A DNA stretch of 64,000 nucleotides, taken from assembly GCF_001697145.1 (NCBI RefSeq), contig NZ_CP012719.1, positions 1,832,501 through 1,896,500 on the forward strand, read 5' to 3'. The position numbers and the translations under genes are program-made. Below, in pieces: positions 1 through 64,000 of the stretch. The first letter of the stretch is position 1. Every line of letters starts with the position of its first letter. This stretch comes from Streptococcus anginosus (GTDB lineage: Bacteria; Bacillota; Bacilli; Lactobacillales; Streptococcaceae). The notes beneath the pieces were generated by a model. The model did not search any database and was not told the DNA's origin. It saw nothing but the letters and a program-made list of their open reading frames with translations.

Positions 1-417
1 ATTGGTGGTCAGAACGCCCACACTGTTCTAACTGCCCACACGGGCTTGCCCAATAATCGCCTTTTTACCGACTTGGATAAAATGAAGGTAGGCGATAAAT
101 TTTTCATTCAAAATATCGCTGAAACACTTGCCTACGAGGTTGATTCCATAACGGTGATCGAGCCGACCCAGTTTGACTCTCTAAATATTGTACCTGACAA
201 AGACTACGTGACTTTGCTGACCTGTACTCCTTATATGATCAATTCACACCGTTTACTTGTGCGAGGCCACCGTATCCCTTACAAACCAAGTGAAGAAAAA
301 GTGAAAAGTCCGATTAGTCATATCTCTATTCCACCGCTTTATCTAGTCGTTTTCGCAATTCTATTCCTCATTTTCATTATTTTGGCTTGGAATAAGTGGA
401 AATCGAAAAAAGCATAG
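1..417 (+). CDS. Class C (pilin-polymerising) sortase, 5'-truncated by the window edge
   Basis: Membrane transpeptidase that joins pilin subunits at their LPXTG-like motifs. The frame is open from base 1, so the N-terminus lies outside the window. The visible part holds the catalytic His (TAH, about codon 13), the catalytic Cys in TLLTCTPY (codon 75), the downstream Arg region, and a C-terminal membrane segment followed by a Lys-rich tail. It is very similar to the next gene, which suggests tandem duplication. One difference is TAHTGLP in place of the TAHRGLP seen in its neighbour. The next gene begins about 11 bases after this stop, so the sortases are probably co-transcribed. Family assignment is firm; which pilin it polymerises cannot be read from sequence. 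Confidence 0.9.
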   Translation: MGGQNAHTVLTAHTGLPNNRLFTDLDKMKVGDKFFIQNIAETLAYEVDSITVIEPTQFDSLNIVPDKDYVTLLTCTPYMINSHRLLVRGHRIPYKPSEEKVKSPISHISIPPLYLVVFAILFLIFIILAWNKWKSKKA

Positions 418-428
418 AAAGAACTATC

Positions 429-1283
429 ATGTCAAGAAAAAAGAAAAACAAAAAATGGTTACAACTAACCTATAAGATACTTACCATTCTGGGTTGCTTG
501 ATGATCTGTTATCCCTTTGTCAGTCAGATTTATTACCAATATGTGACTATGCAGGAAACAAAGCAATTTGACGACGAGAAAGGTAAATTAGCTGATCAAG
601 ATGTTGAAAAACGCATTGAACTCGCTAAAGCCTATAACAGCACCTTGTCCCCAGAAAAAATAGGAGACCCTTTCTCAAGCAGAAAAAAAGAGGAAGGTGT
701 AGCCGAATATGCTCGCATGTTGCAACTGCAAGAAAAAATTGGCTATGTCACGATTCCTTCTATCAATCAAAAAATTCCCATCCGAGCAGGTTCATCTGAG
801 AATGTCTTGCAAAATGGAGCAGGCCACTTAGAAGGAACTAGCCTCCCTGTCGGTGGAGTTAGCACCCATACGGTCATCACCGCCCACAGGGGACTGCCCA
901 CAGCCAGACTTTTCACTGACCTGGATAAGGTGAAGGTTGGAGATGTCTTTTACATCACTAATCTCAAGGAAACCTTGGCTTATCAGGTGGATAAGATTTT
1001 AACCGTTGAGCCCACTGATTTCAAACCAATACTGGTTAAAGGGGGCGAAGATCGTGCCACTCTTTTGACTTGCACGCCTTATATGATCAATTCTCATCGC
1101 CTACTCGTTCAAGGCAAGCGCATTCCTTTCCACGAAGCTGAAAAGAAGGAAAAAACAAAGATTGACTTTTTTGCCCAATACAAATGGTTTATCCTTCTTG
1201 CTGCCGGACTCATCCTCCTACTCTTAGGCTATCTACTCTTTAAAATGTTAAGAAAGAAAGGAAAAGAAACATCACTTTCATGA
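429..1283 (+). CDS. Class C sortase (pilus assembly)
   Basis: Complete 284-residue sortase that should covalently polymerise pilins on the outer face of the membrane. In order: an N-terminal basic stretch and membrane anchor, a DPF lid motif (GDPFSS) typical of class C enzymes, catalytic His in ITAHRGLP, catalytic Cys in TLLTCTPY, an Arg in the RLLVQGKR segment, and a C-terminal membrane helix. I chose the ATG at 429, preceded by an AAAG-type site. An in-frame GTG at 396 would overlap the previous gene and has a weaker ribosome site. The stop overlaps the start of the third sortase by 4 bases, indicating an operon. Confidence 0.9.
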   Translation: MSRKKKNKKWLQLTYKILTILGCLMICYPFVSQIYYQYVTMQETKQFDDEKGKLADQDVEKRIELAKAYNSTLSPEKIGDPFSSRKKEEGVAEYARMLQLQEKIGYVTIPSINQKIPIRAGSSENVLQNGAGHLEGTSLPVGGVSTHTVITAHRGLPTARLFTDLDKVKVGDVFYITNLKETLAYQVDKILTVEPTDFKPILVKGGEDRATLLTCTPYMINSHRLLVQGKRIPFHEAEKKEKTKIDFFAQYKWFILLAAGLILLLLGYLLFKMLRKKGKETSLS

Positions 1284-2125
1284 AAAAGAAAAAACAATTA
1301 CTTGGGCTGAGCCTCCTGTTAATTGGAATTGCGCTCTTCCTCTTTCCTTTTTTATCTATGATTAAAGAGGACATTTGGCAATCCAATGCTCAGCGCACCT
1401 ATCAGCAGACCAGCGAGAAAACATTCCAAAAACAACGAACAGCCTTAGAACAAACCACTGTCACCGGAGCTATCCAAGATATTTTCCTAACAAAAAAAGA
1501 GACCGACGCCAAGCAAAAGACGCCCTACTCAGATCTGCTAGATACCAATCAAGTTGCGGGACGCATGAGCATTCCTGCTTTAGGACAACATTTCGACCTT
1601 TATCTTGACGCCGACTATGATAAGCTCCTAAAGGGAGTAGCGACCCTTGTCGGAACATCTGCCCCCTTGGGTATAAAAGGACAGCGACCGATTATTGCAG
1701 GACATAGAATTAATTACAATGGCATGTCTTTCTACTTCCTCCCCTCCCTCAAAAAGGGAGATAGAATTTATTTCGATATTCTTGGGAAAAATTTAGAATA
1801 CGAAGTGACCGATAGCGAGGTCATCGATGAATACGAGAGCGAAAAACTCAAACCGATTGAAAACGAGGATATGGTCACGCTTATGACCTGTGTGAACGAA
1901 CCAAGCTATGACAAACGTCTGCTTGTCAATGCAAAAAGGATTGTTTCAGATAGCGAAAAAAAGCAAAACGTATCTGCTAATCCCTTGATTTCCTTTGTTA
2001 GCAACCAACATATCAAACTTGGTTTCAAATTACAAAGGCTTGCCCCTTATTTGATTGTGATTGTCGGAACAGCGATTTTTCTCTTTTTCACCAAGCGACT
2101 ATGGAATATCATAAAAAAACACTGA
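1280..2125 (+). CDS. Third sortase of the pilus cluster, no DPF/DPW lid visible
   Basis: Sortase-fold protein of 281 residues. It has an N-terminal membrane helix, catalytic His in IAGHRINY, catalytic Cys in TLMTCVNEP, the downstream Arg (KRLLVNAKR) and a C-terminal membrane helix. It is clearly diverged from the two preceding sortases, and I see no DPF/DPW/DPY lid motif. It may therefore have a different specificity or job, for example incorporating an ancillary pilin or anchoring the fibre to the wall. It overlaps the upstream sortase by 4 bases. Its last codons lie inside a palindrome shared with the convergent base-pilin gene. Confidence 0.85.
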   Translation: MKKKKQLLGLSLLLIGIALFLFPFLSMIKEDIWQSNAQRTYQQTSEKTFQKQRTALEQTTVTGAIQDIFLTKKETDAKQKTPYSDLLDTNQVAGRMSIPALGQHFDLYLDADYDKLLKGVATLVGTSAPLGIKGQRPIIAGHRINYNGMSFYFLPSLKKGDRIYFDILGKNLEYEVTDSEVIDEYESEKLKPIENEDMVTLMTCVNEPSYDKRLLVNAKRIVSDSEKKQNVSANPLISFVSNQHIKLGFKLQRLAPYLIVIVGTAIFLFFTKRLWNIIKKH

Positions 2126-2141
2126 TGAATCAGTGTTTTTT
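2114..2141. terminator. Bidirectional terminator between sortases and pilins
   Basis: A 13-base perfect inverted repeat (2114-2126 with 2129-2141) has A-run and T-run flanks on both strands. It contains the stop codons of both convergent genes, so each protein ends in Lys-Lys-His encoded by an arm of the hairpin. Confidence 0.85.
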
Positions 2142-3065
2142 CTCGCTTTTATAAAGCTTATATCCTAGTCCGATTAAAACGACGGCAAATCCTAAAAACC
2201 AATAAATGGCTAAGGTTCCCGTTTTGATAATCGGTGTTCTTGGCGTAGTCGGTGGCACCAGAGTATTGGTAATCACCGTGCCAGTTTTATCTGCCATGTT
2301 TTGATAAGTTGCTGTATAGCCATTAGGAACATCTTCTTCAGCTGTGTAGGTGTAGTCTTTCCCTGTCGCATCTGCTTTTTCCAAGTTCATAAAGGTATGT
2401 TCCCAGTTATTGCTGTCACTCAGCTCAATTTCATCAATGACTTGCCCATTTTGTTTGAGATGAACAGTGATACTGTTTAACTTTTTACCTTTCCATTCTT
2501 TCCGAACTTTAAAGCTTGTCTTGTCCTCTCTCTGTTTTAAAACCTGCTTGGGATAGACATGAACGGCGTCATTTCCTACCGTGAAATAGCTGCCATCGGG
2601 TTTTGTCACAGGCAGTTCCACTTCTAATGGAACTGGTGTCGCATCACCCAACGTCTGATTTCCTGCTAACTTTGATTTTTCTTTATTGACAACAATATAG
2701 TACTTACCTGCCTTCAAACCACTAAAGGTGAGTCGACCGCCATTTTCAGTTATCTTTGTTTGAACAAGCTCTCCATCCGCCTTATCCTTGTGGATGTCAA
2801 AAGCAACGCCATCAATGGTTGAGGCTTCACTGCCAAAATAATTCTCAATATCTAAAGGCTGCCCAGAATAACTATCTTTTCCTCCACCTTTGGGCCAACC
2901 ATTCAAATCTTTTAACTTAACCAAGGTTAAAACAATATCGTAGGTTGCATCTGATGAGGCTTGATTTTCCTGAGATGAGACGGTTGTAAATGGCCGCAAA
3001 GTTACCAAAATAATAATGACCGTAAGTATGGATAGCAGACTGCTCAATATTCTTTTTCTTGTCAT
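2130..3065 (-). CDS. Ancillary (base) pilin with Cna_B domain and atypical sorting signal
   Basis: Secreted wall-linked protein of 311 residues, probably the basal or minor pilin. Residues 1-31 look like a signal peptide. Residues about 41-175 are clearly homologous to the N-terminal domain of the backbone pilin, including a YPK motif with Lys173. Residues about 185-275 form a Cna_B-type domain (WEHTF, YTAEEDVPNGY, VITNT). The end has a sorting signal with a hydrophobic helix and basic tail, but the motif is IIKTG instead of LPXTG. Start ATG 3065 has a perfect AGGAGG. It is the third gene of the minus-strand pilin cluster; two hairpins separate it from the backbone gene. Confidence 0.85.
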   Translation of the reverse strand: MTRKRILSSLLSILTVIIILVTLRPFTTVSSQENQASSDATYDIVLTLVKLKDLNGWPKGGGKDSYSGQPLDIENYFGSEASTIDGVAFDIHKDKADGELVQTKITENGGRLTFSGLKAGKYYIVVNKEKSKLAGNQTLGDATPVPLEVELPVTKPDGSYFTVGNDAVHVYPKQVLKQREDKTSFKVRKEWKGKKLNSITVHLKQNGQVIDEIELSDSNNWEHTFMNLEKADATGKDYTYTAEEDVPNGYTATYQNMADKTGTVITNTLVPPTTPRTPIIKTGTLAIYWFLGFAVVLIGLGYKLYKSEKKH

Positions 3066-3093
3066 AGTATCCTCCTAAAACATAGTACTTGCA

Positions 3094-3155
3094 CTCTTCA
3101 CTAGGATATTCAACTGTTTTAAATACCCTAGTGAAGAGGTAAGGATTGTCCTTAC
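3094..3155 (-). other. Two intercistronic hairpins between backbone and base pilin genes
   Basis: A 12-base perfect inverted repeat (3094-3105 with 3127-3138) is directly followed by a 7-base one (3139-3145 with 3149-3155). Neither has a clear U-tract, so they may stabilise or process the mRNA rather than terminate it. They lie between the backbone stop and the base-pilin ribosome site. Confidence 0.6.
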
Positions 3156-3167
3156 TTCTTCATTTTA

Positions 3168-4637
3168 TTACTTAGCTGAACGACGTTTCGCAATGAAACC
3201 TAAACCAACAACCAAGACACCGGCTGCAATCACGAGAGCTGAACCGATACCACCCGTTTGTGGGATAGTGACTTTGTTGTTGTTAACTTGGTTAATTCTA
3301 CCTGTGTAAGTTGTTGATGAGATGGTGAACTCAACTGGTTGTTGCAACAAAGCATAACCAGTTGGTGCTTCAACTTCGACCAATTTGTACTTAGTTTCAC
3401 CAGTGGCGTTGTCATCTCCTTTTTTACCATAAGGAAGCCCCTTAACTTCAAAAGTACCATCAGAAGCTGACGTGATGACAGTTGCATCTGCTTTATTAGC
3501 AACCCACTCATTTTTAGCAGGAGTTGTTCCTGATGCAGCTGTTTGTTTCAAATACTTGTCACCAGCTTCATTTGTAACAACAAACTTAGCCCCTGCAAGT
3601 TTAGCTGATGTCGCTTTGTCAACTTTTTCAAACTTAGCACCACCAGTGTGGAGTTCTGGAGGAGTAGTTGGTTCAACCTTTTTCGTTGAATTAGGGTTAG
3701 TACCATAAGTCAACTTAACATCATTGGGGTTGGCTGCACCCATAACCGCTTCTTCATTGATGACTGCGTCATAAGTAATAGTGATAACATCTTTTGGATT
3801 TAATGTTTTGATGTAATTTTCATTGAAAGCAATGCTAATTGTTGCTCCTTTTGTACCAACTGCATCTGTACCAGTAGTTGAATAGTTAGAAGGATCTACA
3901 ACAGTGCCACCATTTTTAACAACAAGGTTGCCTGTGTAAGTCAAACCTGCTGAGAACTTATCGGTGAATGTTAAAACTTTATAGTCTTTAATACCTTCTG
4001 GCATTGTAGAAGTGACCTTGAAGATCTTTGTTTCACCAACAAGAGCAGTATCGTGTTTAGCGTCTTCGCTAACTACTTTGTCAATACTTGGTTTGTCAAC
4101 GGTATTTTTGGGATAAACGTGAACAGCATCATTACCAGTTGTGTACCATCCACCGGTAGCCTTAAAGACTGGTAACTCAATTTCCATTGGAACCGCAGCA
4201 GATTTTGCAAGTTGTTCCTTTGAAGCAAGGGTTGATTTTTCTTTCTTCTCAACAATCATATACTTGCCAGCTCTAAGACCTGTGAAAGTAATCTGACCAT
4301 TAGAATCTGTCAAGCCTTCAACTTTAGTCCCCGTAGCCATTGCACCAACATGGCCGGGCGCACTTTCATCATATTCATGAACTTCAAACCAAACACCTTC
4401 AAGTGTCTCTGAACCTGCACCAAAATAATTTTGGATGTTTAACTGTTGCCCTGTATATTTTGTACCATCTGCACCAGTTTGTTTTGGCCAATCATTTAAG
4501 TTCGCCATTTTAACCTTAGTCAAGACGATGTCATATGTTTCTTCCGTAGTCGCAAAAGTTTTATCTGCCCCAAATGCTAAAAGCACGATACTAAGAGCTG
4601 CTAAAAACGAGAGGAAATATCGTTTTACGTTTTTCAT
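3168..4637 (-). CDS. Backbone (major) pilin
   Basis: Main fibre subunit, 489 residues. It has a signal peptide (about 1-29), an N-terminal domain ending in the pilin motif VYPKN with Lys177 as the likely acceptor for isopeptide polymerisation, middle Ig-like domains, and a C-terminal Cna_B-like domain with an E-box (YKLVEVEAPTGY). The wall-sorting signal is IPQTGG (from residue 458), followed by a hydrophobic helix and RRSAK tail. Class C sortases encoded by the convergent genes should link Lys177 of one subunit to the Thr of the next. It lies 11 bases behind the tip adhesin gene, so they share a transcript. Length and architecture fit FimA/RrgB-like pilins. Confidence 0.9.
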   Translation of the reverse strand: MKNVKRYFLSFLAALSIVLLAFGADKTFATTEETYDIVLTKVKMANLNDWPKQTGADGTKYTGQQLNIQNYFGAGSETLEGVWFEVHEYDESAPGHVGAMATGTKVEGLTDSNGQITFTGLRAGKYMIVEKKEKSTLASKEQLAKSAAVPMEIELPVFKATGGWYTTGNDAVHVYPKNTVDKPSIDKVVSEDAKHDTALVGETKIFKVTSTMPEGIKDYKVLTFTDKFSAGLTYTGNLVVKNGGTVVDPSNYSTTGTDAVGTKGATISIAFNENYIKTLNPKDVITITYDAVINEEAVMGAANPNDVKLTYGTNPNSTKKVEPTTPPELHTGGAKFEKVDKATSAKLAGAKFVVTNEAGDKYLKQTAASGTTPAKNEWVANKADATVITSASDGTFEVKGLPYGKKGDDNATGETKYKLVEVEAPTGYALLQQPVEFTISSTTYTGRINQVNNNKVTIPQTGGIGSALVIAAGVLVVGLGFIAKRRSAK

Positions 4638-4648
4638 TGTGTTGCCTC

Positions 4649-7600
4649 CTAAAAAGCCTTTCTATTTTTTTGCATATAATGTAAAATTACTGCCAATGTT
4701 AATGTTAAAGTTCCCATCAAGATATATGGTAGGATACCTGAGCCACCCGTATTTGGATAAGTCGGGTTCACCTTGTTCTTCACCGTCAAAGTTGCTGTTT
4801 CTCCGATATTTGCATCCGTAAAGGTAACTTTCTTTTCAGACGCATCACTGATTTCCAAATAATACTTTGGAACAACCTCTTCAATGTAGTAGGTGTAGTA
4901 CTTACCGGTGGTCTTGTCCTTAGGTGGGTAGCGTTTTGTAGATTCCCAGAGATATGGAGCAGTCGCAGTCCGCTCTAACTGAATCGTCTCAACAAGCTCT
5001 CCATTTTGAGTTTGTCCGTTCGTTGTCCGGTACAACTTAACCTCTAGTTTCTTAGGTAGCTGGTCATTCGCAATCTGATTGCCGTCCTTGTCATACCAGA
5101 GTTTCCTAATTTTAATCGACGGATGCCTCGTGTTGGTGATGACAAAGCCATTCTGAGCGTCACCACTATAATCGACATCATATCCAGACGGAATCACCTT
5201 TTCCCTGACCACGTACTTAAAGTCGGTGATTTTTTTACCACCTACCTTTTTTTGAAGATACTTAGTTGCAAATTCTTCATCTAAATGTGGCCCAAAAGAA
5301 TCTTTCCAGTGATTGCTGTCAGAGAGCTCTTTTTCTTCTTTAAGCTCTTCTTTTGCAACACCGTCTTCCTTCCAAGTAGCGTAGAGCTGTGCCGTTATTT
5401 TAGAATGTGTTGTTTCAGAATCATGCCACTTCTTCTCAACCGGAATGGTAATCCGCTTGTTGACTCTGTTGGTAACCTCATTGGACTCACCAAAGTTTGT
5501 CCCGCCATTATATCTTACGTGGAAAGTATTGATAGCAATTTTGCCACCGATATTATTATCCTTATCATAAGCCGGAACTTTCATATCAAGAAGAGCATGG
5601 AGCAATTTATCTTGAGGAATAACAGTACCCGTTTTAGAAACAATCTTGATTGCTGTGACATCTTTGTAGTTGCTTGGGGCCTTTGTCCAATTTGGACTAT
5701 TCATCTCCGTAGCGGCGTCCATGGTTGGATACTTATCCGTCCGGTAATAAATATCAAACTGATCTGTTACGTCGTTTCCTGCCATTTCCATCTTGACCGG
5801 TCCAGTCAAGGTATTGGAGAAAGCCGTACTTTCAGCTCCCTTCGTTCTACCGTCACCGACGTGGGGAAGAACATCATAGAGCTCAACTTTATTCAAAGGT
5901 TGATTGATATAATTTTGAATTTGTAGGTCATATTGGAAGTGACCTGAATTAGTAGTCACACCACTGTAATCTGTTTCAATCTCAGCCTTGCTGAAAGACC
6001 TGCCATAGTACAAAGCTCCACCTTCAACCAGAGGTTCCGTACTACGGATATATTTGAAACTTTGTCGACTTGATACTGTATTTCCCAAAACTTTTGAAGT
6101 TGTTTTTACAATTTTATCCGTCGTTTCGCCATTCATGTTGATATCTTTGTCATCATTCACAATCTGACCCGAATCTGCTTGAATGGCATCTGGGAACGGT
6201 TGCCCATTGTCTTGGTAAAAATAAAGTTCATTATCGTTGTTAAAAGTTGGTGTCTCCGATGTGGATTTGATAATTTCATCATTAATGACAAAATTCTTTA
6301 ATTTAAAGCTATAACCCGCACCATTATTTAAGTCTTTTACTAAACCTGATTTTAGCCTTATCTTTATAGCTGTACGACCAGTACCACGATAGTTTTCAAT
6401 GACTGAAAATTTATCAATCATGTCCAGATTTGCTAGCCCAATTGCTTCAAGCATATCTTCCGCTTTTGTTTTGTCTACACCTGGTGCAATACTAACTCCT
6501 TTAGGAAGGAGATCAACAAGCGTTGGATTCTTCAGATAGCGTGCTTTGGAAAGTTGTTCAAGATGTAACCCTAAGAAGAAGAAAAGTGATTCTCCTACTA
6601 AACCTGTTTTACCTGTTTGGTCAGTCGTTTTTGAAAGTCTAATCTTTTCTTGAAACGGTACGAATTGCTTACTCCATTCAGCGGATGTATTAATTGAAAC
6701 ATCTTGATTTTTAAAGTTCGTTACTTTAGCATCAAGGCTTACCACATTTTTAATGTTTTTTTCAGGAGAGTAGGGAACATGATAAGGGTCTTTGAAAGCC
6801 ATATAGACGAAACCATCAATGTACTTCCCAACTGGTAATTCATATCCGTTAATAAAGTGGATAGTTATTTTAGTGTATTTTGGAGTGACAGCCGGCGCTG
6901 CCGATTCTGTCATTTCTCCATTTCGGATCTTTTCGGCAGCGGCATTTAGCTCATTTTGTGCTTCTTCATTAATCTGCTGTCCTGGCGTAAAAGTATCAAA
7001 CTTACCATTGCTCTTATAGGCACGGATTTCTATCTTGTCATTGATAGGTTTACTATTTGAGCCTTGTCTTTCAAAGAAAGAACCGACGCTAGTGAAATAC
7101 AGCCTTGGGTCGAATTTACTAGCATCTTCAGTCAGCACAATTTCTTTAAGTGGTTTTGATAACTTATTTTCTACCTTAACTGTATAGTCTAGTCGCTGTG
7201 CATAAAGTCCCGGCACATCATAGTTTACTGTTTCATGTTCTGTTCTTTTTGCAAGAATTCCTGTTCCATCAAAATTATCCGCAATGAGATTAAAAGTGAT
7301 GTCGTCATTAGTAGTATATTGCTCATTTGCTGACGGATTGAAAGGAGTTGCTGTAATCTCTGCCTTATTTGTAAAATCAGGTTTGTCTCCATTATCCTTT
7401 TTGTATTGAGCATCTGGGAAAGACAGGTACAATGTAGCCTTGCTGACATCAATATTATGACGGAAGTCCGTATCAAATTCACTTTCTGAAAAAGTCTTTG
7501 TATAAGTGACTGTCCCATCACCGTTATCTGTCCAATCAGGATTAAGAGCTTGGTCAAATTTAGCAGTAACCGTTTGACCTTTACTGTTCGTATAAGTCGG

Positions 7601-8605
7601 CAACTTGTCCTTGATGACGACTTTTTGCATCATCCGCTGCTGACCTGAGTTTGGCTGCACGGTGTAAGTAAAATTGAATGCTACTGGTTCTGCGCCTGTT
7701 TCAGAAATCCTAGTTGGATCCCCAGTCTTAGCCGTCCCACCATAGAGAAGTTGACCATCTCGATCGCTAACACCAACCACCTTCCTTAGGTTCATATCTG
7801 GATAGGTTGGAGTATACTCTTTATCCGTTGCCGTATCTAAAGTATTACCATCCTTGTCCTTCAGCGTAACTTTAGGTTGCAGTTTATAGTCTTTTGGAAC
7901 TAGGCCTTTAGTAAATCTGAAAACATAGGGCATATTGATTTGAGCAGTTGAGGAGATCGTGTTGAAATAAACACGAAAAATAGTTTTGTCGTTTTTCTTA
8001 ATCAGTTCTGTCGTTTTCACCAGACCCGGGTCAGCTGCATTCCCGCTCTTAAGTTCTCCTATAGCAATATCCTCTATATAAGCATTGGTCTCTAACACCT
8101 TGCCGCCCTGATACAGAGCTGTTGGAATCTCAATATCTAGGTAAGCCCCCTCTAACGGTGTTGAGGAGCCTATCGTAGAGCCATCAATGTTAACATAAGA
8201 GGTAATTGCCTCACCTGTTCGATAGGCTGACTGAGAGTTAGGAGTTATTGTTATTTTGGGAGCACCCGATATTGCCGTCGGTGTAGGAGGAGGTCCCGGC
8301 GGCAATTCGTCATCATCATCTTCTGATGTAGTCGCAGCTGGAGTCGTTTGGCTCGTTGAGCTGCTACTTTCTTGACTAGAAGAGCTACTAGGGGGTCCCT
8401 GACCCTCGTTGACAGTGCTTTTCTGAGTTTCACTACTAGAACTTTCTGAGTCTTCTTTTTTGGCAGTTTCAGCAGGATTACTTACTAGAGCAGAAGGCGG
8501 GCTAGTCTGTTCTTGTGCGAAGGCAAGAGAAGCACCACTCACTCCTTGTAAAATTGTGTTCATAAGCAGAATCAGAACTAAAAATATACTGCCTTTTTTC
8601 TTCAT
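4649..8605 (-). CDS. Large tip pilin/adhesin with Cna_B domains and YPNTG sorting signal
   Basis: First gene of the pilin operon, 1318 residues, the likely adhesive tip. It shows a signal peptide (about 1-30), a Ser/Thr/Glu-rich low-complexity stretch, an acidic patch then Pro-rich PPGPPPTPT, a long region of probable Ig-like adhesin domains, two C-terminal Cna_B domains (each with KxW...SDSNHW or VEE-type elements), and a YPNTGG sorting motif with membrane helix and basic tail. ATG 8605 has a strong AAAGGAGAG site. Size and position resemble RrgA/FimB-type tip pilins. Its ligand cannot be inferred. An (AT)11 tract lies about 45 bases upstream. Confidence 0.88.
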   Translation of the reverse strand: MKKKGSIFLVLILLMNTILQGVSGASLAFAQEQTSPPSALVSNPAETAKKEDSESSSSETQKSTVNEGQGPPSSSSSQESSSSTSQTTPAATTSEDDDDELPPGPPPTPTAISGAPKITITPNSQSAYRTGEAITSYVNIDGSTIGSSTPLEGAYLDIEIPTALYQGGKVLETNAYIEDIAIGELKSGNAADPGLVKTTELIKKNDKTIFRVYFNTISSTAQINMPYVFRFTKGLVPKDYKLQPKVTLKDKDGNTLDTATDKEYTPTYPDMNLRKVVGVSDRDGQLLYGGTAKTGDPTRISETGAEPVAFNFTYTVQPNSGQQRMMQKVVIKDKLPTYTNSKGQTVTAKFDQALNPDWTDNGDGTVTYTKTFSESEFDTDFRHNIDVSKATLYLSFPDAQYKKDNGDKPDFTNKAEITATPFNPSANEQYTTNDDITFNLIADNFDGTGILAKRTEHETVNYDVPGLYAQRLDYTVKVENKLSKPLKEIVLTEDASKFDPRLYFTSVGSFFERQGSNSKPINDKIEIRAYKSNGKFDTFTPGQQINEEAQNELNAAAEKIRNGEMTESAAPAVTPKYTKITIHFINGYELPVGKYIDGFVYMAFKDPYHVPYSPEKNIKNVVSLDAKVTNFKNQDVSINTSAEWSKQFVPFQEKIRLSKTTDQTGKTGLVGESLFFFLGLHLEQLSKARYLKNPTLVDLLPKGVSIAPGVDKTKAEDMLEAIGLANLDMIDKFSVIENYRGTGRTAIKIRLKSGLVKDLNNGAGYSFKLKNFVINDEIIKSTSETPTFNNDNELYFYQDNGQPFPDAIQADSGQIVNDDKDINMNGETTDKIVKTTSKVLGNTVSSRQSFKYIRSTEPLVEGGALYYGRSFSKAEIETDYSGVTTNSGHFQYDLQIQNYINQPLNKVELYDVLPHVGDGRTKGAESTAFSNTLTGPVKMEMAGNDVTDQFDIYYRTDKYPTMDAATEMNSPNWTKAPSNYKDVTAIKIVSKTGTVIPQDKLLHALLDMKVPAYDKDNNIGGKIAINTFHVRYNGGTNFGESNEVTNRVNKRITIPVEKKWHDSETTHSKITAQLYATWKEDGVAKEELKEEKELSDSNHWKDSFGPHLDEEFATKYLQKKVGGKKITDFKYVVREKVIPSGYDVDYSGDAQNGFVITNTRHPSIKIRKLWYDKDGNQIANDQLPKKLEVKLYRTTNGQTQNGELVETIQLERTATAPYLWESTKRYPPKDKTTGKYYTYYIEEVVPKYYLEISDASEKKVTFTDANIGETATLTVKNKVNPTYPNTGGSGILPYILMGTLTLTLAVILHYMQKNRKAF

Positions 8606-8646
8606 TGCCTCTCCTTTTCCAAATTTATTTTATATTCCGGACAAAA

Positions 8647-8676
8647 TTTAATATATATATATATATATATATTAAA
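8647..8676. repeat. (AT)11 dinucleotide tract in a 30-bp palindrome
   Basis: Eleven AT units (8651-8672) are flanked by TTTA and TAAA, giving a perfect 30-base palindrome. It lies 42-71 bases upstream of the tip-adhesin start codon, within the expected promoter, where slippage could change promoter spacing. Confidence 0.85.
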
Positions 8677-8679
8677 ACA

Positions 8680-8704
8680 TTTCATAAAACAGCTTTTTAT
8701 GAAA
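8680..8704. repeat. 10-bp inverted repeat upstream of the pilin operon
   Basis: TTTCATAAAA and TTTTATGAAA are separated by 5 bases. It may be an operator or the end of a leader hairpin. No protein partner can be named from sequence. Confidence 0.6.
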
Positions 8705-8998
8705 TTTATTTCTGTATGGAAGTCATGCTATTCCCTTCAGGACCTTGATTTAACGAAGCCCAAAAGAAAATCCCAACAAACGAGAGTCCCTCATGGTGTT
8801 TGTTAGCTGAAACAAGTTAACGCTTTCTTAGCACTGGGCACTTTCAATCATTGGTTGTGTTACATACTTATACAAGTGTGAAATCTTGATAAATATAACT
8901 CTAGTCAGATTGTAGCACATTTCTTTAATTAAGACAAGTCAAAAATGTTTAATTTCAAAAGGTTTTCTGCCAGCTATGATTAACTTGACTCCAAAATA

Positions 8999-9025
8999 TG
9001 GTATAATATGTTTCAAATTAGGAGG
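8999..9025 (+). promoter_or_regulatory. Extended -10 promoter and RBS of the DUF975 gene
   Basis: TGGTATAAT (8999-9007) is an extended -10 box. A TTGACT at 8985 is too close to act as its -35. A perfect AGGAGG (9020-9025) sits 5 bases before ATG 9031. Confidence 0.65.
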
Positions 9026-9030
9026 CAAAT

Positions 9031-9876
9031 ATGAATTTAAGTGAATTGCGGGCAGAGGCTCGTCGTATCCAACGTCAAACCAAAGGTATCTATGCACTCT
9101 TTTTAGTACCAATTCTAACGGCGATTATTTCCGTTGTTTACAATTATTCTTCAGATACCTTTTCCAATAATATCTTACAATATGGCATTCAAAAGACGAT
9201 TGTCCACGGAATCAATCGTTCTCTTTTCCCAATCGCGATTAGTTTTATCGTATCCTTCTTTTTGACGGCTACTTTTTGGACCTTACTGGAAGTCATTCGT
9301 GTAAAACGGCAAGAGGTACATTTTACAGATTCAGTTCGGACTTTTGATAGTAAAGTAATTGGTCCTGTTTTCATGACACTTTTGCTCAAACGTGTATTAC
9401 TATTTCTGTGGAATATTTTCGTCTGGATTGGAAGCGGCATGATGATTCTGGCTAGTTTTAGTGTCATAAAACTCCTCCCCAATTCTCAAGCTCTCTCACA
9501 AAATACTGCACTTCAAACAACTGTTGGGACATTGTTACTTTATATTCTCATCGGTTTTATTTTGATGGTAATCGGTATTATTATTGCACTTCCTCAATAT
9601 TACGCTTATTCGCAAGTAGAATTTATTCTTTGTGATACATTAGAAAACCAGAGCTATGAGAGCGCCTTTAAAATTATTCGTACAAGCCGCCAGATGATGA
9701 AAGGATATAAAGGCAAGCGATTTGTACTTGATTTAACTTTTATTGGCTGGTACTTGCTAAGTGCCCTTACTTTTGGAATTGCTTCTATTTATGTTTATCC
9801 CTACATTTATACAGCTCAGACTCTTTTCTATGAAGCTGTCAGAAAGGAAAAAGAACAAACTCCGATTTTTTCTTAA
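9031..9876 (+). CDS. DUF975 family integral membrane protein
   Basis: Polytopic membrane protein of 281 residues with about five to six hydrophobic segments and the family's N-terminal pattern (LSELRAEARRIQR), followed by a conserved cytoplasmic stretch (SYESAFKIIRTSRQMMKGYKGKRF). Its function is not known; members are common in streptococci. It has its own extended -10 promoter and a perfect Shine-Dalgarno sequence, and stands alone between the divergent pilin operon and the convergent kinase gene. Nothing in the sequence suggests breakage or recent transfer. Confidence 0.8.
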   Translation: MNLSELRAEARRIQRQTKGIYALFLVPILTAIISVVYNYSSDTFSNNILQYGIQKTIVHGINRSLFPIAISFIVSFFLTATFWTLLEVIRVKRQEVHFTDSVRTFDSKVIGPVFMTLLLKRVLLFLWNIFVWIGSGMMILASFSVIKLLPNSQALSQNTALQTTVGTLLLYILIGFILMVIGIIIALPQYYAYSQVEFILCDTLENQSYESAFKIIRTSRQMMKGYKGKRFVLDLTFIGWYLLSALTFGIASIYVYPYIYTAQTLFYEAVRKEKEQTPIFS

Positions 9877-9910
9877 TTTTTCTAACTCTGAAAAATAAAA
9901 TTAACCTTAC

Positions 9911-9941
9911 AAAGACTTGGACAGTTGTTCAGGTCTTTTAA
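9911..9941 (+). terminator. Probable terminator after the DUF975 gene
   Basis: A 9-bp stem (AAAGACTTG with CAGGTCTTT, one G-U pair) and 10-base loop, ending in TTTTA. It lies 35 bases past the stop. Confidence 0.55.
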
Positions 9942-9998
9942 GTTGCTTTCAATTCACTTTACATAAGTTGCCCTCAGGAAATACCATAAACTCTACAC

Positions 9999-10025
9999 AA
10001 AAAAGCCACCAATTGGGTGACTTTA
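9999..10025 (-). terminator. Terminator downstream of the small kinase gene
   Basis: Read on the minus strand: AAAGTCACC, a 5-base loop and GGTGGCTTT (one G-U pair), followed by a T-run. It lies about 110 bases past the kinase stop. Confidence 0.65.
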
Positions 10026-10133
10026 TTAGGGAGATTATTATGAAAAAGTTTAGGATTTCTATCAAACAAAGTTAGGAGGTCTTCATTTGATAAATATAGT
10101 ATAACCAAGTTAGCTTAAATCAACCTTAATTTT

Positions 10134-10628
10134 TTATAACAAATTGATATTTTTGGAAATTTTTTGAAAAGCATCTTCCAGCGAAACTTGATCTGTAAAT
10201 ATCGCTTCCTCCCAACCCAAGAAATCACATTCTTTCCACCAACGTTTCATATCAGCTGGACTGAAATCTGCTTTCTTGCTCCTTGTTTGATGGTGGCGAA
10301 CCGCTTCTTCAAAAGTCAAATCATAATAGTAAGACAGAACTTTTGGATAAAAGAGGTCACGCAGTTCTTCTAGCATCTGCCCATAAATATCTGTTTCATA
10401 AAAACCTTCAACGATAACCAACAAATCTCGCTCATAGCCATAGCGGGCGATCGTTTCTGTCAAAGAGATTGATAGATTTTCCGGCTTGACCTTTTCTTTC
10501 AGCATATCACGACGAACGATATCTTGTGAGATGAGCAGCGTCTTTCGGCCATAGTATTCTTGCAATTTTTTTGCCAAACTCGTTTTTCCTGAACCAGAAT
10601 TACCTCTGATAATCACCAATGTTGCCAT
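10134..10628 (-). CDS. Small P-loop kinase (AAA_33 type)
   Basis: Soluble 164-residue protein with a Walker A motif (GNSGSGKTS, residues about 9-17) and a later LLVIVEGFY strand typical of a Walker B-like segment. The compact size resembles AAA_33/zeta-toxin-like or gluconate-kinase-like phosphotransferases. The substrate is unknown. It starts right after the stop of the upstream CoA-binding gene with a GGAGAATAA ribosome site, so the two form a pair. The rest of the protein is rich in charged helices, and no antitoxin-like partner is visible. Confidence 0.75.
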   Translation of the reverse strand: MATLVIIRGNSGSGKTSLAKKLQEYYGRKTLLISQDIVRRDMLKEKVKPENLSISLTETIARYGYERDLLVIVEGFYETDIYGQMLEELRDLFYPKVLSYYYDLTFEEAVRHHQTRSKKADFSPADMKRWWKECDFLGWEEAIFTDQVSLEDAFQKISKNINLL

Positions 10629-11066
10629 TTATTCTCCGAAAATTAGACGGGTGTGCTCCTGCTTGATACAGCGATCCATGACAATATCATCCCGACCAGC
10701 TGCCCGCAGAATCTGCTCCGCTTCTTCATTCTCCAGACCCAACTGCGCCCAGAAAATTGTAGCATCTGCTTCCAGAAAATCACGCGCCACATCTGGCAGA
10801 AATTCACTGCGACGATAAATATCTACAATGTCAATAGAAAAAGGAATGTCCTTTAGACTGGCATACACAGTCTCGCCTAGAATTTTCCTACCAGCTGCTC
10901 GTGGATTAATCGGAATAATCCGATAGCCTCTCTCTTGCATCTCTTTGGATACACGATGGCTAGTTGCCTCCTCGCGATCCGACAAGCCAACAACCGCAAT
11001 CACCTTGCTATTTTTTAAATACTGTTTGATAACCCCATCGCTGGGATTTTGGAAATGATAGGTCAT
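10629..11066 (-). CDS. CoA-binding domain protein (YccU-like)
   Basis: Rossmann-fold protein of about 145 residues of the CoA_binding_2 family. It has a nucleotide-binding strand and turn (VIAVVGLSDREEATSHRV) and later IIPINPRA, typical of the family. The biological role is unknown. I chose ATG 11066, which has GGAG eight bases upstream; a longer frame to 11132 lacks a ribosome site. It is contiguous with the P-loop kinase gene, suggesting co-expression. The pair is located downstream of polA on the same strand. Confidence 0.8.
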   Translation of the reverse strand: MTYHFQNPSDGVIKQYLKNSKVIAVVGLSDREEATSHRVSKEMQERGYRIIPINPRAAGRKILGETVYASLKDIPFSIDIVDIYRRSEFLPDVARDFLEADATIFWAQLGLENEEAEQILRAAGRDDIVMDRCIKQEHTRLIFGE

Positions 11067-11232
11067 AAAATTTTCTCCGTAATCTTTCATGTATAACGAG
11101 CCATACCGTCCCTTTTTGAACCAGAAACACAAATATTTTATAAAGTTGATGTATTTGCCTTGAAAGTTTCTGATCTGAACTGAACACAGCTAAAAAATCA
11201 GAATGATATAGCTCTTTGGGGTACTTTTGATT

Positions 11233-13878
11233 CTACTTCGCTTCATACCAGGTCTTGCCAGCACTTTCGTCCGCTTTCAAGGGTACAACAAGTTCAATGG
11301 CAGATTCCATGATGTCTTTGACCAGCGTTTTGATAGCGGTCAGTTCGTTTTCAGGTACTTCCAGCACAATTTCGTCATGAACTTGCAGCAACATCCTAGT
11401 TTTAAAATTCCCATCTGTCAGAGCTTGATCCAGCCGAATCATAGCAATTTTGAGAATATCAGCTGCACTGCCCTGAATCGGCGAATTGATTGCTGTTCGT
11501 TCTGCAAATCCTCGGACATTGAAATTACGAGAATTAATATCTGGAATCTCCCGACGACGGTGGAAGAGAGTTTCTACATAGCCTTTATCTCGAGCCTCTC
11601 GTACCACATTTTCCATATAATTCTTAATTCCAGGATAGCGTTCAAAATAAGTATCAATATAAGATTTAGCTTCTTTACGGCTAATCCCCAGATTGTTGGC
11701 AAGTCCAAAATCAGAAATCCCGTAAACAACACCAAAGTTGACAGCTTTAGCATTACGGCGATCATTTGGTGTCACATCCTCTGGCTTTTCAATACCAAAA
11801 ACCCGCATAGCTGTCGAAGTGTGAATATCAGCTCCATGTCTGAATGCTTCAATTAAATGTTCATCACCCGAAATATGCGCCAAAACGCGCAGCTCAATTT
11901 GTGAGTAGTCGGAACTGAGCAAGACACTATCCTTCCACTCCGGCACAAAAGCTTTCCGAATTAAGCGTCCTTGCTCCAAACGAATTGGAATATTTTGCAG
12001 ATTGGGATCCACGCTAGATAGTCTTCCTGTCTGGGTCAAATCTTGAAGATAACGAGTATGAATCTTTCCATCTGCTAAAATCCAATCCTGTAGCCCCATA
12101 ACATAGGTTGATTGAATTTTAGCAATTTGCCGATAGTCCAAAATCTTCTCCACAATCGGTGCAATCGGTGCCAAACGTTCCAATACATCTACTGCCGTAG
12201 AGTAGCCTGTTTTGGTTTTCTTAGTGAAAGATGTTGGCAGACCCAGTTTTTCAAAGAGAATGCCTCCCAACTGTTTAGGCGAATTGATATTAAACTCTTC
12301 CCCTGCTAAGTCATAAATTTCCTGAGTTAGTCGAGCTAAAACTTCCTCATTTTCAGTCTGCATCGTTTGCAATGTTTCGCGCTCTACCTTGATACCAGCA
12401 ATTTCCATCTTAGCAAGGACAAAAGCTAGCGGCTGCTCCATTTCGTACAGGAGATTAAGTTGATCGTGCTGACGTAGCAAGTCCGTCATAGGCTTTTCCG
12501 TTTCAACGAGAACTGTGACTTTTCTGGCTAAATGGCTCAATAAAATAGCTTTTTCAGGCAGTGCCCGCTTAGCTCCTTTTCCATAAACCACTTCATCTTC
12601 AACGAGTCTAGTCTTGCCATAAAGATTAGCAATCGTTGCAATTTCATTGTTATCAACGGTTGAAAGAAGGTACTTAGCTAAACGGCTGTCAAACGATGGT
12701 TGCGAAAGCTCAATACCTAAGCGACTGAGTAAGACCTTGGAGCGTTTAAAATCATAAACCTTGAGGGCTGTGTTTCCCAGAAATTCTTTGAAAGCTGGTT
12801 GCTGCAAAAGGTTGATGTCCTGACTGGCATAAATCTGCTGTGCATTTCCCCACGCAAAGCCCACCATCTCGTCTATGTGGTAATTGTCCCCCAACATTTC
12901 AAAGTAGAAAAAATCATCTTTACTGAGCATTTCTGGACGGACTTCCGTCACTTCCTCAAAAGCAATGTCGGCCGCCTCTTCTGGCTCTACTTCCGCTTCC
13001 AGCGCTTGCTTAAATTGTTTAAAGCCCATTTCATCATAGAATCTGCTTAATTGTTTGATATTCGGACCTTGATAGAGGATATCTTCCAAACCGATTTCGA
13101 TGGGAGCTTGGGTATCAATGGTAACAAGTGTTCTAGACAAGAAAGCAATGTCCTTGTCATTGATGAGATTTTCCTTCATCTTAGACTGCTTCATTTGGTC
13201 AATGTTGTCATAAATGCCTTCCAGAGAGCCGTATTCCAAGAGAAGCTTGAGTCCCGTTTTCTCACCGATTTTCGTCACACCAGGGATATTGTCCGAAGAA
13301 TCACCCATAAGAGCTTTGAGATCAATGAACTGGGCTGGTGTAATTCCCATTTTTTCCATTAGATAGGCTGGTGTAAATTCCTCAAATTCTGCCACACCTT
13401 TTTTAGAAATTTCCACAATAGTATTATCATCGGTCAGCTGGATTAGATCCTTATCTCCGCTCACGATCGTCACATCGTAGGGTACAGGCGTGTTTTCAGC
13501 CATTTTATCCAGAGTTCCAATAATATCATCAGCTTCATACTGATCCAAGTCGTAATAGCGAATACCTAACTTATCCAGCATTTCTCGGATAAAAGGAAGC
13601 TGCTCACGAAATTCCTCCGGCGTTTTAGCCCGACCACCTTTGTAATCAGCATACATCTCTGTCCGAAAGGTGGTCTTCCCCGCATCAAAAGCCACCAAGA
13701 TATGAGTCGGCTGCACCCGCTCCATTAAATGATTGAGCATAAGGTGAAAGCCATAAATAGCATTGGTATGAAGTCCGAACGGACTCTTGAATCGATCAAT
13801 TTGATTGTAAAGTGCAAAAAAAGCACGAAAAGCGACGGACGAACCGTCAATCAACAGTAATTTATTCTTGTTTTCCAT
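11233..13878 (-). CDS. polA: DNA polymerase I
   Basis: Replication and repair polymerase of 881 residues. The N-terminal 5'-3' exonuclease domain (about 1-175) carries LLIDGSSVAFRAFFA and GDKDLIQL. The middle domain looks like a degenerate 3'-5' exonuclease, as usual in Gram-positives. The polymerase domain has motif A (DYSQIELRVLAH), motif B (RRNAKAVNFGVVYG) and motif C (QVHDEIVLEVP). I chose ATG 13878 (MENKNKLLLIDGSS) over an in-frame TTG 60 bases upstream because the family starts here, although the ribosome site is weak. Length is normal and the gene is intact. Confidence 0.96.
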   Translation of the reverse strand: MENKNKLLLIDGSSVAFRAFFALYNQIDRFKSPFGLHTNAIYGFHLMLNHLMERVQPTHILVAFDAGKTTFRTEMYADYKGGRAKTPEEFREQLPFIREMLDKLGIRYYDLDQYEADDIIGTLDKMAENTPVPYDVTIVSGDKDLIQLTDDNTIVEISKKGVAEFEEFTPAYLMEKMGITPAQFIDLKALMGDSSDNIPGVTKIGEKTGLKLLLEYGSLEGIYDNIDQMKQSKMKENLINDKDIAFLSRTLVTIDTQAPIEIGLEDILYQGPNIKQLSRFYDEMGFKQFKQALEAEVEPEEAADIAFEEVTEVRPEMLSKDDFFYFEMLGDNYHIDEMVGFAWGNAQQIYASQDINLLQQPAFKEFLGNTALKVYDFKRSKVLLSRLGIELSQPSFDSRLAKYLLSTVDNNEIATIANLYGKTRLVEDEVVYGKGAKRALPEKAILLSHLARKVTVLVETEKPMTDLLRQHDQLNLLYEMEQPLAFVLAKMEIAGIKVERETLQTMQTENEEVLARLTQEIYDLAGEEFNINSPKQLGGILFEKLGLPTSFTKKTKTGYSTAVDVLERLAPIAPIVEKILDYRQIAKIQSTYVMGLQDWILADGKIHTRYLQDLTQTGRLSSVDPNLQNIPIRLEQGRLIRKAFVPEWKDSVLLSSDYSQIELRVLAHISGDEHLIEAFRHGADIHTSTAMRVFGIEKPEDVTPNDRRNAKAVNFGVVYGISDFGLANNLGISRKEAKSYIDTYFERYPGIKNYMENVVREARDKGYVETLFHRRREIPDINSRNFNVRGFAERTAINSPIQGSAADILKIAMIRLDQALTDGNFKTRMLLQVHDEIVLEVPENELTAIKTLVKDIMESAIELVVPLKADESAGKTWYEAK

Positions 13879-13938
13879 AGGTTTATTATAACATGAAACC
13901 AAAAAAATTTTTTGATTAAGGATAATGGCAGCACACAA

Positions 13939-13966
13939 AAAGCCTAAGAAAATTTTCTTAAGCCTT
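13939..13966 (-). terminator. Strong rho-independent terminator upstream of polA
   Basis: A 14-bp hairpin centred on the palindrome TAAGAAAATTTTCTTA with two G-U pairs, followed on the minus strand by TTTTT. It follows the decayed HAD gene and was probably its terminator. Confidence 0.75.
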
Positions 13967-13970
13967 TATA

Positions 13971-14102
13971 CTATTTTGATACAACAACTTCTCCAAATGT
14001 TTCACTGCATCTGCAAAGTACTACATACGTAGCTGCTTCTTGGACGGCCTTCGGAGCATGCGCCATACAGTAGGAAATATCGGATTTTTCAAAGACTGCA
14101 AA
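13971..14102 (-). pseudogene. Remnant of the C-terminus of a Cof-type HAD hydrolase
   Basis: Reading the minus strand gives EKSDISYCMAHAPKAVQEA followed by TYVV in one frame, then, after a frame change, YFADAVKHLEKLLYQN and a stop. The SYCMAHAP segment and final helix resemble the C-terminal end of Cof/HAD-IIB phosphatases. Only about 44 codons remain and the catalytic N-terminal part is absent, so this is a dead 3' fragment. The terminator immediately after it supports a former gene. Family assignment is from motif memory. Confidence 0.55.
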
Positions 14103-14109
14103 CTAACTA

Positions 14110-14168
14110 ATAAAAATAAAGAATGAGATAACCCGAAATGTTCATTTTTCTAGTCTATCTCACTTTCA
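14110..14168 (-). terminator. Probable terminator after the histidine kinase gene
   Basis: On the minus strand GTGAGATA pairs with TATCTCAT across a long loop, followed by TTCTTTATTTTTATT. The long loop makes this moderate evidence. Confidence 0.5.
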
Positions 14169-14170
14169 TT

Positions 14171-15202
14171 TTATAAATCTAATACAAGCGAAAAACTGCT
14201 ACCTTGTCCATACTCACTTTGCACGAAAATATCACCACCCAATTGGCGTGCCAATTCACGTGCGATATAGAGTCCTAGACCGTGCCCGCCAGTTTTCATA
14301 TTGCGAGAAGATTCCACCCGATAAAGTCGTTTAAAAATCTTATCCAAATCTTCTGACTTAATTCCCTGACCTTCATCTGCCACCGTTAAAATCAAGCGCT
14401 TATTTTCAACCACCGCATCAATAGTAAGCTTAGTGCCTGCTTCCGAATACTTAAAAGCATTGCTCACAAGATTGAGAATAATCCGTGAAAGTTTATCATA
14501 ATTGCTAATAATTTTTGCTGATTCTGGCTGCACCGAAATTCGAATATCTCGGCCTTCTCTATCAATCACCAATTGGAACTCCGACATAATATCAATCAAG
14601 AGCTTATCAAGAAAAATCTCCTCTTTTTCTATCGGTGTATCTGGTTCATGCATGGTATTTAACGTAATGAAGCTCAACTCTTCCACCAGTTTATTTAGGC
14701 GATCGGTCTGCCGACTGATGGTTTTGAGATAATACTGCTGCTCATCAGCTGCAATCACACCATCTAACATTCCCTCCACCGTCGCTTGAATAGATGTCAA
14801 AGGCGTTTTAATATCGTGTGAGAGCTGAGCAATCATCAAGCCCTTTTCTTTCTCGCTTTCTTCTAAAGAAGCAAAAGTATCTTGTAAATCCGTTGACATT
14901 TCGTTGAAAGCATCTGCTAATTCTTTAAACTCTGTTGGATTTTTAATTGTATTGACCGTTTCAAACTTCTTATCTGAAATACCTTTGATGAGCTGTTTTA
15001 ATTTATCCAAAGAGAGAAAAACGCGGCTCAACAGTAAAAGACTGACCAATGCACCTGTAATACTTGCTAGAATACTAATCCCAATAATAAAATAAATATC
15101 ACTTTTTGAAATTAGCATGGTGTTGACAGACCAGATAATGGCAACAACTGTGATGGTTGTGGAAATGAGGTAACCCACAATAATAAAGTGTTTTAATTTC
15201 AT
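14171..15202 (-). CDS. Sensor histidine kinase, TCS08/SaeS-like
   Basis: Membrane sensor kinase of 343 residues. It has two N-terminal membrane helices (about 5-30 and 36-60) with almost no extracellular loop, a HAMP-like linker, a HisKA domain with His129 in SHDIKTPLTS, and a HATPase domain (NLVSNAFKYS, DEGQGI, GGHGLGLYIA). The tiny sensing loop suggests it senses within the membrane, as intramembrane-sensing kinases do. It starts one base after the response-regulator stop. Position next to a PavB-like adhesin matches the S. pneumoniae pavB-rr08-hk08 arrangement, so a TCS08 orthologue is likely but not proven. Confidence 0.88.
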   Translation of the reverse strand: MKLKHFIIVGYLISTTITVVAIIWSVNTMLISKSDIYFIIGISILASITGALVSLLLLSRVFLSLDKLKQLIKGISDKKFETVNTIKNPTEFKELADAFNEMSTDLQDTFASLEESEKEKGLMIAQLSHDIKTPLTSIQATVEGMLDGVIAADEQQYYLKTISRQTDRLNKLVEELSFITLNTMHEPDTPIEKEEIFLDKLLIDIMSEFQLVIDREGRDIRISVQPESAKIISNYDKLSRIILNLVSNAFKYSEAGTKLTIDAVVENKRLILTVADEGQGIKSEDLDKIFKRLYRVESSRNMKTGGHGLGLYIARELARQLGGDIFVQSEYGQGSSFSLVLDL

Positions 15203-15203
15203 T

Positions 15204-15890
15204 TTAAACCTCTATCTTATAGCCCAACCCCCAAACAGTCTTAATAGTGGGCGTTTTTTCAGTACTATACTTCGCTAAATCCTGCCGCAAAGCATGGATA
15301 TGAACATTGAGCGTATTTGTGTCATCCACAAAGTCCTCTTGCCACACCTTTTCATAAAGCTCTGTTTTAGAAAAAACACGTTGAGGATTATTAGCAAGAA
15401 TCCATAGCAACTCAAACGATTTGATGGTGATATCTAGCGGACGATCATGAACACTTACTTCGCGCGTTTCGTGATTCATCACCAGATCACCCAGCTGTAG
15501 TGTTTCTTCCGTTCCCATACTACGGTGAATGCGACGTAGGATATTATTGACTCGCAACACCAACTCTCGCGGACTAAAAGGTTTGGTGATAAAATCATCT
15601 GCCCCCATACTGAGAGAATAAATCTTATCTGGCTCAGATGTTTTAGCCGTGATAAAAAGGAAAGGCTGCTCTGGAGAAAGGTATTGTACTTCCCCAATCA
15701 GATCATAGCCATCCATATTGGGCATCATAATATCTGTAATAATCAAATCAATCGAATATTTCTGAAAAATCTCTAAGGCTTCCTGACCATCATGCGCTAC
15801 ATTCACTTCATAACCAGCCTGTATTAAATAACGTTTGTTAATCTCGGTAATCTCTACTTCATCATCTACTAATAAAATTCTCTTTGCCAT
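15204..15890 (-). CDS. OmpR-family response regulator, TCS08/SaeR-like
   Basis: DNA-binding regulator of 228 residues: a receiver domain with acidic pocket Asp9/Asp10, phospho-acceptor Asp53 (ITDIMMPN) and Lys in FITKPFSP, then a winged-helix domain (ELLWILANNPQRVFSKTELYEKVW, given here only as its position about 165-190; wing WGLGYKI at the end). It pairs with the kinase directly downstream. Upstream lies the PavB-like gene, separated by a strong hairpin. In pneumococcus the equivalent system is reported to control pavB and pilus islet 1, which fits the neighbouring pilus locus, but direct regulation here is inference. Confidence 0.9.
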   Translation of the reverse strand: MAKRILLVDDEVEITEINKRYLIQAGYEVNVAHDGQEALEIFQKYSIDLIITDIMMPNMDGYDLIGEVQYLSPEQPFLFITAKTSEPDKIYSLSMGADDFITKPFSPRELVLRVNNILRRIHRSMGTEETLQLGDLVMNHETREVSVHDRPLDITIKSFELLWILANNPQRVFSKTELYEKVWQEDFVDDTNTLNVHIHALRQDLAKYSTEKTPTIKTVWGLGYKIEV

Positions 15891-15910
15891 TTTCTTACCT
15901 CTATTGTGAA

Positions 15911-15947
15911 AAATAGTGTTATACCACGAAAAAGTATAACACTATTT
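15911..15947 (-). terminator. Terminator or attenuator between the PavB-like gene and the regulator
   Basis: A perfect 14-bp stem (15911-15924 with 15934-15947) has a 9-base loop. On the minus strand it is followed by TTCAC after a short T-run. It stands between the adhesin stop and the regulator start and should limit read-through. Confidence 0.75.
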
Positions 15948-15987
15948 CTATACTTGATTCAAGCGTTATTGCTCACAAATGCGAGAA

Positions 15988-18552
15988 TTACTTCTTTTCT
16001 CTGCGTTTCATGCCAACAAGTGCTAAAATAGCTGCTGCACTTAGGCCAAGAAGTCCTAAAACTGTTAAAGCAAGAGAAGATTTTTGACCTGTATTAGGAA
16101 GCGATTTTTTACTTGCCCTAGCTTGTCCACCTTTTGAAGTTGTTGCAGAAGGTGTGCCACCTTTATTTGAATGTTTGCTTCCGTCATGATCTGCTTTTTT
16201 ACCTTGGTTTTGTGCCTGACCATTTTGATCTTGTTGAGATTGCCCATTAGAGTCCGCTTTCTTTTCAGCTTTTAGGTTAATGGTCACAGATTTCGTCGCA
16301 ATGACATTGTTCAAGTCTGCTTTACCGTCTTTAGTTGCACCATAAACTGTGACTGTTGCTTTATAAGAATGCGTTCCATTAGCCTTTAATTGATCTAAAA
16401 GTGCTTGATTTTCTTTGCCAGTCGTATTACCGTTTAAAGCAACTTGATAGAAATATTTGCCTTTTTCTAAACCTACAAGTGGTAGGAGACCTGCATGGTT
16501 TGCTTTACCATTATCTGACCACGGTGCGCCATCTGAGGATTTCAACAAGAGACGTGTTAACATACCGTCACCACCGAAGAGCTCATACGGAATGACTTGG
16601 TTGACACCAGCTGTAAATGGTCCTGGATAGACTGCATTTGTCAAATAACTTGCAGGAACATCAATTTTATCTTTGATGTTATCTGCTACGGATTTTTTCA
16701 CTTGGTCAGCAGTCGTAGTACCGTTCAGATTCAAGTTCACTTGACGTGTTGCGATGACATTGTTCAAGTCTGCTTTACCATCTTTGGTTGCACCATAAAC
16801 CGTTACCGTTGCGGTATAACTGTGTGTGCCGTTCGCTTTCAGTTGATCCAAGAGAGCTTTGCCTTGTTTGCCGGCTACATTACCATTGAGTGACACTTGG
16901 TAGAAATATTTGCCTTTTGGAATGTTGGCAAAGGGTAGTAAGCCAGCGTGTTTTGCCGTGCCGTTATCTGACCATGGGGCGCCATTTGAAGATTTCAACA
17001 AGAGACGTGTTAACATCCCATCACCACCGAAGAGTTCATACGGAATGACTTCGTTCACGCCTGCCGTAAAGGGACCAGGGTGGTTCGCGTTTTGTAAGAA
17101 GGAAGCTGGTACATCTGTACTGCCCTTGATATTATCCGCTACAGATTGCTTAGCTTGAGCAAGAGATGGATCTTCTTGCGCTTTTTGACCATTCAAATTC
17201 AGATTTACTTGACGTGTTGCGATAACATTGTTCAAGTCTGCCTTACCATCCTTAGTTGCACCGTAAACTGTGACGGTTGCGGTATAACTGTGTGTGCCAT
17301 TCGCTTTCAATTGATCCAAGAGGGCCTTGCCTTGTTTGCCGGCCGCATTACCATTGAGTGACACTTGATAGAAATATTTACCTTTTGGAATGTTGGCAAA
17401 GGGTAGTAAGCCAGCGTGTTTTGCCGTGCCGTTATCTGACCATGGGGCGCCATTTGAAGATTTCAACAAGAGACGTGTTAACATCCCGTCACCACCGAAG
17501 AGTTCGTACGGAATGACTTCATTCACGCCTGCCGTAAAGGGACCAGGGTGGGTCGCATTGGCTAGGAAAGAAGCCGGAACATCTGTACTGCCCTTGATAT
17601 TATCCGCTACAGATTGCTTAGCTTGAGCAAGAGATGGATCTTCTTGCGCTTTTTGACCATTCAAATTCAGATTTACTTGACGTGTTGCGATAACATTGTT
17701 CAAGTCTGCCTTACCATCCTTAGTTGCACCGTAAACTGTGACGGTTGCGGTATAACTGTGTGTGCCGTTCGCTTTCAGTTGATCCAAGAGAACTTTGCCT
17801 TGTTTGCCGGCCGCATTACCATTGAGTGACACTTGATAGAAATATTTACCTTTTGGAATGTTGGCAAAAGGTAGTAAGCCAGCGTGTTTTGCCGTGCCGT
17901 TATCTGACCATGGGGCGCCATTTGAAGATTTCAACAAGAGACGTGTCAGCATACCATCACCACCGAAGAGTTCATACGGAATGACTTCGTTCACGCCTGC
18001 CGTAAAGGGACCGGGGTGGGTCGCGTTTTGTAAGAAGGAAGCAGGAACATCTGTACTGCCCTTGATATTGTCCGTTACAGATTGCTTAGCTTGAGCAAGA
18101 GATGGATCTTCTTGCGCTTTTGGAGTTGCTTCTTTTACAACTGTTTCTGACGCCTTTTGGATTTTTTTCGCAGCTTCTGCAATGGATTTGCCTACTTTGT
18201 TTTCTTTTGTAACTTCTTGTTTTTCTTGCACCTTTTTATCTGGTGTTTGAGTTGTTCTGCCAGACAAATCTTGTGAGGGCTTAGTTGCATCTGGCGTTTC
18301 TTTCTTGTCAGCTGTTGGTTTTTCAGATTGTCCTACTTTCGAATCAAGTATGGATTTCCCAGATTCTGTTGGACTATTTGACGGGGCTGTCGTGACCACC
18401 TTGTTTTGCGTACCAACTTGTGCATTTACAGGATTACTAATGAGAATAAAGAACCCACTTGCTACAACAACCGAAGCTACACCCACACTCAGGCGGCGAA
18501 TAGACCATTTGGTATATCTTTCATGATTTGGACGATGATTTTTGTCAACCAT
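15988..18552 (-). CDS. PavB-like LPXTG surface adhesin with four SSURE repeats
   Basis: Wall-anchored adhesin of 854 residues. It starts with a YSIRK-type signal peptide (KWSIRRLSVGVASV), then a Lys/Thr/Glu-rich linker and four repeats of about 150 residues carrying HPGPFTAGVNEVIPYELFGG and DGMLTRLLLKSS, the signature of SSURE domains that bind fibronectin and plasminogen in pneumococcal PavB. A low-complexity Gln/Asn/Lys region follows, then LPNTG, membrane helix and basic tail. Repeats 1-3 are nearly identical, while repeat 4 has diverged. ATG 18552 has a clear AAAGGAG; a longer frame to 18600 lacks one. Upstream, TTAAAGTTT occurs twice 42 bases apart. Confidence 0.9.
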   Translation of the reverse strand: MVDKNHRPNHERYTKWSIRRLSVGVASVVVASGFFILISNPVNAQVGTQNKVVTTAPSNSPTESGKSILDSKVGQSEKPTADKKETPDATKPSQDLSGRTTQTPDKKVQEKQEVTKENKVGKSIAEAAKKIQKASETVVKEATPKAQEDPSLAQAKQSVTDNIKGSTDVPASFLQNATHPGPFTAGVNEVIPYELFGGDGMLTRLLLKSSNGAPWSDNGTAKHAGLLPFANIPKGKYFYQVSLNGNAAGKQGKVLLDQLKANGTHSYTATVTVYGATKDGKADLNNVIATRQVNLNLNGQKAQEDPSLAQAKQSVADNIKGSTDVPASFLANATHPGPFTAGVNEVIPYELFGGDGMLTRLLLKSSNGAPWSDNGTAKHAGLLPFANIPKGKYFYQVSLNGNAAGKQGKALLDQLKANGTHSYTATVTVYGATKDGKADLNNVIATRQVNLNLNGQKAQEDPSLAQAKQSVADNIKGSTDVPASFLQNANHPGPFTAGVNEVIPYELFGGDGMLTRLLLKSSNGAPWSDNGTAKHAGLLPFANIPKGKYFYQVSLNGNVAGKQGKALLDQLKANGTHSYTATVTVYGATKDGKADLNNVIATRQVNLNLNGTTTADQVKKSVADNIKDKIDVPASYLTNAVYPGPFTAGVNQVIPYELFGGDGMLTRLLLKSSDGAPWSDNGKANHAGLLPLVGLEKGKYFYQVALNGNTTGKENQALLDQLKANGTHSYKATVTVYGATKDGKADLNNVIATKSVTINLKAEKKADSNGQSQQDQNGQAQNQGKKADHDGSKHSNKGGTPSATTSKGGQARASKKSLPNTGQKSSLALTVLGLLGLSAAAILALVGMKRREKK
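16717..18120 (-). repeat. Three near-identical 468-bp tandem repeats (SSURE units)
   Basis: The 468-bp period (156 codons) is seen from repeated blocks at about 16717, 17185 and 17653. Differences are a few bases per unit. A fourth, diverged unit follows at about 16270-16716. Boundaries are approximate. Confidence 0.85.
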
Positions 18553-18690
18553 ATTATTTACTCCTTTGATTATTTTTAATGGTTGATTAAAGTTTACCAA
18601 GCTCTTATTAACTATCCGTAAGACAAAGTTAAAGTTTTTCTTAAATAAGCATTATTTCTTGCTTATTTATAGAATTTTCACATGTTGTGA

Positions 18691-18696
18691 TATACT
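18691..18696 (+). promoter_or_regulatory. Extended -10 of the decayed phosphoglycerate mutase-like gene
   Basis: TGATATACT (TG at 18688) lies 8 bases before ATG 18704, which leaves almost no leader and no clear ribosome site. Confidence 0.45.
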
Positions 18697-18703
18697 AGAT
18701 TAC

Positions 18704-19237
18704 ATGAACAACATTTATTATTTTGTCCGTCACGCGCACTCAACTTACACACCTGACGAATGGACACGCCCTTTGTCACAAAAGGGACTCACTTCCCTCT
18801 CACAATTAAAAATACTAGAGAATAAGCCAATCTCTGCTATTTATTCTAGTCCTTACCAACGAGCAGTTGAAACGATTGAGCCTTTGGCACTAACCTTTGG
18901 GCTTCCGATTCAACTTGATAAGCGATTGATTGAACGAAAACTAAGCAGTCAGCAGGTTTCCGACCAAACATTTGAAACTACACTCAAGCAACTTTGGCAA
19001 AATCCTGACAGTTCTCTACCGGGTGGCGAATCAAATCTCATAGCTCAAAACCGAGCTCTATCATTTCTGCAAGAATTAGAAGAAAATCACTAAGATGAAC
19101 ACATCATCATCAGTTCTCACGGCAATCTGATTTGTATCCTGCTCAGCTATTTTGATGGACAAATCCATTATGATTTTTGGAAACAACTGCCCATGCCCGC
19201 TATTTTGATATTAAAAGATGAAAAAGTATACTTGTAG
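18704..19237 (+). pseudogene. Histidine phosphatase/phosphoglycerate mutase-like gene broken by a nonsense codon
   Basis: The reading frame begins with the catalytic RHA motif (YYFVRHAHSTY) and runs 129 codons to a TAA at 19091-19093. The same frame then continues for 48 codons (DEHIIISSHGNL and onward) to a TAG at 19235. SSHGN carries the second catalytic His of the family, so the stop removes an essential part of the active site. No frameshift is needed, so a single substitution (for example TAC, CAA or GAA to TAA) would explain it. The truncated product is probably inactive. Small members of this family act on phospho-sugars or nucleotides; the substrate is unknown. Confidence 0.8.
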
Positions 19238-19294
19238 TAAGATTTGAATTAACTTTATCTATCAGTCACAAATTATTTTTTCACTAGTGAAACT

Positions 19295-19332
19295 CCTAAA
19301 CTATTCCTATTTAGTTTAGGAATTTTTATTTG
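19295..19332 (+). terminator. Rho-independent terminator
   Basis: CCTAAACTA and TAGTTTAGG (9-bp perfect stem, 8-base loop) are followed by AATTTTTATTTG. It ends the transcript of the broken mutase-like gene. Confidence 0.75.
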
Positions 19333-19349
19333 ACAAATGATTTTCCAAA

Positions 19350-19676
19350 TCACCTCAAGTCCTTATACAGTTTCTTTCGCGTTCGTTTCTTCCATGAAAA
19401 TGGTTCTTGCTCTCCTTTGGTCTGCTCTTGATTCTCAAAACCGCTCCCCTCCAAACTCGTAACTGAATTTTTGGCTAAGTTCCGAATGTAAGCCTTGGTT
19501 CTGTCTCGAATAAAGTCTTGCGGTGACTCACCATTTAATCGTAATAAGTTCGTATGAGGTTGCCAGATAAAGTAATAAAAATCCCCTGTCTCCACCAACC
19601 GATAACATAAATAATGAACTCCTTGCTTAACCACCCAACTATCTACCAAATACAACAATCGTTGCCGATACAACAT
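19350..19676 (-). CDS. Hypothetical protein, possibly 5'-truncated
   Basis: I do not recognise this protein (109 residues). It is basic and rich in aromatic residues, with a GDFYYFIWQPHTNLLRLNG segment and a strongly basic C-terminus (KKRTRKKLYK). ATG 19676 has a GGAAGG site. The same frame stays open upstream to 19790 with a hydrophobic stretch, stopping exactly where the IS200 remnant ends. The original gene may therefore have been longer and lost its 5' end at the insertion junction. No operon partner is visible. Confidence 0.45.
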   Translation of the reverse strand: MLYRQRLLYLVDSWVVKQGVHYLCYRLVETGDFYYFIWQPHTNLLRLNGESPQDFIRDRTKAYIRNLAKNSVTSLEGSGFENQEQTKGEQEPFSWKKRTRKKLYKDLR

Positions 19677-19814
19677 TTTCCTTCCTTCAAATATCTTCAA
19701 AGATGTCGTTGAATAATAAATCGTTTCATGTTCTGTTTTCCGGACGAGAAGATAACTCCCTATCGGAAAAATATAGAGAAAGAAAATCAACTAAAATTCT
19801 CATCGTTTTGAACA

Positions 19815-20087
19815 TCAAATTATGAGACTGCTCTTACCGTTTAAATAACCCATACAACTTGCAACTCTGAGTTTCGGAGGAATACTCACTAACATGTAAA
19901 TATGATCCGAACTTACATTCGCTTCATGAATCGTCACTCCCTTACGCTCACACAAATCACAAATAATCTTGCCGATACTGGACTTGTATCTGCCATATAT
20001 AATTTAGCGACTATATTTGGGTGCGAAAACGATATGATAACTACAATTCCAACGATTATGTGATAAACTTTCATTATCCTCTCTCAT
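19815..20087 (-). pseudogene. IS200/IS605-family TnpA remnant
   Basis: From ATG 20087 (preceded by AAGGAGG) the frame reads NESLSHNRWNCSYHIVFAPK, typical of the TnpA N-terminus. It is then interrupted by TAA where the family has Gln (CAA to TAA), and resumes with IIYGRYKSSIG, DLCERKGVTIHEANVSSDHI and LVSIPPKLRVASCMGYL. A lost base in IIFD then shifts the frame. The C-terminal part with the catalytic Tyr is missing, so the element cannot move by itself. Confidence 0.8.
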
Positions 20088-20185
20088 GAGGTACCTCCTT
20101 TATGATCTGATGGGGTGGTGGGGAAACCACTTCTATACTTATCATTTGGGGAGGGATTTTTATTACCTCGCTGGAAGCTCCACGG

Positions 20186-20208
20186 AACCACTAGCATAGC
20201 TAGTGGTT
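20186..20208. repeat. IS200-type terminal hairpin
   Basis: AACCACTAGC and GCTAGTGGTT (10-bp perfect stem, 3-base loop) lie about 100 bases upstream of the tnpA start, as expected for the left-end palindrome recognised by TnpA. The matching right end is not visible. Confidence 0.6.
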
Positions 20209-20222
20209 TTCGCAAGACAAAA

Positions 20223-20247
20223 AGAGAGAATCAGATTGATTCTCTCT
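20223..20247 (-). terminator. Terminator of the choline-binding protein gene
   Basis: An 11-bp perfect stem (AGAGAGAATCA with TGATTCTCTCT), 3-base loop, followed on the minus strand by TTTTTGTC. It lies about 100 bases past the stop. Confidence 0.8.
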
Positions 20248-20347
20248 AAGGTTTCATTATAAGCCACTCATTACAATTGACAAAGTACCAATACTACTAA
20301 GGGAATGCTTATGATATTGCAAAAAAAGTAAATCTTATTTAATATTA

Positions 20348-21817
20348 TTAAGATCTTTTAAGATGGTTAGGAATCCATTTACCATCGGCGCCTACATAGT
20401 ATTTTCCATTGTCTACCCAAGCGTTTCTAGCCATTTTACCATCTTGCCCGACCCAATAGGTATTGTCAATCCATTGGTTTTTTGCTGGAGTGCCGTCTGC
20501 TTTGTAGTAGAACCAATCACCTTTGGCATCCTTATGCCAACCAGGTTTATGAGCGTCTTTCACCCATTTACCATCAGCTCCTACATAGTATTTCCCGTTG
20601 TCAACCCAAGCGTTTCTCGCCATTTTTCCATCTTGCCCGACCCAATAGGTATTGTCAATCCATTGATTTTTCGCTGGAGTGCCGTCTGCTTTGTAGTAGA
20701 ACCAATCACCTTTGGCATCCTTATGCCAACCAGGTTTATGAGCGTCTTTCACCCATTTACCATCAGCTCCTACATAGTATTTTCCGTTGTCAACCCAAGA
20801 ATTTCTCGCCATTTTTCCATCTTGCCCGACCCAATAGGTATTGTTAATCCATTGGTTTTTCGCTAGAGTGCCATCTGCTTTGTAATAGAACCAATCACCT
20901 TTAGCATCCTGTCCCCAACTATTCTTTTTTCCTTGAATATTGAAAACGAGTTTGACAGTAGTATTTTCGGTAACTTTATTTTTTTTCGGTAATCTTAGTG
21001 TAATTGGAACAGTGTAGTTTCCTATTTTTTTAGGAGAACCGGTTATTTGTGAACCACCACCATTTTTCGTAACTTTTACTGTTAAGCCTTCTGGTAGCTG
21101 TTTTCGAACTTGCTCCCAGTCTATTTGAACATCTTTTCCATACCCTAAATAGATTGAAAAGTCTTTCCCGCGCTTAAGATTGAAAGTTTTTTGTTGATTT
21201 TCTTTTAGAACTGAAGTTGGTTCCACAAGATTGCTATCCTTGGTTAAGAGAACAGGTTTTTTATTAAGATAGGTATCATAAATAGCATCATCTGGAGAGA
21301 CTATTGTTTTGCCGCTTACTTCTTTCCCTGTTTTATCAGTATAATAATAGTGAGGGGATGTTGTAGGGGTGGTATAACTCACTTCTTGATATTTTGTACC
21401 GTCCTTATTTGTTTTTATTTCAATTTTATAAGGGGTACGCTCATTATCACCAATATTTAAACCACCTAGGTCAGCAAGAAAAAAGTGGAAATCTTTAGTT
21501 TCTTCATTATATCCATAAGTTCGTATCAATTTTTTGGATAAGATATCACCTTTCATATTTTTTAAAATTTCAGTGATATAATTTTGCCCTAATTGTCCTT
21601 TGAATGTTGTTCTATAAGTAAATAAAGGCTTTCCAGACTTAACTTCATCTTCTGTTTTCCAAACTTTGATAGTGATATCTTTGTTTATGTTGTTTTGTTT
21701 ATGTTGCAACAACTTTGAAGTGTTTGAAGATGTGATTGCTGATACAGGAGTTGCAGACATTAAAAATGCTAAGCCGACTCCACCAATGATAAGTGTAGCT
21801 TTTTTCATTTTAGACAT
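20348..21817 (-). CDS. Choline-binding surface protein
   Basis: Secreted protein of 489 residues: signal peptide (about 1-27, ending VSA), a unique N-terminal region (about 28-300) with an Ig-like C-terminal part, then a repeat domain with three 63-residue units built from GDWFYYKADGT, TYWVGQDGKMA and KYYVGADGKW. These aromatic repeats are typical of choline- or related cell-wall-binding modules. The protein lacks an LPXTG signal, so it should hold non-covalently to phosphocholine on teichoic acid or polysaccharide. The neighbouring lic genes support choline rather than glucan as the ligand. ATG 21817 has AAAGGAA. I do not recognise the N-terminal domain. Confidence 0.82.
   Translation of the reverse strand: MSKMKKATLIIGGVGLAFLMSATPVSAITSSNTSKLLQHKQNNINKDITIKVWKTEDEVKSGKPLFTYRTTFKGQLGQNYITEILKNMKGDILSKKLIRTYGYNEETKDFHFFLADLGGLNIGDNERTPYKIEIKTNKDGTKYQEVSYTTPTTSPHYYYTDKTGKEVSGKTIVSPDDAIYDTYLNKKPVLLTKDSNLVEPTSVLKENQQKTFNLKRGKDFSIYLGYGKDVQIDWEQVRKQLPEGLTVKVTKNGGGSQITGSPKKIGNYTVPITLRLPKKNKVTENTTVKLVFNIQGKKNSWGQDAKGDWFYYKADGTLAKNQWINNTYWVGQDGKMARNSWVDNGKYYVGADGKWVKDAHKPGWHKDAKGDWFYYKADGTPAKNQWIDNTYWVGQDGKMARNAWVDNGKYYVGADGKWVKDAHKPGWHKDAKGDWFYYKADGTPAKNQWIDNTYWVGQDGKMARNAWVDNGKYYVGADGKWIPNHLKRS
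20360..20920 (-). repeat. 189-bp tandem repeats encoding choline-binding modules
   Basis: Three near-identical units of 189 bp; for example the same block recurs at 20541 and 20730. They encode paired aromatic repeats of the choline-binding domain. Boundaries are approximate. Confidence 0.8.
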
Positions 21818-21850
21818 AGTAACATTTCCTTTGAATTTATAATATAATTT

Positions 21851-21859
21851 ATTATATCA
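21851..21859 (-). promoter_or_regulatory. Extended -10 promoter of the choline-binding protein gene
   Basis: On the minus strand TGATATAAT lies 34 bases before ATG 21817. No convincing -35 is seen. Confidence 0.55.
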
Positions 21860-22002
21860 TGTGTTTCAATTTGTTTTTTGCATTTTTTGTAAGTTATATG
21901 TAAAAATTATATTTAGCTAAGACGAGAATTTTTAATCAAATCTATAGTTGTTTGGTAATGAGGATGCTTTTCGATGATGACTATTATTTTAAAGCTGATT
22001 CT

Positions 22003-22080
22003 TACAATCACAAGCGAATCAAAACAAAATTAAAAGGATTGAGTCCTGTTCAATACAAAACCAAATCCTTTCAACAATTA
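22003..22080 (+). pseudogene. IS3-family transposase C-terminal remnant
   Basis: The plus strand encodes YNHKRIKTKLKGLSPVQYKT then KSFQ, the characteristic C-terminal end of OrfB transposases of IS3-family (IS150-like) elements. Only about 25 codons remain, with no catalytic DDE region and no terminal repeats visible. It lies between the choline-binding protein gene and the lic genes. Confidence 0.75.
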
Positions 22081-22128
22081 TTTTGGAGTCAGCACACAGT
22101 TTTCTGCTTCTTTTTCTGTAAGAATTCG

Positions 22129-22833
22129 TTATTTATCACTTTGATATTGGGAGTATCCTAATACATTATGTAGATGTTGCAAATCTTCTAGACTATCAAT
22201 TTCAAAAATACTGTTATGGGAAATAGATTGGATTTTAACGTTTAAGTTAGGGAGCTGATCTAGAACGATATTATCCCAATAAATATCTGCATAATTTCCT
22301 AACTCAAATTTTTTTTCAATTGCTTCTTGTAATAAAGCACCATCTGTAGAATTCCAATAGGAAACTCCGCACATAATAGGTCCTTCTCCATCTTCAATAG
22401 TGATATCTGTCACAAAAGAATCACTATTGGTGTGAAGAACCCATTCTTGCTTAAAATTTGTTTTATAAGCAGAAAAATAAGTAGAAGTTTCTAGATTGTT
22501 TGATAAAAAATTATCAACTAAATAATTATCGGCATCAATAACATAAGTATTTGATAGATACTGTTTGACTAAATACATTGTATAAAAATTATTATAAATA
22601 GCATATTTGTCATTATGTACTAAAGTTACTTGATATTTATCTTTTAAAAATTCAAATTTTTCGGCTAAGTGACCTGTAACAATAATAATTTCATCTATGC
22701 CTTTTTCTCGTAAGAAATGGATTTGTCGTTCAATCAAGGTTTCGTCTCCTATCTTGATTAAAGATTTGGGAGTCGTTAGAGTAATTGGTCGGAGACGAGT
22801 TCCCATGCCAGCAGCTAAAATAATAGCTCTCAT
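22129..22833 (-). CDS. licC: LicC-like phosphocholine cytidylyltransferase
   Basis: Cytosolic nucleotidyltransferase of 234 residues that should make CDP-choline from CTP and phosphocholine. It has the canonical signature LAAGMGTRLRP (residues 6-16), the following TPKSLIKIG, the YVIDADNYL metal-binding segment and a YWDNIV segment close to pneumococcal LicC. Length matches the family. It is the last gene of a three-gene minus-strand operon, 35 bases behind licB. Start ATG 22833 has only a weak GTAGG site, so translation may partly depend on coupling. Catalytic residues look intact. Confidence 0.85.
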   Translation of the reverse strand: MRAIILAAGMGTRLRPITLTTPKSLIKIGDETLIERQIHFLREKGIDEIIIVTGHLAEKFEFLKDKYQVTLVHNDKYAIYNNFYTMYLVKQYLSNTYVIDADNYLVDNFLSNNLETSTYFSAYKTNFKQEWVLHTNSDSFVTDITIEDGEGPIMCGVSYWNSTDGALLQEAIEKKFELGNYADIYWDNIVLDQLPNLNVKIQSISHNSIFEIDSLEDLQHLHNVLGYSQYQSDK

Positions 22834-22868
22834 AATAACCTACTTTCTGATTTATACAATGTTATGGT

Positions 22869-23792
22869 TCACTCTTTTGAGATGAAAAGAGTACCGATGA
22901 TAATCATGATACTACATAAAATCAACTTTATGTCAAAATGTCCACCAATTAGTAAGATACTAAAAATAATAGCCCAGATAGAGTAGGTGACATTCATTCC
23001 TGTTGCTTTGACGGGTCCGATTGTATCAATAGCTTGATAGTAGAAAAGGTAGGATGTAGTACCGATAAGCGCTAAGGCGATGATAGCAAAAGTAATAGGA
23101 CGACTTAATACGCTGTAAAAATTAAACAAAGCATGCCCTTCAAAAACGATAAAGAAAAAGTAAACGATACTGGATACCCATTGCCGTATGAACAGTGCTT
23201 CTTTTGGAGTAATATCATCTTTCATACCATAGGCGCAAATAACGCTTTCTGATGCCCAACCGCCAGCACAAATACAGGCCGCGATGAAACCCCAAACTGC
23301 TTGTTCATTTAAAGAGTTAAGCTGAGAATATCCTAATATACTGATAGCTAGTACAGATAGAAGCAGTCCTATCCATCCTTTTTTGGTTAAATAATCCTTT
23401 AAAAATAGAGCTCCTAAAACGGCAGCTACAACTGGATATAGAGCGGAGATACTTGCAGTATATCCAGCTCCAATTGTATCAATGGCATATAAATAAGCAC
23501 GCATGCCAATAGGACCGCCAAATAAAGCAGCAAACATTACAAATAAAGCACTTTTGAGTTTGAATTTTGAAATAGTCGTTCGTAGTTCACCTTTTATACC
23601 CTGCAAAATTGTTAAATATAAAGCAGAAAATAGATCATGGAAAAAAGCTAGAAGTAACGATGCAGCCACTAAACGTTTGTCAACCAATGAAAATGGAACG
23701 GCGAGTAACACCCATCCATTAAAGGCTGTATCTGCTCCCCATAGTAGTCCCGATAATAAACCACTGAAAATTCCTTTACGATAAGAGTTCAT
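22869..23792 (-). CDS. licB: LicB-like choline transporter (DMT superfamily)
   Basis: Membrane protein of 307 residues with about ten hydrophobic helices in two EamA-type halves. The N-terminal GLLSGLLWGADTAFNG and the central GGPIGMRAYLYAIDTIGAGY resemble LicB choline permeases. It would take up choline for activation by the kinase and cytidylyltransferase encoded on either side. The start overlaps the 3' end of the fusion gene by 17 bases and has a GAGAGG site, a clear sign of translational coupling in one operon. Confidence 0.83.
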   Translation of the reverse strand: MNSYRKGIFSGLLSGLLWGADTAFNGWVLLAVPFSLVDKRLVAASLLLAFFHDLFSALYLTILQGIKGELRTTISKFKLKSALFVMFAALFGGPIGMRAYLYAIDTIGAGYTASISALYPVVAAVLGALFLKDYLTKKGWIGLLLSVLAISILGYSQLNSLNEQAVWGFIAACICAGGWASESVICAYGMKDDITPKEALFIRQWVSSIVYFFFIVFEGHALFNFYSVLSRPITFAIIALALIGTTSYLFYYQAIDTIGPVKATGMNVTYSIWAIIFSILLIGGHFDIKLILCSIMIIIGTLFISKE

Positions 23793-25650
23793 GATAATCC
23801 TCTCTTTTTTCCTGATACAAGGTCATATTTTTCCAAGCGCGCTCCAGACGGTCTTTTCCATAACTACCAAAGTTATCACCTCTACTTTCTTTAAAAATTG
23901 TCCAAGCTGACCAGACAAAATCAGAACAAATTTTATAAGCAAGAACTTTTAATTCAATCAGTGGAGGAAGTTCTTTGGTTTGATAGTAAGTTTCTAGTAA
24001 CTGTTGCTCCTGAGCATTTGTAAAATTACATTCAATACTATGGTTCGCTAAGTCCCATACAGGGTCATTCATTCCAGAGTATTCCCAGTCAATTAAAAAA
24101 GTTTTTCCTTGACTATCTTTAACAAAATTTTCTGGTACAGTATCAATATGGCATGGGGTTTTTTCAATTCCCATTTTTAATAAATCTTTTTCCAAGGATA
24201 AAACGAGAGGCCGTAAGACCTGGTATCCTTCATAATAAGTGGCAGCCATTTCATCTGCTAAATGCTCATATTTTTCAATTTCTCTAAATACATTAAATTC
24301 ATTGCTGAACTCTAAACCAGAATGATGTAGTTTTCTCAATAAATTAGTTGTTAATTTCATATTTTTAGGATAAGCCGCTGTTACTGGATTCAGTGTTTCT
24401 GCACCTGTGATAAATTGACTAATTTTAGTTCCTGTCTCAGCATCAAAATAAGTTGTCTCGACATCAAGTCCCAAAATTTGAGCAATGATGCTGTTTTCTT
24501 TTTCAGCTGTACGATCAATAAAGCGATCAGTCCCATTTCCAGCAATTCGGACGATAAAGGATTGTCCATTTAGAATGACCTTATAATTTTTATTGGTCAT
24601 GCCACCGGCACTTTCTAATAAATCAATATCTTTATCTGTAACATCTAGTTTATCTTTTATGAACGTGCGAACAGTGTCAATTTCTAATCGTTTTTCTTTT
24701 TGAAGAATGCGTGGGTAAATGATTTGTGTGACAGATTTTATCTGTGATTGATCATCAATTTCTCCCCAGATAAAATCATCTACGCGGACATATCCTAAAC
24801 GATAATCTCTAGCAACATCCATCATGATATACTCATAATTAACAAGAGGATTTTCATTTTTTGAAAAAATAGTTAACATTTTTTCAAAAAAAGGAAAAGA
24901 GAATTTAGACATTCCAATCATCTCTCCATCAATATGATTAAATTGATGGATATCTTTGCTTATCTTAGAAATTTGTTCTCCTTGAATTTCAACCATGGCT
25001 TCATCATAGTTTTCACGCACACTAGTAATTAAAATACTACTAGTATCGTTAGAGTGAAGGAGTTGTGTTAACCCACGTTCTTCAAATACTAGATCTCCTT
25101 CAATCAGTAAAAAATCATCATTTATAAAGGATTTTGCTTTTGCTAAAGAGGCCATTGTTCCGGTCGTTTTAAATTGTTGATTAACAACTATGTGTATCTG
25201 AGGATATTTTTTTTCAATCGGAATTAGCATTTCTTTGGCAAAACCTACAACTAATACGATATTGGTAATACCTGATGAAATCAATAATTGAATACTTCTA
25301 TCTAAAATGGTTTCATTATCTAGAGGTAGTAATCCAACAGGAATATTAATTTCTTGTGCTTGTCCAGCTAATAGGATGACAGCATTCGTGATAACTTTTT
25401 TATCATTGCTCAATGAAATTTTTTTTTGCTGTTCTTCTCTTAAGAAACGTTCCAATAGCTGTAAGCCAGCTTCAGTCAAATGATAAATATTCTTTTTTCT
25501 CTTTTCGATTAACAAGTAGTTTTCTTCTTCTAATAATTTAAGGATATTGTTAATTTTTCCCAGAGAAATATTAGTTTTATCTGATATTTCTCGTTGAGAC
25601 AAGTATCTATTTTGATTGAGTTCGTATAAAACAGTAAACAAGTCATTCAT
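23776..25650 (-). CDS. Fusion protein: winged-helix HTH, nucleotidyltransferase-like domain and choline kinase (LicA-like)
   Basis: A 624-residue three-part protein. Residues 1-75 form a MarR-like winged helix (RYLSQREISDKTNISLGKIN). Residues about 87-310 resemble a sugar/choline nucleotidyltransferase, but the usual GxGxR signature is replaced by LLAGQAQEINIPVG, so nucleotide transfer may be lost; EGDLVF remains. Residues about 325-624 form a LicA-type choline kinase with GGMTNKNYKV, the Brenner motif HIDTVPENF and IDWEYSG. The kinase should make phosphocholine inside the cell. The HTH suggests that the enzyme also controls its own operon; a perfect inverted repeat lies at the predicted transcription start. 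Fusions of this type exist in other Firmicutes; the regulatory role is inference. Confidence 0.85.
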   Translation of the reverse strand: MNDLFTVLYELNQNRYLSQREISDKTNISLGKINNILKLLEEENYLLIEKRKKNIYHLTEAGLQLLERFLREEQQKKISLSNDKKVITNAVILLAGQAQEINIPVGLLPLDNETILDRSIQLLISSGITNIVLVVGFAKEMLIPIEKKYPQIHIVVNQQFKTTGTMASLAKAKSFINDDFLLIEGDLVFEERGLTQLLHSNDTSSILITSVRENYDEAMVEIQGEQISKISKDIHQFNHIDGEMIGMSKFSFPFFEKMLTIFSKNENPLVNYEYIMMDVARDYRLGYVRVDDFIWGEIDDQSQIKSVTQIIYPRILQKEKRLEIDTVRTFIKDKLDVTDKDIDLLESAGGMTNKNYKVILNGQSFIVRIAGNGTDRFIDRTAEKENSIIAQILGLDVETTYFDAETGTKISQFITGAETLNPVTAAYPKNMKLTTNLLRKLHHSGLEFSNEFNVFREIEKYEHLADEMAATYYEGYQVLRPLVLSLEKDLLKMGIEKTPCHIDTVPENFVKDSQGKTFLIDWEYSGMNDPVWDLANHSIECNFTNAQEQQLLETYYQTKELPPLIELKVLAYKICSDFVWSAWTIFKESRGDNFGSYGKDRLERAWKNMTLYQEKREDYHELLS

Positions 25651-25661
25651 GGCGCACTCCT

Positions 25662-25680
25662 TTGTTCATTTTTTGAACAA
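25662..25680 (-). promoter_or_regulatory. Candidate operator of the lic operon
   Basis: A perfect inverted repeat TTGTTCA-N5-TGAACAA begins 5 bases past the -10 box and ends 12 bases before the start codon of the HTH-fusion gene. It should cover the transcription start. A regulator bound here would block initiation. Confidence 0.65.
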
Positions 25681-25684
25681 TATG

Positions 25685-25713
25685 ATTGTACTCTAATTTT
25701 TTACGCTTGTCAA
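25685..25713 (-). promoter_or_regulatory. Sigma-A promoter of the lic operon
   Basis: On the minus strand TTGACA (25713-25708), 17-base spacer, TACAAT (25690-25685). The ribosome site AAAGGAG precedes ATG 25650. Confidence 0.85.
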
Positions 25714-25789
25714 TAACTTGAAAATCTAAATAATCAAAAATCCTAAAGTGATGTTGACCAGCAAACTATTTTTTTTCTTATAAATAATG

Positions 25790-25795
25790 TATAAT
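25790..25795 (+). promoter_or_regulatory. -10 box of ugd
   Basis: TATAAT lies 34 bases before ATG 25830, without a good -35 at normal spacing. GGAGAGG near 25814 is the ribosome site. Confidence 0.5.
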
Positions 25796-25829
25796 TATAA
25801 TTGATTAAGCAAATGGAGAGGATACTTAT

Positions 25830-27062
25830 ATGAAAATAGCAGTAGCAGGTACAGGTTATGTTGGTTTATCTATCGCAGTTTTGTTAGCTCAGCATCATCA
25901 AGTAGTAGCAGTGGATATCATTCCTAAGAAGGTTGAATTGATCAATCAGAAACAGTCACCTATCCAAGATGATTATATAGAGAAATATCTGGCAGAAAAA
26001 GAATTGAACCTTTTGGCTACATTAAATGCAGAAAAAGCTTATCAGAATGCAGACTTTGTGGTCATTGCAGCTCCGACGAATTATGATCCAAAAAAGAATT
26101 TTTTTGATACATCTGCTGTAGAGTCTGTCATTAAAACAGTGCTAAAATACAACCCTGAGGCCATCATGGTGATTAAAAGTACCGTTCCTGTGGGCTATAC
26201 CGAGTCAGCAAGGAAAAAATTTCAGACTGAAAACATCTTATTTAGTCCTGAATTTTTGCGTGAGTCAAAAGCACTTTATGATAACTTGTACCCAAGTCGA
26301 ATTATTTTAGGAACAGATAAAAGCAATGAGCGTTTGATAAGTGCTGCTAAAACTTTTGCGGTTTTGCTTCAGGAAGGCGCTTTAAAGAAGGATATTGAGA
26401 CATTGTATATGGGCTTTACAGAAGCTGAAGCGGTAAAGCTTTTTGCGAATACTTATCTTGCCCTGCGTGTATCTTATTTCAATGAGTTAGATACCTATTC
26501 TGAGATGAAGAATTTGGACACTCAAGCGATTATTAAGGGGGTGAGTTTAGACCCTCGTATTGGTGACCATTACAACAATCCTTCTTTTGGCTATGGTGGT
26601 TATTGCCTTCCAAAAGATACCAAGCAACTTCTTGCAAACTATTCTGACGTTCCTCAGGATATGATGACAGCGATTGTACAAAGCAATCGTACAAGAAAAG
26701 ATTATATTGCAGATCGAATTTTAGAGCTTGCAGGAGCTTATGTTGGTAATGAATCCTATGAGCCAGCTAAGGAACGAGAGATTACGGTAGGTGTTTACCG
26801 TTTGACAATGAAAAGCGACTCAGATAATTTTAGACAATCCTCTATTCAGGGGGTTATGAAACGTTTAAAAGCTAAAGGAGTTACAATTATTATTTATGAA
26901 CCGACGCTTGAGGATGGTGTTACTTTCTTTGGCAGTCAGATAGTCAATGATTTTAAAAGATTTAAAGACCTTAGTCAAGTGATTATTGCCAATCGTTTTG
27001 ATGAAACCTTAGAAGATGTAAAAGAAAAAGTTTACACCAGAGATATCTTTAAGAGAGATTGA
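25830..27062 (+). CDS. ugd: UDP-glucose 6-dehydrogenase
   Basis: Oxidises UDP-glucose to UDP-glucuronate with NAD, supplying glucuronic acid for the surface polysaccharide. It has the N-terminal NAD motif GTGYVG, a middle helix ([15 protein letters not shown]), the catalytic Cys in [10 protein letters not shown] and the C-terminal UDP-binding domain. Length (410) is normal for the short Gram-positive form. It is transcribed divergently from the lic operon and is separated from the polysaccharide genes by an ISL3 remnant, so it may be regulated apart from them. No other enzyme of uronate metabolism is adjacent. Confidence 0.93.
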
Positions 27063-27072
27063 TTAAATTTAT

Positions 27073-27126
27073 AAAGCTCTGTAATTACTGTAGTGGATAA
27101 ATCCATGAGGAGTTATGGAGCTTTTT
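27073..27126 (+). terminator. Probable terminator after ugd
   Basis: AAAGCTC (27073) pairs with GAGCTTT (27118). An inner hairpin TCCAT/ATGGA is followed directly by GCTTTTT. Confidence 0.55.
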
Positions 27127-27217
27127 GAGTGTATAAAAAAAGCCCTATATGACTTATAATGAAAAGTGCCTAAACCATCATTAAAAGGATTCATATAGAA
27201 CAACTTAAGAATACCAC

Positions 27218-27480
27218 AGAATTATCATTGTGAAAATCTTTGACAAGAATTCTATTGAATATCGTGCTATGAAAAATCACTGGAAATTCCCGCAAAAGAA
27301 TAAGTGGAAGTTCATGATCACTCTTTTATTCACACACAGTGAAACAGCCTCTAAATTCTTAGAAAGCTGATTCAAAGAATTCCCCAATGCTCAATGAACT
27401 TCGTTATCATTACGAAACCTAATAATAACTCCTTTTTCATTTTCAAGAAAGGACCGAACAAAAACTTTGATGGAGTAGTA
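27218..27480 (+). pseudogene. ISL3-family transposase remnant
   Basis: The plus strand reads KIFDKNSIEYRAMKNHWKF, very like the FDKKSLEYRALKRHWK region of ISL3-family transposases. After a frame change come ELRYHYET and LLFHFQER, matching the following conserved LLLFHFQE stretch. Several stops and frame changes show it is dead, and only the middle of the gene is present. It fills the gap of about 500 bases between ugd and the polysaccharide locus; the rest of the gap shows nothing recognisable. Confidence 0.7.
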
Positions 27481-27562
27481 AGTTACTTATTATCTTCTAT
27501 TTAACTTACTATTCTTATCTACTTAAAAACTGTTCTAAATAGCCGATTTTAAATTTACTCTA

Positions 27563-27970
27563 TTAACGAATGATTGCTTTTGAATTTAGTACTTTTAGTT
27601 CCACAGGATTAACCACTGTACTGCCCGCTGGAACATCATGTAAAACCATGGTTCCTGCTCCAATCTTAGAATTAGCACCAATTTTCACATTTCCTAAAAT
27701 AAATGCATGAGCCCCTATAAAGCAGTTTTCACCTATGATAATTCTATCATCAACATCTTTAATCCCTAATGTTACATGATGTTGTATAGTCACATTGTCT
27801 TCAATTATAGCATTGCTACTTACAACTGTTCCTAACCCACGATGTTCAAAATTTACATTTTTCCCTATTTTAGCTTTACGTGGACACTCAAAACCATACA
27901 AAACTCTAAGTAGAAAAACTCCACCCTTTAATTTCCTACTCCAATTATATATAAAATAAAATAATCTCAT
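27563..27970 (-). CDS. Hexapeptide-repeat acyltransferase (serine acetyltransferase-like)
   Basis: Left-handed beta-helix protein of 135 residues with hexapeptide repeats (IIEDNVTIQHHVTLG, IIIGENCFIGAHAFI, VKIGANSKIGAGTMV), including the catalytic-type His pair. Its shortness compared with serine acetyltransferases (it lacks the helical N-terminal domain) and its location at the end of the polysaccharide locus suggest O-acetylation of the glycan or an intermediate. It follows licD by 29 bases. The acceptor sugar is unknown. Confidence 0.8.
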   Translation of the reverse strand: MRLFYFIYNWSRKLKGGVFLLRVLYGFECPRKAKIGKNVNFEHRGLGTVVSSNAIIEDNVTIQHHVTLGIKDVDDRIIIGENCFIGAHAFILGNVKIGANSKIGAGTMVLHDVPAGSTVVNPVELKVLNSKAIIR

Positions 27971-27999
27971 AATTTCTTCTTTCTTTGCCTAGTAAACCA

Positions 28000-28821
28000 T
28001 CATTTTTTATAAGCTTTAAAATAGTGATGCCCTACTCTATCCTTTTCTGGAGGTAAGGTCATATAATCTCCATATTCATGCCGAAGAACCTTATCAAACT
28101 CTTTAGGAATTCTAAATTCATATTTCTCAAAAGGAACCAAAATAGTCTCATCAAACCACTCACGCGGAAAGATATCTTTTTCTCCCCATGACAGCCAAAT
28201 CACACAACCAACAAATTTACTGTTGTCATAATTTTTAACTCTCGCTAACTTATCTAATTGATTTTGAAAGTAATTTTTCCCAATCATTTTAGAGAAAAGA
28301 TAAACTGGATATTTAATAACCTTCCTAACAGTTGATGTTGTCGTTTCAATAGCAAAATGTTCCCTAGTCGCTTGGTAGCAAAACGAGGATAAACGATCTC
28401 CCTTCATGCCAAAGGCAACCGCCTCCTGTTTAGTATCTCCCAATCCGTCATAAGGATATATATCGATAAAAACTCCCAATCCGAACGATTTCTCATTTTC
28501 CATCTTAATTCGATATCTTTGATCACTGATTCGAGTAATCATATACGGATATTCTAGGCACTCTTCACGATTAAATACTTTTAAATGTGGATAATCAGCT
28601 ATGTTTTCCTTCAAATAATGTAATAGGCGATCATAATCTGGTCGTGGCATCATGATATCAACATCATCATCCCAAGGGATGTAACCTTTATGTCTAACTG
28701 CCCCAATTAAAGTCCCATAAATCAAAGCATAACGAAAATGTTGCTTTTCACAGATGCCAGCAATTATATGTAAAATTTCCAATGATACTTCTTGCATCTC
28801 GCGAGTAGTTAATTCTTTCAT
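28000..28821 (-). CDS. licD: LicD family phosphocholine transferase
   Basis: Transfers phosphocholine from CDP-choline (or a related phospho-group) to a sugar. The 273-residue protein has the family hallmark YGTLIGAVRHKGYIPWDDDV followed by DIMMPRPDY, with the acidic cluster that binds metal, and ends with HEYGDYM typical of LicD. Start ATG 28821 has AAAAGG. It sits in the polysaccharide operon between a glycosyltransferase and an acetyltransferase, so its acceptor is probably a sugar of this repeat unit. Choline supply would come from the lic operon about 2-6 kb away. Some LicD-like proteins transfer other phospho-groups, so choline is a strong inference, not proof. Confidence 0.88.
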   Translation of the reverse strand: MKELTTREMQEVSLEILHIIAGICEKQHFRYALIYGTLIGAVRHKGYIPWDDDVDIMMPRPDYDRLLHYLKENIADYPHLKVFNREECLEYPYMITRISDQRYRIKMENEKSFGLGVFIDIYPYDGLGDTKQEAVAFGMKGDRLSSFCYQATREHFAIETTTSTVRKVIKYPVYLFSKMIGKNYFQNQLDKLARVKNYDNSKFVGCVIWLSWGEKDIFPREWFDETILVPFEKYEFRIPKEFDKVLRHEYGDYMTLPPEKDRVGHHYFKAYKK

Positions 28822-28896
28822 TTTATACCTTTTCTATAATATCTTAATAAGATTCTATTCTTGCTAACAATTCCAAAATAGCTATTATCATTTTTG

Positions 28897-29853
28897 TCAA
28901 AATAAGTTTTTATAATAGGTGTTCGGTATTTCCAACTTTTCGTCTTCAAATTTATAAGTTAACTTATGAAATGGTGTTTGCTCAATAATCGCACGATATA
29001 TTTTTTCATCGTACTCCTCAAACATACGCAACTGTAAAATATGAGGAGTTGAGTTGTTGAAAGGAACTACTTGATTCCAGTATTCAGGAAACTCTTCAAT
29101 TGCTATTTGAAAGAAGTGATGAAAAATAAAATAATCAATGGCACTATTATGATTCCTCCAATAATCATAAAGCAAATCTTTTGTTATATTCAAAAGAGGA
29201 TGATTAGAATAGCTAGCAGTAATAAACCAATTGGAGATTGCCAAGACTTGCCCATCAAGACCAGGTTTTAAGTTTTGAAATAAAAATAAATCAGAATCTA
29301 GCATATAGGAAGGAATGTCTGAACTCGAACAAAATACTGTCCCATCAATCCAAGTTCCACCATATTTGGTTAGCAATTCCAATCTTAATAAATCTGAAAG
29401 GTGCGCCTTTAAAATAGACCCCTGTTCTATTTTTTCTGTTATATAGTCTGGAAAAGTTACATACTGGTGGTAATTTTCATCTGTTAAAACAACCACTTCT
29501 CTATCAACCAGATGTTTTCGTACCGAAGCAATACACTCTTGAACTACATGGGGTGCATCATTTAAACCTTGAAACCAACAAATCCATATCTTTTTGGAAG
29601 AACTTCTATGTTGTTGATGATACACAAGTGAATACTGATTTTCTTCCCTAAATTTTTTAATAGTTAACCTATATTTCCTTCTCAATCTTGAAAGAACCAC
29701 ATTACTATTATTTAGACGAACTATTTCTAAAGATTTTTTTGAAAAACCAACCAACGGTAAAAGAGCTATCGTCCTAAAAAGAACTCTTGATCTGATTAAA
29801 TCTTTTAGAATATCTCCACCTTTTGTCTTTATCAATTTTGCAAAAACGCTCAT
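28897..29853 (-). CDS. Capsular polysaccharide synthesis glycosyltransferase (Caps_synth/GT32-like)
   Basis: Predicted cytosolic glycosyltransferase of about 319 residues. Typical features are KIWICWFQGLNDAPHVVQ, HLSDLLRLELLTKYGGTWID with a DxD-like end, and a C-terminal aromatic region. This is the Caps_synth pattern, related to GT32 enzymes. It should add one sugar of the repeat unit. I chose ATG 29853 because AAAGGAA lies 8 bases upstream; a longer frame to 29886 is less likely. Donor and linkage are unknown. It is very AT-rich, like the surrounding genes, consistent with horizontal spread of serotype-specific genes. Confidence 0.82.
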   Translation of the reverse strand: MSVFAKLIKTKGGDILKDLIRSRVLFRTIALLPLVGFSKKSLEIVRLNNSNVVLSRLRRKYRLTIKKFREENQYSLVYHQQHRSSSKKIWICWFQGLNDAPHVVQECIASVRKHLVDREVVVLTDENYHQYVTFPDYITEKIEQGSILKAHLSDLLRLELLTKYGGTWIDGTVFCSSSDIPSYMLDSDLFLFQNLKPGLDGQVLAISNWFITASYSNHPLLNITKDLLYDYWRNHNSAIDYFIFHHFFQIAIEEFPEYWNQVVPFNNSTPHILQLRMFEEYDEKIYRAIIEQTPFHKLTYKFEDEKLEIPNTYYKNLF

Positions 29854-29884
29854 AAAAAAATTCCTTTCCATATTGAATAACGAC

Positions 29885-29957
29885 AATCTTTTCTACCAAG
29901 TAATCTAAAATATTATCAGCTTCTTGCAAAATAGATTTTGGACTGTAACCACTTGTG
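29885..29957 (-). other. Short open stretch that may be a leftover C-terminus of a polysaccharide gene
   Basis: Between two genes the minus strand reads NSTSGYSPKSILQEADNILD and YLVEKIVVIQ without a start codon. It looks protein-like but is only about 30 codons and has no ribosome site. It may be a scar of gene replacement in the locus. No family can be named. Confidence 0.25.
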
Positions 29958-29963
29958 CTATTC

Positions 29964-30974
29964 TTATTTTTTTCCTAAAACTACTTTTAATTTGGTCTTC
30001 ATAAAAATTCTCTCACATATAAATAGTGAGATTATTGTACCTGCAAAAGCGAACAATAAAATCAGTTGCGAAGACAAGCCCAATTTATTAAAAATTGCTT
30101 TATAGATATTTATAAATATTTCATTTAAGCAGAGATAAACAATAGACCCCTCACCTATCTGTTTTACTAACTTTATCACAAAGGTTTGATTCAGGAAACT
30201 ATTGCTCAACTTATAGGAAAATACAATTACAGTTGTTCCAAATAAGACAGAACCGTAAATAAATAGAAAAATATTATGAAAGGTTCCTGTACGCATGCTA
30301 ACCAAACCATTAGACAGTATTAATGGTGCAGTTAAACAGGAAAGCAAAAGCAAAAACAAACTATATTTATCAGATAGAAGCTGTAAATAATGTTTTAATA
30401 GGTAACCATAAAAATAGAACAGCAAGCCTATGCTTGAAATCCCAAAAGCCCAAGGTAAAACTCCTTTATAATGAACTTCCATAAAAAAACCAAAAAGCAC
30501 AAAAGGCATTACTTGAATGGCAATTACATACGGATTCTTATGCTTTTGATGAATAATTGCAAATAGCAAGCTGCACCACAATAACGAGGGTAAAAACCAT
30601 AACGCACCAGCAATAGGCATGTTATTCGTATTGTCCCACATAGCAGCAACTAGTGGCTTCATAGCATGATTCAATGTTTGGGGCTTTAATTCTATAAACC
30701 ATAAGACATAAGCTGGTACAAAGAAAAAAGCATAAGGAATTAACAATTTTTGAAATTTCCTTTTGATAGAGATGAATGTTAATAAATTACTCTCTGACTT
30801 CACTAACAAGCCCGACAAAATAAAAAATAAGGGCATATGAAAAGAATAAATCAAAATCATTGGTGTTTTAGAGACAGGAATGTGTCCTAAAACCATCAAA
30901 AGAATACCGAAACCCTTGCAAATATCTATGTAATCTAATCTAAACTTTTCCTTCTTTTTAGAAATATCGCTCAT
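29964..30974 (-). CDS. Acyltransferase 3 family membrane protein
   Basis: Membrane acyltransferase of about 336 residues with about ten hydrophobic helices. It has the family start LDYIDICKGFGILLMVLGH and the following SFHMPLFFILSG, which carry the conserved His and Arg-like positions. It would O-acylate, probably acetylate, a sugar on the outer or inner face of the membrane. I chose ATG 30974; a TTG three codons upstream is closer to GAGGA and is also possible. Its place after wzx suggests modification of the repeat unit or the finished polysaccharide. Confidence 0.82.
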   Translation of the reverse strand: MSDISKKKEKFRLDYIDICKGFGILLMVLGHIPVSKTPMILIYSFHMPLFFILSGLLVKSESNLLTFISIKRKFQKLLIPYAFFFVPAYVLWFIELKPQTLNHAMKPLVAAMWDNTNNMPIAGALWFLPSLLWCSLLFAIIHQKHKNPYVIAIQVMPFVLFGFFMEVHYKGVLPWAFGISSIGLLFYFYGYLLKHYLQLLSDKYSLFLLLLSCLTAPLILSNGLVSMRTGTFHNIFLFIYGSVLFGTTVIVFSYKLSNSFLNQTFVIKLVKQIGEGSIVYLCLNEIFINIYKAIFNKLGLSSQLILLFAFAGTIISLFICERIFMKTKLKVVLGKK

Positions 30975-30991
30975 TGCTATCAAAATTCCTC

Positions 30992-32440
30992 TTAACTTTT
31001 TAAAAATCTTTTCCCCACTTTTTCAATAAAGGACCTAATATATTTATTTTGAGTTTTCCGAAAATAAAACAAGGAACAGATAGAGTAAACAACCGCTCCA
31101 ACAATAATCTGCATCAATAAGCCAACTGTTCTGCTTGGAATAAATTCTCCAACCAGAGAGACAATAGTGGCCATCAATAAACCAAAAGCACAGAATAGGA
31201 GTGTTTTTGAAATATATTGTTTAATGTCTAACTGCTTTCTAACATAGAATGCCTGGACAGCACAGACAGTAAATTCAGCAACAGCAGTTCCTACAGCCGC
31301 ACCTAATGCTGCAAATCTGCTAATTAATAGGGCATTTGTTACTAAATTAATAACCGCTCCTGCAAAAATAGAAATGATATAAGGAACATCTAATCTTTTA
31401 GGAATCAGATATTGCATCCTAATAATATTAGCAAAAGCTACAAAGATAATGGATATCGATAGAACTTGAATGAGATTCCCCGAAGCAATGAACTCATCCC
31501 CCCAAAATACAACCGCAAAATTGTGAGCTACTGCAAATATTCCAAAAGACATAGCACTGGTAAGGCACATTATGAATTCCATAGAAAGGCCTATGTAATG
31601 CCTCTCGCGTTCCGTATCTCCTTTAGTGACAAGATTAGACATTTTAGGAAGCATTACCGTCCCAAAAGAAGCTATTACACTAATTGGAATATTGATTGCA
31701 CGTTCAGCATTTTCAAAAAAACCAACTTGTGCTTTAGTCGTCAGCAATCCTAACATAATCTTATCCATATACTTATACAAACTAACTGCTATCGCTGGAA
31801 TAAACAAGGTAAGTAATGGCATAATATGGGTTCTCATACCTTGCCATGTTACTAGTCTAAGATTAAAATATTGCCGAATATATGGCCATAAGGCAAGTTG
31901 ACTGAATAAGGAACCAGCTGCCATAATAAGACAGTAAAGCCAAATATCCTGTGGTTGATGAACAAAAAGAAAAACACATATTGTAGTCACAAACTTGACA
32001 ATTAAATTAATTGTCACTGTCAGCTTAAATTTTTCTAATCCAAAAAAGAACCAACTGACATCAAAGAATGATGCCAGTACCCATATCCCTTGGATAAAGG
32101 CTGACAAATAATCCTCTTTTACAAAAAAAAGAAAATAGATATAATAAGCTACAACAGCCATAAAGGCAATAATACAATGAACTAATAACAACTCAGAAAA
32201 TGTTTTAGTTAACTTTTTTTTATTATCGCGAACACCCGCTATTACTCGATTACCGTGATTAGCAATTCCAAGTAGTGCAACTAATGAAAAATAGTAGGCA
32301 ATAGCATAAGTATAAGAGTAAACCCCTACTCCCTTTGCTCCTAAAACACGTGCTACATAAGGGGAAGTAACCAAAGGTAGGATGATGTTTGCAACTTGAT
32401 ATATACTTTGGTATGCAAAATTTTTCTTAACATTCGACAT
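30992..32440 (-). CDS. wzx: Wzx-type repeat-unit flippase
   Basis: Polysaccharide flippase of 482 residues with about 12-14 membrane helices, of the MOP/PST family. The N-terminus (NFAYQSIYQVANIILPLVTS) is typical. It flips the undecaprenyl-linked repeat unit across the membrane for Wzy. Its start codon overlaps the stop of the upstream glycosyltransferase (TAATG), indicating translational coupling. No sign of damage. Confidence 0.9.
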   Translation of the reverse strand: MSNVKKNFAYQSIYQVANIILPLVTSPYVARVLGAKGVGVYSYTYAIAYYFSLVALLGIANHGNRVIAGVRDNKKKLTKTFSELLLVHCIIAFMAVVAYYIYFLFFVKEDYLSAFIQGIWVLASFFDVSWFFFGLEKFKLTVTINLIVKFVTTICVFLFVHQPQDIWLYCLIMAAGSLFSQLALWPYIRQYFNLRLVTWQGMRTHIMPLLTLFIPAIAVSLYKYMDKIMLGLLTTKAQVGFFENAERAINIPISVIASFGTVMLPKMSNLVTKGDTERERHYIGLSMEFIMCLTSAMSFGIFAVAHNFAVVFWGDEFIASGNLIQVLSISIIFVAFANIIRMQYLIPKRLDVPYIISIFAGAVINLVTNALLISRFAALGAAVGTAVAEFTVCAVQAFYVRKQLDIKQYISKTLLFCAFGLLMATIVSLVGEFIPSRTVGLLMQIIVGAVVYSICSLFYFRKTQNKYIRSFIEKVGKRFLKS

Positions 32441-33606
32441 TAATTAGTTTTTTCCTCACAATTATCTAATAACTTGCAGTACAGATGATAAATTTCCTCT
32501 GCATTTTTTTTAGAAGTGAAATTCTTCATTGCAAATTCTTGACCATTTTTTGCTTTTACTTTCATTAAGGATTGATTTTCAATAATATAGTTCAGTTTTT
32601 TTGCCAAGTCCGCTTCATCATTTGGACAAAAAGTCAGTCCGGTCTCCGTTGTTAGGATTTCTGCCGTTCCACCACTATTACTTCCAAGTGCTGCACAACC
32701 TGCTAACATTGCTTCTATGGTGACTCTGCCGAATGCCTCGCATTTCGAAGCCATACAAAACACATCGTTCCTGCTATAGACTTCACTCATATCATCACAT
32801 TGACCTAAAAGATTCACATACTTTTCGATGCCGTAAGAACGAGCAAGATCCAATATCTGATTATATTGAGTTTCTTGATAGGAACCTGCTAAATTTAGTG
32901 TAATAGACTTATCATACTCTGTTTTTAAACGACCAGCCGCTCTAATAAGTAATTCTTGACCTTTACCTGGACTAATGCGTCCAACACATAGAACACTAAT
33001 GGGATTTGATTTAAAAATCTCTCTATCTGTATTGAGAAACTTTTCAATATCTATACCATTGTAAATCAAGCTAAACTTATTATTATCTATCTCATCTTTA
33101 TATTTGTCATAAACAGCCTGAGAAACTGCAACAATTGCATCTGACTTATTCATCAATTGCAAATATGCTGTTCTCCTCCAAAATCTTCGATTGAAATCTT
33201 CCTCCATGAATTCTCTGATATGCCAAACATGCTTCACTTTGGCATACTTAGCAGCGTACATACCTATATAACTAACCGAAGTATTATCATGAACTATATC
33301 TATCTGATTGTCTTTCAAATATTTTGCGATTTTTCTAGCAGAAAATTTCAATATAAGATCCTTTACAGGCATCTTTATTTGCTCAATAAGACTTGGTTCT
33401 GCTAACATCATTCTAGAGTATGCACAGCTTTGCAATTGAATAAACGGAATATGATTTTCCTCTAACAAAGAGACTCCGTCTGCCGTTTTGGGTAAAGCTA
33501 CGTGTGCCTCAACACCATGCTTTTTCAACATAATAGCAAGGGATACCAAACTCCTAAAAGCACCTGCTGTCTTGTGCCCTGCATTTTCAATAAATAATAC
33601 TTTCAT
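32440..33606 (-). CDS. Glycosyltransferase family 4 (GT-B)
   Basis: Retaining GT-B glycosyltransferase of 388 residues. The N-terminal half begins KVLFIENAGHKTAGAFRSL. The C-terminal half has VLCVGRISPGKGQELLI and the E-x7-E motif region (SKCEAFGRVTIEAMLAGC). ATG 33606 with AGGAGA is preferred over an in-frame upstream start at 33651 inside wzy. It adds a sugar to the lipid-linked repeat unit; the donor cannot be read from sequence. Confidence 0.87.
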   Translation of the reverse strand: MKVLFIENAGHKTAGAFRSLVSLAIMLKKHGVEAHVALPKTADGVSLLEENHIPFIQLQSCAYSRMMLAEPSLIEQIKMPVKDLILKFSARKIAKYLKDNQIDIVHDNTSVSYIGMYAAKYAKVKHVWHIREFMEEDFNRRFWRRTAYLQLMNKSDAIVAVSQAVYDKYKDEIDNNKFSLIYNGIDIEKFLNTDREIFKSNPISVLCVGRISPGKGQELLIRAAGRLKTEYDKSITLNLAGSYQETQYNQILDLARSYGIEKYVNLLGQCDDMSEVYSRNDVFCMASKCEAFGRVTIEAMLAGCAALGSNSGGTAEILTTETGLTFCPNDEADLAKKLNYIIENQSLMKVKAKNGQEFAMKNFTSKKNAEEIYHLYCKLLDNCEEKTN

Positions 33607-33622
33607 TTCTCTCCTAAACAAC

Positions 33623-34909
33623 TTATAATTTATAGTCTTTTTTATAAGCAAAAAAACTTATAAATATAATAGCCAATACAAATCTACTATCTGAAAATTG
33701 GAAACGAACAAAAGAATATAATACTGAGTACAATATGAGACAAAATACGCTAAGCATTCTTGGATTATTAGTTCTTATGGCATTCCAGAAACTTTGCGCA
33801 GAGATTGTTCCATATAAGAAACTACCGACTAGGATACCGCCATAACGGAAATCCGTGTATAAATTCCAAAACATAGAAACATAAGCATTTGCCGTAATTT
33901 TCGGACCTGGCCAAACCCATTGAACATCCGTCAGTTGAATCATATTATAAACAGCGTTTATATTGGTAGCACCCCATATTTTCAAAATATTGTTAAAGAT
34001 ATACTTAATGGGGAAAAGAAAGCCCATCAATGAGGCCTCACCATAGCCATGTAGCTCTACTTCTTGAACTGTTTTACTCCAAATTTCAAACATTCTAGGT
34101 GGAATGGTTAAATTTAAATAGATATTGGTTGACAAATCAACTCCGCGTGATATTGTTGTGATAACAAGTACTAAACTAGCTATGATTACGATGGCAAGCA
34201 ACAAATATTTATACCTTTTCAATAATCTATTATTTTTGAAACTCAAAGAACGACTATTTCTAATAAATATCAATCCTACTATCAATATATATATGAATAA
34301 CAATAAGAAGCCACTTCTATTGGCTGTAGACATCATTTTAAAAAGAAGCATCAGAACCGTTATCGTTATTAAGTGCTTATTTTTTTCTCCATAAAAGATA
34401 TCTACTGCACAAATAGCTGGTAATGCAAAGGCAATCGGCTGGATAAATAATAAATTTATTGCATTTTCAATGGGATTACTCACAATAGTGTAATCACTTG
34501 AACGCAGAAACTGTTGAATATATCGTAAATTAAAACTCCCACCATTCAAAAAAACTAGTATCAAATCTCTTAAAAAAAACAACATGCACACACTGGCACA
34601 AAACAATAATAGTTTGTATCTAGGAATGGCTACTTGATCTCTTAATGTAGTCCAACTCCCAAAAGTAAAACGAATTTTCAAGATTCTTTGAAAGATATAA
34701 CCTAAAGTATATGCACCAACACCTATTATAATCCATCCTATAGTTTCATTCTGAGGATAATCTAATCTCATTGTATTTGTCGAGAAAAACAAAACTGCCA
34801 TCCAAACAAAACAAAAAACAGAAAGAGGGTTGATGACCGTTCTCTCTTCCCTCATCGCTACTAGAGCAACAATAAAACAGAAAGCAATTCCTATCTGCAC
34901 TAGTGACAT
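33623..34909 (-). CDS. wzy: Wzy-type polysaccharide polymerase
   Basis: Integral membrane protein of 428 residues with about 11-12 hydrophobic helices and a large loop near the middle to end (about 265-345), the arrangement expected of Wzy. These proteins share little sequence, so the call rests on topology, position between glycosyltransferases and flippase, and the absence of another candidate in the locus. It would polymerise repeat units on the outer face of the membrane. Strongly AT-rich with many Ile and Phe codons. Confidence 0.83.
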   Translation of the reverse strand: MSLVQIGIAFCFIVALVAMREERTVINPLSVFCFVWMAVLFFSTNTMRLDYPQNETIGWIIIGVGAYTLGYIFQRILKIRFTFGSWTTLRDQVAIPRYKLLLFCASVCMLFFLRDLILVFLNGGSFNLRYIQQFLRSSDYTIVSNPIENAINLLFIQPIAFALPAICAVDIFYGEKNKHLITITVLMLLFKMMSTANRSGFLLLFIYILIVGLIFIRNSRSLSFKNNRLLKRYKYLLLAIVIIASLVLVITTISRGVDLSTNIYLNLTIPPRMFEIWSKTVQEVELHGYGEASLMGFLFPIKYIFNNILKIWGATNINAVYNMIQLTDVQWVWPGPKITANAYVSMFWNLYTDFRYGGILVGSFLYGTISAQSFWNAIRTNNPRMLSVFCLILYSVLYSFVRFQFSDSRFVLAIIFISFFAYKKDYKL

Positions 34910-34932
34910 CTATCCATCTCCATCATCTATAT

Positions 34933-35847
34933 TTATAATCTTCCCAAGAGAATAGCTAACCTAAAACTAATAGCTTGATTTAGTCGTCCAAAACTTAATC
35001 CTTTGTAAAAAGCCAATTTAAGTCGGTTTGTGAAACTTTTTTTATAATCTTTCGCCAAATTCAGTAAAATTTTTGAATCACTGTCTAGGGAAGCTTGGTT
35101 TAAATTTATAAGTTCTTGACTAAATCTCTGCAAGTCAAAGAAGTCATTTGTTTGAAAAACCGTATTGAAATTTCTCTTAACTTTCCCTAAAAAAGAGGTA
35201 TCAATTCCAAAAACATTATTTCCATGCTGTCTATACTTCATATGGCTATCAGAATCATAAAAGATTTTTCCACTAACTGCTAAACATACTGCCGAAACAT
35301 AATAATCGTGCATTGGAATATAATTTGGAATTTCTTTATGTTCAAAATAATTAGCAAAAGCCCTATTCAAAACCATGGTAGCCCCTTGAATCTGCCCAGC
35401 AATTAGTACTCTACTAAGAGTGAATTTAGGAACATGCTTATACAAATACTCTCCGTCACCTTTTAATTCCTCATCGACCAACATAGAGTTACTACAATAT
35501 ATAGCTGGATCTTCCTGTTGCTCGAGACTTTCAATAGCTACACTGAGTTTGTCTACATCCCACACATCGTCCTGATCTGCGAAGGCATAATAATCGTAAA
35601 ATTTTTCACAGTGAATCAATAAATGCATGAATGATTTTGCAGACCTTAAATTTTCTCCTGTATACCAAGAAACTCGAGAATCTTTATTGCTATAATCTTC
35701 CAATATTTTGATAGTTCTATCTTTTGAACCATCATCTCTTATCAATAATCGAACTTCACAGTCCTCTTGGTTTAAAATGCTATCAACTTGCTCTTGTAAA
35801 AACTTCTCGCCATTATAAGTTGACATCATTACAAGCACTGTTGTCAT
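34933..35847 (-). CDS. Glycosyltransferase family 2 (GT-A)
   Basis: Inverting GT-A enzyme of 304 residues. Residues 1-110 hold the donor-binding fold: VLVMMSTYNGEKFLQEQVDS, LLIRDDGSKDRT and the metal-binding FADQDDVW. It resembles rhamnosyltransferase-type GT2 enzymes of streptococcal glycans, but rhamnose as donor is only a suggestion since no rml genes are in the window. The start overlaps the wchF-like stop by 4 bases (ATGA), so translation is coupled. Confidence 0.87.
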   Translation of the reverse strand: MTTVLVMMSTYNGEKFLQEQVDSILNQEDCEVRLLIRDDGSKDRTIKILEDYSNKDSRVSWYTGENLRSAKSFMHLLIHCEKFYDYYAFADQDDVWDVDKLSVAIESLEQQEDPAIYCSNSMLVDEELKGDGEYLYKHVPKFTLSRVLIAGQIQGATMVLNRAFANYFEHKEIPNYIPMHDYYVSAVCLAVSGKIFYDSDSHMKYRQHGNNVFGIDTSFLGKVKRNFNTVFQTNDFFDLQRFSQELINLNQASLDSDSKILLNLAKDYKKSFTNRLKLAFYKGLSFGRLNQAISFRLAILLGRL

Positions 35848-37025
35848 TTCTTCTCCTTTGTGAATATTCTCTCATAGCTTTTAACAATCTTTTCCCACGT
35901 AAAAGCATTCGCAATTCTTTGGCTAGATTTCTCGTCCAATTCAGAAACGGCATCTTCATCAAATCGTTCCACTTCTTCAATCACACGCGTAAGCTCATCT
36001 TTTCTCCAATAAACCGCTCCAGCTTCACCTACTTCCCGATTAAATCCAACATCAAGTAGAAGATTGAGCTTTGTTGAAGACAGTGCTTCTAACAAAGACG
36101 GGTTAGTTCCACCAACCTCATGACCATGAAGGTAAGCAAAAGCATGCTCACGGATATACTTGAGCAACTCTTGGTCATAAACCGTCCCAACAAACTTGAC
36201 ACGTGGGTCTTTGTCAAAACTAGTCTCTTGACGCAGTTTCTCATAAAACTTATTTTGCTCAACATTGGTAATCAATACAAAATCTTTCTTAGAGCTAGAC
36301 TTCATAAAGCCACGAATCATGGCTTCATAATTATTTTCAGGGACAAAGCGACCAACTACAAGATAATACTCATTCTCACGGATATTCTTTTCTCCATACC
36401 AAGAACGCACTTTTTCATCTGAGAATGTTAGTTGTGATCTAGTTGTATCAGTCCCATAAGCAATATAGGTTGTCTTGGGTTGATAACGATTATAGTCTTT
36501 GTGAATATATTTTTCAATATTTTTACTATCACAAATTAATAGATCCGCATGTTTCACCATCAATCGCTCAGAGTATTTCCAATATTTACGAACAGGCAAA
36601 CTCCACTTAGCTCGTAGCCATTCGTGCCCGTCCGGATTAACCATCAGAGTTCCTCCAAGAGCTTTGATTTTTCTTTTTATACTTGAAATAAACGGACCAA
36701 TTCGGCAGGCTAAAATATAAAATATCGGTGCTTCGTCCCTGTTCGTTTTTGCTATTTCAATCGCCTTATTTAGAGCAGCAATATCATAGGAAATGGCGCG
36801 AGCTGGACCAATGTTTGGAACATCAATATTGAAACAAATTGCTCCATTATGCTCAAAAAAATCTTCTGTAATGCCAGACTTTGCTGAATTTTCCCTCATG
36901 CAAGCAACATAATATTGAATGTCTTTATCCTTTTGAAACTCTGTTAATTTCTCTACAAAAGTTTCAAAACCGCCATATTTAGCTGGTATTCCTTTAGAAC
37001 CGATAATATAAACTGTTTTTGCCAT
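35844..37025 (-). CDS. wchF: WchF-like rhamnosyltransferase (DUF1972 + GT4)
   Basis: GT-B glycosyltransferase of 393 residues starting with VYIIGSKGIPAKYGGFETFV, the hallmark of the DUF1972 domain, followed by a GT4 C-terminal half (YLVVGRFVPENNYE, HGHEVGGTNPSLLEALS). In streptococcal loci the gene after wchA with this domain is the beta-1,4 rhamnosyltransferase WchF that acts on the first glucose. ATG 37025 is preferred over two upstream Met codons because GGAAGAGAG lies before it. Rhamnose transfer is inference from family and position. Confidence 0.85.
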   Translation of the reverse strand: MAKTVYIIGSKGIPAKYGGFETFVEKLTEFQKDKDIQYYVACMRENSAKSGITEDFFEHNGAICFNIDVPNIGPARAISYDIAALNKAIEIAKTNRDEAPIFYILACRIGPFISSIKRKIKALGGTLMVNPDGHEWLRAKWSLPVRKYWKYSERLMVKHADLLICDSKNIEKYIHKDYNRYQPKTTYIAYGTDTTRSQLTFSDEKVRSWYGEKNIRENEYYLVVGRFVPENNYEAMIRGFMKSSSKKDFVLITNVEQNKFYEKLRQETSFDKDPRVKFVGTVYDQELLKYIREHAFAYLHGHEVGGTNPSLLEALSSTKLNLLLDVGFNREVGEAGAVYWRKDELTRVIEEVERFDEDAVSELDEKSSQRIANAFTWEKIVKSYERIFTKEKK

Positions 37026-37062
37026 TCTCTCTTCCATCATAAATAGAGAGGAGGAAGTAGAA

Positions 37063-38436
37063 CTACTTCGCTCCGTCTTTCATCAACACAACTTTAATTG
37101 TTTTAAGTAAGATTTTAATATCAGACCAAATGGTCCAACCGTCAATATAAGCGACATCTAATTTGACAACTTCGTTAAAATCCGTAATGCTACTACGACC
37201 GCTGATTTGCCATAAGCCAGTAATTCCTGGTTTAAAGCTCAATCGCCGCTTTTGCTCCGGTGTGTATTGCTCATATTCATCTTTAGTTGGTGGTCGTGTT
37301 CCAACAAGGCTCATGTCGCCTTTGAGGACATTGTAAAATTGTGGTAACTCATCCAAGCTTGTCTTCCGAATAAATTTTCCAATAGGCGTAATTCGTGGGT
37401 CATCATCCATTTTGAACATCCCACCACTCATGGTATTATGTGCCATCAGCTCTTTTTTGCGCTCTTCAGCATCTACATACATGGAACGAAATTTGTAAAA
37501 TTTAAAAATCCGACCGTTCTTTCCAACACGTTCTTGAACAAAAATTGCTGGTCCACCATCCTTACGAATCATTGGAACTAGGAAAAGCGCTGCAATTCCA
37601 CATATAAGAAGTCCAAAGAGAGAACCAATGACATCCAAAACTCTTTTGGCAATGATGTGGCTATAATTGTAGAAATTTGTTGAAAAAGTGACCACGCTAA
37701 AACCAGCAATTTCTTGAAGCTTCTTCTCACCAATTTGAAAATCCAAGGCGTTAATATTCACATTAACGGTGATTCCCATATTCTCAAACTGAATAACCAA
37801 ATCTTCAATGGAATAGTAATCGCTCGGCAAGCTAATAAAAACTTCATCTACAACAGAGCGAGTTGCAAATTCGATGAGACGTTCTCTTGGTATCGTTTGG
37901 ATTGTCGGATGTTGGTAACGCGAGTTATCAAATACTGAGATTGCTACTATACATTCATTAAATGTGCGCGCTTCGGTTAATTGCTCTAAAATTCTGTCTA
38001 AACGATTGGAAACCGTAATGATGAGTACTTTTTTACTACTTTTTAATCTTGGATGTACTTGTGCATAATATTGCTTGATCAATAGATTAATGCAATAAAC
38101 ACCCAAAGCATTCAACAAGATAAAAAAGATGAGATTGCTACGGGATAATGAAAAGTTGCCTCCCAGCATAAAAGAAGAGAATGTGATAATGACTGCATAA
38201 AAAGCACTGTATTTCAGTGTCTCGGTAAATTCAATTAAATAGCCACGTTGAAAAAAATGATAGTTATAATTGCTAATATAAAAAGCAACAATATGTAGCA
38301 ACATTAACATCACAATATCTTTATTAGTTAGACTAAAGTTTGAAATTAAATTTATAATCGTAATCACAACAAAAACTGCAATTAGTTGAATAAAAGCAAT
38401 TCCTGTTTTTTGCAACTCATTTCTATTTTCAAACAT
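37063..38436 (-). CDS. wchA: Undecaprenyl-phosphate glucose-1-phosphate transferase
   Basis: Initiating enzyme of repeat-unit synthesis: it moves glucose-1-phosphate from UDP-glucose to undecaprenyl phosphate. Of 457 residues, the first half has four to five membrane helices and a CoA-binding-like middle part. The C-terminal transferase core carries KFRSMYVDAEERK, PRITPIGKFIRKTSLDELPQ and GDMSLVGTRPP, with the final GLWQISGRSS. Length fits CpsE/WchA. It is fifth in the operon, directly behind wze. Confidence 0.93.
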   Translation of the reverse strand: MFENRNELQKTGIAFIQLIAVFVVITIINLISNFSLTNKDIVMLMLLHIVAFYISNYNYHFFQRGYLIEFTETLKYSAFYAVIITFSSFMLGGNFSLSRSNLIFFILLNALGVYCINLLIKQYYAQVHPRLKSSKKVLIITVSNRLDRILEQLTEARTFNECIVAISVFDNSRYQHPTIQTIPRERLIEFATRSVVDEVFISLPSDYYSIEDLVIQFENMGITVNVNINALDFQIGEKKLQEIAGFSVVTFSTNFYNYSHIIAKRVLDVIGSLFGLLICGIAALFLVPMIRKDGGPAIFVQERVGKNGRIFKFYKFRSMYVDAEERKKELMAHNTMSGGMFKMDDDPRITPIGKFIRKTSLDELPQFYNVLKGDMSLVGTRPPTKDEYEQYTPEQKRRLSFKPGITGLWQISGRSSITDFNEVVKLDVAYIDGWTIWSDIKILLKTIKVVLMKDGAK

Positions 38437-38458
38437 CCCTACTCCTAAATGCTAATCT

Positions 38459-39154
38459 CTACTTTTTCTTTCCGTAATTCCCATAATTGCCATAGTTTCC
38501 GTAAGAGCCATATTTTTCTAACTGTGTATCATATTTATTTAGAATAACTCCCAAAAATGGCGTCCCAGTTTGTTCTAATTGTTCTTTTGCCTTTTGCAAT
38601 GTTTTCCGTTTTACATTTCCTGACTCAACGACTAAAACGCTAGCATCACATTTTTGAGCAATGATAGCCGCATCAATGACCAGTCCAATCGGTGGTGTAT
38701 CAACAACGATATAATCATAATGGTTTCTGAGAATATCAATCATGATTCCAAAGTTTTTACTTTGCAATAAAGCTGTTGGATTGGGTGAGACTTGTCCAGC
38801 TTCAATCACAAATAGATTGTCAATATTTGTTTCGCATAAACCATTTGACAAATCTGTCGCACCAGCTAGATAATCTGTCAGGCCTGTGATTTTATCACGC
38901 GTTTTAAAAATTCCTGACATGACAGAGTTACGAATATCTGCGTCAATTAGTAAGGTATTATAGCCTGAACGTGCAAAAGCAATGGCTAGATTTGTAGAAG
39001 TCGTTGACTTCCCTTCACCAGACTGTACAGAAGTGACAGCAATGACCTTAATATTATCCCCACTAAGCTGAATATTGGTTCTTAAGGCATTGTAGTATTC
39101 TTCTGTTTTCTTTATCGTTTTTTCTTTATTTTTAGCTAATTCTAAACTCGGCAT
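38459..39154 (-). CDS. wze: Polysaccharide tyrosine autokinase (Wze/CpsD)
   Basis: Cytoplasmic BY-kinase of 231 residues that with Wzd controls polysaccharide amount and chain length. Walker A SGEGKST (residues 45-51), Walker A' LLIDADIR and Walker B VVDTPP are present. The C-terminal tail has a Tyr cluster of four YGxYG units, the autophosphorylation sites removed by the Wzh phosphatase. It follows wzd by 12 bases. Confidence 0.93.
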   Translation of the reverse strand: MPSLELAKNKEKTIKKTEEYYNALRTNIQLSGDNIKVIAVTSVQSGEGKSTTSTNLAIAFARSGYNTLLIDADIRNSVMSGIFKTRDKITGLTDYLAGATDLSNGLCETNIDNLFVIEAGQVSPNPTALLQSKNFGIMIDILRNHYDYIVVDTPPIGLVIDAAIIAQKCDASVLVVESGNVKRKTLQKAKEQLEQTGTPFLGVILNKYDTQLEKYGSYGNYGNYGNYGKKK

Positions 39155-39166
39155 TGTTTTCCCCTC

Positions 39167-39862
39167 TTATAGTTTATTCATATTTGGCACAACTCCAAGA
39201 AGAGTAATTCCCAACGCTTCTTCCACATCTTCTGGCTTTTTCACTCGGTCATCTAACACTTCAACGACAAGAATCACAACTGAGATTAAAACCCCGCCTG
39301 CAAGAAAACCAATCAAGGTATTGCGTCTAATATTTGGTGAAGACGGAGCATTTGGAATTTCTGCTTCTTCTAACGTTGTTACATCGGATACTTTGGTAAC
39401 AGCTATAATTTTTTCAGCTGCAACTTGACGAAGACTATTGGCAATACGAGCAGCTTCTTTTGCATCGCCATCTGAAACAGCTATTGAGACAATACGTGTA
39501 TCGGTCGGAACAGTAACTGTGATCTTTTTAGCTAGTGCACTTGGCTGCATATTTAATTTCAAGTCAGAAATCACTTTAGCTAATACATCTTGCGATAAAA
39601 TAATTTCCTTATAGTCTTTTACCAAGTAGGACCCAGCTTGCAAATCTTGGTTTGTCAATGTGGAATTATCACCGGGTTGCCGATTTACTACATAAATCCT
39701 TGTAGAACTAGTGTAGGTAGGTTTTATAATAAAGGTGCTATATCCTAAAGCGATAATAGCTATTACAAAAGCTGTCACAACGATGAGAAATTTTCGCCTC
39801 CACAAGGTCTTAACTAATGATAGAACATCAATTTCAACCGTCTGATTATCTTGATTTTTCAT
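39167..39862 (-). CDS. wzd: Polysaccharide chain-length/co-polymerase protein (Wzd/CpsC)
   Basis: Membrane adaptor of 231 residues with two helices (about 25-45 and 175-200) enclosing an extracellular Wzz-type domain. It activates the Wze kinase and influences chain length and wall attachment. The C-terminal cytoplasmic end ([19 protein letters not shown]) is the usual contact with the kinase. Gene order wzg-wzh-wzd-wze is the standard streptococcal one. Confidence 0.93.
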
Positions 39863-39870
39863 TTCTTCTC

Positions 39871-40602
39871 CTAAATTAATTCGTCTTTTAATAATATTTC
39901 TTGATTTTCGCGAAATAGTGCATCAGCATATGCTTTGCCATACTTTTTAGAGATAATTTGGTAGGCTTCCTGCATATAAGGAGGACGTGGACCTAAATTG
40001 TGCATATCACTCGCCACAAAGTGCACTAAATCCTGCTCCATAAAGAATTGTGCCCGCTTCTTCATGAATTTATATTTTTCGCCAAAAAGCTTGGGTTTTA
40101 GTACACTAGAGCTATTGATTTGCATGTAACAGCCCATGTTGATCAAATCCTGCACTTTTTTCGTCTCATTCTCCAAGCAATGATAGCGCTCAATATGGGC
40201 TACAACTGGTGTAATTCCCAAACGGAGCACATTGTTTAAAGCGCTGTGGATTTCCCTATATGGTGTCGTCATACTAAATTCAATTAAAGCATAACTCGTT
40301 CCGCCTAAAGTTGGGATGATTTTCTTATCGAGTTTTTCTAAAATATCGCTGGTATAATAAATTTCAGCACCATACAAAATAGTGAGATCGTCTGCTACTT
40401 CTTTAGCGATTTGCTGAACTTCATGAAAGTTTGCTGCGATTTTTTCTTCAGGCGTTTCAAACATCCCTTTTCTACGATGAGACGTTGAAACAATCGTTCG
40501 AACTCCTTGACGATAACTCTCTGTCAAAAGCTCTCGTGTGTCCTGACGTGTCTTGGGACCGTCATCCACATCAAACACAATATGCGAATGAATATCGATC
40601 AA
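39871..40602 (-). CDS. wzh: Manganese-dependent tyrosine phosphatase (Wzh/CpsB)
   Basis: PHP-family phosphatase of 243 residues that dephosphorylates Wze. Metal-binding motifs are visible: MIDIHSHI at the start, DDGPKT, a middle VAHIERYH and the late [14 protein letters not shown]. Located 2 bases after the wzg stop and 8 bases before wzd, in one operon. Confidence 0.94.
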
Positions 40603-40604
40603 TC

Positions 40605-42056
40605 TTATTTCCCTTCCATCACTTTCTGAATTGCCGCTTTGGCTGCATTCAAGCTATCTTGATTTAACTCCATCATGTAAAGATTGGCATCCGGCATGGC
40701 ATAAGACGGAAGGTCCGTCCGACCTTCTCCTGTAACCGCCTGAGAAGTCACGGTATAACTACCACCAGATTCCAGCTGCGTGTTGATTAGACTCATCATG
40801 GTTTCAAGACTCATATTGGTTTGAACTGAATCTTGCAGTCCTGAAATGATAGCATTGTAATTTTTCAAAGCACTTGTCGAAGTTAATTTTTTAATAATAG
40901 CCGCAATGACCTTTTCTTGATTTTTACCACGGTCGTTGTCTCCACCGCTCAATGAATAGCGTTCTCGCACAAAGCCTAGAGCCTGCTCAGAATTTAGATG
41001 AACATCTCCTACGCCAAAATGATAATTCCCGTGCAGGCTTGTAAATTCTTGGTCATTATAAACATCAATTCCACCTAGCAGGTCCACCAATTTGAGGAAA
41101 GAAGTGAAATTAAGTCGGATGTAATAGTTAGTTTTGATGCCGTAGAGATTTTCCAATGTGTGAATGGATGCTTCCACCCCATAAATACCAGCGTGCGTCA
41201 ATTTATCGTTTTGATTGTTGCCGCCATCAGCAATCGGTACGTAAGCATCACGCGGTGTTGTTGTTAACAACACTTTTTTCGTCTTGCGATTCACCGTCAT
41301 GATGATATTTACATCCGAGCGAGATACAGACGAAACAGGACCATAGGTATCAATGCCACTAACATAAATATTGAATACATCGTTATTTGTCGTTGGTGAT
41401 TGAGCATTATCTATTTTTTTACTAATCTTGTAGGTATAGATTTTCTTAATTTTTGAAGCATAATCTGGATATTCATTTTCGATCACACTTTCAAAGACGC
41501 TATTTAACACCATAGCCTTCGCTTCGCCATTCATCAAAGACTTATAAGCTGCCAGATAAGACGAAGACTGATTAACTGTTAGATTGACTTTTTTTGTTTG
41601 CGCTAAGTTATCTGTCAATGCCTTGATATTTTTTTCGTCATTTGCTGTCGGAGCGAGGATGTTTTTGACCTGACTAATATCTTTGATATCGCTATTTTTC
41701 GGTACTACCACACTCATTTCATATTCAGAGTAGTTGGAAGTTGAATTTAAGCCATTAGACAAATCTAGCACTTCTTTAACCGCATACATCGCACCTGAAC
41801 TTGCCAGAATCGCTAAAATAAGTATAATCGTCGTTGTGACACGCGCTTTGTTTTTAAAAATTAAAAAGCCAGTCCCTAGTGCTACAACTGCTAGCAAGAT
41901 TGATACCAAAACATTCATGTACCGAAAGGCTAAAATGTTATATCGGAACATTGAAAAAATCAACAATGCTGCTAACAATGCAAAGATGACTAGTAAAGCA
42001 ATATTTAAGATCCGATTGCTTTTCTTCTTAGAAGAGCGCGATCTTTTTTTGGCCAT
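40605..42056 (-). CDS. wzg: LytR-CpsA-Psr family protein (Wzg/CpsA)
   Basis: First gene of the polysaccharide operon, 483 residues. An N-terminal Lys/Arg/Ser stretch is followed by three membrane helices (about 15-115), an accessory extracellular domain and the LCP catalytic domain ([66 protein letters not shown]). LCP enzymes ligate polysaccharide to peptidoglycan. ATG 42056 has AGGAG and a good promoter upstream. Confidence 0.94.
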
Positions 42057-42095
42057 TTGAAACTCCTATGCAAAAATATCCATTTTATTATCCCT

Positions 42096-42123
42096 ATTAT
42101 AGCATAAAATAACTGAAAGTTAA
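42096..42123 (-). promoter_or_regulatory. Promoter of the polysaccharide operon
   Basis: On the minus strand TTAACT (42123-42118), 16-base spacer, then TATAAT (42101-42096) in an extended TGC-TATAAT. It lies 40 bases before the wzg start. Confidence 0.75.
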
Positions 42124-42198
42124 ACATTCTTTAAGAATTACAAAAACTTTAAATGATAAATGCGTTTTCTCTAAGCGCTTTAGTTATTATGCAAGCAA

Positions 42199-42251
42199 AA
42201 GAAAGTGAGAGAGAACTCAAAAACATTAAAAGAAGCGTTTCTCACTTTCTT
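42199..42251. terminator. Long-loop hairpin between nrdG and the polysaccharide operon
   Basis: A 12-bp perfect stem (AAGAAAGTGAGA with TCTCACTTTCTT) has a 29-base loop; on the minus strand TTTTGC follows. It may be a second terminator behind nrdG. Confidence 0.45.
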
Positions 42252-42368
42252 ATTTCTGGTCGAAACCATCGTCAATCGTACTCTCACACAATTGCCTAGA
42301 TGTCTATGAAGTATAAAATACGAGCAAAGATACCAAGCAACCATTGATATTTTTTACTAACTCAAAAA

Positions 42369-42392
42369 GAGGCTGGAATCAAGTCCAACCTC
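42369..42392 (-). terminator. Terminator of the nrdD-nrdG transcript
   Basis: On the minus strand GAGGTTGGA pairs with TCCAGCCTC (one G-U pair), 6-base loop, followed by TTTTTGAG, 12 bases past the nrdG stop. Confidence 0.8.
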
Positions 42393-42403
42393 TCACTTGT
42401 TCA

Positions 42404-43009
42404 TTATTCTGTTTTATCTCGATTAACTTGTTCAAAACTTTCTGTGCCATCATTCAGTCTATCCCAAATGATCACTTTCCCAGCTTTGAGAGACTTTTGC
42501 ACATCAATGATTCGTTGATTAGAAGAACCGCGAAATTGCAGCATGAGATTTTTCTTGGCTTTGTCAAACCGTCCATCAACAAGGATATCAATAAGACTCA
42601 GCAGTTCCAGCTTATCGGGTGTTTCCAACATCATTTCTTCCCATGTGTAGCCCGTCCAAGACCAAATATCTTTATTTGGCAATTCCTTACGAATCCGCTT
42701 AACCAAGGGAATGAGAATACCTGTATTGAGAAAAGGCTCTCCGCCAAGCAAGGTCAAACCTTGAACATAGGGCTCTGCCAAATCTTTCATGATTTGCTCT
42801 TCAAGCTCCTGCGTATAAGGAATCCCTGCATTAAAAGACCAAGTTGCTACATTGTAGCAGCCCTCGCAATGGAACATGCAGCCGCTAACATAGAGGGAAT
42901 TACGCACCCCTTCGCCATCTACAAAATTAAAGGCTTTGTAGTCAATAATGCGACCCTTGCTTAACTCTTCGCTTTTCCACTCACCTGGCTTCGGTGTATT
43001 CCATGTCAT
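42404..43009 (-). CDS. nrdG: Anaerobic ribonucleotide reductase activating protein
   Basis: Radical-SAM activase of 201 residues that makes the glycyl radical on NrdD. The iron-sulfur cluster motif CMFHCEGC has Cys44, Cys48 and Cys51, followed by a SAM-binding GGEP (LTLLGGEPFLN). Length is normal. It starts 4 bases before the end of the GNAT gene region and closes an operon that begins with nrdD. It is needed for DNA precursor synthesis without oxygen. Confidence 0.95.
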   Translation of the reverse strand: MTWNTPKPGEWKSEELSKGRIIDYKAFNFVDGEGVRNSLYVSGCMFHCEGCYNVATWSFNAGIPYTQELEEQIMKDLAEPYVQGLTLLGGEPFLNTGILIPLVKRIRKELPNKDIWSWTGYTWEEMMLETPDKLELLSLIDILVDGRFDKAKKNLMLQFRGSSNQRIIDVQKSLKAGKVIIWDRLNDGTESFEQVNRDKTE

Positions 43010-43013
43010 TTTT

Positions 43014-43517
43014 CTACCCCAAATCTATCCAATAGCGCTCTTTCCCAGCTCGTACATCTTCCAACACTCCACCATTGGCCAAAATCACTGCTCGACTAGC
43101 AGCATTATCCATATCGCAAGTAATCAGAACGGGAGAGAGCGCTAATTTTTTGGCTTCAAGTAAAGCCAAGGCTAATTGTTGTTTACCATACCCTTTCCCC
43201 CGCTCACTAGGCCGAATGCCATAGCCAATATGCCCGCCCAACTCTAAGTAAAAATCATTTAGTGTCATACGAAGCCCTAAAAAACCTAATGCACGATCAT
43301 CTGCAAAGGAAGCAAACAAAATAGCTGGAACACGCCCTTCTTTCAAATTCAGTCCTGCCTCTTGATCACGATTGATTTGCAACCAATCTTCGTAATTTTC
43401 TGCACATGCCCAAGTGCTTTCTACACCGCCATTCATGAGAAGCTCCTGCTCTTTGTATTCTGCAATCATTTCAAGTATCGCTTCTTTATCTGCCAATTCT
43501 GGTCTTCGTAATTCCAT
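43014..43517 (-). CDS. GNAT family N-acetyltransferase
   Basis: Cytosolic acetyltransferase of 167 residues with the GNAT acetyl-CoA motif GYGIRPSERGKGYGKQQLAL. It is clearly paralogous to the next upstream gene (same ELRRP start, GHIGY, RAVILANGGVLEDVR, ERYWIDL end), so the two arose by tandem duplication. Both lie between nrdG and nrdD, a conserved place for such genes in streptococci. The substrate is unknown. Confidence 0.85.
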   Translation of the reverse strand: MELRRPELADKEAILEMIAEYKEQELLMNGGVESTWACAENYEDWLQINRDQEAGLNLKEGRVPAILFASFADDRALGFLGLRMTLNDFYLELGGHIGYGIRPSERGKGYGKQQLALALLEAKKLALSPVLITCDMDNAASRAVILANGGVLEDVRAGKERYWIDLG

Positions 43518-43526
43518 AAATTACTC

Positions 43527-44024
43527 CTAATTCAAATCTATCCAATAGCGTTCGGTGCCCTGTCGGATGTCTTCTAATATGCCCCCGTTTTTTAAAATAA
43601 CTGCCCTACTAGCAGAATTGTCCTCCGCACAAGTAACTAGCACTCGGTGGATATTCTTTGAAGCAGCGACAAGAAGCCCTTCTTTCAACATAGCGGTCGC
43701 ATAGCCCTTCCCCTGCATAGTTGGACGAACGCTATAACCAATATGACCGCCATGTCCGCGTAAATGTTCATTCAGACGCAAGCGTAAATTTAGAAAGCCA
43801 ACAGCCTGTCCTTTATCAAAGGCAACAAACTGTATAGCCGGCACCCATGTATTAGGAATATAGAGACCCATTTCCGCATCTTGGTTTCCAGCAATCCAAT
43901 CTTCATAAACGAAATTTTCCTTGTCCCAAAAACCGCCATCGTGTGCAGCATTCGACCTTTCAAATTCTAGTATGAGGTCTATCACCGCCTCTTTATCTTC
44001 TAATCTTGGTCGTCTTAATTCCAT
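43527..44024 (-). CDS. GNAT family N-acetyltransferase (paralogue)
   Basis: Acetyltransferase of 165 residues with GYSVRPTMQGKGYATAMLKE as the acetyl-CoA binding loop and the same C-terminal pattern as its neighbour (RAVILKNGGILEDIR, ERYWIDL). I chose ATG 44024 with AAGG eight bases upstream; an in-frame GTG at 44033 overlaps that site. It is separated from the downstream copy by 9 bases. The pair may acetylate related small molecules or proteins, but the sequence does not say which. Confidence 0.83.
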   Translation of the reverse strand: MELRRPRLEDKEAVIDLILEFERSNAAHDGGFWDKENFVYEDWIAGNQDAEMGLYIPNTWVPAIQFVAFDKGQAVGFLNLRLRLNEHLRGHGGHIGYSVRPTMQGKGYATAMLKEGLLVAASKNIHRVLVTCAEDNSASRAVILKNGGILEDIRQGTERYWIDLN

Positions 44025-44083
44025 TTTTCTCACCTTGATAGAAAGAGAGTGAGACTAGCTTCATGCAAACCTCACTCTTTCTC

Positions 44084-44224
44084 CTATTTTTTCTTTGTTT
44101 TTTGTAAGAATTGTTCTCGCAAATTTGCAACACGATCTTTTTTATTGACTCCGCCTTTGGAATGCTTTTCATGATAGCGTGCCACCTGCGCTTTGCCCTT
44201 ATCGTCTAATTGATATTTTCCCAT
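44084..44224 (-). CDS. Small basic conserved protein (46 residues)
   Basis: A short gene not covered by longer frames: ATG 44224 with AGGAATT upstream, stop TAG at 44084. The product begins GKYQLDDKGKAQVARYHEKH and continues with VNKKDRVANLREQFL, rich in Lys and charged helices. Similar small proteins are known between nrdD and the GNAT genes of streptococci. Its role is unknown. It starts 8 bases after the nrdD stop, so it is likely translated from the nrdD mRNA. Confidence 0.75.
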   Translation of the reverse strand: MGKYQLDDKGKAQVARYHEKHSKGGVNKKDRVANLREQFLQKTKKK

Positions 44225-44232
44225 TAGAATTC

Positions 44233-46443
44233 CTACTTTTCTACATGATGCCCTTCAAATTTAATCGTCGAGCCGTTCATGTGTTTAACACGAGCTGAAA
44301 TTTCCTTGTGGCGACCATTCACCATTGGACGAGCTTGAGGATTGCCAAGATAACCACAAGTCCGCTTGACAACATCAACTGTCTTAGGATCGCTATTGCC
44401 ACAGTTTGGACAAGTAAATCCGCGCTCTGTTGGTGTGAAATCTCCTTCAAAATCGCATTTGTAGCAATGGTCAATCGGCGTATTGGTTCCTAGATAGCCC
44501 ACACGGTCATAAGCGTAGTCCCAAACAGCTTCAAGCGCCTTTGGATTCTGTTGCAAAACAGGGTATTCACAATAGTGGATAAAGCCTCCCGACGCACCCG
44601 CTGCTGGATAATCTTTTTCAAAATCTAATTTTTCAAACGGTGTCGGATTTTTACGGACATCATAGTGGAAACTATTCGTATAGTATTCCTTATCTGTAAT
44701 ATCTTTTACAAGACCAAATTTTTCTGTATCCAGACGGCAGAAGCGGTCGGTCAGACTTTCAGACGGTGTAGAATAAACAGAGAAGTGGTAGTCATATTGG
44801 TCAGACCATTCTTCTACACGGCGTTTCATTTCACGAACGATATCGACTGTGAATTTCTTGGCTTCTGGATTGTGCTCCCATTCACCACCATAAAAGACTG
44901 TAGCCACTTCATACAGACCAATATAGCCAAGAGAAACCGTGGCTCTACGATGCTTAAAGAGTTGATCCACCTTATCATATTTACCTAGACGTTTTCCAAA
45001 AGCACCATATTGATAAAGAATAGGAGCATTAGCTGGAGTCGCTTCTTTGGTGCGTTCGACACGGTAGACGAGCGCATCTTCAGCAATATTCATCCGCTCA
45101 TTAAAAATTTCCCAGAATTTCTCCATGTTGCCTTCAGATTCAAGAGCAATTCGTGGAAGGTTGACCGTCACAACGCCAAGATTCATCCGACCAGAATTGA
45201 CTTCTTGACCGTTTTCATCTTTCCAGCCTTGTAAGAAAGAACGGCAGCCCATTGGAACTTTAAAAGAACCTGTTAATTCCACAATTTTGTCGTAAGACAA
45301 GACATCTGGGTACATCCGTTTCGTAGCGCATTCCAAAGCCAGCTGTTTAATATCATAGTTTGGGCTATCCGGTTCTAAGTTCAATCCGCGCTTCAACGTG
45401 AAAATCAATTTAGGAAAAATAGCTGTCCGATGTTCAGACCCCAGACCTTTAATACGAATTTGAAGAATCGCTTTTTGAATTTCTCTTTCAAAACGATTGG
45501 TGCCAAGACCAAAACCAAGCGATGTAAATGGGGTTTGTCCATTTGACGTAAACAAGGTATTGATTTCATATTCCAAAGACTGCATGGCATCGTAAATGTC
45601 TTTTTTCGTCTTTTCCCAAGCAAACTCTTCCTGTTTTTCAAGAACGACCCATTCACGCGCATCCTTCAAATGCTTTTCGTAATTCTTTTCAGCATAAGGC
45701 GCTAAAACTTCATCAATTCGATCAGCTGAACAACCACCATATTGACTAGAGGCGACATTCGCAATGATTTGAGAAATTTGTGCAGTCGCGGTTTGAATCG
45801 ACTTTGGACTTTCTACCTCTGCATTTCCAATCTTAAAACCATTTTTCAACATGCCTTTGAAATCAATCAAGCAGCAGTTGGTCATCGGCGTATATGGGCT
45901 ATAGTCCAAATCATGATAATGAATATCCCCTTTTTGATGGGCGTTTGCTACATGCGGCGGCAGCATTTGCAAACCAATTGATTTCCCAACAATCCCCGCT
46001 GTCAAATCACGTTGAGTATTGAAAACATCACTGTCCTTGTTGGCATTTTCATTGACAACCGCTTGATCTTTATTCAGCAATTTGCCGATTGTGAAGTTGA
46101 TATCTGTTGCTTTTGAACGCGCAAAATCGCGTTGGGTACGGTAAGTAATATAACTTTCCGCAATAGCATATTCATTGGCTTGCAACAATTCATGCTCAAC
46201 GATATTTTGAATTTCATAAATTTTAACACCAGCAGGGAAGCGTTCAATCACCTCTGCTACAATTTTATTGGTAATCCCTTCAAGTTTTGCTTCTAACAAC
46301 GGCGTCATCGTCGTTACTTCTTGACTAGCTTTGACAAGCGCTTTATAAATCTTATCTGCGTCAAAAGCCACACGACGACCGTCACGTTTTTCAACATAAA
46401 TATCAGCAAAACCTTGTACTGTTTCTTCTTTTAATGCTATCAT
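44233..46443 (-). CDS. nrdD: Anaerobic ribonucleoside-triphosphate reductase
   Basis: Class III ribonucleotide reductase, about 736 residues. It has an N-terminal ATP cone (VEKRDGRRVAFDADKI), the catalytic barrel, a Zn ribbon with CYKC and CPNC, and the glycyl radical loop RTCGYLGNPQARP near the C-terminus. I chose ATG 46443 because GGAGGAG lies directly before it; a start at 46455 has no ribosome site. It heads an operon with the small ORF, two GNAT genes and nrdG. An inverted-repeat pair resembling NrdR boxes overlaps its -35 region. Confidence 0.95.
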   Translation of the reverse strand: MIALKEETVQGFADIYVEKRDGRRVAFDADKIYKALVKASQEVTTMTPLLEAKLEGITNKIVAEVIERFPAGVKIYEIQNIVEHELLQANEYAIAESYITYRTQRDFARSKATDINFTIGKLLNKDQAVVNENANKDSDVFNTQRDLTAGIVGKSIGLQMLPPHVANAHQKGDIHYHDLDYSPYTPMTNCCLIDFKGMLKNGFKIGNAEVESPKSIQTATAQISQIIANVASSQYGGCSADRIDEVLAPYAEKNYEKHLKDAREWVVLEKQEEFAWEKTKKDIYDAMQSLEYEINTLFTSNGQTPFTSLGFGLGTNRFEREIQKAILQIRIKGLGSEHRTAIFPKLIFTLKRGLNLEPDSPNYDIKQLALECATKRMYPDVLSYDKIVELTGSFKVPMGCRSFLQGWKDENGQEVNSGRMNLGVVTVNLPRIALESEGNMEKFWEIFNERMNIAEDALVYRVERTKEATPANAPILYQYGAFGKRLGKYDKVDQLFKHRRATVSLGYIGLYEVATVFYGGEWEHNPEAKKFTVDIVREMKRRVEEWSDQYDYHFSVYSTPSESLTDRFCRLDTEKFGLVKDITDKEYYTNSFHYDVRKNPTPFEKLDFEKDYPAAGASGGFIHYCEYPVLQQNPKALEAVWDYAYDRVGYLGTNTPIDHCYKCDFEGDFTPTERGFTCPNCGNSDPKTVDVVKRTCGYLGNPQARPMVNGRHKEISARVKHMNGSTIKFEGHHVEK

Positions 46444-46468
46444 GAGCTCCTCCATTCGTATAAATCAT

Positions 46469-46496
46469 ATTATATCACTCTCATAAAAAAAATCAA
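46469..46496 (-). promoter_or_regulatory. nrdD promoter
   Basis: On the minus strand TTGATT (46496-46491), 16 bases, TATAAT (46474-46469) with an extended TGA before it. The -35 lies inside the repeat at 46491-46505. Confidence 0.7.
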
Positions 46497-46547
46497 TATC
46501 TTGTGGTAAAAAACTTAAAATTTTATTTTAAACACAAGATATTGATT
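46491..46547 (-). promoter_or_regulatory. Inverted repeat pair at the nrdD promoter: NrdR-box-like sites and/or terminator
   Basis: A perfect 15-bp inverted repeat: 46491-46505 with 46533-46547, 27-base loop. Each arm (CACAAGATATTGATT) resembles an NrdR box, and the arms are about 42 bases centre to centre. Read on the minus strand the hairpin is followed by T8, so it could also terminate the upstream membrane gene. Confidence 0.6.
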
Positions 46548-46550
46548 AAA

Positions 46551-48092
46551 TCATTTTAATTTATAAAGCTTGAAATGATGAAGTTCCAGGTCAGTTTTCT
46601 CATAATTTTTCTGAATTTGTTTTTGCACATCTTGAAGAACAGGCACTTGATTATTCACTAAAATATAAGTTGGTGCATTTTCTTTCAGACTCCTAGCTAG
46701 CGCCATTTTGTTTTCATCGGTTCCTTGGTACAAGCTAGGTGTTAAAATTGGTACTGCAGATAAGTGTCTACTCGCCTGATAAAGCGCTGCTGTTTTATCC
46801 CAAGCATAGATTTTATCAGTCTTCTTCGCTTTATCTTTGATATAATTTGCCGCAGAAACACGTTCACTTGTTTCACCTATCGATAAAACATACTGATTGA
46901 CAAATGGAAAACCAATTAAATAAATCATTGCTAGAAGCGGTAAAAAAGCATTCTTTGTGATATAAGTTCCGAAAGCAGACGAAGATTTTTGAGCTCTACT
47001 GTGCCTTCCACCTCTATTGAACGACTGTTTCCCAAGCCACATACTGACTAGAACCATAAAAAATGGCAAAATCGGCAACAGTTGATAAGCTCCCCGATCT
47101 GGCAAAAAGAAAACAAACATAACAAGAAAGAGAGAGGCTAAAAAACTAAAGAGTTGTAGAAATCGCTCCAAAGAATTCGCTGGCAATGAAAAACTTCTCA
47201 CCCAAGTCACAACTACGCCAAGCCCAATAATGAGTCCACCATAAAGCAAACCATTATACAACAAGTGCTGCCCTGAAAAATGCAGACTTTCCAACGGATA
47301 AAGAATCTGACTAATGGCGAGACCAAAACTACCATTTAAAACTGTATAATATCCCAAAGGATAAAACACAAGCGAAAAGCCTACAAGTGTAGCTAAAAAT
47401 TGATAAAGACCACGTGCTTTTTTCTTTGCCCCAATATTATAGACTAACAAAGCAATGAAAGCCATCAGATAAAACACAAGACTTGTCATTGGGTCCGTCA
47501 TAAACATCAGCGCACCAAGAGCACCAAAACCAATAAAGCCTCTGTCACTAGCTTCTCCTGCCACGTAGCGCATCAGAAAGTATAGCGCACCAAATACAAA
47601 AGGAAAAGCAAAAATACTAGAGTATAAGCCGCCCCAGCCTAAAGCGAGCGTCAAACAATAGAATAAAGAAAGGATTTTGATAGAAGTGTTTTTTACAGCC
47701 GTTAATTGATATACGATTTTAAACAGATAAATTCCTGCAACAAACAAAGCCAAGCATTGCATCACCGCAAAGAAAATATTGCCAATGAAGAGACCCCCCG
47801 CCCAATTAGCTAGATAATAAAGCAGACCACTTGTTCCATAGATATTTCCATAAATAACCTGCCCTTGCGCCATTGCCCAACCTGCATATAAATTTTGAGA
47901 TTGCAGGTTTGTGGCAAGATTAGTTAGCAATGGATTAGCGACACTCAAAACGCTCAATAATAAGCTCCACAAAAATAAAACGACAAAAGGAGTCGACGTT
48001 GGCTCTATAAAAATCGATTTTTTCTCGTTCTCTTCGTGAAGCGTCTCTGCTACTGTCTCTTTCATCTCTTGTTCAGGCGTTGTATCATACAT
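46551..48092 (-). CDS. Polytopic membrane protein, glycosyltransferase-39-like topology (possible Ccs4 homologue)
   Basis: Integral membrane protein of 513 residues. After an acidic cytoplasmic start come about 11-12 hydrophobic helices, then a soluble C-terminal domain (about 415-513) with YAWDKTAALYQASRHL. Topology resembles dolichol-mannosyltransferase-like or GT39 proteins, but no catalytic motif is certain. Pneumococcus has a competence-induced membrane gene (ccs4) in the same place between cls and nrdD, and a ComX-type box lies upstream here, so I regard it as the likely homologue. Function unknown. A TGATATACT box at about 48117 may give a second promoter. Confidence 0.75.
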   Translation of the reverse strand: MYDTTPEQEMKETVAETLHEENEKKSIFIEPTSTPFVVLFLWSLLLSVLSVANPLLTNLATNLQSQNLYAGWAMAQGQVIYGNIYGTSGLLYYLANWAGGLFIGNIFFAVMQCLALFVAGIYLFKIVYQLTAVKNTSIKILSLFYCLTLALGWGGLYSSIFAFPFVFGALYFLMRYVAGEASDRGFIGFGALGALMFMTDPMTSLVFYLMAFIALLVYNIGAKKKARGLYQFLATLVGFSLVFYPLGYYTVLNGSFGLAISQILYPLESLHFSGQHLLYNGLLYGGLIIGLGVVVTWVRSFSLPANSLERFLQLFSFLASLFLVMFVFFLPDRGAYQLLPILPFFMVLVSMWLGKQSFNRGGRHSRAQKSSSAFGTYITKNAFLPLLAMIYLIGFPFVNQYVLSIGETSERVSAANYIKDKAKKTDKIYAWDKTAALYQASRHLSAVPILTPSLYQGTDENKMALARSLKENAPTYILVNNQVPVLQDVQKQIQKNYEKTDLELHHFKLYKLK

Positions 48093-48146
48093 AAAGATTC
48101 TCCTTGATATCAGTCTTATCTAGTATATCAAAATCTTCCTTATCTG

Positions 48147-48281
48147 TCAGCTTGATTCTGACAAGTTCTGCATCTTTTGCAAAAGTAAAGTATAGTATTC
48201 CAATTCTCGAAAACGATGATAACTTACAGCCACATACTCTTTCAAAAATTCCTTTTCTTCACGTGATAAACCTATAACCAT
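48147..48281 (-). CDS. 44-residue ORF behind a cin-box
   Basis: ATG 48281 has a perfect GGAGG ribosome site and the frame ends at TGA 48147. The product starts MVIGLSREEKEFLKEYVAVS and continues with YHRFRELEYYTLLLQKMQNL; it is charged and helical, with no membrane segment. A cin-box lies 21 bases upstream, so the ORF would be the first coding region of a late-competence transcript that continues into the membrane protein gene. I do not recognise it. Confidence 0.6.
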   Translation of the reverse strand: MVIGLSREEKEFLKEYVAVSYHRFRELEYYTLLLQKMQNLSESS

Positions 48282-48301
48282 TCTGCCTCCTTTTACTAGA
48301 T

Positions 48302-48309
48302 TATTCGTA
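48302..48309 (-). promoter_or_regulatory. Cin-box (ComX/SigX promoter)
   Basis: On the minus strand TTTTTTACGAATAA contains the ComX box TACGAATA, preceded by a T-run. It lies 21 bases before the 44-codon ORF. Confidence 0.75.
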
Positions 48310-48344
48310 AAAAAGAAAAAATTCCTCTCATTGCAAGAAGAATT

Positions 48345-49877
48345 TTATAGCATCGGTGCAAATAATTCGACAATTTCTTTAATCAAGCGTTGATACCAGG
48401 TATTTTTAATGGTATCTTCATGTATTTCTTGTGAGGTTTCAAACAACTCCTCAAAATCTCGCTTCAAGTCAAACATAGAAGGCGTTTTATACATCAAAAC
48501 AGCATTTTCATAGTGATGAACTAAGCTGCGGTAATCAAAATTGATTGTTCCGACAACACCAAAGTCATCATCAGCCACTACATGCTTACTGTGAATAAAG
48601 CCCGGTGTATATTCGTAAATCCGAACCCCAGCCGCCATTAAATCTGGATAAGCTCCTCGCGTAATGAGCTGAATGATTTTTTTATCTGGAATATAAGGTG
48701 TCACAATGCGGACATCTACCCCCCGCATAGCAGCATTTTTGATGTCTTCCGTCAAATCATAATCAATGATTAAATACGGCGTGGCAATATACACATAATC
48801 TGTCGCCTGACTGATTATATTTTGATAGACATTTTTACCCACTTGAGCTTTGTACATGGGCTTCGGTCCACTTCCGTACGGAATATAGAGCCCTGGCGCA
48901 TCTACAGCTTTGTTATCCAAATGATAGCGATCGAAATCACTGATTTTCCCACGGTTGATATCCCAGTTCATCAGAAACAGCCGTGTCAAGGCTTTTACAG
49001 CGCGCCCATTCAGACGAATCCCGCCGTCTTTCCAGTGACCAAATCGCTCGATGTGATTGATGTATTCATCTGCCAGATTGATGCCACCAGTATAGCCAAT
49101 CTGCCCGTCAACGACGAGGATTTTCCGATGATCTCGATTATTATAAGCCACCGTCATCCGCGGAATCACTTTGTTAAACTTATGAGCGTCAATCCCCATA
49201 GCCTGCAATCGGCTGGTATAATCTCCCGGAAGAGTTGCCATACAGCCAATGTCATCATAGAGCATCTTCACTTCAACACCTTGGGCTGCCTTTTCACGCA
49301 GAATATCCAAGATACTATTCCACATGATACCTTCTTCTACAATGTAATATTCCAAAAAAATAAATTTTTCTGCATTGCGTAAATCTTCCAGCATTTTCTG
49401 GAACATCGCTTCTCCCAAAGGGAAAAATTGCGATTCCGTGCCGTCGTAAATATCCGCATTATGATCCATGCTGAGAAGCGACTTGATAATCCCGTAAGCT
49501 GATTTATCTGTCTTTTTCAAGTCTAACCGCAACTCATAACTATTGTCCTCACGAAATTTCATCTGATCCATATTTTTCAACTGTTTCAGCTCACTTCTGG
49601 ACAATCGGCGCTCACCAAACATCAAATAAAGCAAGGGACCAATGACTGGAACAAACGCTACCAAGAGCCAAGTTACTTTGCTTTCTGGTGTCATTGAGCG
49701 ATTGACAATCGCTAAAATCGTTGCCAAGCTGAATAAAATCACAAAGACAATCCATAAAGTAGGTGTCCAGCGACCAAGCCAAAAGAAAAACCAAAAAATG
49801 AGTGCAAGTTCTAGTACCATGATAATAATACTAAAACCATATTTTGACATCAATAGCTGAAATTTCCTAAGATTCAT
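48345..49877 (-). CDS. cls: Cardiolipin synthase
   Basis: Membrane phospholipid synthase of 510 residues: two N-terminal helices (about 12-60), then two phospholipase-D motifs, HRKILVVD...GGIN (about 220-240) and HSKHVVAD...GTINFDYRS (about 425-450). It condenses two phosphatidylglycerols into cardiolipin. Length fits bacterial Cls. ATG 49877 is preceded by GGGG-type purines. Gene order cls-membrane gene-nrdD matches pneumococcus. Confidence 0.94.
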   Translation of the reverse strand: MNLRKFQLLMSKYGFSIIIMVLELALIFWFFFWLGRWTPTLWIVFVILFSLATILAIVNRSMTPESKVTWLLVAFVPVIGPLLYLMFGERRLSRSELKQLKNMDQMKFREDNSYELRLDLKKTDKSAYGIIKSLLSMDHNADIYDGTESQFFPLGEAMFQKMLEDLRNAEKFIFLEYYIVEEGIMWNSILDILREKAAQGVEVKMLYDDIGCMATLPGDYTSRLQAMGIDAHKFNKVIPRMTVAYNNRDHRKILVVDGQIGYTGGINLADEYINHIERFGHWKDGGIRLNGRAVKALTRLFLMNWDINRGKISDFDRYHLDNKAVDAPGLYIPYGSGPKPMYKAQVGKNVYQNIISQATDYVYIATPYLIIDYDLTEDIKNAAMRGVDVRIVTPYIPDKKIIQLITRGAYPDLMAAGVRIYEYTPGFIHSKHVVADDDFGVVGTINFDYRSLVHHYENAVLMYKTPSMFDLKRDFEELFETSQEIHEDTIKNTWYQRLIKEIVELFAPML

Positions 49878-49981
49878 TTTCTCCCCCTGCTTTTACTTAG
49901 TACTAGTATAACGGGGATTTCCTAATAAATCAAGCCAGAATCACTCATTCTTCTATATTCAAAGTATTTTTTCATTAGAGC

Positions 49982-50036
49982 AAAAAAGAGTAAAAGCAAA
50001 GTTGTGATTCGTAACCATCAACTTTCTCTCCTACTC
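49982..50036 (-). terminator. Terminator of the lipoprotein gene
   Basis: AAAGTTG and CAACTTT with outer GAGTA/TACTC pairing, followed on the minus strand by TTTTTTGC. It lies about 235 bases beyond the lipoprotein stop; the stretch 50037-50270 shows no gene. Confidence 0.6.
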
Positions 50037-50270
50037 CCTATTTCTACATTTTAACTAGAATACTGATTGTTGTCCACTACCAATTTAGAAAGCAGTTAAA
50101 GGCAACAGATAAAGTTCATGAAGCAAGCCCCTTTGTGAATAATTCGCTAAAACAAATGCAACTTCTCCTATCGACTTGTATGAATCAATAAACTTAAATC
50201 AAACGCGTCCTAGTTTTCACAAGATCATATCAAATTTTGATCAAGAAATTTTGCACCAACATTAGACAGG

Positions 50271-50708
50271 TTATTGCTTCGTTAAAACGACTGTATCATT
50301 TTCTCCATTTTCTTGCTCAATATCCTCAATCGTTAACCGATCGCCATCAATCATATAACGATCAATGTCATCACCAATCGTCATTCTCTGATTTGTCGAA
50401 TCAATGCTTACTTGTTTTACTTTCTCTTTACCGTTTGGCTCTTTTTCTGTCCACGTACCACTATTTCCTTTGATAACCAAAGTAATCTCATCTTCTTCGT
50501 CCATACCTTTATAAGTACCGTCTAATTTTTCTGACGAATTTTCCGCAATAGTTGACGAAGCACTACTCTCACTTGAGACTGTAGTTGATTGGCTGCTTGA
50601 GACAGATTGAGAAGACGGTGAAGTTTGGTTAGACTTGGCGCATGATGCCAAAATGATAAGTCCTATCAGAAAAAATGCGATGTAGCTGAATTTCTTTAAT
50701 TGTACCAT
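50271..50708 (-). CDS. Small lipoprotein of unknown function
   Basis: Lipoprotein of 145 residues: basic start, hydrophobic helix and lipobox LASC (Cys about residue 23), then a Ser/Thr/Gln-rich linker and a compact domain from about residue 62 (LDGTYKGMDEEDEITLVIKG) that looks like a small beta-barrel. It is anchored to the outer face of the membrane. A homologue occupies the same place between folC and cls in pneumococcus. Role unknown. Confidence 0.82.
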   Translation of the reverse strand: MVQLKKFSYIAFFLIGLIILASCAKSNQTSPSSQSVSSSQSTTVSSESSASSTIAENSSEKLDGTYKGMDEEDEITLVIKGNSGTWTEKEPNGKEKVKQVSIDSTNQRMTIGDDIDRYMIDGDRLTIEDIEQENGENDTVVLTKQ

Positions 50709-50756
50709 TTTTATCCTCCTTTGCTTACATTTCTATTATACTATCCACCATTCTAA

Positions 50757-51998
50757 TCAGTCAATTTCTTTCTCCAAAAGAAAAGCACGAACTTCCGCAA
50801 TGAAATAAAGAGAACCTGTCACAAAAAGAAGCTGATTATCAGTAGAATTTTTAATGAATTGTTCAATAAACTCCCGATAAGAGGAAACGTAGGTTTCGGT
50901 TGTAAGATTCTGCTTATCTATTGCACCGTCATCCTCAAATGTCGTTACGAATAACTGCACATGAGGCAATTCTTGTTTTAGATAAGACAGCATCCCCTGA
51001 TAATTTTTGCGTTTCAAAGCACCGAATAAGAGAAAAATTTCTTTCCGTTCTTGCTGACGAATAAACTCCACTAAACGGGACAAAGCTGGTAAATTGTGAG
51101 CCCCGTCCAGATAAATTCCTCGCTCAAAATATTCCAGCCGCCCTGCCCAATGTGTCTCTTGCAGAGCTTTTCGTACTAGCTCTATCTGCACTTGCCAGCT
51201 GTGTTGCCCCATAAACAAAAGAAAACTTTGTAAAGCAACAGCGGCATTTTCTTCTTGATAAGTACCTGCTAGGCTTAACTTTAGATGAGGAATATTCACA
51301 TCTGGGCTGAAAAATTGTCCTTTTGAAAACGAAAAATCTCTGCCATATTCGTACAAAACAACATCTAGCTTTTTCGCACGCAGTTCACAGATCCTTCTCG
51401 CTTCTTCAGCCAGTGGTCCGATGACAGCCACTTTTTTCTCCTTAAAAATCCCTGCTTTCTGCTCCGCAATGGCGGCTATGGAGTCTCCTAAGGTTTCTTG
51501 ATGATCCAAACCCACAGACGTCACCACCGCAATATCTCCTGCCACTACATTTGTCGTGTCTAAAAGCCCACCAATGCCCACTTCAATTAAAGCCACATCT
51601 ACTTGCTCTTCTTTGAAATACAATAAAGCCATAAGGGTTAAAATTTCAAAATAAGAAAGTGGGGCATGTGTTTGTCGAAGCTGTCTTTCCATTTTCCGAA
51701 CTTGGCGTCCCAGTCGAACGAAATCTTCATCAGAAATGGGTTCATGGTTGATACAAATCCGATCGTGAACACTTGCCATGTGAGGTGACGTAAAAGTTCC
51801 CACTTTCTTTTCGTGCTGCACGAATAGCTGACTCATAAACGCAATCGTTGAGCCTTTCCCGTTCGTTCCTGTCACATGAATAATGGGATAATTTTCTTCC
51901 GGATGATCCAAAAGACTTATAGCCTGTCTCATTCGCTCTAAACCAGAGCGAAAGTTTAGTCCAATGCGACTTTCCAACCACATTTCAATTTCATTCAT
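50757..51998 (-). CDS. folC: Folylpolyglutamate synthase / dihydrofolate synthase
   Basis: Mur-ligase-type enzyme of 413 residues that adds glutamate to folates. The P-loop IHVTGTNGKGSTIAFM (about 40-55), SPHMASVHDRI, VGIGGLLDTTNV and the C-terminal LDGAHNLPAL are all present. ATG 51998 has GGGAGAAG. A terminator lies between this gene and the upstream DUF1292 block, so it probably has its own promoter. Confidence 0.94.
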   Translation of the reverse strand: MNEIEMWLESRIGLNFRSGLERMRQAISLLDHPEENYPIIHVTGTNGKGSTIAFMSQLFVQHEKKVGTFTSPHMASVHDRICINHEPISDEDFVRLGRQVRKMERQLRQTHAPLSYFEILTLMALLYFKEEQVDVALIEVGIGGLLDTTNVVAGDIAVVTSVGLDHQETLGDSIAAIAEQKAGIFKEKKVAVIGPLAEEARRICELRAKKLDVVLYEYGRDFSFSKGQFFSPDVNIPHLKLSLAGTYQEENAAVALQSFLLFMGQHSWQVQIELVRKALQETHWAGRLEYFERGIYLDGAHNLPALSRLVEFIRQQERKEIFLLFGALKRKNYQGMLSYLKQELPHVQLFVTTFEDDGAIDKQNLTTETYVSSYREFIEQFIKNSTDNQLLFVTGSLYFIAEVRAFLLEKEID

Positions 51999-52011
51999 AT
52001 TCTTCTCCCAG

Positions 52012-52058
52012 CAAAAAGGGAGTGAAACAGAACCAGATTTTGGTTCATGTCACACCCC
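52012..52058 (-). terminator. Terminator between the ruvX-DUF1292 transcript and folC
   Basis: On the minus strand the arms GGTGTGACATGAACCA and TGGTTCTGTTTCACTCC form a long imperfect stem with a 5-base loop, followed by TTTTTGC. Confidence 0.7.
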
Positions 52059-52075
52059 ACAACTCACTTGAATAG

Positions 52076-52195
52076 TTAGCACTCTTGCCCCACATAGGAA
52101 TTAAACCAACCACTCATTCGTATACCATAAAATAACGATTCACACAGCCTTTCAATCTCTTCATTGTTTGTAATACGAAAAGCTAGTGTACGCAT
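52076..52195 (-). CDS. Possible 39-residue ORF
   Basis: ATG 52195 with GGAAG about 9 bases upstream, stop TAA at 52076. The product starts MRTLAFRITNNEEIERLCES and contains one Trp and two Cys. It follows the DUF1292 stop by 3 bases and precedes the terminator, so it would be the last gene of that transcript. No known relative; it may be chance. Confidence 0.35.
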   Translation of the reverse strand: MRTLAFRITNNEEIERLCESLFYGIRMSGWFNSYVGQEC

Positions 52196-52198
52196 TTT

Positions 52199-52510
52199 TT
52201 ATTCTTCCATAAAGCTATTGAAAACTTCTTCAATCATGTCCCATTCAGCATCTGAATCTTCTGGGATTGGTTGCAGATCGCCTTCTGTTCCGTCCTCATT
52301 TTCAGTAAACGAGTAGGCTTGAATTTCTACCTCACCATTTTCATCTTCTTCTGCGCTAGCTGGAATCAATAGAACGTAGTTTTTCCCAAATTCTTCTTTT
52401 CCATCAATGGTCAAGAGAATTTCAAACAAAGTTTCGTTTCCTTGCTCATCCACTAAAGTAATTAGTTCACGTTCTTCGTGTTCATGGTCATGGTTATGAT
52501 CGTGTGCCAT
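52199..52510 (-). CDS. DUF1292 family protein (YrzB-like)
   Basis: Small acidic cytosolic protein of 103 residues. A His/Asp/Glu-rich start ([13 protein letters not shown]) is followed by [20 protein letters not shown] and [20 protein letters not shown], the DUF1292 pattern. It always travels with ruvX and ireB in Firmicutes, as here, but its role is unknown. Separated from ruvX by 17 bases. Confidence 0.88.
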
Positions 52511-52527
52511 GTTTTCTCCTTTATTTA

Positions 52528-52947
52528 TTAAAAATTTCGATCTAAATAATTTTGTAAAATGAGCTGCGCTGCGAGCTTATCAATCACTTTTTTCCGCTTC
52601 TTTCTGCTCACATCTGCCTGCTCAATCAACATTCTCTCCGCAGCTACTGTTGTTAGGCGCTCATCTTGGTATTCAACTGGCAAATGAAATAGCTGCTCAA
52701 TCTTAGTCCCATAAGCCTGACTTGCTTCGACACGCGGACCACTTGTATTGTTCATATTTTTTGGGAGTCCTACAACGAACTTGTCAACCTTATATTCTTG
52801 GACAAGCCCATTCAAACGATCAAAACCAAATTCCCCTTTTTCTTCATCAATAGGAATAATTTCAAGTCCTTGAGCTGTAAAACCAAGTGGATCACTAACC
52901 GCGACACCAACCGTTTTTGAACCAACATCTAACCCCATAATTCTCAT
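52528..52947 (-). CDS. ruvX: Putative Holliday junction resolvase / 16S rRNA processing nuclease
   Basis: RNase H-fold nuclease (YqgF family) of 139 residues. It has the first catalytic Asp in [31 protein letters not shown] in the middle and [12 protein letters not shown] near the end, where further acidic residues sit. Proposed roles are Holliday-junction resolution and 16S rRNA maturation. Its ATG overlaps the ireB stop (TAATG), so the genes are translationally coupled. Confidence 0.92.
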
Positions 52948-53213
52948 TAGAGATCAATGCCTTGCCCTTTCAAATAATAACGAACTAATTCTTCTACAAT
53001 CTCATCACGTTCATATTTACGAATTTGATTTCGTGCATTATTATAGCGAGGTACATACGCAGGATCACCACTAAGCACGTATCCTACGATTTGGTTGATT
53101 GGGTTATAGCCCTTTTCATTCAGCGACACATAGACATCTTTCAATGTTTCACTAATCTCTTTTTTGTTTGAATCATCAAGATTAAAACGTACTGTCTCAT
53201 CTGTAAATCCCAC
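52947..53213 (-). CDS. ireB: IreB family regulatory phosphoprotein
   Basis: Small cytosolic regulator of 88 residues, a substrate of the Ser/Thr kinase IreK in enterococci (phosphorylated on N-terminal threonines). The sequence starts [20 protein letters not shown], placing Thr4 and Thr7 in the expected positions. I chose GTG 53213, which matches the family start and has AAGG 7 bases upstream; the longer frame to 53327 crosses the promoter. It is the first gene of the ireB-ruvX-DUF1292 operon. Confidence 0.9.
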
Positions 53214-53243
53214 AATTACACCTTCTTTCACTAGAATACCTAT

Positions 53244-53272
53244 ATTATAGCACATTTCAAGGCTTTTCACAA
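53244..53272 (-). promoter_or_regulatory. Promoter of the ireB-ruvX operon
   Basis: On the minus strand TTGTGA (53272-53267), 17 bases, TATAAT (53249-53244), with an extended TGC. Confidence 0.75.
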
Positions 53273-53285
53273 ATGAAAGGGGTTG

Positions 53286-53314
53286 AAAAAAGCTGAATAA
53301 ATTCAGCTTTTTTT
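53286..53314. terminator. Bidirectional terminator
   Basis: AAAAAAGCTGAAT and ATTCAGCTTTTTT form a 13-bp stem with T-runs on both strands. It ends the upstream lipoprotein transcript before the ireB promoter. Confidence 0.85.
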
Positions 53315-53335
53315 GTTTCATATACACCTATAAAA

Positions 53336-53893
53336 TCATGGATTTGCAACTTCTTTAGCACCAGCTGCTTTGACAGATTCAATATATTGTTTGGGTGTTA
53401 AATTTTTGATAGTTGAAAACATAGAGCCATATGTATCCAGTTTTGATGCTTCATCAAGGTTGATTTTGCTCATATCAATATTGATTGCAACTTTAATAAT
53501 ATAGTCTTTTGTAATGTCTGTTTTAATATCAACACCGCCCAAAGACTTAAATTTATCCAATCCTGCAGCCTTTTCAAAAGCAGAAATCAAGTACGGCTTA
53601 GTGCTTTCTAAATCTTGACCCGCTAATGCACTCTTCATATTTTCAGGAAGTATTTGTTCAAGATTTATCACAAACTTCTTAAAGGTTTTTCCTTCATAAG
53701 AAATAGTTTGCGTAAGTGTTTGTTCAATCCCTTGGACAGTCTGTTTTTGTTGAAAAGACTTGGTCACAACAGAATCCTTTTTCACAACACTCGAACCAGT
53801 CTTACTATCCCCCGACTGATTCTGACCGGATTTTTGACCACAAGCTGTGAGTAGCAACAAACTTGCTCCTAACAAAACAACCGATTTTCTCAT
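53336..53893 (-). CDS. Lipoprotein, DUF1307/YehR-like
   Basis: Membrane-anchored lipoprotein of 185 residues: lipobox LTAC (MRKSVVLLGASLLLLTACG), Ser/Gly/Lys-rich linker, then a domain with GIEQTLTQTISYEGKTFKKF and LTPKQYIESVKAAGA. ATG 53893 has a perfect AAGGAGG; a longer frame to 53941 does not. It is paralogous to the next upstream gene. Function unknown. Confidence 0.82.
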   Translation of the reverse strand: MRKSVVLLGASLLLLTACGQKSGQNQSGDSKTGSSVVKKDSVVTKSFQQKQTVQGIEQTLTQTISYEGKTFKKFVINLEQILPENMKSALAGQDLESTKPYLISAFEKAAGLDKFKSLGGVDIKTDITKDYIIKVAINIDMSKINLDEASKLDTYGSMFSTIKNLTPKQYIESVKAAGAKEVANP

Positions 53894-53997
53894 AAAAATA
53901 TCCTCCTTGTATTTTAGAGCTTTATAAGAATAGTATACCATCTTTTGTAAGCGTTGTCAAAAAGAGCCGTCTAAAAAATCAATTCGTGTTTAACAAG

Positions 53998-54567
53998 TTA
54001 TTGATTGACTTCCGTTGCACCACTGGCAATCTGATCTTCAACATATTCTTTTGGTTTCATTTTTAAAAATTCTTTTAATTTCATATTCTTTAAATACTCA
54101 GTATTTGCGGCTTTATTAACATCCAAAACTTGAAAATCAAAAGTATGAATTCGCTTCAATTCTTGCTCATTTATAATTTCCAAAGAGGTCGAAAAACCTT
54201 CCAAACTTTTTGCTTGTGTAAATTTTTCATCTTCAGACAAAGATTTCTCCAATAATTTTTGCGCCTCAGCAACTCCAACTTCCGCAACTACTTTTTTCAT
54301 TTCTTCTTTCATCGGCATGATTTGCTCAATCGTTAAACTTAAAAATTGATCGCCTTTGTAAGTAATTGTTTGTGTTTGTTGAACCCCTTCAGCTGTTTTA
54401 GGGAATGATAAGTTTTTTGTCACAACGGTTTCTTTTTCAGCACTTGCAATAACCGGCAACATATTATCAATTGATTGCTTGCTTGTTTTTGATTTTGTTT
54501 CCTTCTTTTGACTACATCCAGCTAAGATAGTAAGAATAATGGTTAATAGAATCAAGCTTCTTTTCAT
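53998..54567 (-). CDS. Lipoprotein, DUF1307/YehR-like (paralogue)
   Basis: Lipoprotein of 189 residues with lipobox LAGC and the same layout as its downstream neighbour (GVQQTQTITYKGDQFLSLTI, MKPKEYVEDQIASGATEV). It starts behind a GGAGGAG site. About 100 bases separate the two copies, with no terminator visible between them. The duplication looks old: similarity is in pattern more than identity. Confidence 0.82.
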   Translation of the reverse strand: MKRSLILLTIILTILAGCSQKKETKSKTSKQSIDNMLPVIASAEKETVVTKNLSFPKTAEGVQQTQTITYKGDQFLSLTIEQIMPMKEEMKKVVAEVGVAEAQKLLEKSLSEDEKFTQAKSLEGFSTSLEIINEQELKRIHTFDFQVLDVNKAANTEYLKNMKLKEFLKMKPKEYVEDQIASGATEVNQ

Positions 54568-54629
54568 AATTAAACTCCTCCTCGTTTTTTATTTTACCAC
54601 ATTTCCAAACATAACAAACTGTAAAATAA

Positions 54630-54652
54630 AAAGAGCGGAAATTCCACTCTTT
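54630..54652 (-). terminator. Terminator at the end of spx
   Basis: AAAGAGTGGAA and TTCCGCTCTTT (one G-U pair) followed on the minus strand by TTTATTTT. The hairpin begins at the spx stop codon. Confidence 0.75.
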
Positions 54653-55049
54653 ACAAGGCTGCACGTAAGCGTGCTTCTGTATTTTCAACGTTACGAACTG
54701 AACGAGGCAAGAATGCACGAATATCATCTTCTTTGTAGCCCACTTGTAGGCGCTTGTCATCTACTAAAATAGGGCTTTTCAAGATGCGTGGAGTTTCCAT
54801 AATCAAGTCAATCACTTCATTCACACTTAATTCTTCAATATCTACACCTAAGCCTTTTGCATAACGATTTTTTGAAGAAACAATGCTTGCAACCCCATTT
54901 TCAGTTTTTGTTAGAATATCTAATAACTCTTCTTTTGTAATTCCTTCTTTACCAAGATTTTGTTCTTTATAAGTTAACTGGTGAGCATTGAGCCATGTTT
55001 TTGCTTTTTTACAACTAGTGCAACTTGAGACAGTATAAATTGTAATCAT
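54651..55049 (-). CDS. spx: Spx-family transcriptional regulator
   Basis: Redox-sensing regulator of 132 residues that binds RNA polymerase alpha and redirects transcription under thiol stress. It has the CxxC redox switch (Cys10 and Cys13 in VSSCTSCKKA) and an ArsC-like fold with TPRILKSPIL carrying the conserved Arg. ATG 55049 has AAAGGAG; the longer frame to 55085 does not. Located directly downstream of recA, as in other streptococci, with its own promoter. Confidence 0.92.
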   Translation of the reverse strand: MITIYTVSSCTSCKKAKTWLNAHQLTYKEQNLGKEGITKEELLDILTKTENGVASIVSSKNRYAKGLGVDIEELSVNEVIDLIMETPRILKSPILVDDKRLQVGYKEDDIRAFLPRSVRNVENTEARLRAAL

Positions 55050-55090
55050 GTAAGTACTCCTTTCGCCACACGGTACTATTATCATACTAT

Positions 55091-55099
55091 ATTATACCA
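55091..55099 (-). promoter_or_regulatory. Extended -10 promoter of spx
   Basis: On the minus strand TGGTATAAT, about 42 bases before the start. Confidence 0.65.
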
Positions 55100-55135
55100 C
55101 AAAATCCCTCCGTCTTGCGACCTATTTTTAAAAAA

Positions 55136-56281
55136 TTATTCCTCAATCTCAATCGCGTCATCCAAGTCTAGCGTTACTTCCTCCACCTTGTTTGCTGATT
55201 TAGTTGCTTCTGAATTTTTTTCATCTTCGGCATCATCCTCAATCAAACCGTAATGCACTCGAACTTTATGATCAATTTCATCAAAAATTTCTGGATGATC
55301 CGCCAAGTATTTCTTAGCATTTTCAGACCCTTGACCAATCTTTTCATCATTATAAGAATACCAAGCACCCGCTTTTTTGATAATATCAAGGTCTGTCGCA
55401 ATTTTAATCAACTCGCCTGTTTTAGAAATTCCTTCGCCATACATGATTTCTACGAAAGCTTCCTTGAATGGCGGAGCAACCTTATTCTTCACAACCTTAA
55501 TCTTAGTTTCCTTACCAACATTGGTATCTTTTTCATCACCAGTTCCCTTGATTTGGGTATTTCCGCGAACATCCAAACGAACAGACGCATAGAATTTCAA
55601 GGCACGACCACCAGGTGTTGTTTCTGGATTTCCAAACATAATACCAACTTTTTCACGCAATTGGTTGATGAAAATCGCAATTGTCTTCGTTTTGTTAATA
55701 GAAGCAGACAATTTACGCATAGCTTGACTCATCATCCGCGCTTGCAAACCAACGTGACTATCTCCAATGTCTCCATCAATCTCAGCACGTGGTACGAGGG
55801 CTGCCACGGAGTCAATAACTACCAAATCTACCGCACCAGAGTCAATCAATTTCCCAGCAATCTCAAGACCTTGCTCACCAGAGTCTGGCTGAGAAAGTAA
55901 GAGTTCATCAATATTAACTCCAAGGGCTTGTGCATAAGCCGGGTCAAGAGCGTGTTCTGCATCAATAAAAGCTGCGATACCGCCTTCTTTTTGAGCCTGC
56001 GCTACTGCATGAAGAGCTACGGTCGTCTTACCAGAAGACTCTGGTCCATAGATTTCAATAATCCGCCCCTTTGGATACCCTCCTGCACCAAGAGCGATAT
56101 CTAGCGCCAAGCTACCTGAACTCATGACTTGAACTTTTTGTTCAGCGCGCTCACCTAGGCGCATAATCGCTCCTTTACCAAAATCTTTTTCAATATTTTT
56201 AAGTGCAGTATCTAGCGCTTTTTGACGTTCCTCGCCAAATTTCTTTGAAATTTCTTCTAATTTTTTTTGTTTTTTTGCCAT
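55136..56281 (-). CDS. recA: Recombinase RecA
   Basis: DNA strand-exchange ATPase of 381 residues: Walker [10 protein letters not shown] (about 70-78), Walker [18 protein letters not shown]-binding loop 2 region ([20 protein letters not shown] given by position about 205-225), and an acidic C-terminal tail. ATG 56281 has AGGAG. It follows cinA by 47 bases without a terminator and should be transcribed from the competence-inducible cinA promoter as well as from its own signals. Confidence 0.97.
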
Positions 56282-56328
56282 TTATTTCTCCTGTATAGTG
56301 ATAAATTATTTTTTTGCCTAGTTAATCA

Positions 56329-57597
56329 TTATAGCATATTTTCGTTTTTTGATAAAGTTTTTCGCAGCAGATTGAAAGCATGCAGAACGGCTATTTTACG
56401 TACATCTGTCCGACTGCGACCCGCAATATTAACCTTAATAGACTGAACATCCTCTGTGGTTGCTAAGCCGATATAAACTGTCCCTGCTGGATGTCCTTCT
56501 AAGCTATCTGGACCTGCCACACCTGTCAAGCTCACCGCATAGTCACTAGCGGTCAATTTTCTTGCCTGCTCAGCCATTTTCTCTGCTGTAAAAGCTGAAA
56601 CCACCCCATGCTTTTCCAAGTCTGCCAAGGGAATGCCCAGCATTCGGCTCTTTTCCTCCATACTGTAGGTAACAAAGCCACCACTAAAAACATTGGAGGC
56701 ACCAGCAAAGTTTGCTAAAGTTGCTTGAAAAAGTCCTGCAGTCAAACTTTCAGCTGCTGTGACGGTCTTTCCTGCTCTTCTCAGCAGTTCAAAAGCTGTT
56801 TGTCCCAGAGAATTATCATCTCCATAAGCGTAGAAAAGATCAGCTAAATGTTGTTTCTCAAAAGTTTGTACTGCTAAAATTTTCTTTTCTAAACGAGTAA
56901 ACTTAACATCCGCTTCCTTTTGACTAGTAGCCTTGGTGGACAATCGCAAAGTTACTTCTCCCGTCTTAGCATAAGGAGCAATGGTCGGATCCGTTTGAGT
57001 ATCAATTAAATCCCCTAAAAGGGTTACTAATTGACTTTCACCAATACCAAAGAAACGCAAAACTCTTGAATACAATTTTTGACCAGTTGCTAAGAGCGGA
57101 ACCAGCTCATTATTTACCATAGGTTTTAATTCACTAGGCGGTCCAGGCAGAACGACATAAGTCACCCCACTGACTTCAATCACGCCCCCCACTGCAAGTC
57201 CGGTTTCGTTTTGGAGAGAGGTCGAGCCTTCCACTATCTGAGCTTGTCGCTCATTATTGGGTGTTCGCACATAGTCCGGTCGACTTGCGAAGAAGCGATC
57301 CAATTTCTCCGTAGCCATTCGGTCAAATACCAACCTACGATTTAAGAATTTTGACAAAGTCTGCTTAGTCAAGTCATCTTCTGTTGGACCTAATCCTCCA
57401 GTTAAGATGATCAAATTACTACGATTTCGAGCGATTTCTAAAATGGATAACAGACGAGCTTCATTATCTCCGACCGCTGTTTGGAAATACACATCTACTC
57501 CCAGACTCGCTAATTTTTCAGATAAAAATTGGGCGTTTGTATTGACAATTTGACCTGTCAGAATTTCAGTACCCACAGCAATAATTTCTGCTTTCAT
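56329..57597 (-). CDS. cinA: Competence/damage-inducible protein CinA
   Basis: Protein of about 422 residues with an N-terminal molybdopterin-binding-like (COG1058) domain ([20 protein letters not shown]) and a C-terminal nicotinamide-nucleotide amidase-type domain ([31 protein letters not shown]). In pneumococcus it brings RecA to the membrane in competent cells. I chose ATG 57597 with AGGAGG; an in-frame extension to 57669 crosses the cin-box. First gene of the cinA-recA operon. Confidence 0.94.
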
Positions 57598-57614
57598 AAA
57601 ACCTCCTACCTTAC

Positions 57615-57622
57615 TATTCGCA
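57615..57622 (-). promoter_or_regulatory. Cin-box upstream of cinA
   Basis: On the minus strand TGCGAATA, the ComX (SigX) consensus TNCGAATA, 18 bases before ATG 57597. This matches late-competence control of cinA-recA. Confidence 0.85.
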
Positions 57623-57680
57623 ATTGATTTTATTTTATCACAAAAAATCTTAAAAAAGTTGATTTTCATTTCAGGAAATA

Positions 57681-57705
57681 AAAAGAGCTGTCAAGTTCCT
57701 TGACA
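57681..57705 (-). terminator. Terminator upstream of cinA
   Basis: TGTCAAG and CTTGACA (7-bp stem, 3-base loop) followed on the minus strand by GCTCTTTTTATTT. It would stop read-through into cinA from upstream. Confidence 0.65.
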
Positions 57706-57866
57706 AACTTGTCAACATGCTGTGGAAAACTTTTAAGAATGACTGGTGTTATGCAGAATAACTGGATTGTTAGGGAAATGCTATTGGTAAATGGTTTCAT
57801 TATTTTTATAATAAAGATGAAAAAGGAAATCATCTAAATATTTTTATTTGAAGAAAGGAGAGCATC

Positions 57867-58277
57867 ATGAAAATTTCACAAGTTCTCAAAGATATTCGTC
57901 AACAAAATCAACTCACTCAGGAGACTTTGGCAGAAAGACTCAAGGTTTCCCGCTCCACCATTGCCCGCTGGGAAAGCGAAAAAGGTATCCCTGATATTGG
58001 AAATCTCATCGCTATCAGTCGGGAGTTCGATATCAGTCTGGACACACTCATCAAGGAGGATGAGCGCTTGGAGAAAAAGGTTATCGAAGACAGTAAGGCC
58101 AAGAAATGGCATTATTTAGTCATTTTCTATCTCTTCTCCGTTTTGGTTGAGATTGCTATTTTTACCTATTTGCATCATATCTTTATGGCTGGCTTCCTCA
58201 TATCTACCCTCTTTATGCTTTTCTATGAATTACGCATCTTTATCAAGGAAAAGATTTGGATGCAGAAAGGAGAGTAA
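57867..58277 (+). CDS. XRE-family HTH regulator with C-terminal membrane helices
   Basis: Protein of 136 residues: an N-terminal Cro/C1-type HTH (KISQVLKDIRQQNQLTQETL, VSRSTIARWES) up to about residue 65, a charged linker and two hydrophobic helices (about 83-125). Membrane-tethered XRE regulators of this build often control a nearby membrane protein; the convergent CPBP gene is a candidate. ATG 57867 has GAAAGGAG. It stands alone on the plus strand inside an otherwise minus-strand DNA-repair block, so the XRE/CPBP pair may be an insertion. Confidence 0.85.
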   Translation: MKISQVLKDIRQQNQLTQETLAERLKVSRSTIARWESEKGIPDIGNLIAISREFDISLDTLIKEDERLEKKVIEDSKAKKWHYLVIFYLFSVLVEIAIFTYLHHIFMAGFLISTLFMLFYELRIFIKEKIWMQKGE

Positions 58278-58297
58278 GGATATAAAGAGAATAACAA

Positions 58298-58328
58298 AAA
58301 ACCTAGAGGTCTGGAACTTCTAGGTTTT
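58298..58328. terminator. Terminator between the XRE gene and the CPBP gene
   Basis: AAAACCTAGA and TCTAGGTTTT form a 10-bp stem with an 11-base loop, with A- and T-runs for both directions. Confidence 0.75.
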
Positions 58329-58986
58329 CATTTGTTTATAGACAATAAAGTAATGATGAAAGCAATAATATTGTTACAACAATGGAGGGCAATTGGATAC
58401 CAGATATTTTTGTCCTTTCTCAGATATAGGAGCGAGAGAAGAAGACCTCCGGCAACATAGGAAATGGCTGTCACCCACTCTGACAGGGCCCAGCTGTGCA
58501 TATGAAGGGTGGCAAATAGAAAGGTGGTTAACACAATACCTAACCAGTTAGAGAATTTTGCCAAGAAGCTGCCTAGGAAAAAGCGACGGAAGAAAAACTC
58601 TTCAACAATCGGCCCAATCAAGCAGCCGATCAAAAGGATTAGAAAGGGATTTTTCAACAAGGCACCTTGAATATTGGCGTCATTCTGTCCCTGCAGTGGA
58701 AGCCCAAACTGTGTTTAATCAGAACTGAAAGCAGGTTGCAGGCAATGGACAGGAGAAAAACGAAAACCATATACAGGGAAATCGTTTTTAGAAATTCCTT
58801 CTTTTTAGTCAGAATCAGGGCTAGCTGCTCCTTTAATTCTTCCCAATAAGATAAGATTCCCAAGATAAATAAAAGGAAATAAACGGGGTAAATCAACCAA
58901 TTTATCCCAAGCAGTTGCAAGCCTCTACCTAGAAAGAAGATCGTATAGAGGCTTATAAAAATGAGGAGAAATTTTCTTGTTTTCAT
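58328..58986 (-). pseudogene. CPBP-family intramembrane protease, frameshifted
   Basis: Two overlapping frames together give one CPBP protein. The first part starts at ATG 58986 (MKTRKFLLIFISLYT, GGAAG upstream) with three membrane helices and runs to IKHSLG. There one base seems to be missing in the G-run near 58708, sending the frame to a stop at 58654. The second frame continues with LQGQNDANIQGALLKNPFLI and the catalytic EEFFFRR and HMHSW motifs to 58328. The gene overlaps no neighbour and lies 4 bases behind tag. A sequencing error or a real inactivation are both possible. Confidence 0.75.
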
Positions 58987-58990
58987 TGTT

Positions 58991-59545
58991 CTACTTCCAA
59001 TCACAATCATTTTCATGGTCATTGACAAGTCCAGCTGCTTCTAGGAATGAATAGACACAAACAGGACCGACAAATTTGAAGCCTTGTTTTTTCAGCGCCT
59101 TAGACATGCTTTCTGACAGCTCTGTCTTGGCTGGCGCTTCCTTGTAGTTCGTAATTTCATTGTCAATCGTTTTGAAACCGACAAAGGACCAGATATAGTC
59201 ATTAAAAGAGCCAAACTGCTTTTGAACAGCCAAAAAAGCTTGGGCATTAGCCCTAGTCGCATAAATTTTCATCTTGTTACGGATGATGTCAGGATTGTCC
59301 AACAAACCATCCAGATCTGCATCCGTCATCTGAGCAATTTTCTGAGCATCATAGAAATGAAAAGCTTCCCGAAAAGCCTGGCGTTTATTCAGAATGGTCT
59401 CCCAAGAAAGTCCAGCCTGATAGGTCTCCATGCAAAGCAATTCAAATAACTTCTGATCATCATGGAGGGGCTTGCCCCACTCCTCATCATGATAGGCTAC
59501 ATACAAGGGGTTGTTCATTTTTACCCAGCCGCAGCGTTTGGTCAT
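58991..59545 (-). CDS. tag: DNA-3-methyladenine glycosylase I
   Basis: Base-excision repair enzyme of 184 residues that removes 3-methyladenine. It has the zinc-binding start (KRCGWV) and YHDEEWGKPLHDD, the catalytic-pocket Trp region (YQAGLSWETILNKRQAFREA) and the C-terminal His/Cys of the zinc site (VNDHENDC). Normal length. It lies 9 bases behind ruvA in a repair operon. Confidence 0.95.
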   Translation of the reverse strand: MTKRCGWVKMNNPLYVAYHDEEWGKPLHDDQKLFELLCMETYQAGLSWETILNKRQAFREAFHFYDAQKIAQMTDADLDGLLDNPDIIRNKMKIYATRANAQAFLAVQKQFGSFNDYIWSFVGFKTIDNEITNYKEAPAKTELSESMSKALKKQGFKFVGPVCVYSFLEAAGLVNDHENDCDWK

Positions 59546-59554
59546 AGCTTCCTC

Positions 59555-60145
59555 CTATTTCACCAACATCTTGAGAGCTGACTTGATATAGTTTTCAGCA
59601 GTGTCTGTTGTGCCTTCAAAGAATTTCTTGATTTTCTTAAGCTCAGCAGCCTTGTAGCCCAAAGCCAACATGGCTTCCATGGCTTCTTCCAATTCTTGAT
59701 TGTCACTAGTAGCTGCAACAGCAACTTGCTTAGGAGCAACACCTGTTGCCACAACCTTTCCTTCTAAGTCCAGCACCATCTGCTGGGCTGTCTTTTTGCC
59801 TATCTTGGGAAACTTGGTCAGATAGGTGATGTTTTTCTGCTCAATGGCTTGCACTAATCCAGCATTATCATCAGCTGCGATTATCGCAAGAGCAGAAACG
59901 GGGCCAATACCAGAAACCGAAATCAAATTGAGAAAAAGCTGCTTTTCATCCTCTGTGCGAAAACCGTAGAGGAGCTGAGCATCCTCTCTGACCACCTGAT
60001 GAACAAAAACTTGAAGCTCCTGATTGACCTGACCTGAATAGGCATAGGGATTTGCCACATGCAGGATATAGCCAATTTGCCCCACCTCCACTACAATATA
60101 TTTGGCTGTGATTTTACTTAAAATTCCTTTAAAATATTCGTACAT
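59555..60145 (-). CDS. ruvA: Holliday junction branch migration protein RuvA
   Basis: DNA-binding protein of 196 residues that holds the Holliday junction for RuvB. The OB-fold start ([20 protein letters not shown]), two helix-hairpin-helix motifs ([31 protein letters not shown]) and a C-terminal RuvB-binding domain ([19 protein letters not shown]) are present. ATG 60145 has AAAGGAG. Intact. Confidence 0.95.
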
Positions 60146-60240
60146 GACTTCTCCTTTTCAACCCTTTTAGTATATCATATTTTCAACTAGAAAAAATTGA
60201 AGCTGTTGGAAAAACCTCACATTGGATAGAAAAAAGCTAA

Positions 60241-60270
60241 AAAACAGAGAATATGGTAACTCTCTGTTTT
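60241..60270 (-). terminator. Terminator after mutL
   Basis: AAAACAGAGA and TCTCTGTTTT (10-bp stem, 10-base loop), followed on the minus strand by TTAGCTTTTTT. It separates mutL from ruvA. Confidence 0.8.
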
Positions 60271-60278
60271 CAGGATAT

Positions 60279-62225
60279 TTAGTATTTCCCCAATTCTCTC
60301 AGACTGGTATGATTTTCCTGAATCCGACGGAACATTTTTTCCATATCAGATTTGGTAAAGTTGACCAAAACGGGACGACCATGTGGACAATTGTAGGGAT
60401 TGTCACATTGTGATAACTGAAAAATCAAATCACGCGCTGAATAGTCATCCAAACTGTGATTGGCTTTAATAGAGCGTTTGCAACTCATCATAATAGCTAG
60501 CTCAGCGCGATATTTCTTGATAGAGACTTCCTTGGTTAGAAGCAGCATATCGCACATCTCATAAATACCTGATTCGATCTCCTCTTCCTTAAGCCAAATG
60601 GGATGTTCACGAAGAATAAATTGATTAGCCCCATATTCTTCTAGGAAAATCCCCACTTCTTCTAAAAGAGACATTCGTTGTTTCAGACGTAGCATATCAT
60701 CGGCTGGAAATTCAAAGATATAGGGAACCAAAAGCTGTTGCTGACTAGCATCTACATCTCCGATTTTTTCGCGGTAATATTCGTACTTTACTCGCTCTTG
60801 AGCTGCATGTTGATCAATAATATAAAGGCCACCGTTTCCTTGAGCAAAAAGGTAGGTGCCGTGCATTTGCCCGAAATATTCCAATTCTGGAAAAGTTGAA
60901 GTTTCTTCTCCACCCAACTTATCTAAAGCTCTCTCTAAGCTCGCCTGATCCAGCTCTGGATGATCTAGTTGATTGTAAGAAGGAGATTGCCTTTCTGCAA
61001 ATTTGACAGAAGCAGCTTTTGAATTGAGTTTATCTGTATCAGCAGATTGTTGGTCTAATCGGTCAGATTCCTCAAAAGAAGGTTGAGCTTCTGACACTTG
61101 TGGTTTCACAAAGAAGTCATTTCTTTCTTTATCGTAATAGAGTCGGTTTTCTTTGAGTGGGAGACTCGTCTGCTCAGGCTTATTTGCTCGGTTAATGGTT
61201 GATTTTGCTAAATTTTCCAAAGCGTCCGGAATCAAATCCTGCTCTTTTAAACTCGCAGAAATGGCTTGCGAAATCAAGGCCATCAGTTCTCTCTCTTTTG
61301 AAATCCGCACTTCTTGCTTGGTCGGATGAACATTAACATCCGCAAGGTAAGGATCAATCTGGATAGCAATCACAGCAATCGGGAATCGCCCAACCATGAG
61401 CTTACTACTGTAACCATCAAGAATAGCTCGATTGAGCAGGAAATTCTTGATGTAACGACCATTGATGAGGATAGTAATGTAATTCCGATTAGCCCTTGTT
61501 AATTCTGGCAAACTAATATAGCCTGATACTTCAAAATCCAAATCAGATGCTGAAATTTCAATCATTTTTTTGGCTGTTGTCAGTCCATAAATGCCAGCAA
61601 TTGCTTGACGCAGATTTCCTGTTCCTGCCGTCCGAGTCAACTCTTTACCATCATTGAGCAAGATAAAAGCAACCTCTGGATGTGCTAGACTCAAACGGTT
61701 CATTACATCTACAATGTGAGACAGTTCTGCTTGTTGACTTTTCATATATTTTAAGCGAGCAGGTGTGTTGAAAAAGAGATCTTCCACCTTGATTTTGGTG
61801 CCTCTAGGACAGCTACTTGGTTCTATAGTTTCAATTTCTCCACCTTGCGCAATCAGAAGCGTTCCATGTGTTCCACCATTTGTCGCAGTTTCAATCGTCA
61901 AGCGTGAAACAGAAGCAATCGACGGAAGCGCCTCACCGCGAAAGCCTAATGTCCGAATTCGAAAAAGGTCGGCTTGTTTCTTGATTTTACTAGTAGCATG
62001 CCGCCGCAAAGCCAAGGAAACCTCCTCAGGCTCAATTCCTTCACCATTATCAATGACTTGAATGCTCCTGAGTCCTGCTTCTTCAATCTCAACTATAATC
62101 TGAGTGGCACCAGCATCAATAGAGTTTTCTATCAACTCTTTGACAACGCTGCTAGGTCGCTCAATGACCTCACCTGCCGCAATCTGATTGGCAAGATTTT
62201 CTGGTAATTCTATAATTTTTGACAT
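60279..62225 (-). CDS. mutL: DNA mismatch repair protein MutL
   Basis: Mismatch-repair ATPase of 648 residues. GHKL motifs are intact: [34 protein letters not shown] and [12 protein letters not shown] linker (about 340-455) leads to the C-terminal dimerisation/endonuclease domain ([22 protein letters not shown]-type end [14 protein letters not shown]). I chose ATG 62225, where the family starts; AAAGGG is rather far upstream. The in-frame extension runs into the adjoining integrase gene. With the mobile element upstream, its normal link to mutS is probably broken, so expression may depend on the element. Confidence 0.95.
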
Positions 62226-62319
62226 AGTTTTTGGTTTTACCCTTTCTAAACGTTGATTTAATAAGGTTCTGATGATGTTTACAGCTATCAAAAACTCAAT
62301 TTGTTCACCTTTTTGTGGA
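62226..62319. other. Junction between mobile-element integrase and mutL (candidate attachment region)
   Basis: These 94 bases lie between the integrase stop and the mutL start. No strong sigma-A promoter is visible. The att core should be here or in the first mutL codons, but its partner copy is outside the window, so the exact site cannot be given. Confidence 0.35.
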
Positions 62320-63468
62320 CTAAAGGGAGCTAATGGCTTTCTCAAAGTAAGCTACTGCTTCTTTTTCTTTGTCTCTTGATAGGTGGCTGTAGATGTCTAA
62401 GGTCATTGTAATATTGGCATGACCTAAGCGATATTGTAATTCTTTGTATGAGATACCAGCATTCAGCAATAAACTAGCGTGAGTATGGCGGAAAGCGTGA
62501 AAGGTAAAGCGAGGGATACCTGCTTCTTTACAACGGGTATCTAAAGCGCTTTGCCTAATTGCCAAATCAAAATATTCTCTTGTAGGGGTGGCAAAGACTA
62601 CAGACGGAGCACGCGCCCCGGTCTCGAAAAATAGCTGGCGTTGCCTATTCTTGTATAGACGCAACATATTGACTGTTTTCTTGTCTATGCTAATGGTTCG
62701 ATTGGCTGACTTGGTCTTAGCTGTACTAACCGCCTTTAAGCCTTTGTTATACGTTTTATTTACGGTGATTGTACTCTTATCAAGGTCTATGTCAGTCCAT
62801 TCTAAGGCGCAGACTTCACCAATCCGTAACCCTGTAGACAAGAGCAAATGATAAAGGACATACTCATAATACAAACCATAACGCTTGTACTGCTTCTTTT
62901 CTAGATTATCAAGAAAAGCCTTCAAATCATCTGGAGCAATAAACTTTACCTTGTTATCATCAGCCTTCTTTTGTCTTCTAGGAAGTATAATATCTCTAGC
63001 TGGGTTATTGGTGACAAGTTGCAGCAATATTCCTTGCTGAAAAATCCTCCTGATGATTGACCGTATTGTCACAAAGTTTTCAAAATATCTTGATAACTGA
63101 TTGATAAAAACTTGTATATCACTAGCCGTTATCTTGTCTAGTTGTCTGTTCCCAAAAACTGGGTAAATATGGGTTCTTAGATTGCTCAATGTTGCCTCAT
63201 AGGTTTGTGGCTTAACGGTCAGCTTATAGCTTTCTAGCCATATATCAGCCAGCTCTTGAAAATTCTTGACCATGACTGCCTTTTGAATGGTTGAGCCATT
63301 CAGTTTAAAATCTATCTGGGCTTGTTGAGCTTTTGATTTAACCTCTTTTCTTGTCCGTCCTGTTACGCTGGTTTTTACTTTCTTACCTGTTACCTGGTCA
63401 ACACCGAGATAAACACTAGCACGGTATACAGTTGTACCGTTTTTCTTTTTGACTTCTGTTATTCTCAT
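62320..63468 (-). CDS. Phage-type tyrosine recombinase (integrase)
   Basis: Site-specific integrase of 382 residues: an N-terminal arm-type DNA-binding domain ([20 protein letters not shown]), a SAM-like core-binding domain (about 65-160), and the catalytic domain with Arg in [14 protein letters not shown], HxxR in [26 protein letters not shown] with the final His and nucleophile Tyr. All catalytic residues look intact. Its 3' end faces mutL, 94 bases away, as in islands that integrate at the 5' end of mutL. The element extends to the right, beyond the window. Confidence 0.93.
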
Positions 63469-63547
63469 GATATCCCTTTCTATCAGCAGGCAAGCCGTAA
63501 AAGTTTTAGATTGGGTTTATATCATGCTAGGAGCTACGAGAACGCCC

Positions 63548-64000
63548 CTATTTTCGTTTCATTTCTTCCAGTAGAGAATACATGGCATCAATATGATTAT
63601 ATTTTTGAAATTCAGGATCCTGGTTTTGTGCAATAAAATATACATATTGTCTACCAGATCTGAATTTATCAATGGCTTGTTTTTCCACTAACTTTTTCAA
63701 ATATTTTAAAATTGTATTTTTATGGATTTTTAATTTTTCTTCCAAGATCTCTCTTGTTACGAAACGATTTTCAATTATTAACTCTAATATTTTTTTTTCA
63801 TATTCATTATCAATATCTAGGTTATCTATAAGAGAAGTATCCCATAATGTAAATTCAACAGAGTCTAATTTAGTCTGTAATTTGGGATATTTTAAATGAC
63901 TTTCCTTAACTGCTTCCATTATTTTAGGTATGCCAGTTCCAGCCTTTTCACATAAATTTAAAAACCTAAAGATTTCTTGAATTAGATAGTTCCTTGGATC
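63548..64000 (-). CDS. Putative ATP-binding/DNA-binding protein (AlbA_2/HATPase_c_4-like), 5' end outside the window
   Basis: The frame is open to the window edge; about 150 C-terminal codons are visible. The edge segment reads NYLIQEIFRFLNLCEKAGTG then IPKIMEA, which resembles the GSGIPRI loop of divergent-AAA (RecG-like) or HATPase_c_4 proteins. It is followed by a winged helix (RFVTREILEEKLKIHKNTIL). Such proteins are common regulators on mobile elements. A Met at 63919 could start a shorter HTH protein, but the protein-like upstream part argues against it. It lies 79 bases upstream of the integrase. Confidence 0.65.
   Translation of the reverse strand, partial: DPRNYLIQEIFRFLNLCEKAGTGIPKIMEAVKESHLKYPKLQTKLDSVEFTLWDTSLIDNLDIDNEYEKKILELIIENRFVTREILEEKLKIHKNTILKYLKKLVEKQAIDKFRSGRQYVYFIAQNQDPEFQKYNHIDAMYSLLEEMKRK

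Follow-up and report, generated by a model that had tools for sequence, protein, structure and literature searches.

The lic genes and the fusion protein

The window, that is the whole 64,000-nucleotide stretch of Streptococcus anginosus DNA that was analysed, carries a licA-type fusion gene together with other genes of phosphocholine metabolism. The genes, and the domains encoded by the fusion gene, are the following (coordinates are those of the window):

20348..21817, minus strand: choline-binding-repeat surface protein (PF19085, 6 stretches)
22129..22833, minus strand: licC, for an intact CTP:phosphocholine cytidylyltransferase (1jyk matched at E 1.6e-71)
22869..23792, minus strand: licB, EamA-type (choline) transporter, with a 17-nt overlap with the 3' end of the fusion gene
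23776..25650, minus strand: licA-type fusion gene (winged helix, pseudo-cytidylyltransferase and choline kinase), ATG start, 624 aa
23779..24672, minus strand: LicA choline kinase domain (aa 327-624), with retained residues of the choline and catalytic sites
24685..25395, minus strand: pseudo-cytidylyltransferase domain, PntC-like (aa 86-322), assigned from sequence, tree and predicted fold
25324..25383, minus strand: degenerate signature AVILLAGQAQEINIPVGLLP (aa 90-109), with a shortened GxGxR loop and no catalytic Lys
25426..25650, minus strand: winged helix-turn-helix (HTH; aa 1-75), assigned from Pfam HTH_24, predicted model and structural matches
28000..28821, minus strand: licD-type phosphocholine transferase, the genome's sole LicD match

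The fusion protein joins a winged helix (1-75), a nucleotidyltransferase domain (86-322) and a LicA choline kinase (327-624). This three-part architecture had been recognized in a preliminary description of the locus and agrees with the open reading frame and with the Pfam matches, all of them above the curated cut-offs (HTH_24 at 7-45, E 6e-8; NTP_transf_3 at 90-209, E 2e-7; Choline_kinase at 348-602, E 2e-17). When the whole protein is used as query it is the sole LicA-type kinase of its own genome at E <= 0.001. The kinase domain contains the Brenner motif HxDxxxxN, the DWEY motif and the aromatic/acidic choline pocket. Alignment to LicA shows that Asp503, Asn508, Asp521, Glu523, Tyr524, Glu540, Trp580, Trp583, and Tyr597 are kept, the LicA site residues being Asp176, Asn181, Asp194, Glu196, Tyr197, Glu213, Trp251, Trp254, and Tyr268 (roles from the accessible part of PMC4364537). 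Judged from its residues, and jointly with the autorepressor reading presented below, the fusion protein is probably an active choline kinase.

A separate LicC gene is also found nearby in 24 of the 28 other HTH-bearing fusion loci. The surface protein encoded at 20348..21817 likely uses the phosphocholine; the PF01473 profile matched nowhere, controls included, and is hence uninformative.

A PntC-like middle domain without the catalytic signature

The signature of active enzymes, GXG(T/S)RX4-8PK, is missing from the middle domain, which reads AVILLAGQAQEINIPVGLL in this region, whereas the corresponding stretch of the separate LicC (22833..22129) is AIILAAGMGTRLRPITLTTPKSL. The preliminary description had already drawn this distinction, and it holds: by inspection, GxGxR...PK is missing in 48 of 48 sampled members of the clade, and because of this the loss is not peculiar to the present genome. 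No Lys occurs at the catalytic place in any of 33 aligned rows. Lys232, Asp233, Glu243, Tyr272, and Glu273 are present in all 33 of them and Asp186 in 32, and mean pairwise identity in the middle domain (0.460) equals that in the kinase (0.461). Position 99 is basic in 19 of the 33 rows, where this residue might partly stand in for the lost Arg; the window protein, having Gln, is excepted.

The closest relative of the domain in both fold and sequence is PntC. PDB 6pd1 (PntC) matches it at E 3.5e-33 and LicC 1jyk at only 2.7e-5, and the predicted model superimposes on 6pd1_B with a VIA Z of 35.3 (rmsd 1.3 over 237 residues) as compared with 25.4 for LicC 1jyl (rmsd 2.2 over 218). In the tree the middle domain falls in one clade beside PntC, split from the LicC branch at 100/100. 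Structure prediction, proposed earlier as a check, returned a nucleotidyltransferase fold; by sequence, fold and tree the kinship is PntC-like and not LicC-like. A decayed LicC is ruled out by the position in the PntC branch and by a conservation equal to that of the kinase.

Residues for the head group are mostly kept across the middle-domain clade. In PntC, Glu104, Lys153, and Glu196 touch the head group, and mutants of the Lys and the Arg that the middle domain lacks have less than 10% activity (accessible part of PMC6697681). The middle domain keeps the equivalents of these three residues and has lost the triphosphate/PPi site. Two further features common with PntC are kept in it, namely the first strand, AVILAAG, and the TG(S/T)M loop; we take them to be base-side elements of the nucleotidyltransferase fold. 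Since head-group contacts are kept and the triphosphate/PPi site is lost, CDP-choline or phosphocholine is favored over CTP as ligand, and analogy favors a middle domain that senses one of these two pathway metabolites. That the domain does not make CDP-choline, as was suggested previously, appears well founded: the PPi loop is lost, so are the Lys and Arg whose mutants are largely inactive in PntC, and the operon itself includes an intact LicC.

Winged helix, candidate operator and related proteins

The predicted model of residues 1-86 (pLDDT 93) comprises helices at 3-13, 19-26, 30-42, and 60-83 and strands at 46-49 and 55-58, a MarR-like winged-helix fold (H1-H2-H3-wing-H4) in which the recognition helix (aa 30-42) begins LGKINNILK. 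DNA-binding proteins of the winged-helix type match it structurally (Z 11-13). The list is headed by a plasmid centromere-binding protein (Z 13.2), followed by MarR-family proteins (12.9), tied within 1. The region upstream of the gene contains:

25657..25663, minus strand: ribosome binding site AAAGGAG, with a 2-nt overlap with the operator
25662..25680, no strand assigned: candidate operator TTGTTCA-AAAAA-TGAACAA, a perfect palindrome between the -10 box and the ribosome binding site
25685..25690, minus strand: -10 box TACAAT, separated from the -35 box by 17 nt
25708..25713, minus strand: -35 box TTGACA

GTTCA-N5-TGAAC occurs once in the genome, at the candidate operator, and the reversed control pattern three times. 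A 19-mer with a single mismatch (G000:C1:1103710) lies inside an ORF and was discarded as a second operator; no transcription terminator is reported at 25662-25680. Sites scoring at least 10 of 12 positions precede the fusion gene in 19 of 28 HTH-bearing relatives, the 19 being from Bacilli and Clostridia (20 of 29 with the window). For the other ORFs of these loci the figure is 5 of 266 upstream regions. They are found upstream of none of the 18 fusion genes of HTH-less relatives, a control in which the gene directly follows a LicC-like gene in 11 loci and has its promoter further up, nor upstream of those 11 LicC genes (one of these stretches being only 95 bp). Classical licA genes of the window's genus likewise have none (0/43), even when the whole 1.5-kb flank is considered (0/43, best score 9). 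In an unbiased tally of 5-bp inverted repeats GTTCA-N5 ranks first, with 12 of the 29 upstreams of HTH members. A chance palindrome is ruled out by the uniqueness of the site in the genome and its rarity or absence in the control sets; Fisher values, which take no account of relatedness, serve as a rough indication.

Nine of the 29 HTH members score below 10 of 12; these include L100, where a single base is inserted, and L130, which is fusobacterial, and both lack even the relaxed motif. The footprint of the operator thus covers Bacilli and Clostridia, with the fusobacterial member outside. Sites of 11 or 12 positions in the 28 HTH-bearing loci (431,942 bases) number 19, of which 12 precede the fusion gene and 6 precede pathway genes that are detached from it. 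In L104 these are licC and an operon for 2-aminoethylphosphonate, and in L108, L109, L110, and L138 they are licB/EamA genes, that of L138 (Clostridium beijerinckii) being at L138:14639. The remaining site (L116:15632) lies ahead of no known pathway gene. L104 contains a tandem pair, and no site precedes its upstream gene.

The three domains also occur in other combinations. Eighteen rows of the tree, mostly from Bacteroidota and many of them beside a LicC-like gene, keep the dead domain but have no HTH, and L151 keeps it without the kinase. The kinase-free form, an HTH and a dead domain encoded upstream of phosphonate genes and with an own site scoring 9, is known from one genome, that of Clostridium tunisiense; a search for further kinase-free HTH-pseudoenzymes in 398 genomes of the phylum returned, besides the window protein itself, only six transferases, all with an intact signature. 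L121 and L135 encode a direct fusion of two NTP-LicA halves, one intact and one dead. HTH-LicC-LicA fusions with an intact signature occur in other Lactobacillales (L053-L056, L058-L060, and L063; 25-32% identical to the query). These have the same domain order and a similar HTH and differ in that their transferase belongs to the LicC branch (four HTH rows in the tree). Their intact signatures, and the lack of the full palindrome upstream of all seven tested, set the window protein apart from an ordinary LicC-LicA fusion. A scan of viral_contigs yielded one relative (31% identity) and phage records three partial matches (<32% identity), the one examined being unannotated.

Proposed regulation, alternatives and known systems

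Taken together, and at the level of sequence, it is probable, if far from certain, that the licABC operon is autoregulated, with the kinase as its own repressor and the dead cytidylyltransferase as a sensor, probably of CDP-choline. The winged helix would bind as a dimer to TTGTTCA-N5-TGAACAA, an operator that would cover the transcription start. The PntC-branch domain, in which the head-group pocket persists but pyrophosphate loop and catalytic lysine are gone, is proposed for this reason to bind an intermediate without turnover. CDP-choline, the end product, would most likely act as co-repressor, and when it is plentiful choline uptake, phosphorylation and CMP-activation would be throttled; the identity of the ligand is argued by analogy. 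The earlier proposal that the enzyme is its own transcription switch gains support from the palindrome between -10 box and ribosome binding site, common to HTH-bearing relatives and rare or absent in controls, and further from the sites before detached licB, licC, and phosphonate genes and the kinase-free gene upstream of phosphonate genes. Signaling to the HTH cannot be the sole job of the dead domain, since it is conserved in the 18 HTH-less rows, and for the same reason the attached kinase or the neighboring LicC is probably tuned by it as well.

The same autorepressor might instead be a substrate-induced switch, in which phosphocholine from the attached kinase fills the pseudo-pocket and frees the operator, so that the operon is on with choline. 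The fusion of a phosphocholine-making kinase to the sensor and the retention of PntC head-group contacts without a triphosphate site agree with this possible but less likely scheme, while the kept TG(S/T)M loop and AVILAAG strand, presumably base-side, suggest that the cytidine part still matters. Rather unlikely as well is a pseudoenzyme partner, in which the dead domain would associate with either LicC or the fused kinase to modulate enzyme activity, the HTH being a simple, ligand-free autorepressor. Such a partner role would account for the HTH-less fusions and for the joined intact and dead halves of L121 and L135, and has a precedent in GMPPA-GMPPB (accessible part of PMC11228364); the kinase-free C. 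tunisiense protein, located upstream of another pathway, fits a transcriptional sensor better.

Two further readings concern the middle domain alone. That it is still a cytidylyltransferase through altered residues, within an HTH-LicC-LicA enzyme like the intact Lactobacillales fusions, is improbable: the model preserves the fold (Z 35.3 to PntC) and Asp186 is present in 32 of 33 rows, yet Lys is at the catalytic place in none of the 33, its Ala mutant in PntC has less than 10% activity (PMC6697681, accessible part), the PPi loop is shortened and an intact LicC is encoded in the same operon. A decaying, non-functional remnant serving as a mere spacer between HTH and kinase would explain the lost signature and is more improbable still, as conservation equals that of the kinase, pocket residues are invariant and the domain survives without either the kinase (L151) or the HTH.

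Beyond autorepression by the window protein, we incline slightly to the view that the HTH with the dead PntC-like domain is a portable transcription-factor module reading CMP-activated or phosphorylated surface head groups. In its LicA-fused form it would govern phosphocholine operons of Bacilli and Clostridia through GTTCA-N5-TGAAC and would reach detached licB/licC and, in Clostridium cadaveris, a 2-aminoethylphosphonate operon; without the kinase it would govern phosphonate genes in C. tunisiense. To our knowledge, the adjustment of phosphocholine decoration to choline supply in Gram-positive bacteria is poorly understood. If the autoregulation proposed above is true, a choline-metabolite sensor for licABC resides inside an early pathway enzyme and has a defined 19-bp operator, a new class of pseudoenzymes exists among bacterial transcription factors, and the naturally occurring forms, which have or lack the HTH and have or lack the kinase, amount to a deletion series in which to ask how a dead enzyme becomes a sensor.

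The literature searched, which covered few subscription papers, yielded no description of an HTH-LicA fusion or of an operator for one, and no dedicated choline-metabolite sensor for licABC. LicA and LicC of Streptococcus pneumoniae are homologues of the kinase domain and of the separate LicC; classical LicA is a stand-alone protein whereas that of the window is fused, and the 43 classical licA genes of the genus lack the operator. NadR, composed of an HTH, an NMN adenylyltransferase and a ribosylnicotinamide kinase, regulates its own kind of pathway. It resembles the window protein in architecture only, homology not being claimed, and differs in its pathway, in transferase and kinase folds that are unrelated, and in that the window protein's transferase domain lacks the catalytic signature. 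NrtR has a Nudix fold and is not known to carry an attached kinase. This Nudix-related regulator of NAD synthesis is an auto-repressor with an enzyme-related domain in a transcription factor (accessible part of PMC6800001). PntC itself is active and has GxGSR...PK (accessible part of PMC6697681), which the middle domain does not. In human and mouse GMPPA/GMPPB an inactive nucleotidyltransferase binds the pathway product and gives feedback (accessible part of PMC11228364); GMPPA acts on the enzyme, whereas the action proposed for the window protein would be on transcription.

Domain organization and ancestry of the fusion protein

The features of the Streptococcus anginosus window considered here are the following:
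25650..23776, minus strand: fusion ORF, 624 residues
25662-25680: candidate operator TTGTTCA-AAAAA-TGAACAA, between the -10 and the RBS
28000-28821: LicD gene; no other LicD match in the genome
20348-21817: choline-binding-repeat protein

The three-part architecture proposed in the preliminary description (HTH, nucleotidyltransferase-like domain and LicA-type kinase) is recovered by Pfam in the same order, with hits to HTH_24, NTP_transf_3 and Choline_kinase that all exceed their cut-offs. The AlphaFold model of the full protein (mean pLDDT 91.5, pTM 0.67) shows a winged helix, then an NTP-transferase domain, then a helix of 35 residues (301-335) and last the kinase. Modelled by itself the winged helix reaches a pLDDT of 93 and resembles DNA-binding winged helices, with Z 13.2 for a plasmid centromere-binding protein and up to 12.9 for regulators of the MarR family. 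The kinase part matches pneumococcal LicA (E 1.4e-66) and contains all nine choline and catalytic residues checked in the LicA alignment, whose roles are described in PMC4364537. A search of the organism's own genome (2.0 Mb) with the whole protein (E <=0.001) returned this gene and licC, and nothing else.

The structure prediction suggested earlier for the middle domain gave an NTP-transferase fold nearer to PntC (6pd1_B: Z 35.3, rmsd 1.3 over 237 residues) than to LicC (1jyl: Z 25.4, rmsd 2.2 over 218 residues); among solved structures the best sequence match is likewise PntC 6pd1 (E 3.5e-33), with LicC far behind (2.7e-5). In a 96-row tree 48 dead domains lie beside PntC, split from the LicC branch with support 100/100, and form one group (support 83/50). 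The loss of signature reported for the window extends to every sampled member of the clade, GxGxR...PK being absent by inspection from 48/48 dead domains. Residue equivalences were read off the alignment with 6pd1 and conservation was counted in a 33-row alignment (A2). PntC Arg15 and Lys25, whose replacement leaves PntC with less than 10% of its activity (PMC6697681), have no equivalent in the window protein, and no row has Lys at the catalytic place (0/33; Asn in L130, a relative). Of the residues equivalent to those that contact the head group in PntC, Lys232 and Glu273 (PntC Lys153 and Glu196) are kept in 33/33 rows and Glu184 (PntC Glu104) in 30/33; Asp186, kept in 32/33, corresponds to PntC Asp106, which presumably binds metal. 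Mean pairwise identity in A2 is 0.460 for the dead domain, 0.461 for the kinase and 0.349 for the HTH. Judged from these alignments, the middle domain is a maintained pseudoenzyme, because it is as conserved as the kinase and keeps its pocket residues without the signature; caution is advised by position 99, basic in 19/33 rows and not in the window protein.

Distribution and gene neighbourhoods

The family was sampled by a scan of genome contigs, from which the best 80 of 536 confirmed stretches were kept. HTH-bearing fusions with kinase occur in at least 28 loci besides the window (L087 and L089 included; L118 is cut by a contig end), in Abiotrophia, Loigolactobacillus, another Lactobacillales genome, Bacillaceae, Clostridia and one Fusobacteriaceae MAG. 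Of these 28, 24 have a separate LicC-like gene within the fetched flank; none was found in that of L115 to L118. L116 and L117 belong to species whose other copy (L114 and L112) has LicC. The separate LicC of the window, for which an intact motif had been claimed, indeed keeps Arg and Lys, as do 42/43 LicC-like rows (window included), the exception being the L136 gene model, in which the region is missing. In the window the fusion gene overlaps licB by 17 nt, and licC follows after a gap of 35 nt. Elsewhere in the window, 15988-18600 encodes an LPXTG surface protein with a YSIRK signal and four SSURE repeats.

With an E-value cut-off of 1e-10 the query has matches in 39 of 98 genomes of the same genus, and the only full-length match above 32% identity is the window's own. 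Eight other genomes have a full-length match at 28-32%, and the four of these that were read (L058, L059, L060, L063) have an intact signature.

Dead-domain fusions devoid of HTH account for at least 18 rows (L119-L129 and L131-L137), all from Bacteroidota save two MAGs, one labelled Christensenella and the other unclassified. The former (L126) bears a fusion of Bacteroidota type, by transfer or mis-binning. Two proteins of about 1050 residues (L121:6435-9593 and L135:6453-9605) are fusions of two cytidylyltransferase-LicA halves, the one intact and the other dead.

A kinase-free form, represented by one genome, occurs in Clostridium tunisiense (L151, 7986-8933), where the 315-aa product consists of HTH and dead domain only and the locus yielded no kinase fragment. 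The gene is followed 144 nt on by PEP mutase (TIGR02320, 421 bits) with phosphonopyruvate decarboxylase beside it (TIGR03297, 521 bits) and, further along, by an intact NTP transferase gene; upstream lies the site GATTCAAATTTTGAACG (9/12 operator positions). A PntC-descended dead domain adjoining phosphonate genes is what would be expected of a head-group sensor.

A candidate operator and its distribution

The candidate operator lies 4 nt past TACAAT, which has TTGACA at 17-nt spacing. The core GTTCA-N5-TGAAC occurs once in the S. anginosus genome, at this site; two genomes of another genus (one of them G199) have 4 and 5 copies, 2 each before a fusion gene, and G399 has 8, 1 of them before the fusion gene. 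Twelve positions defined from the window (TGTTCA-N5-TGAACA) were scored over 150 bp ahead of the HTH-bearing relatives in 28 loci (the HTH-bearing set minus L087 plus the kinase-free L151). At least 10/12 positions were found upstream of 20/29 genes with the window and 19/28 without it, as against 5/266 other ORFs in the same loci. Such sites were found at none of the HTH-less relatives (0/18), the LicC genes directly before HTH-less fusions (0/11) or the classical licA genes (0/43, whole 1.5-kb flank scored), and none at the intact-signature HTH fusions tested (0/7). A pattern loosened once the data had been seen, [AG]TTC[AG]-N5-[TC]GAA, covers 27/29 genes, the exceptions being L100, with one extra base, and L130. 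When 5-bp inverted repeats with spacers of 0-10 are counted without bias, GTTCA-N5 ranks top (12/29), the second and third ranks being shifted readings of it. The site starts 5-8 nt past a -10-like hexamer, picked as the best nearby, in 24/27 loci.

Variants were also observed. Upstream of the Bacillaceae genes L103, L106 and L113 the half-site ATTCA replaces GTTCA, and in L111, L112, L114 and L115 it does so on one arm only; altered HTH sequences accompany this change, and operator and recognition helix have possibly co-evolved in these Bacillaceae. Four intact HTH-LicC-LicA fusions (L054, L055, L056, L060) have no full palindrome, but close ahead of the start they show one GTTCA followed by a stretch rich in A, possibly a variant operator.

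All sites scoring 11/12 or 12/12 were mapped in the same 28 loci (431,942 bases). Of 19 strong sites, 12 lie upstream of a fusion gene and 6 upstream of detached genes; the remaining one (L116:15632) is about 700 nt before an ORF and does not precede a known pathway gene. An EamA/LicB-type gene is preceded by a strong site, 61-253 nt away, in four Clostridium loci (L108, L109, L110, L138), which amount to about one event since they are close relatives. Clostridium cadaveris (L104) has a tandem pair of HTH-pseudoenzyme-LicA genes (5975-9860), with a site only before the second, and perfect operator copies before licC (14885) and before a 2-aminoethylphosphonate operon (11045) encoding an aminotransferase (TIGR03301, 467 bits, cut-off 361), phosphonopyruvate decarboxylase (TIGR03297, 505 bits, cut-off 312.5) and PEP mutase (TIGR02320, 422 bits, cut-off 320). 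In this species choline and phosphonate decoration may come under a single regulator.

Proposed regulation and known systems

We infer that the fusion protein would bind DNA and repress its own gene at the candidate operator, under control of a metabolite held in the dead domain; the ligand and the direction of the response are part of the same inference. Repression is suggested by the operator position. CTP would be a poor ligand candidate because the PPi loop is lost; CDP-choline is favoured, with phosphocholine second, because the head-group residues and the TG(S/T)M loop common with PntC are kept. Since HTH-less members exist, the dead domain must have a further role too, perhaps on enzymes, by analogy with GMPPA on GMPPB (PMC11228364).

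No description of the HTH-dead domain-LicA fusion or its operator was found in the literature searched, outside which most subscription papers lie. The type of mechanism has precedents. NadR is one; others are NrtR (PMC6800001) and GMPPA.
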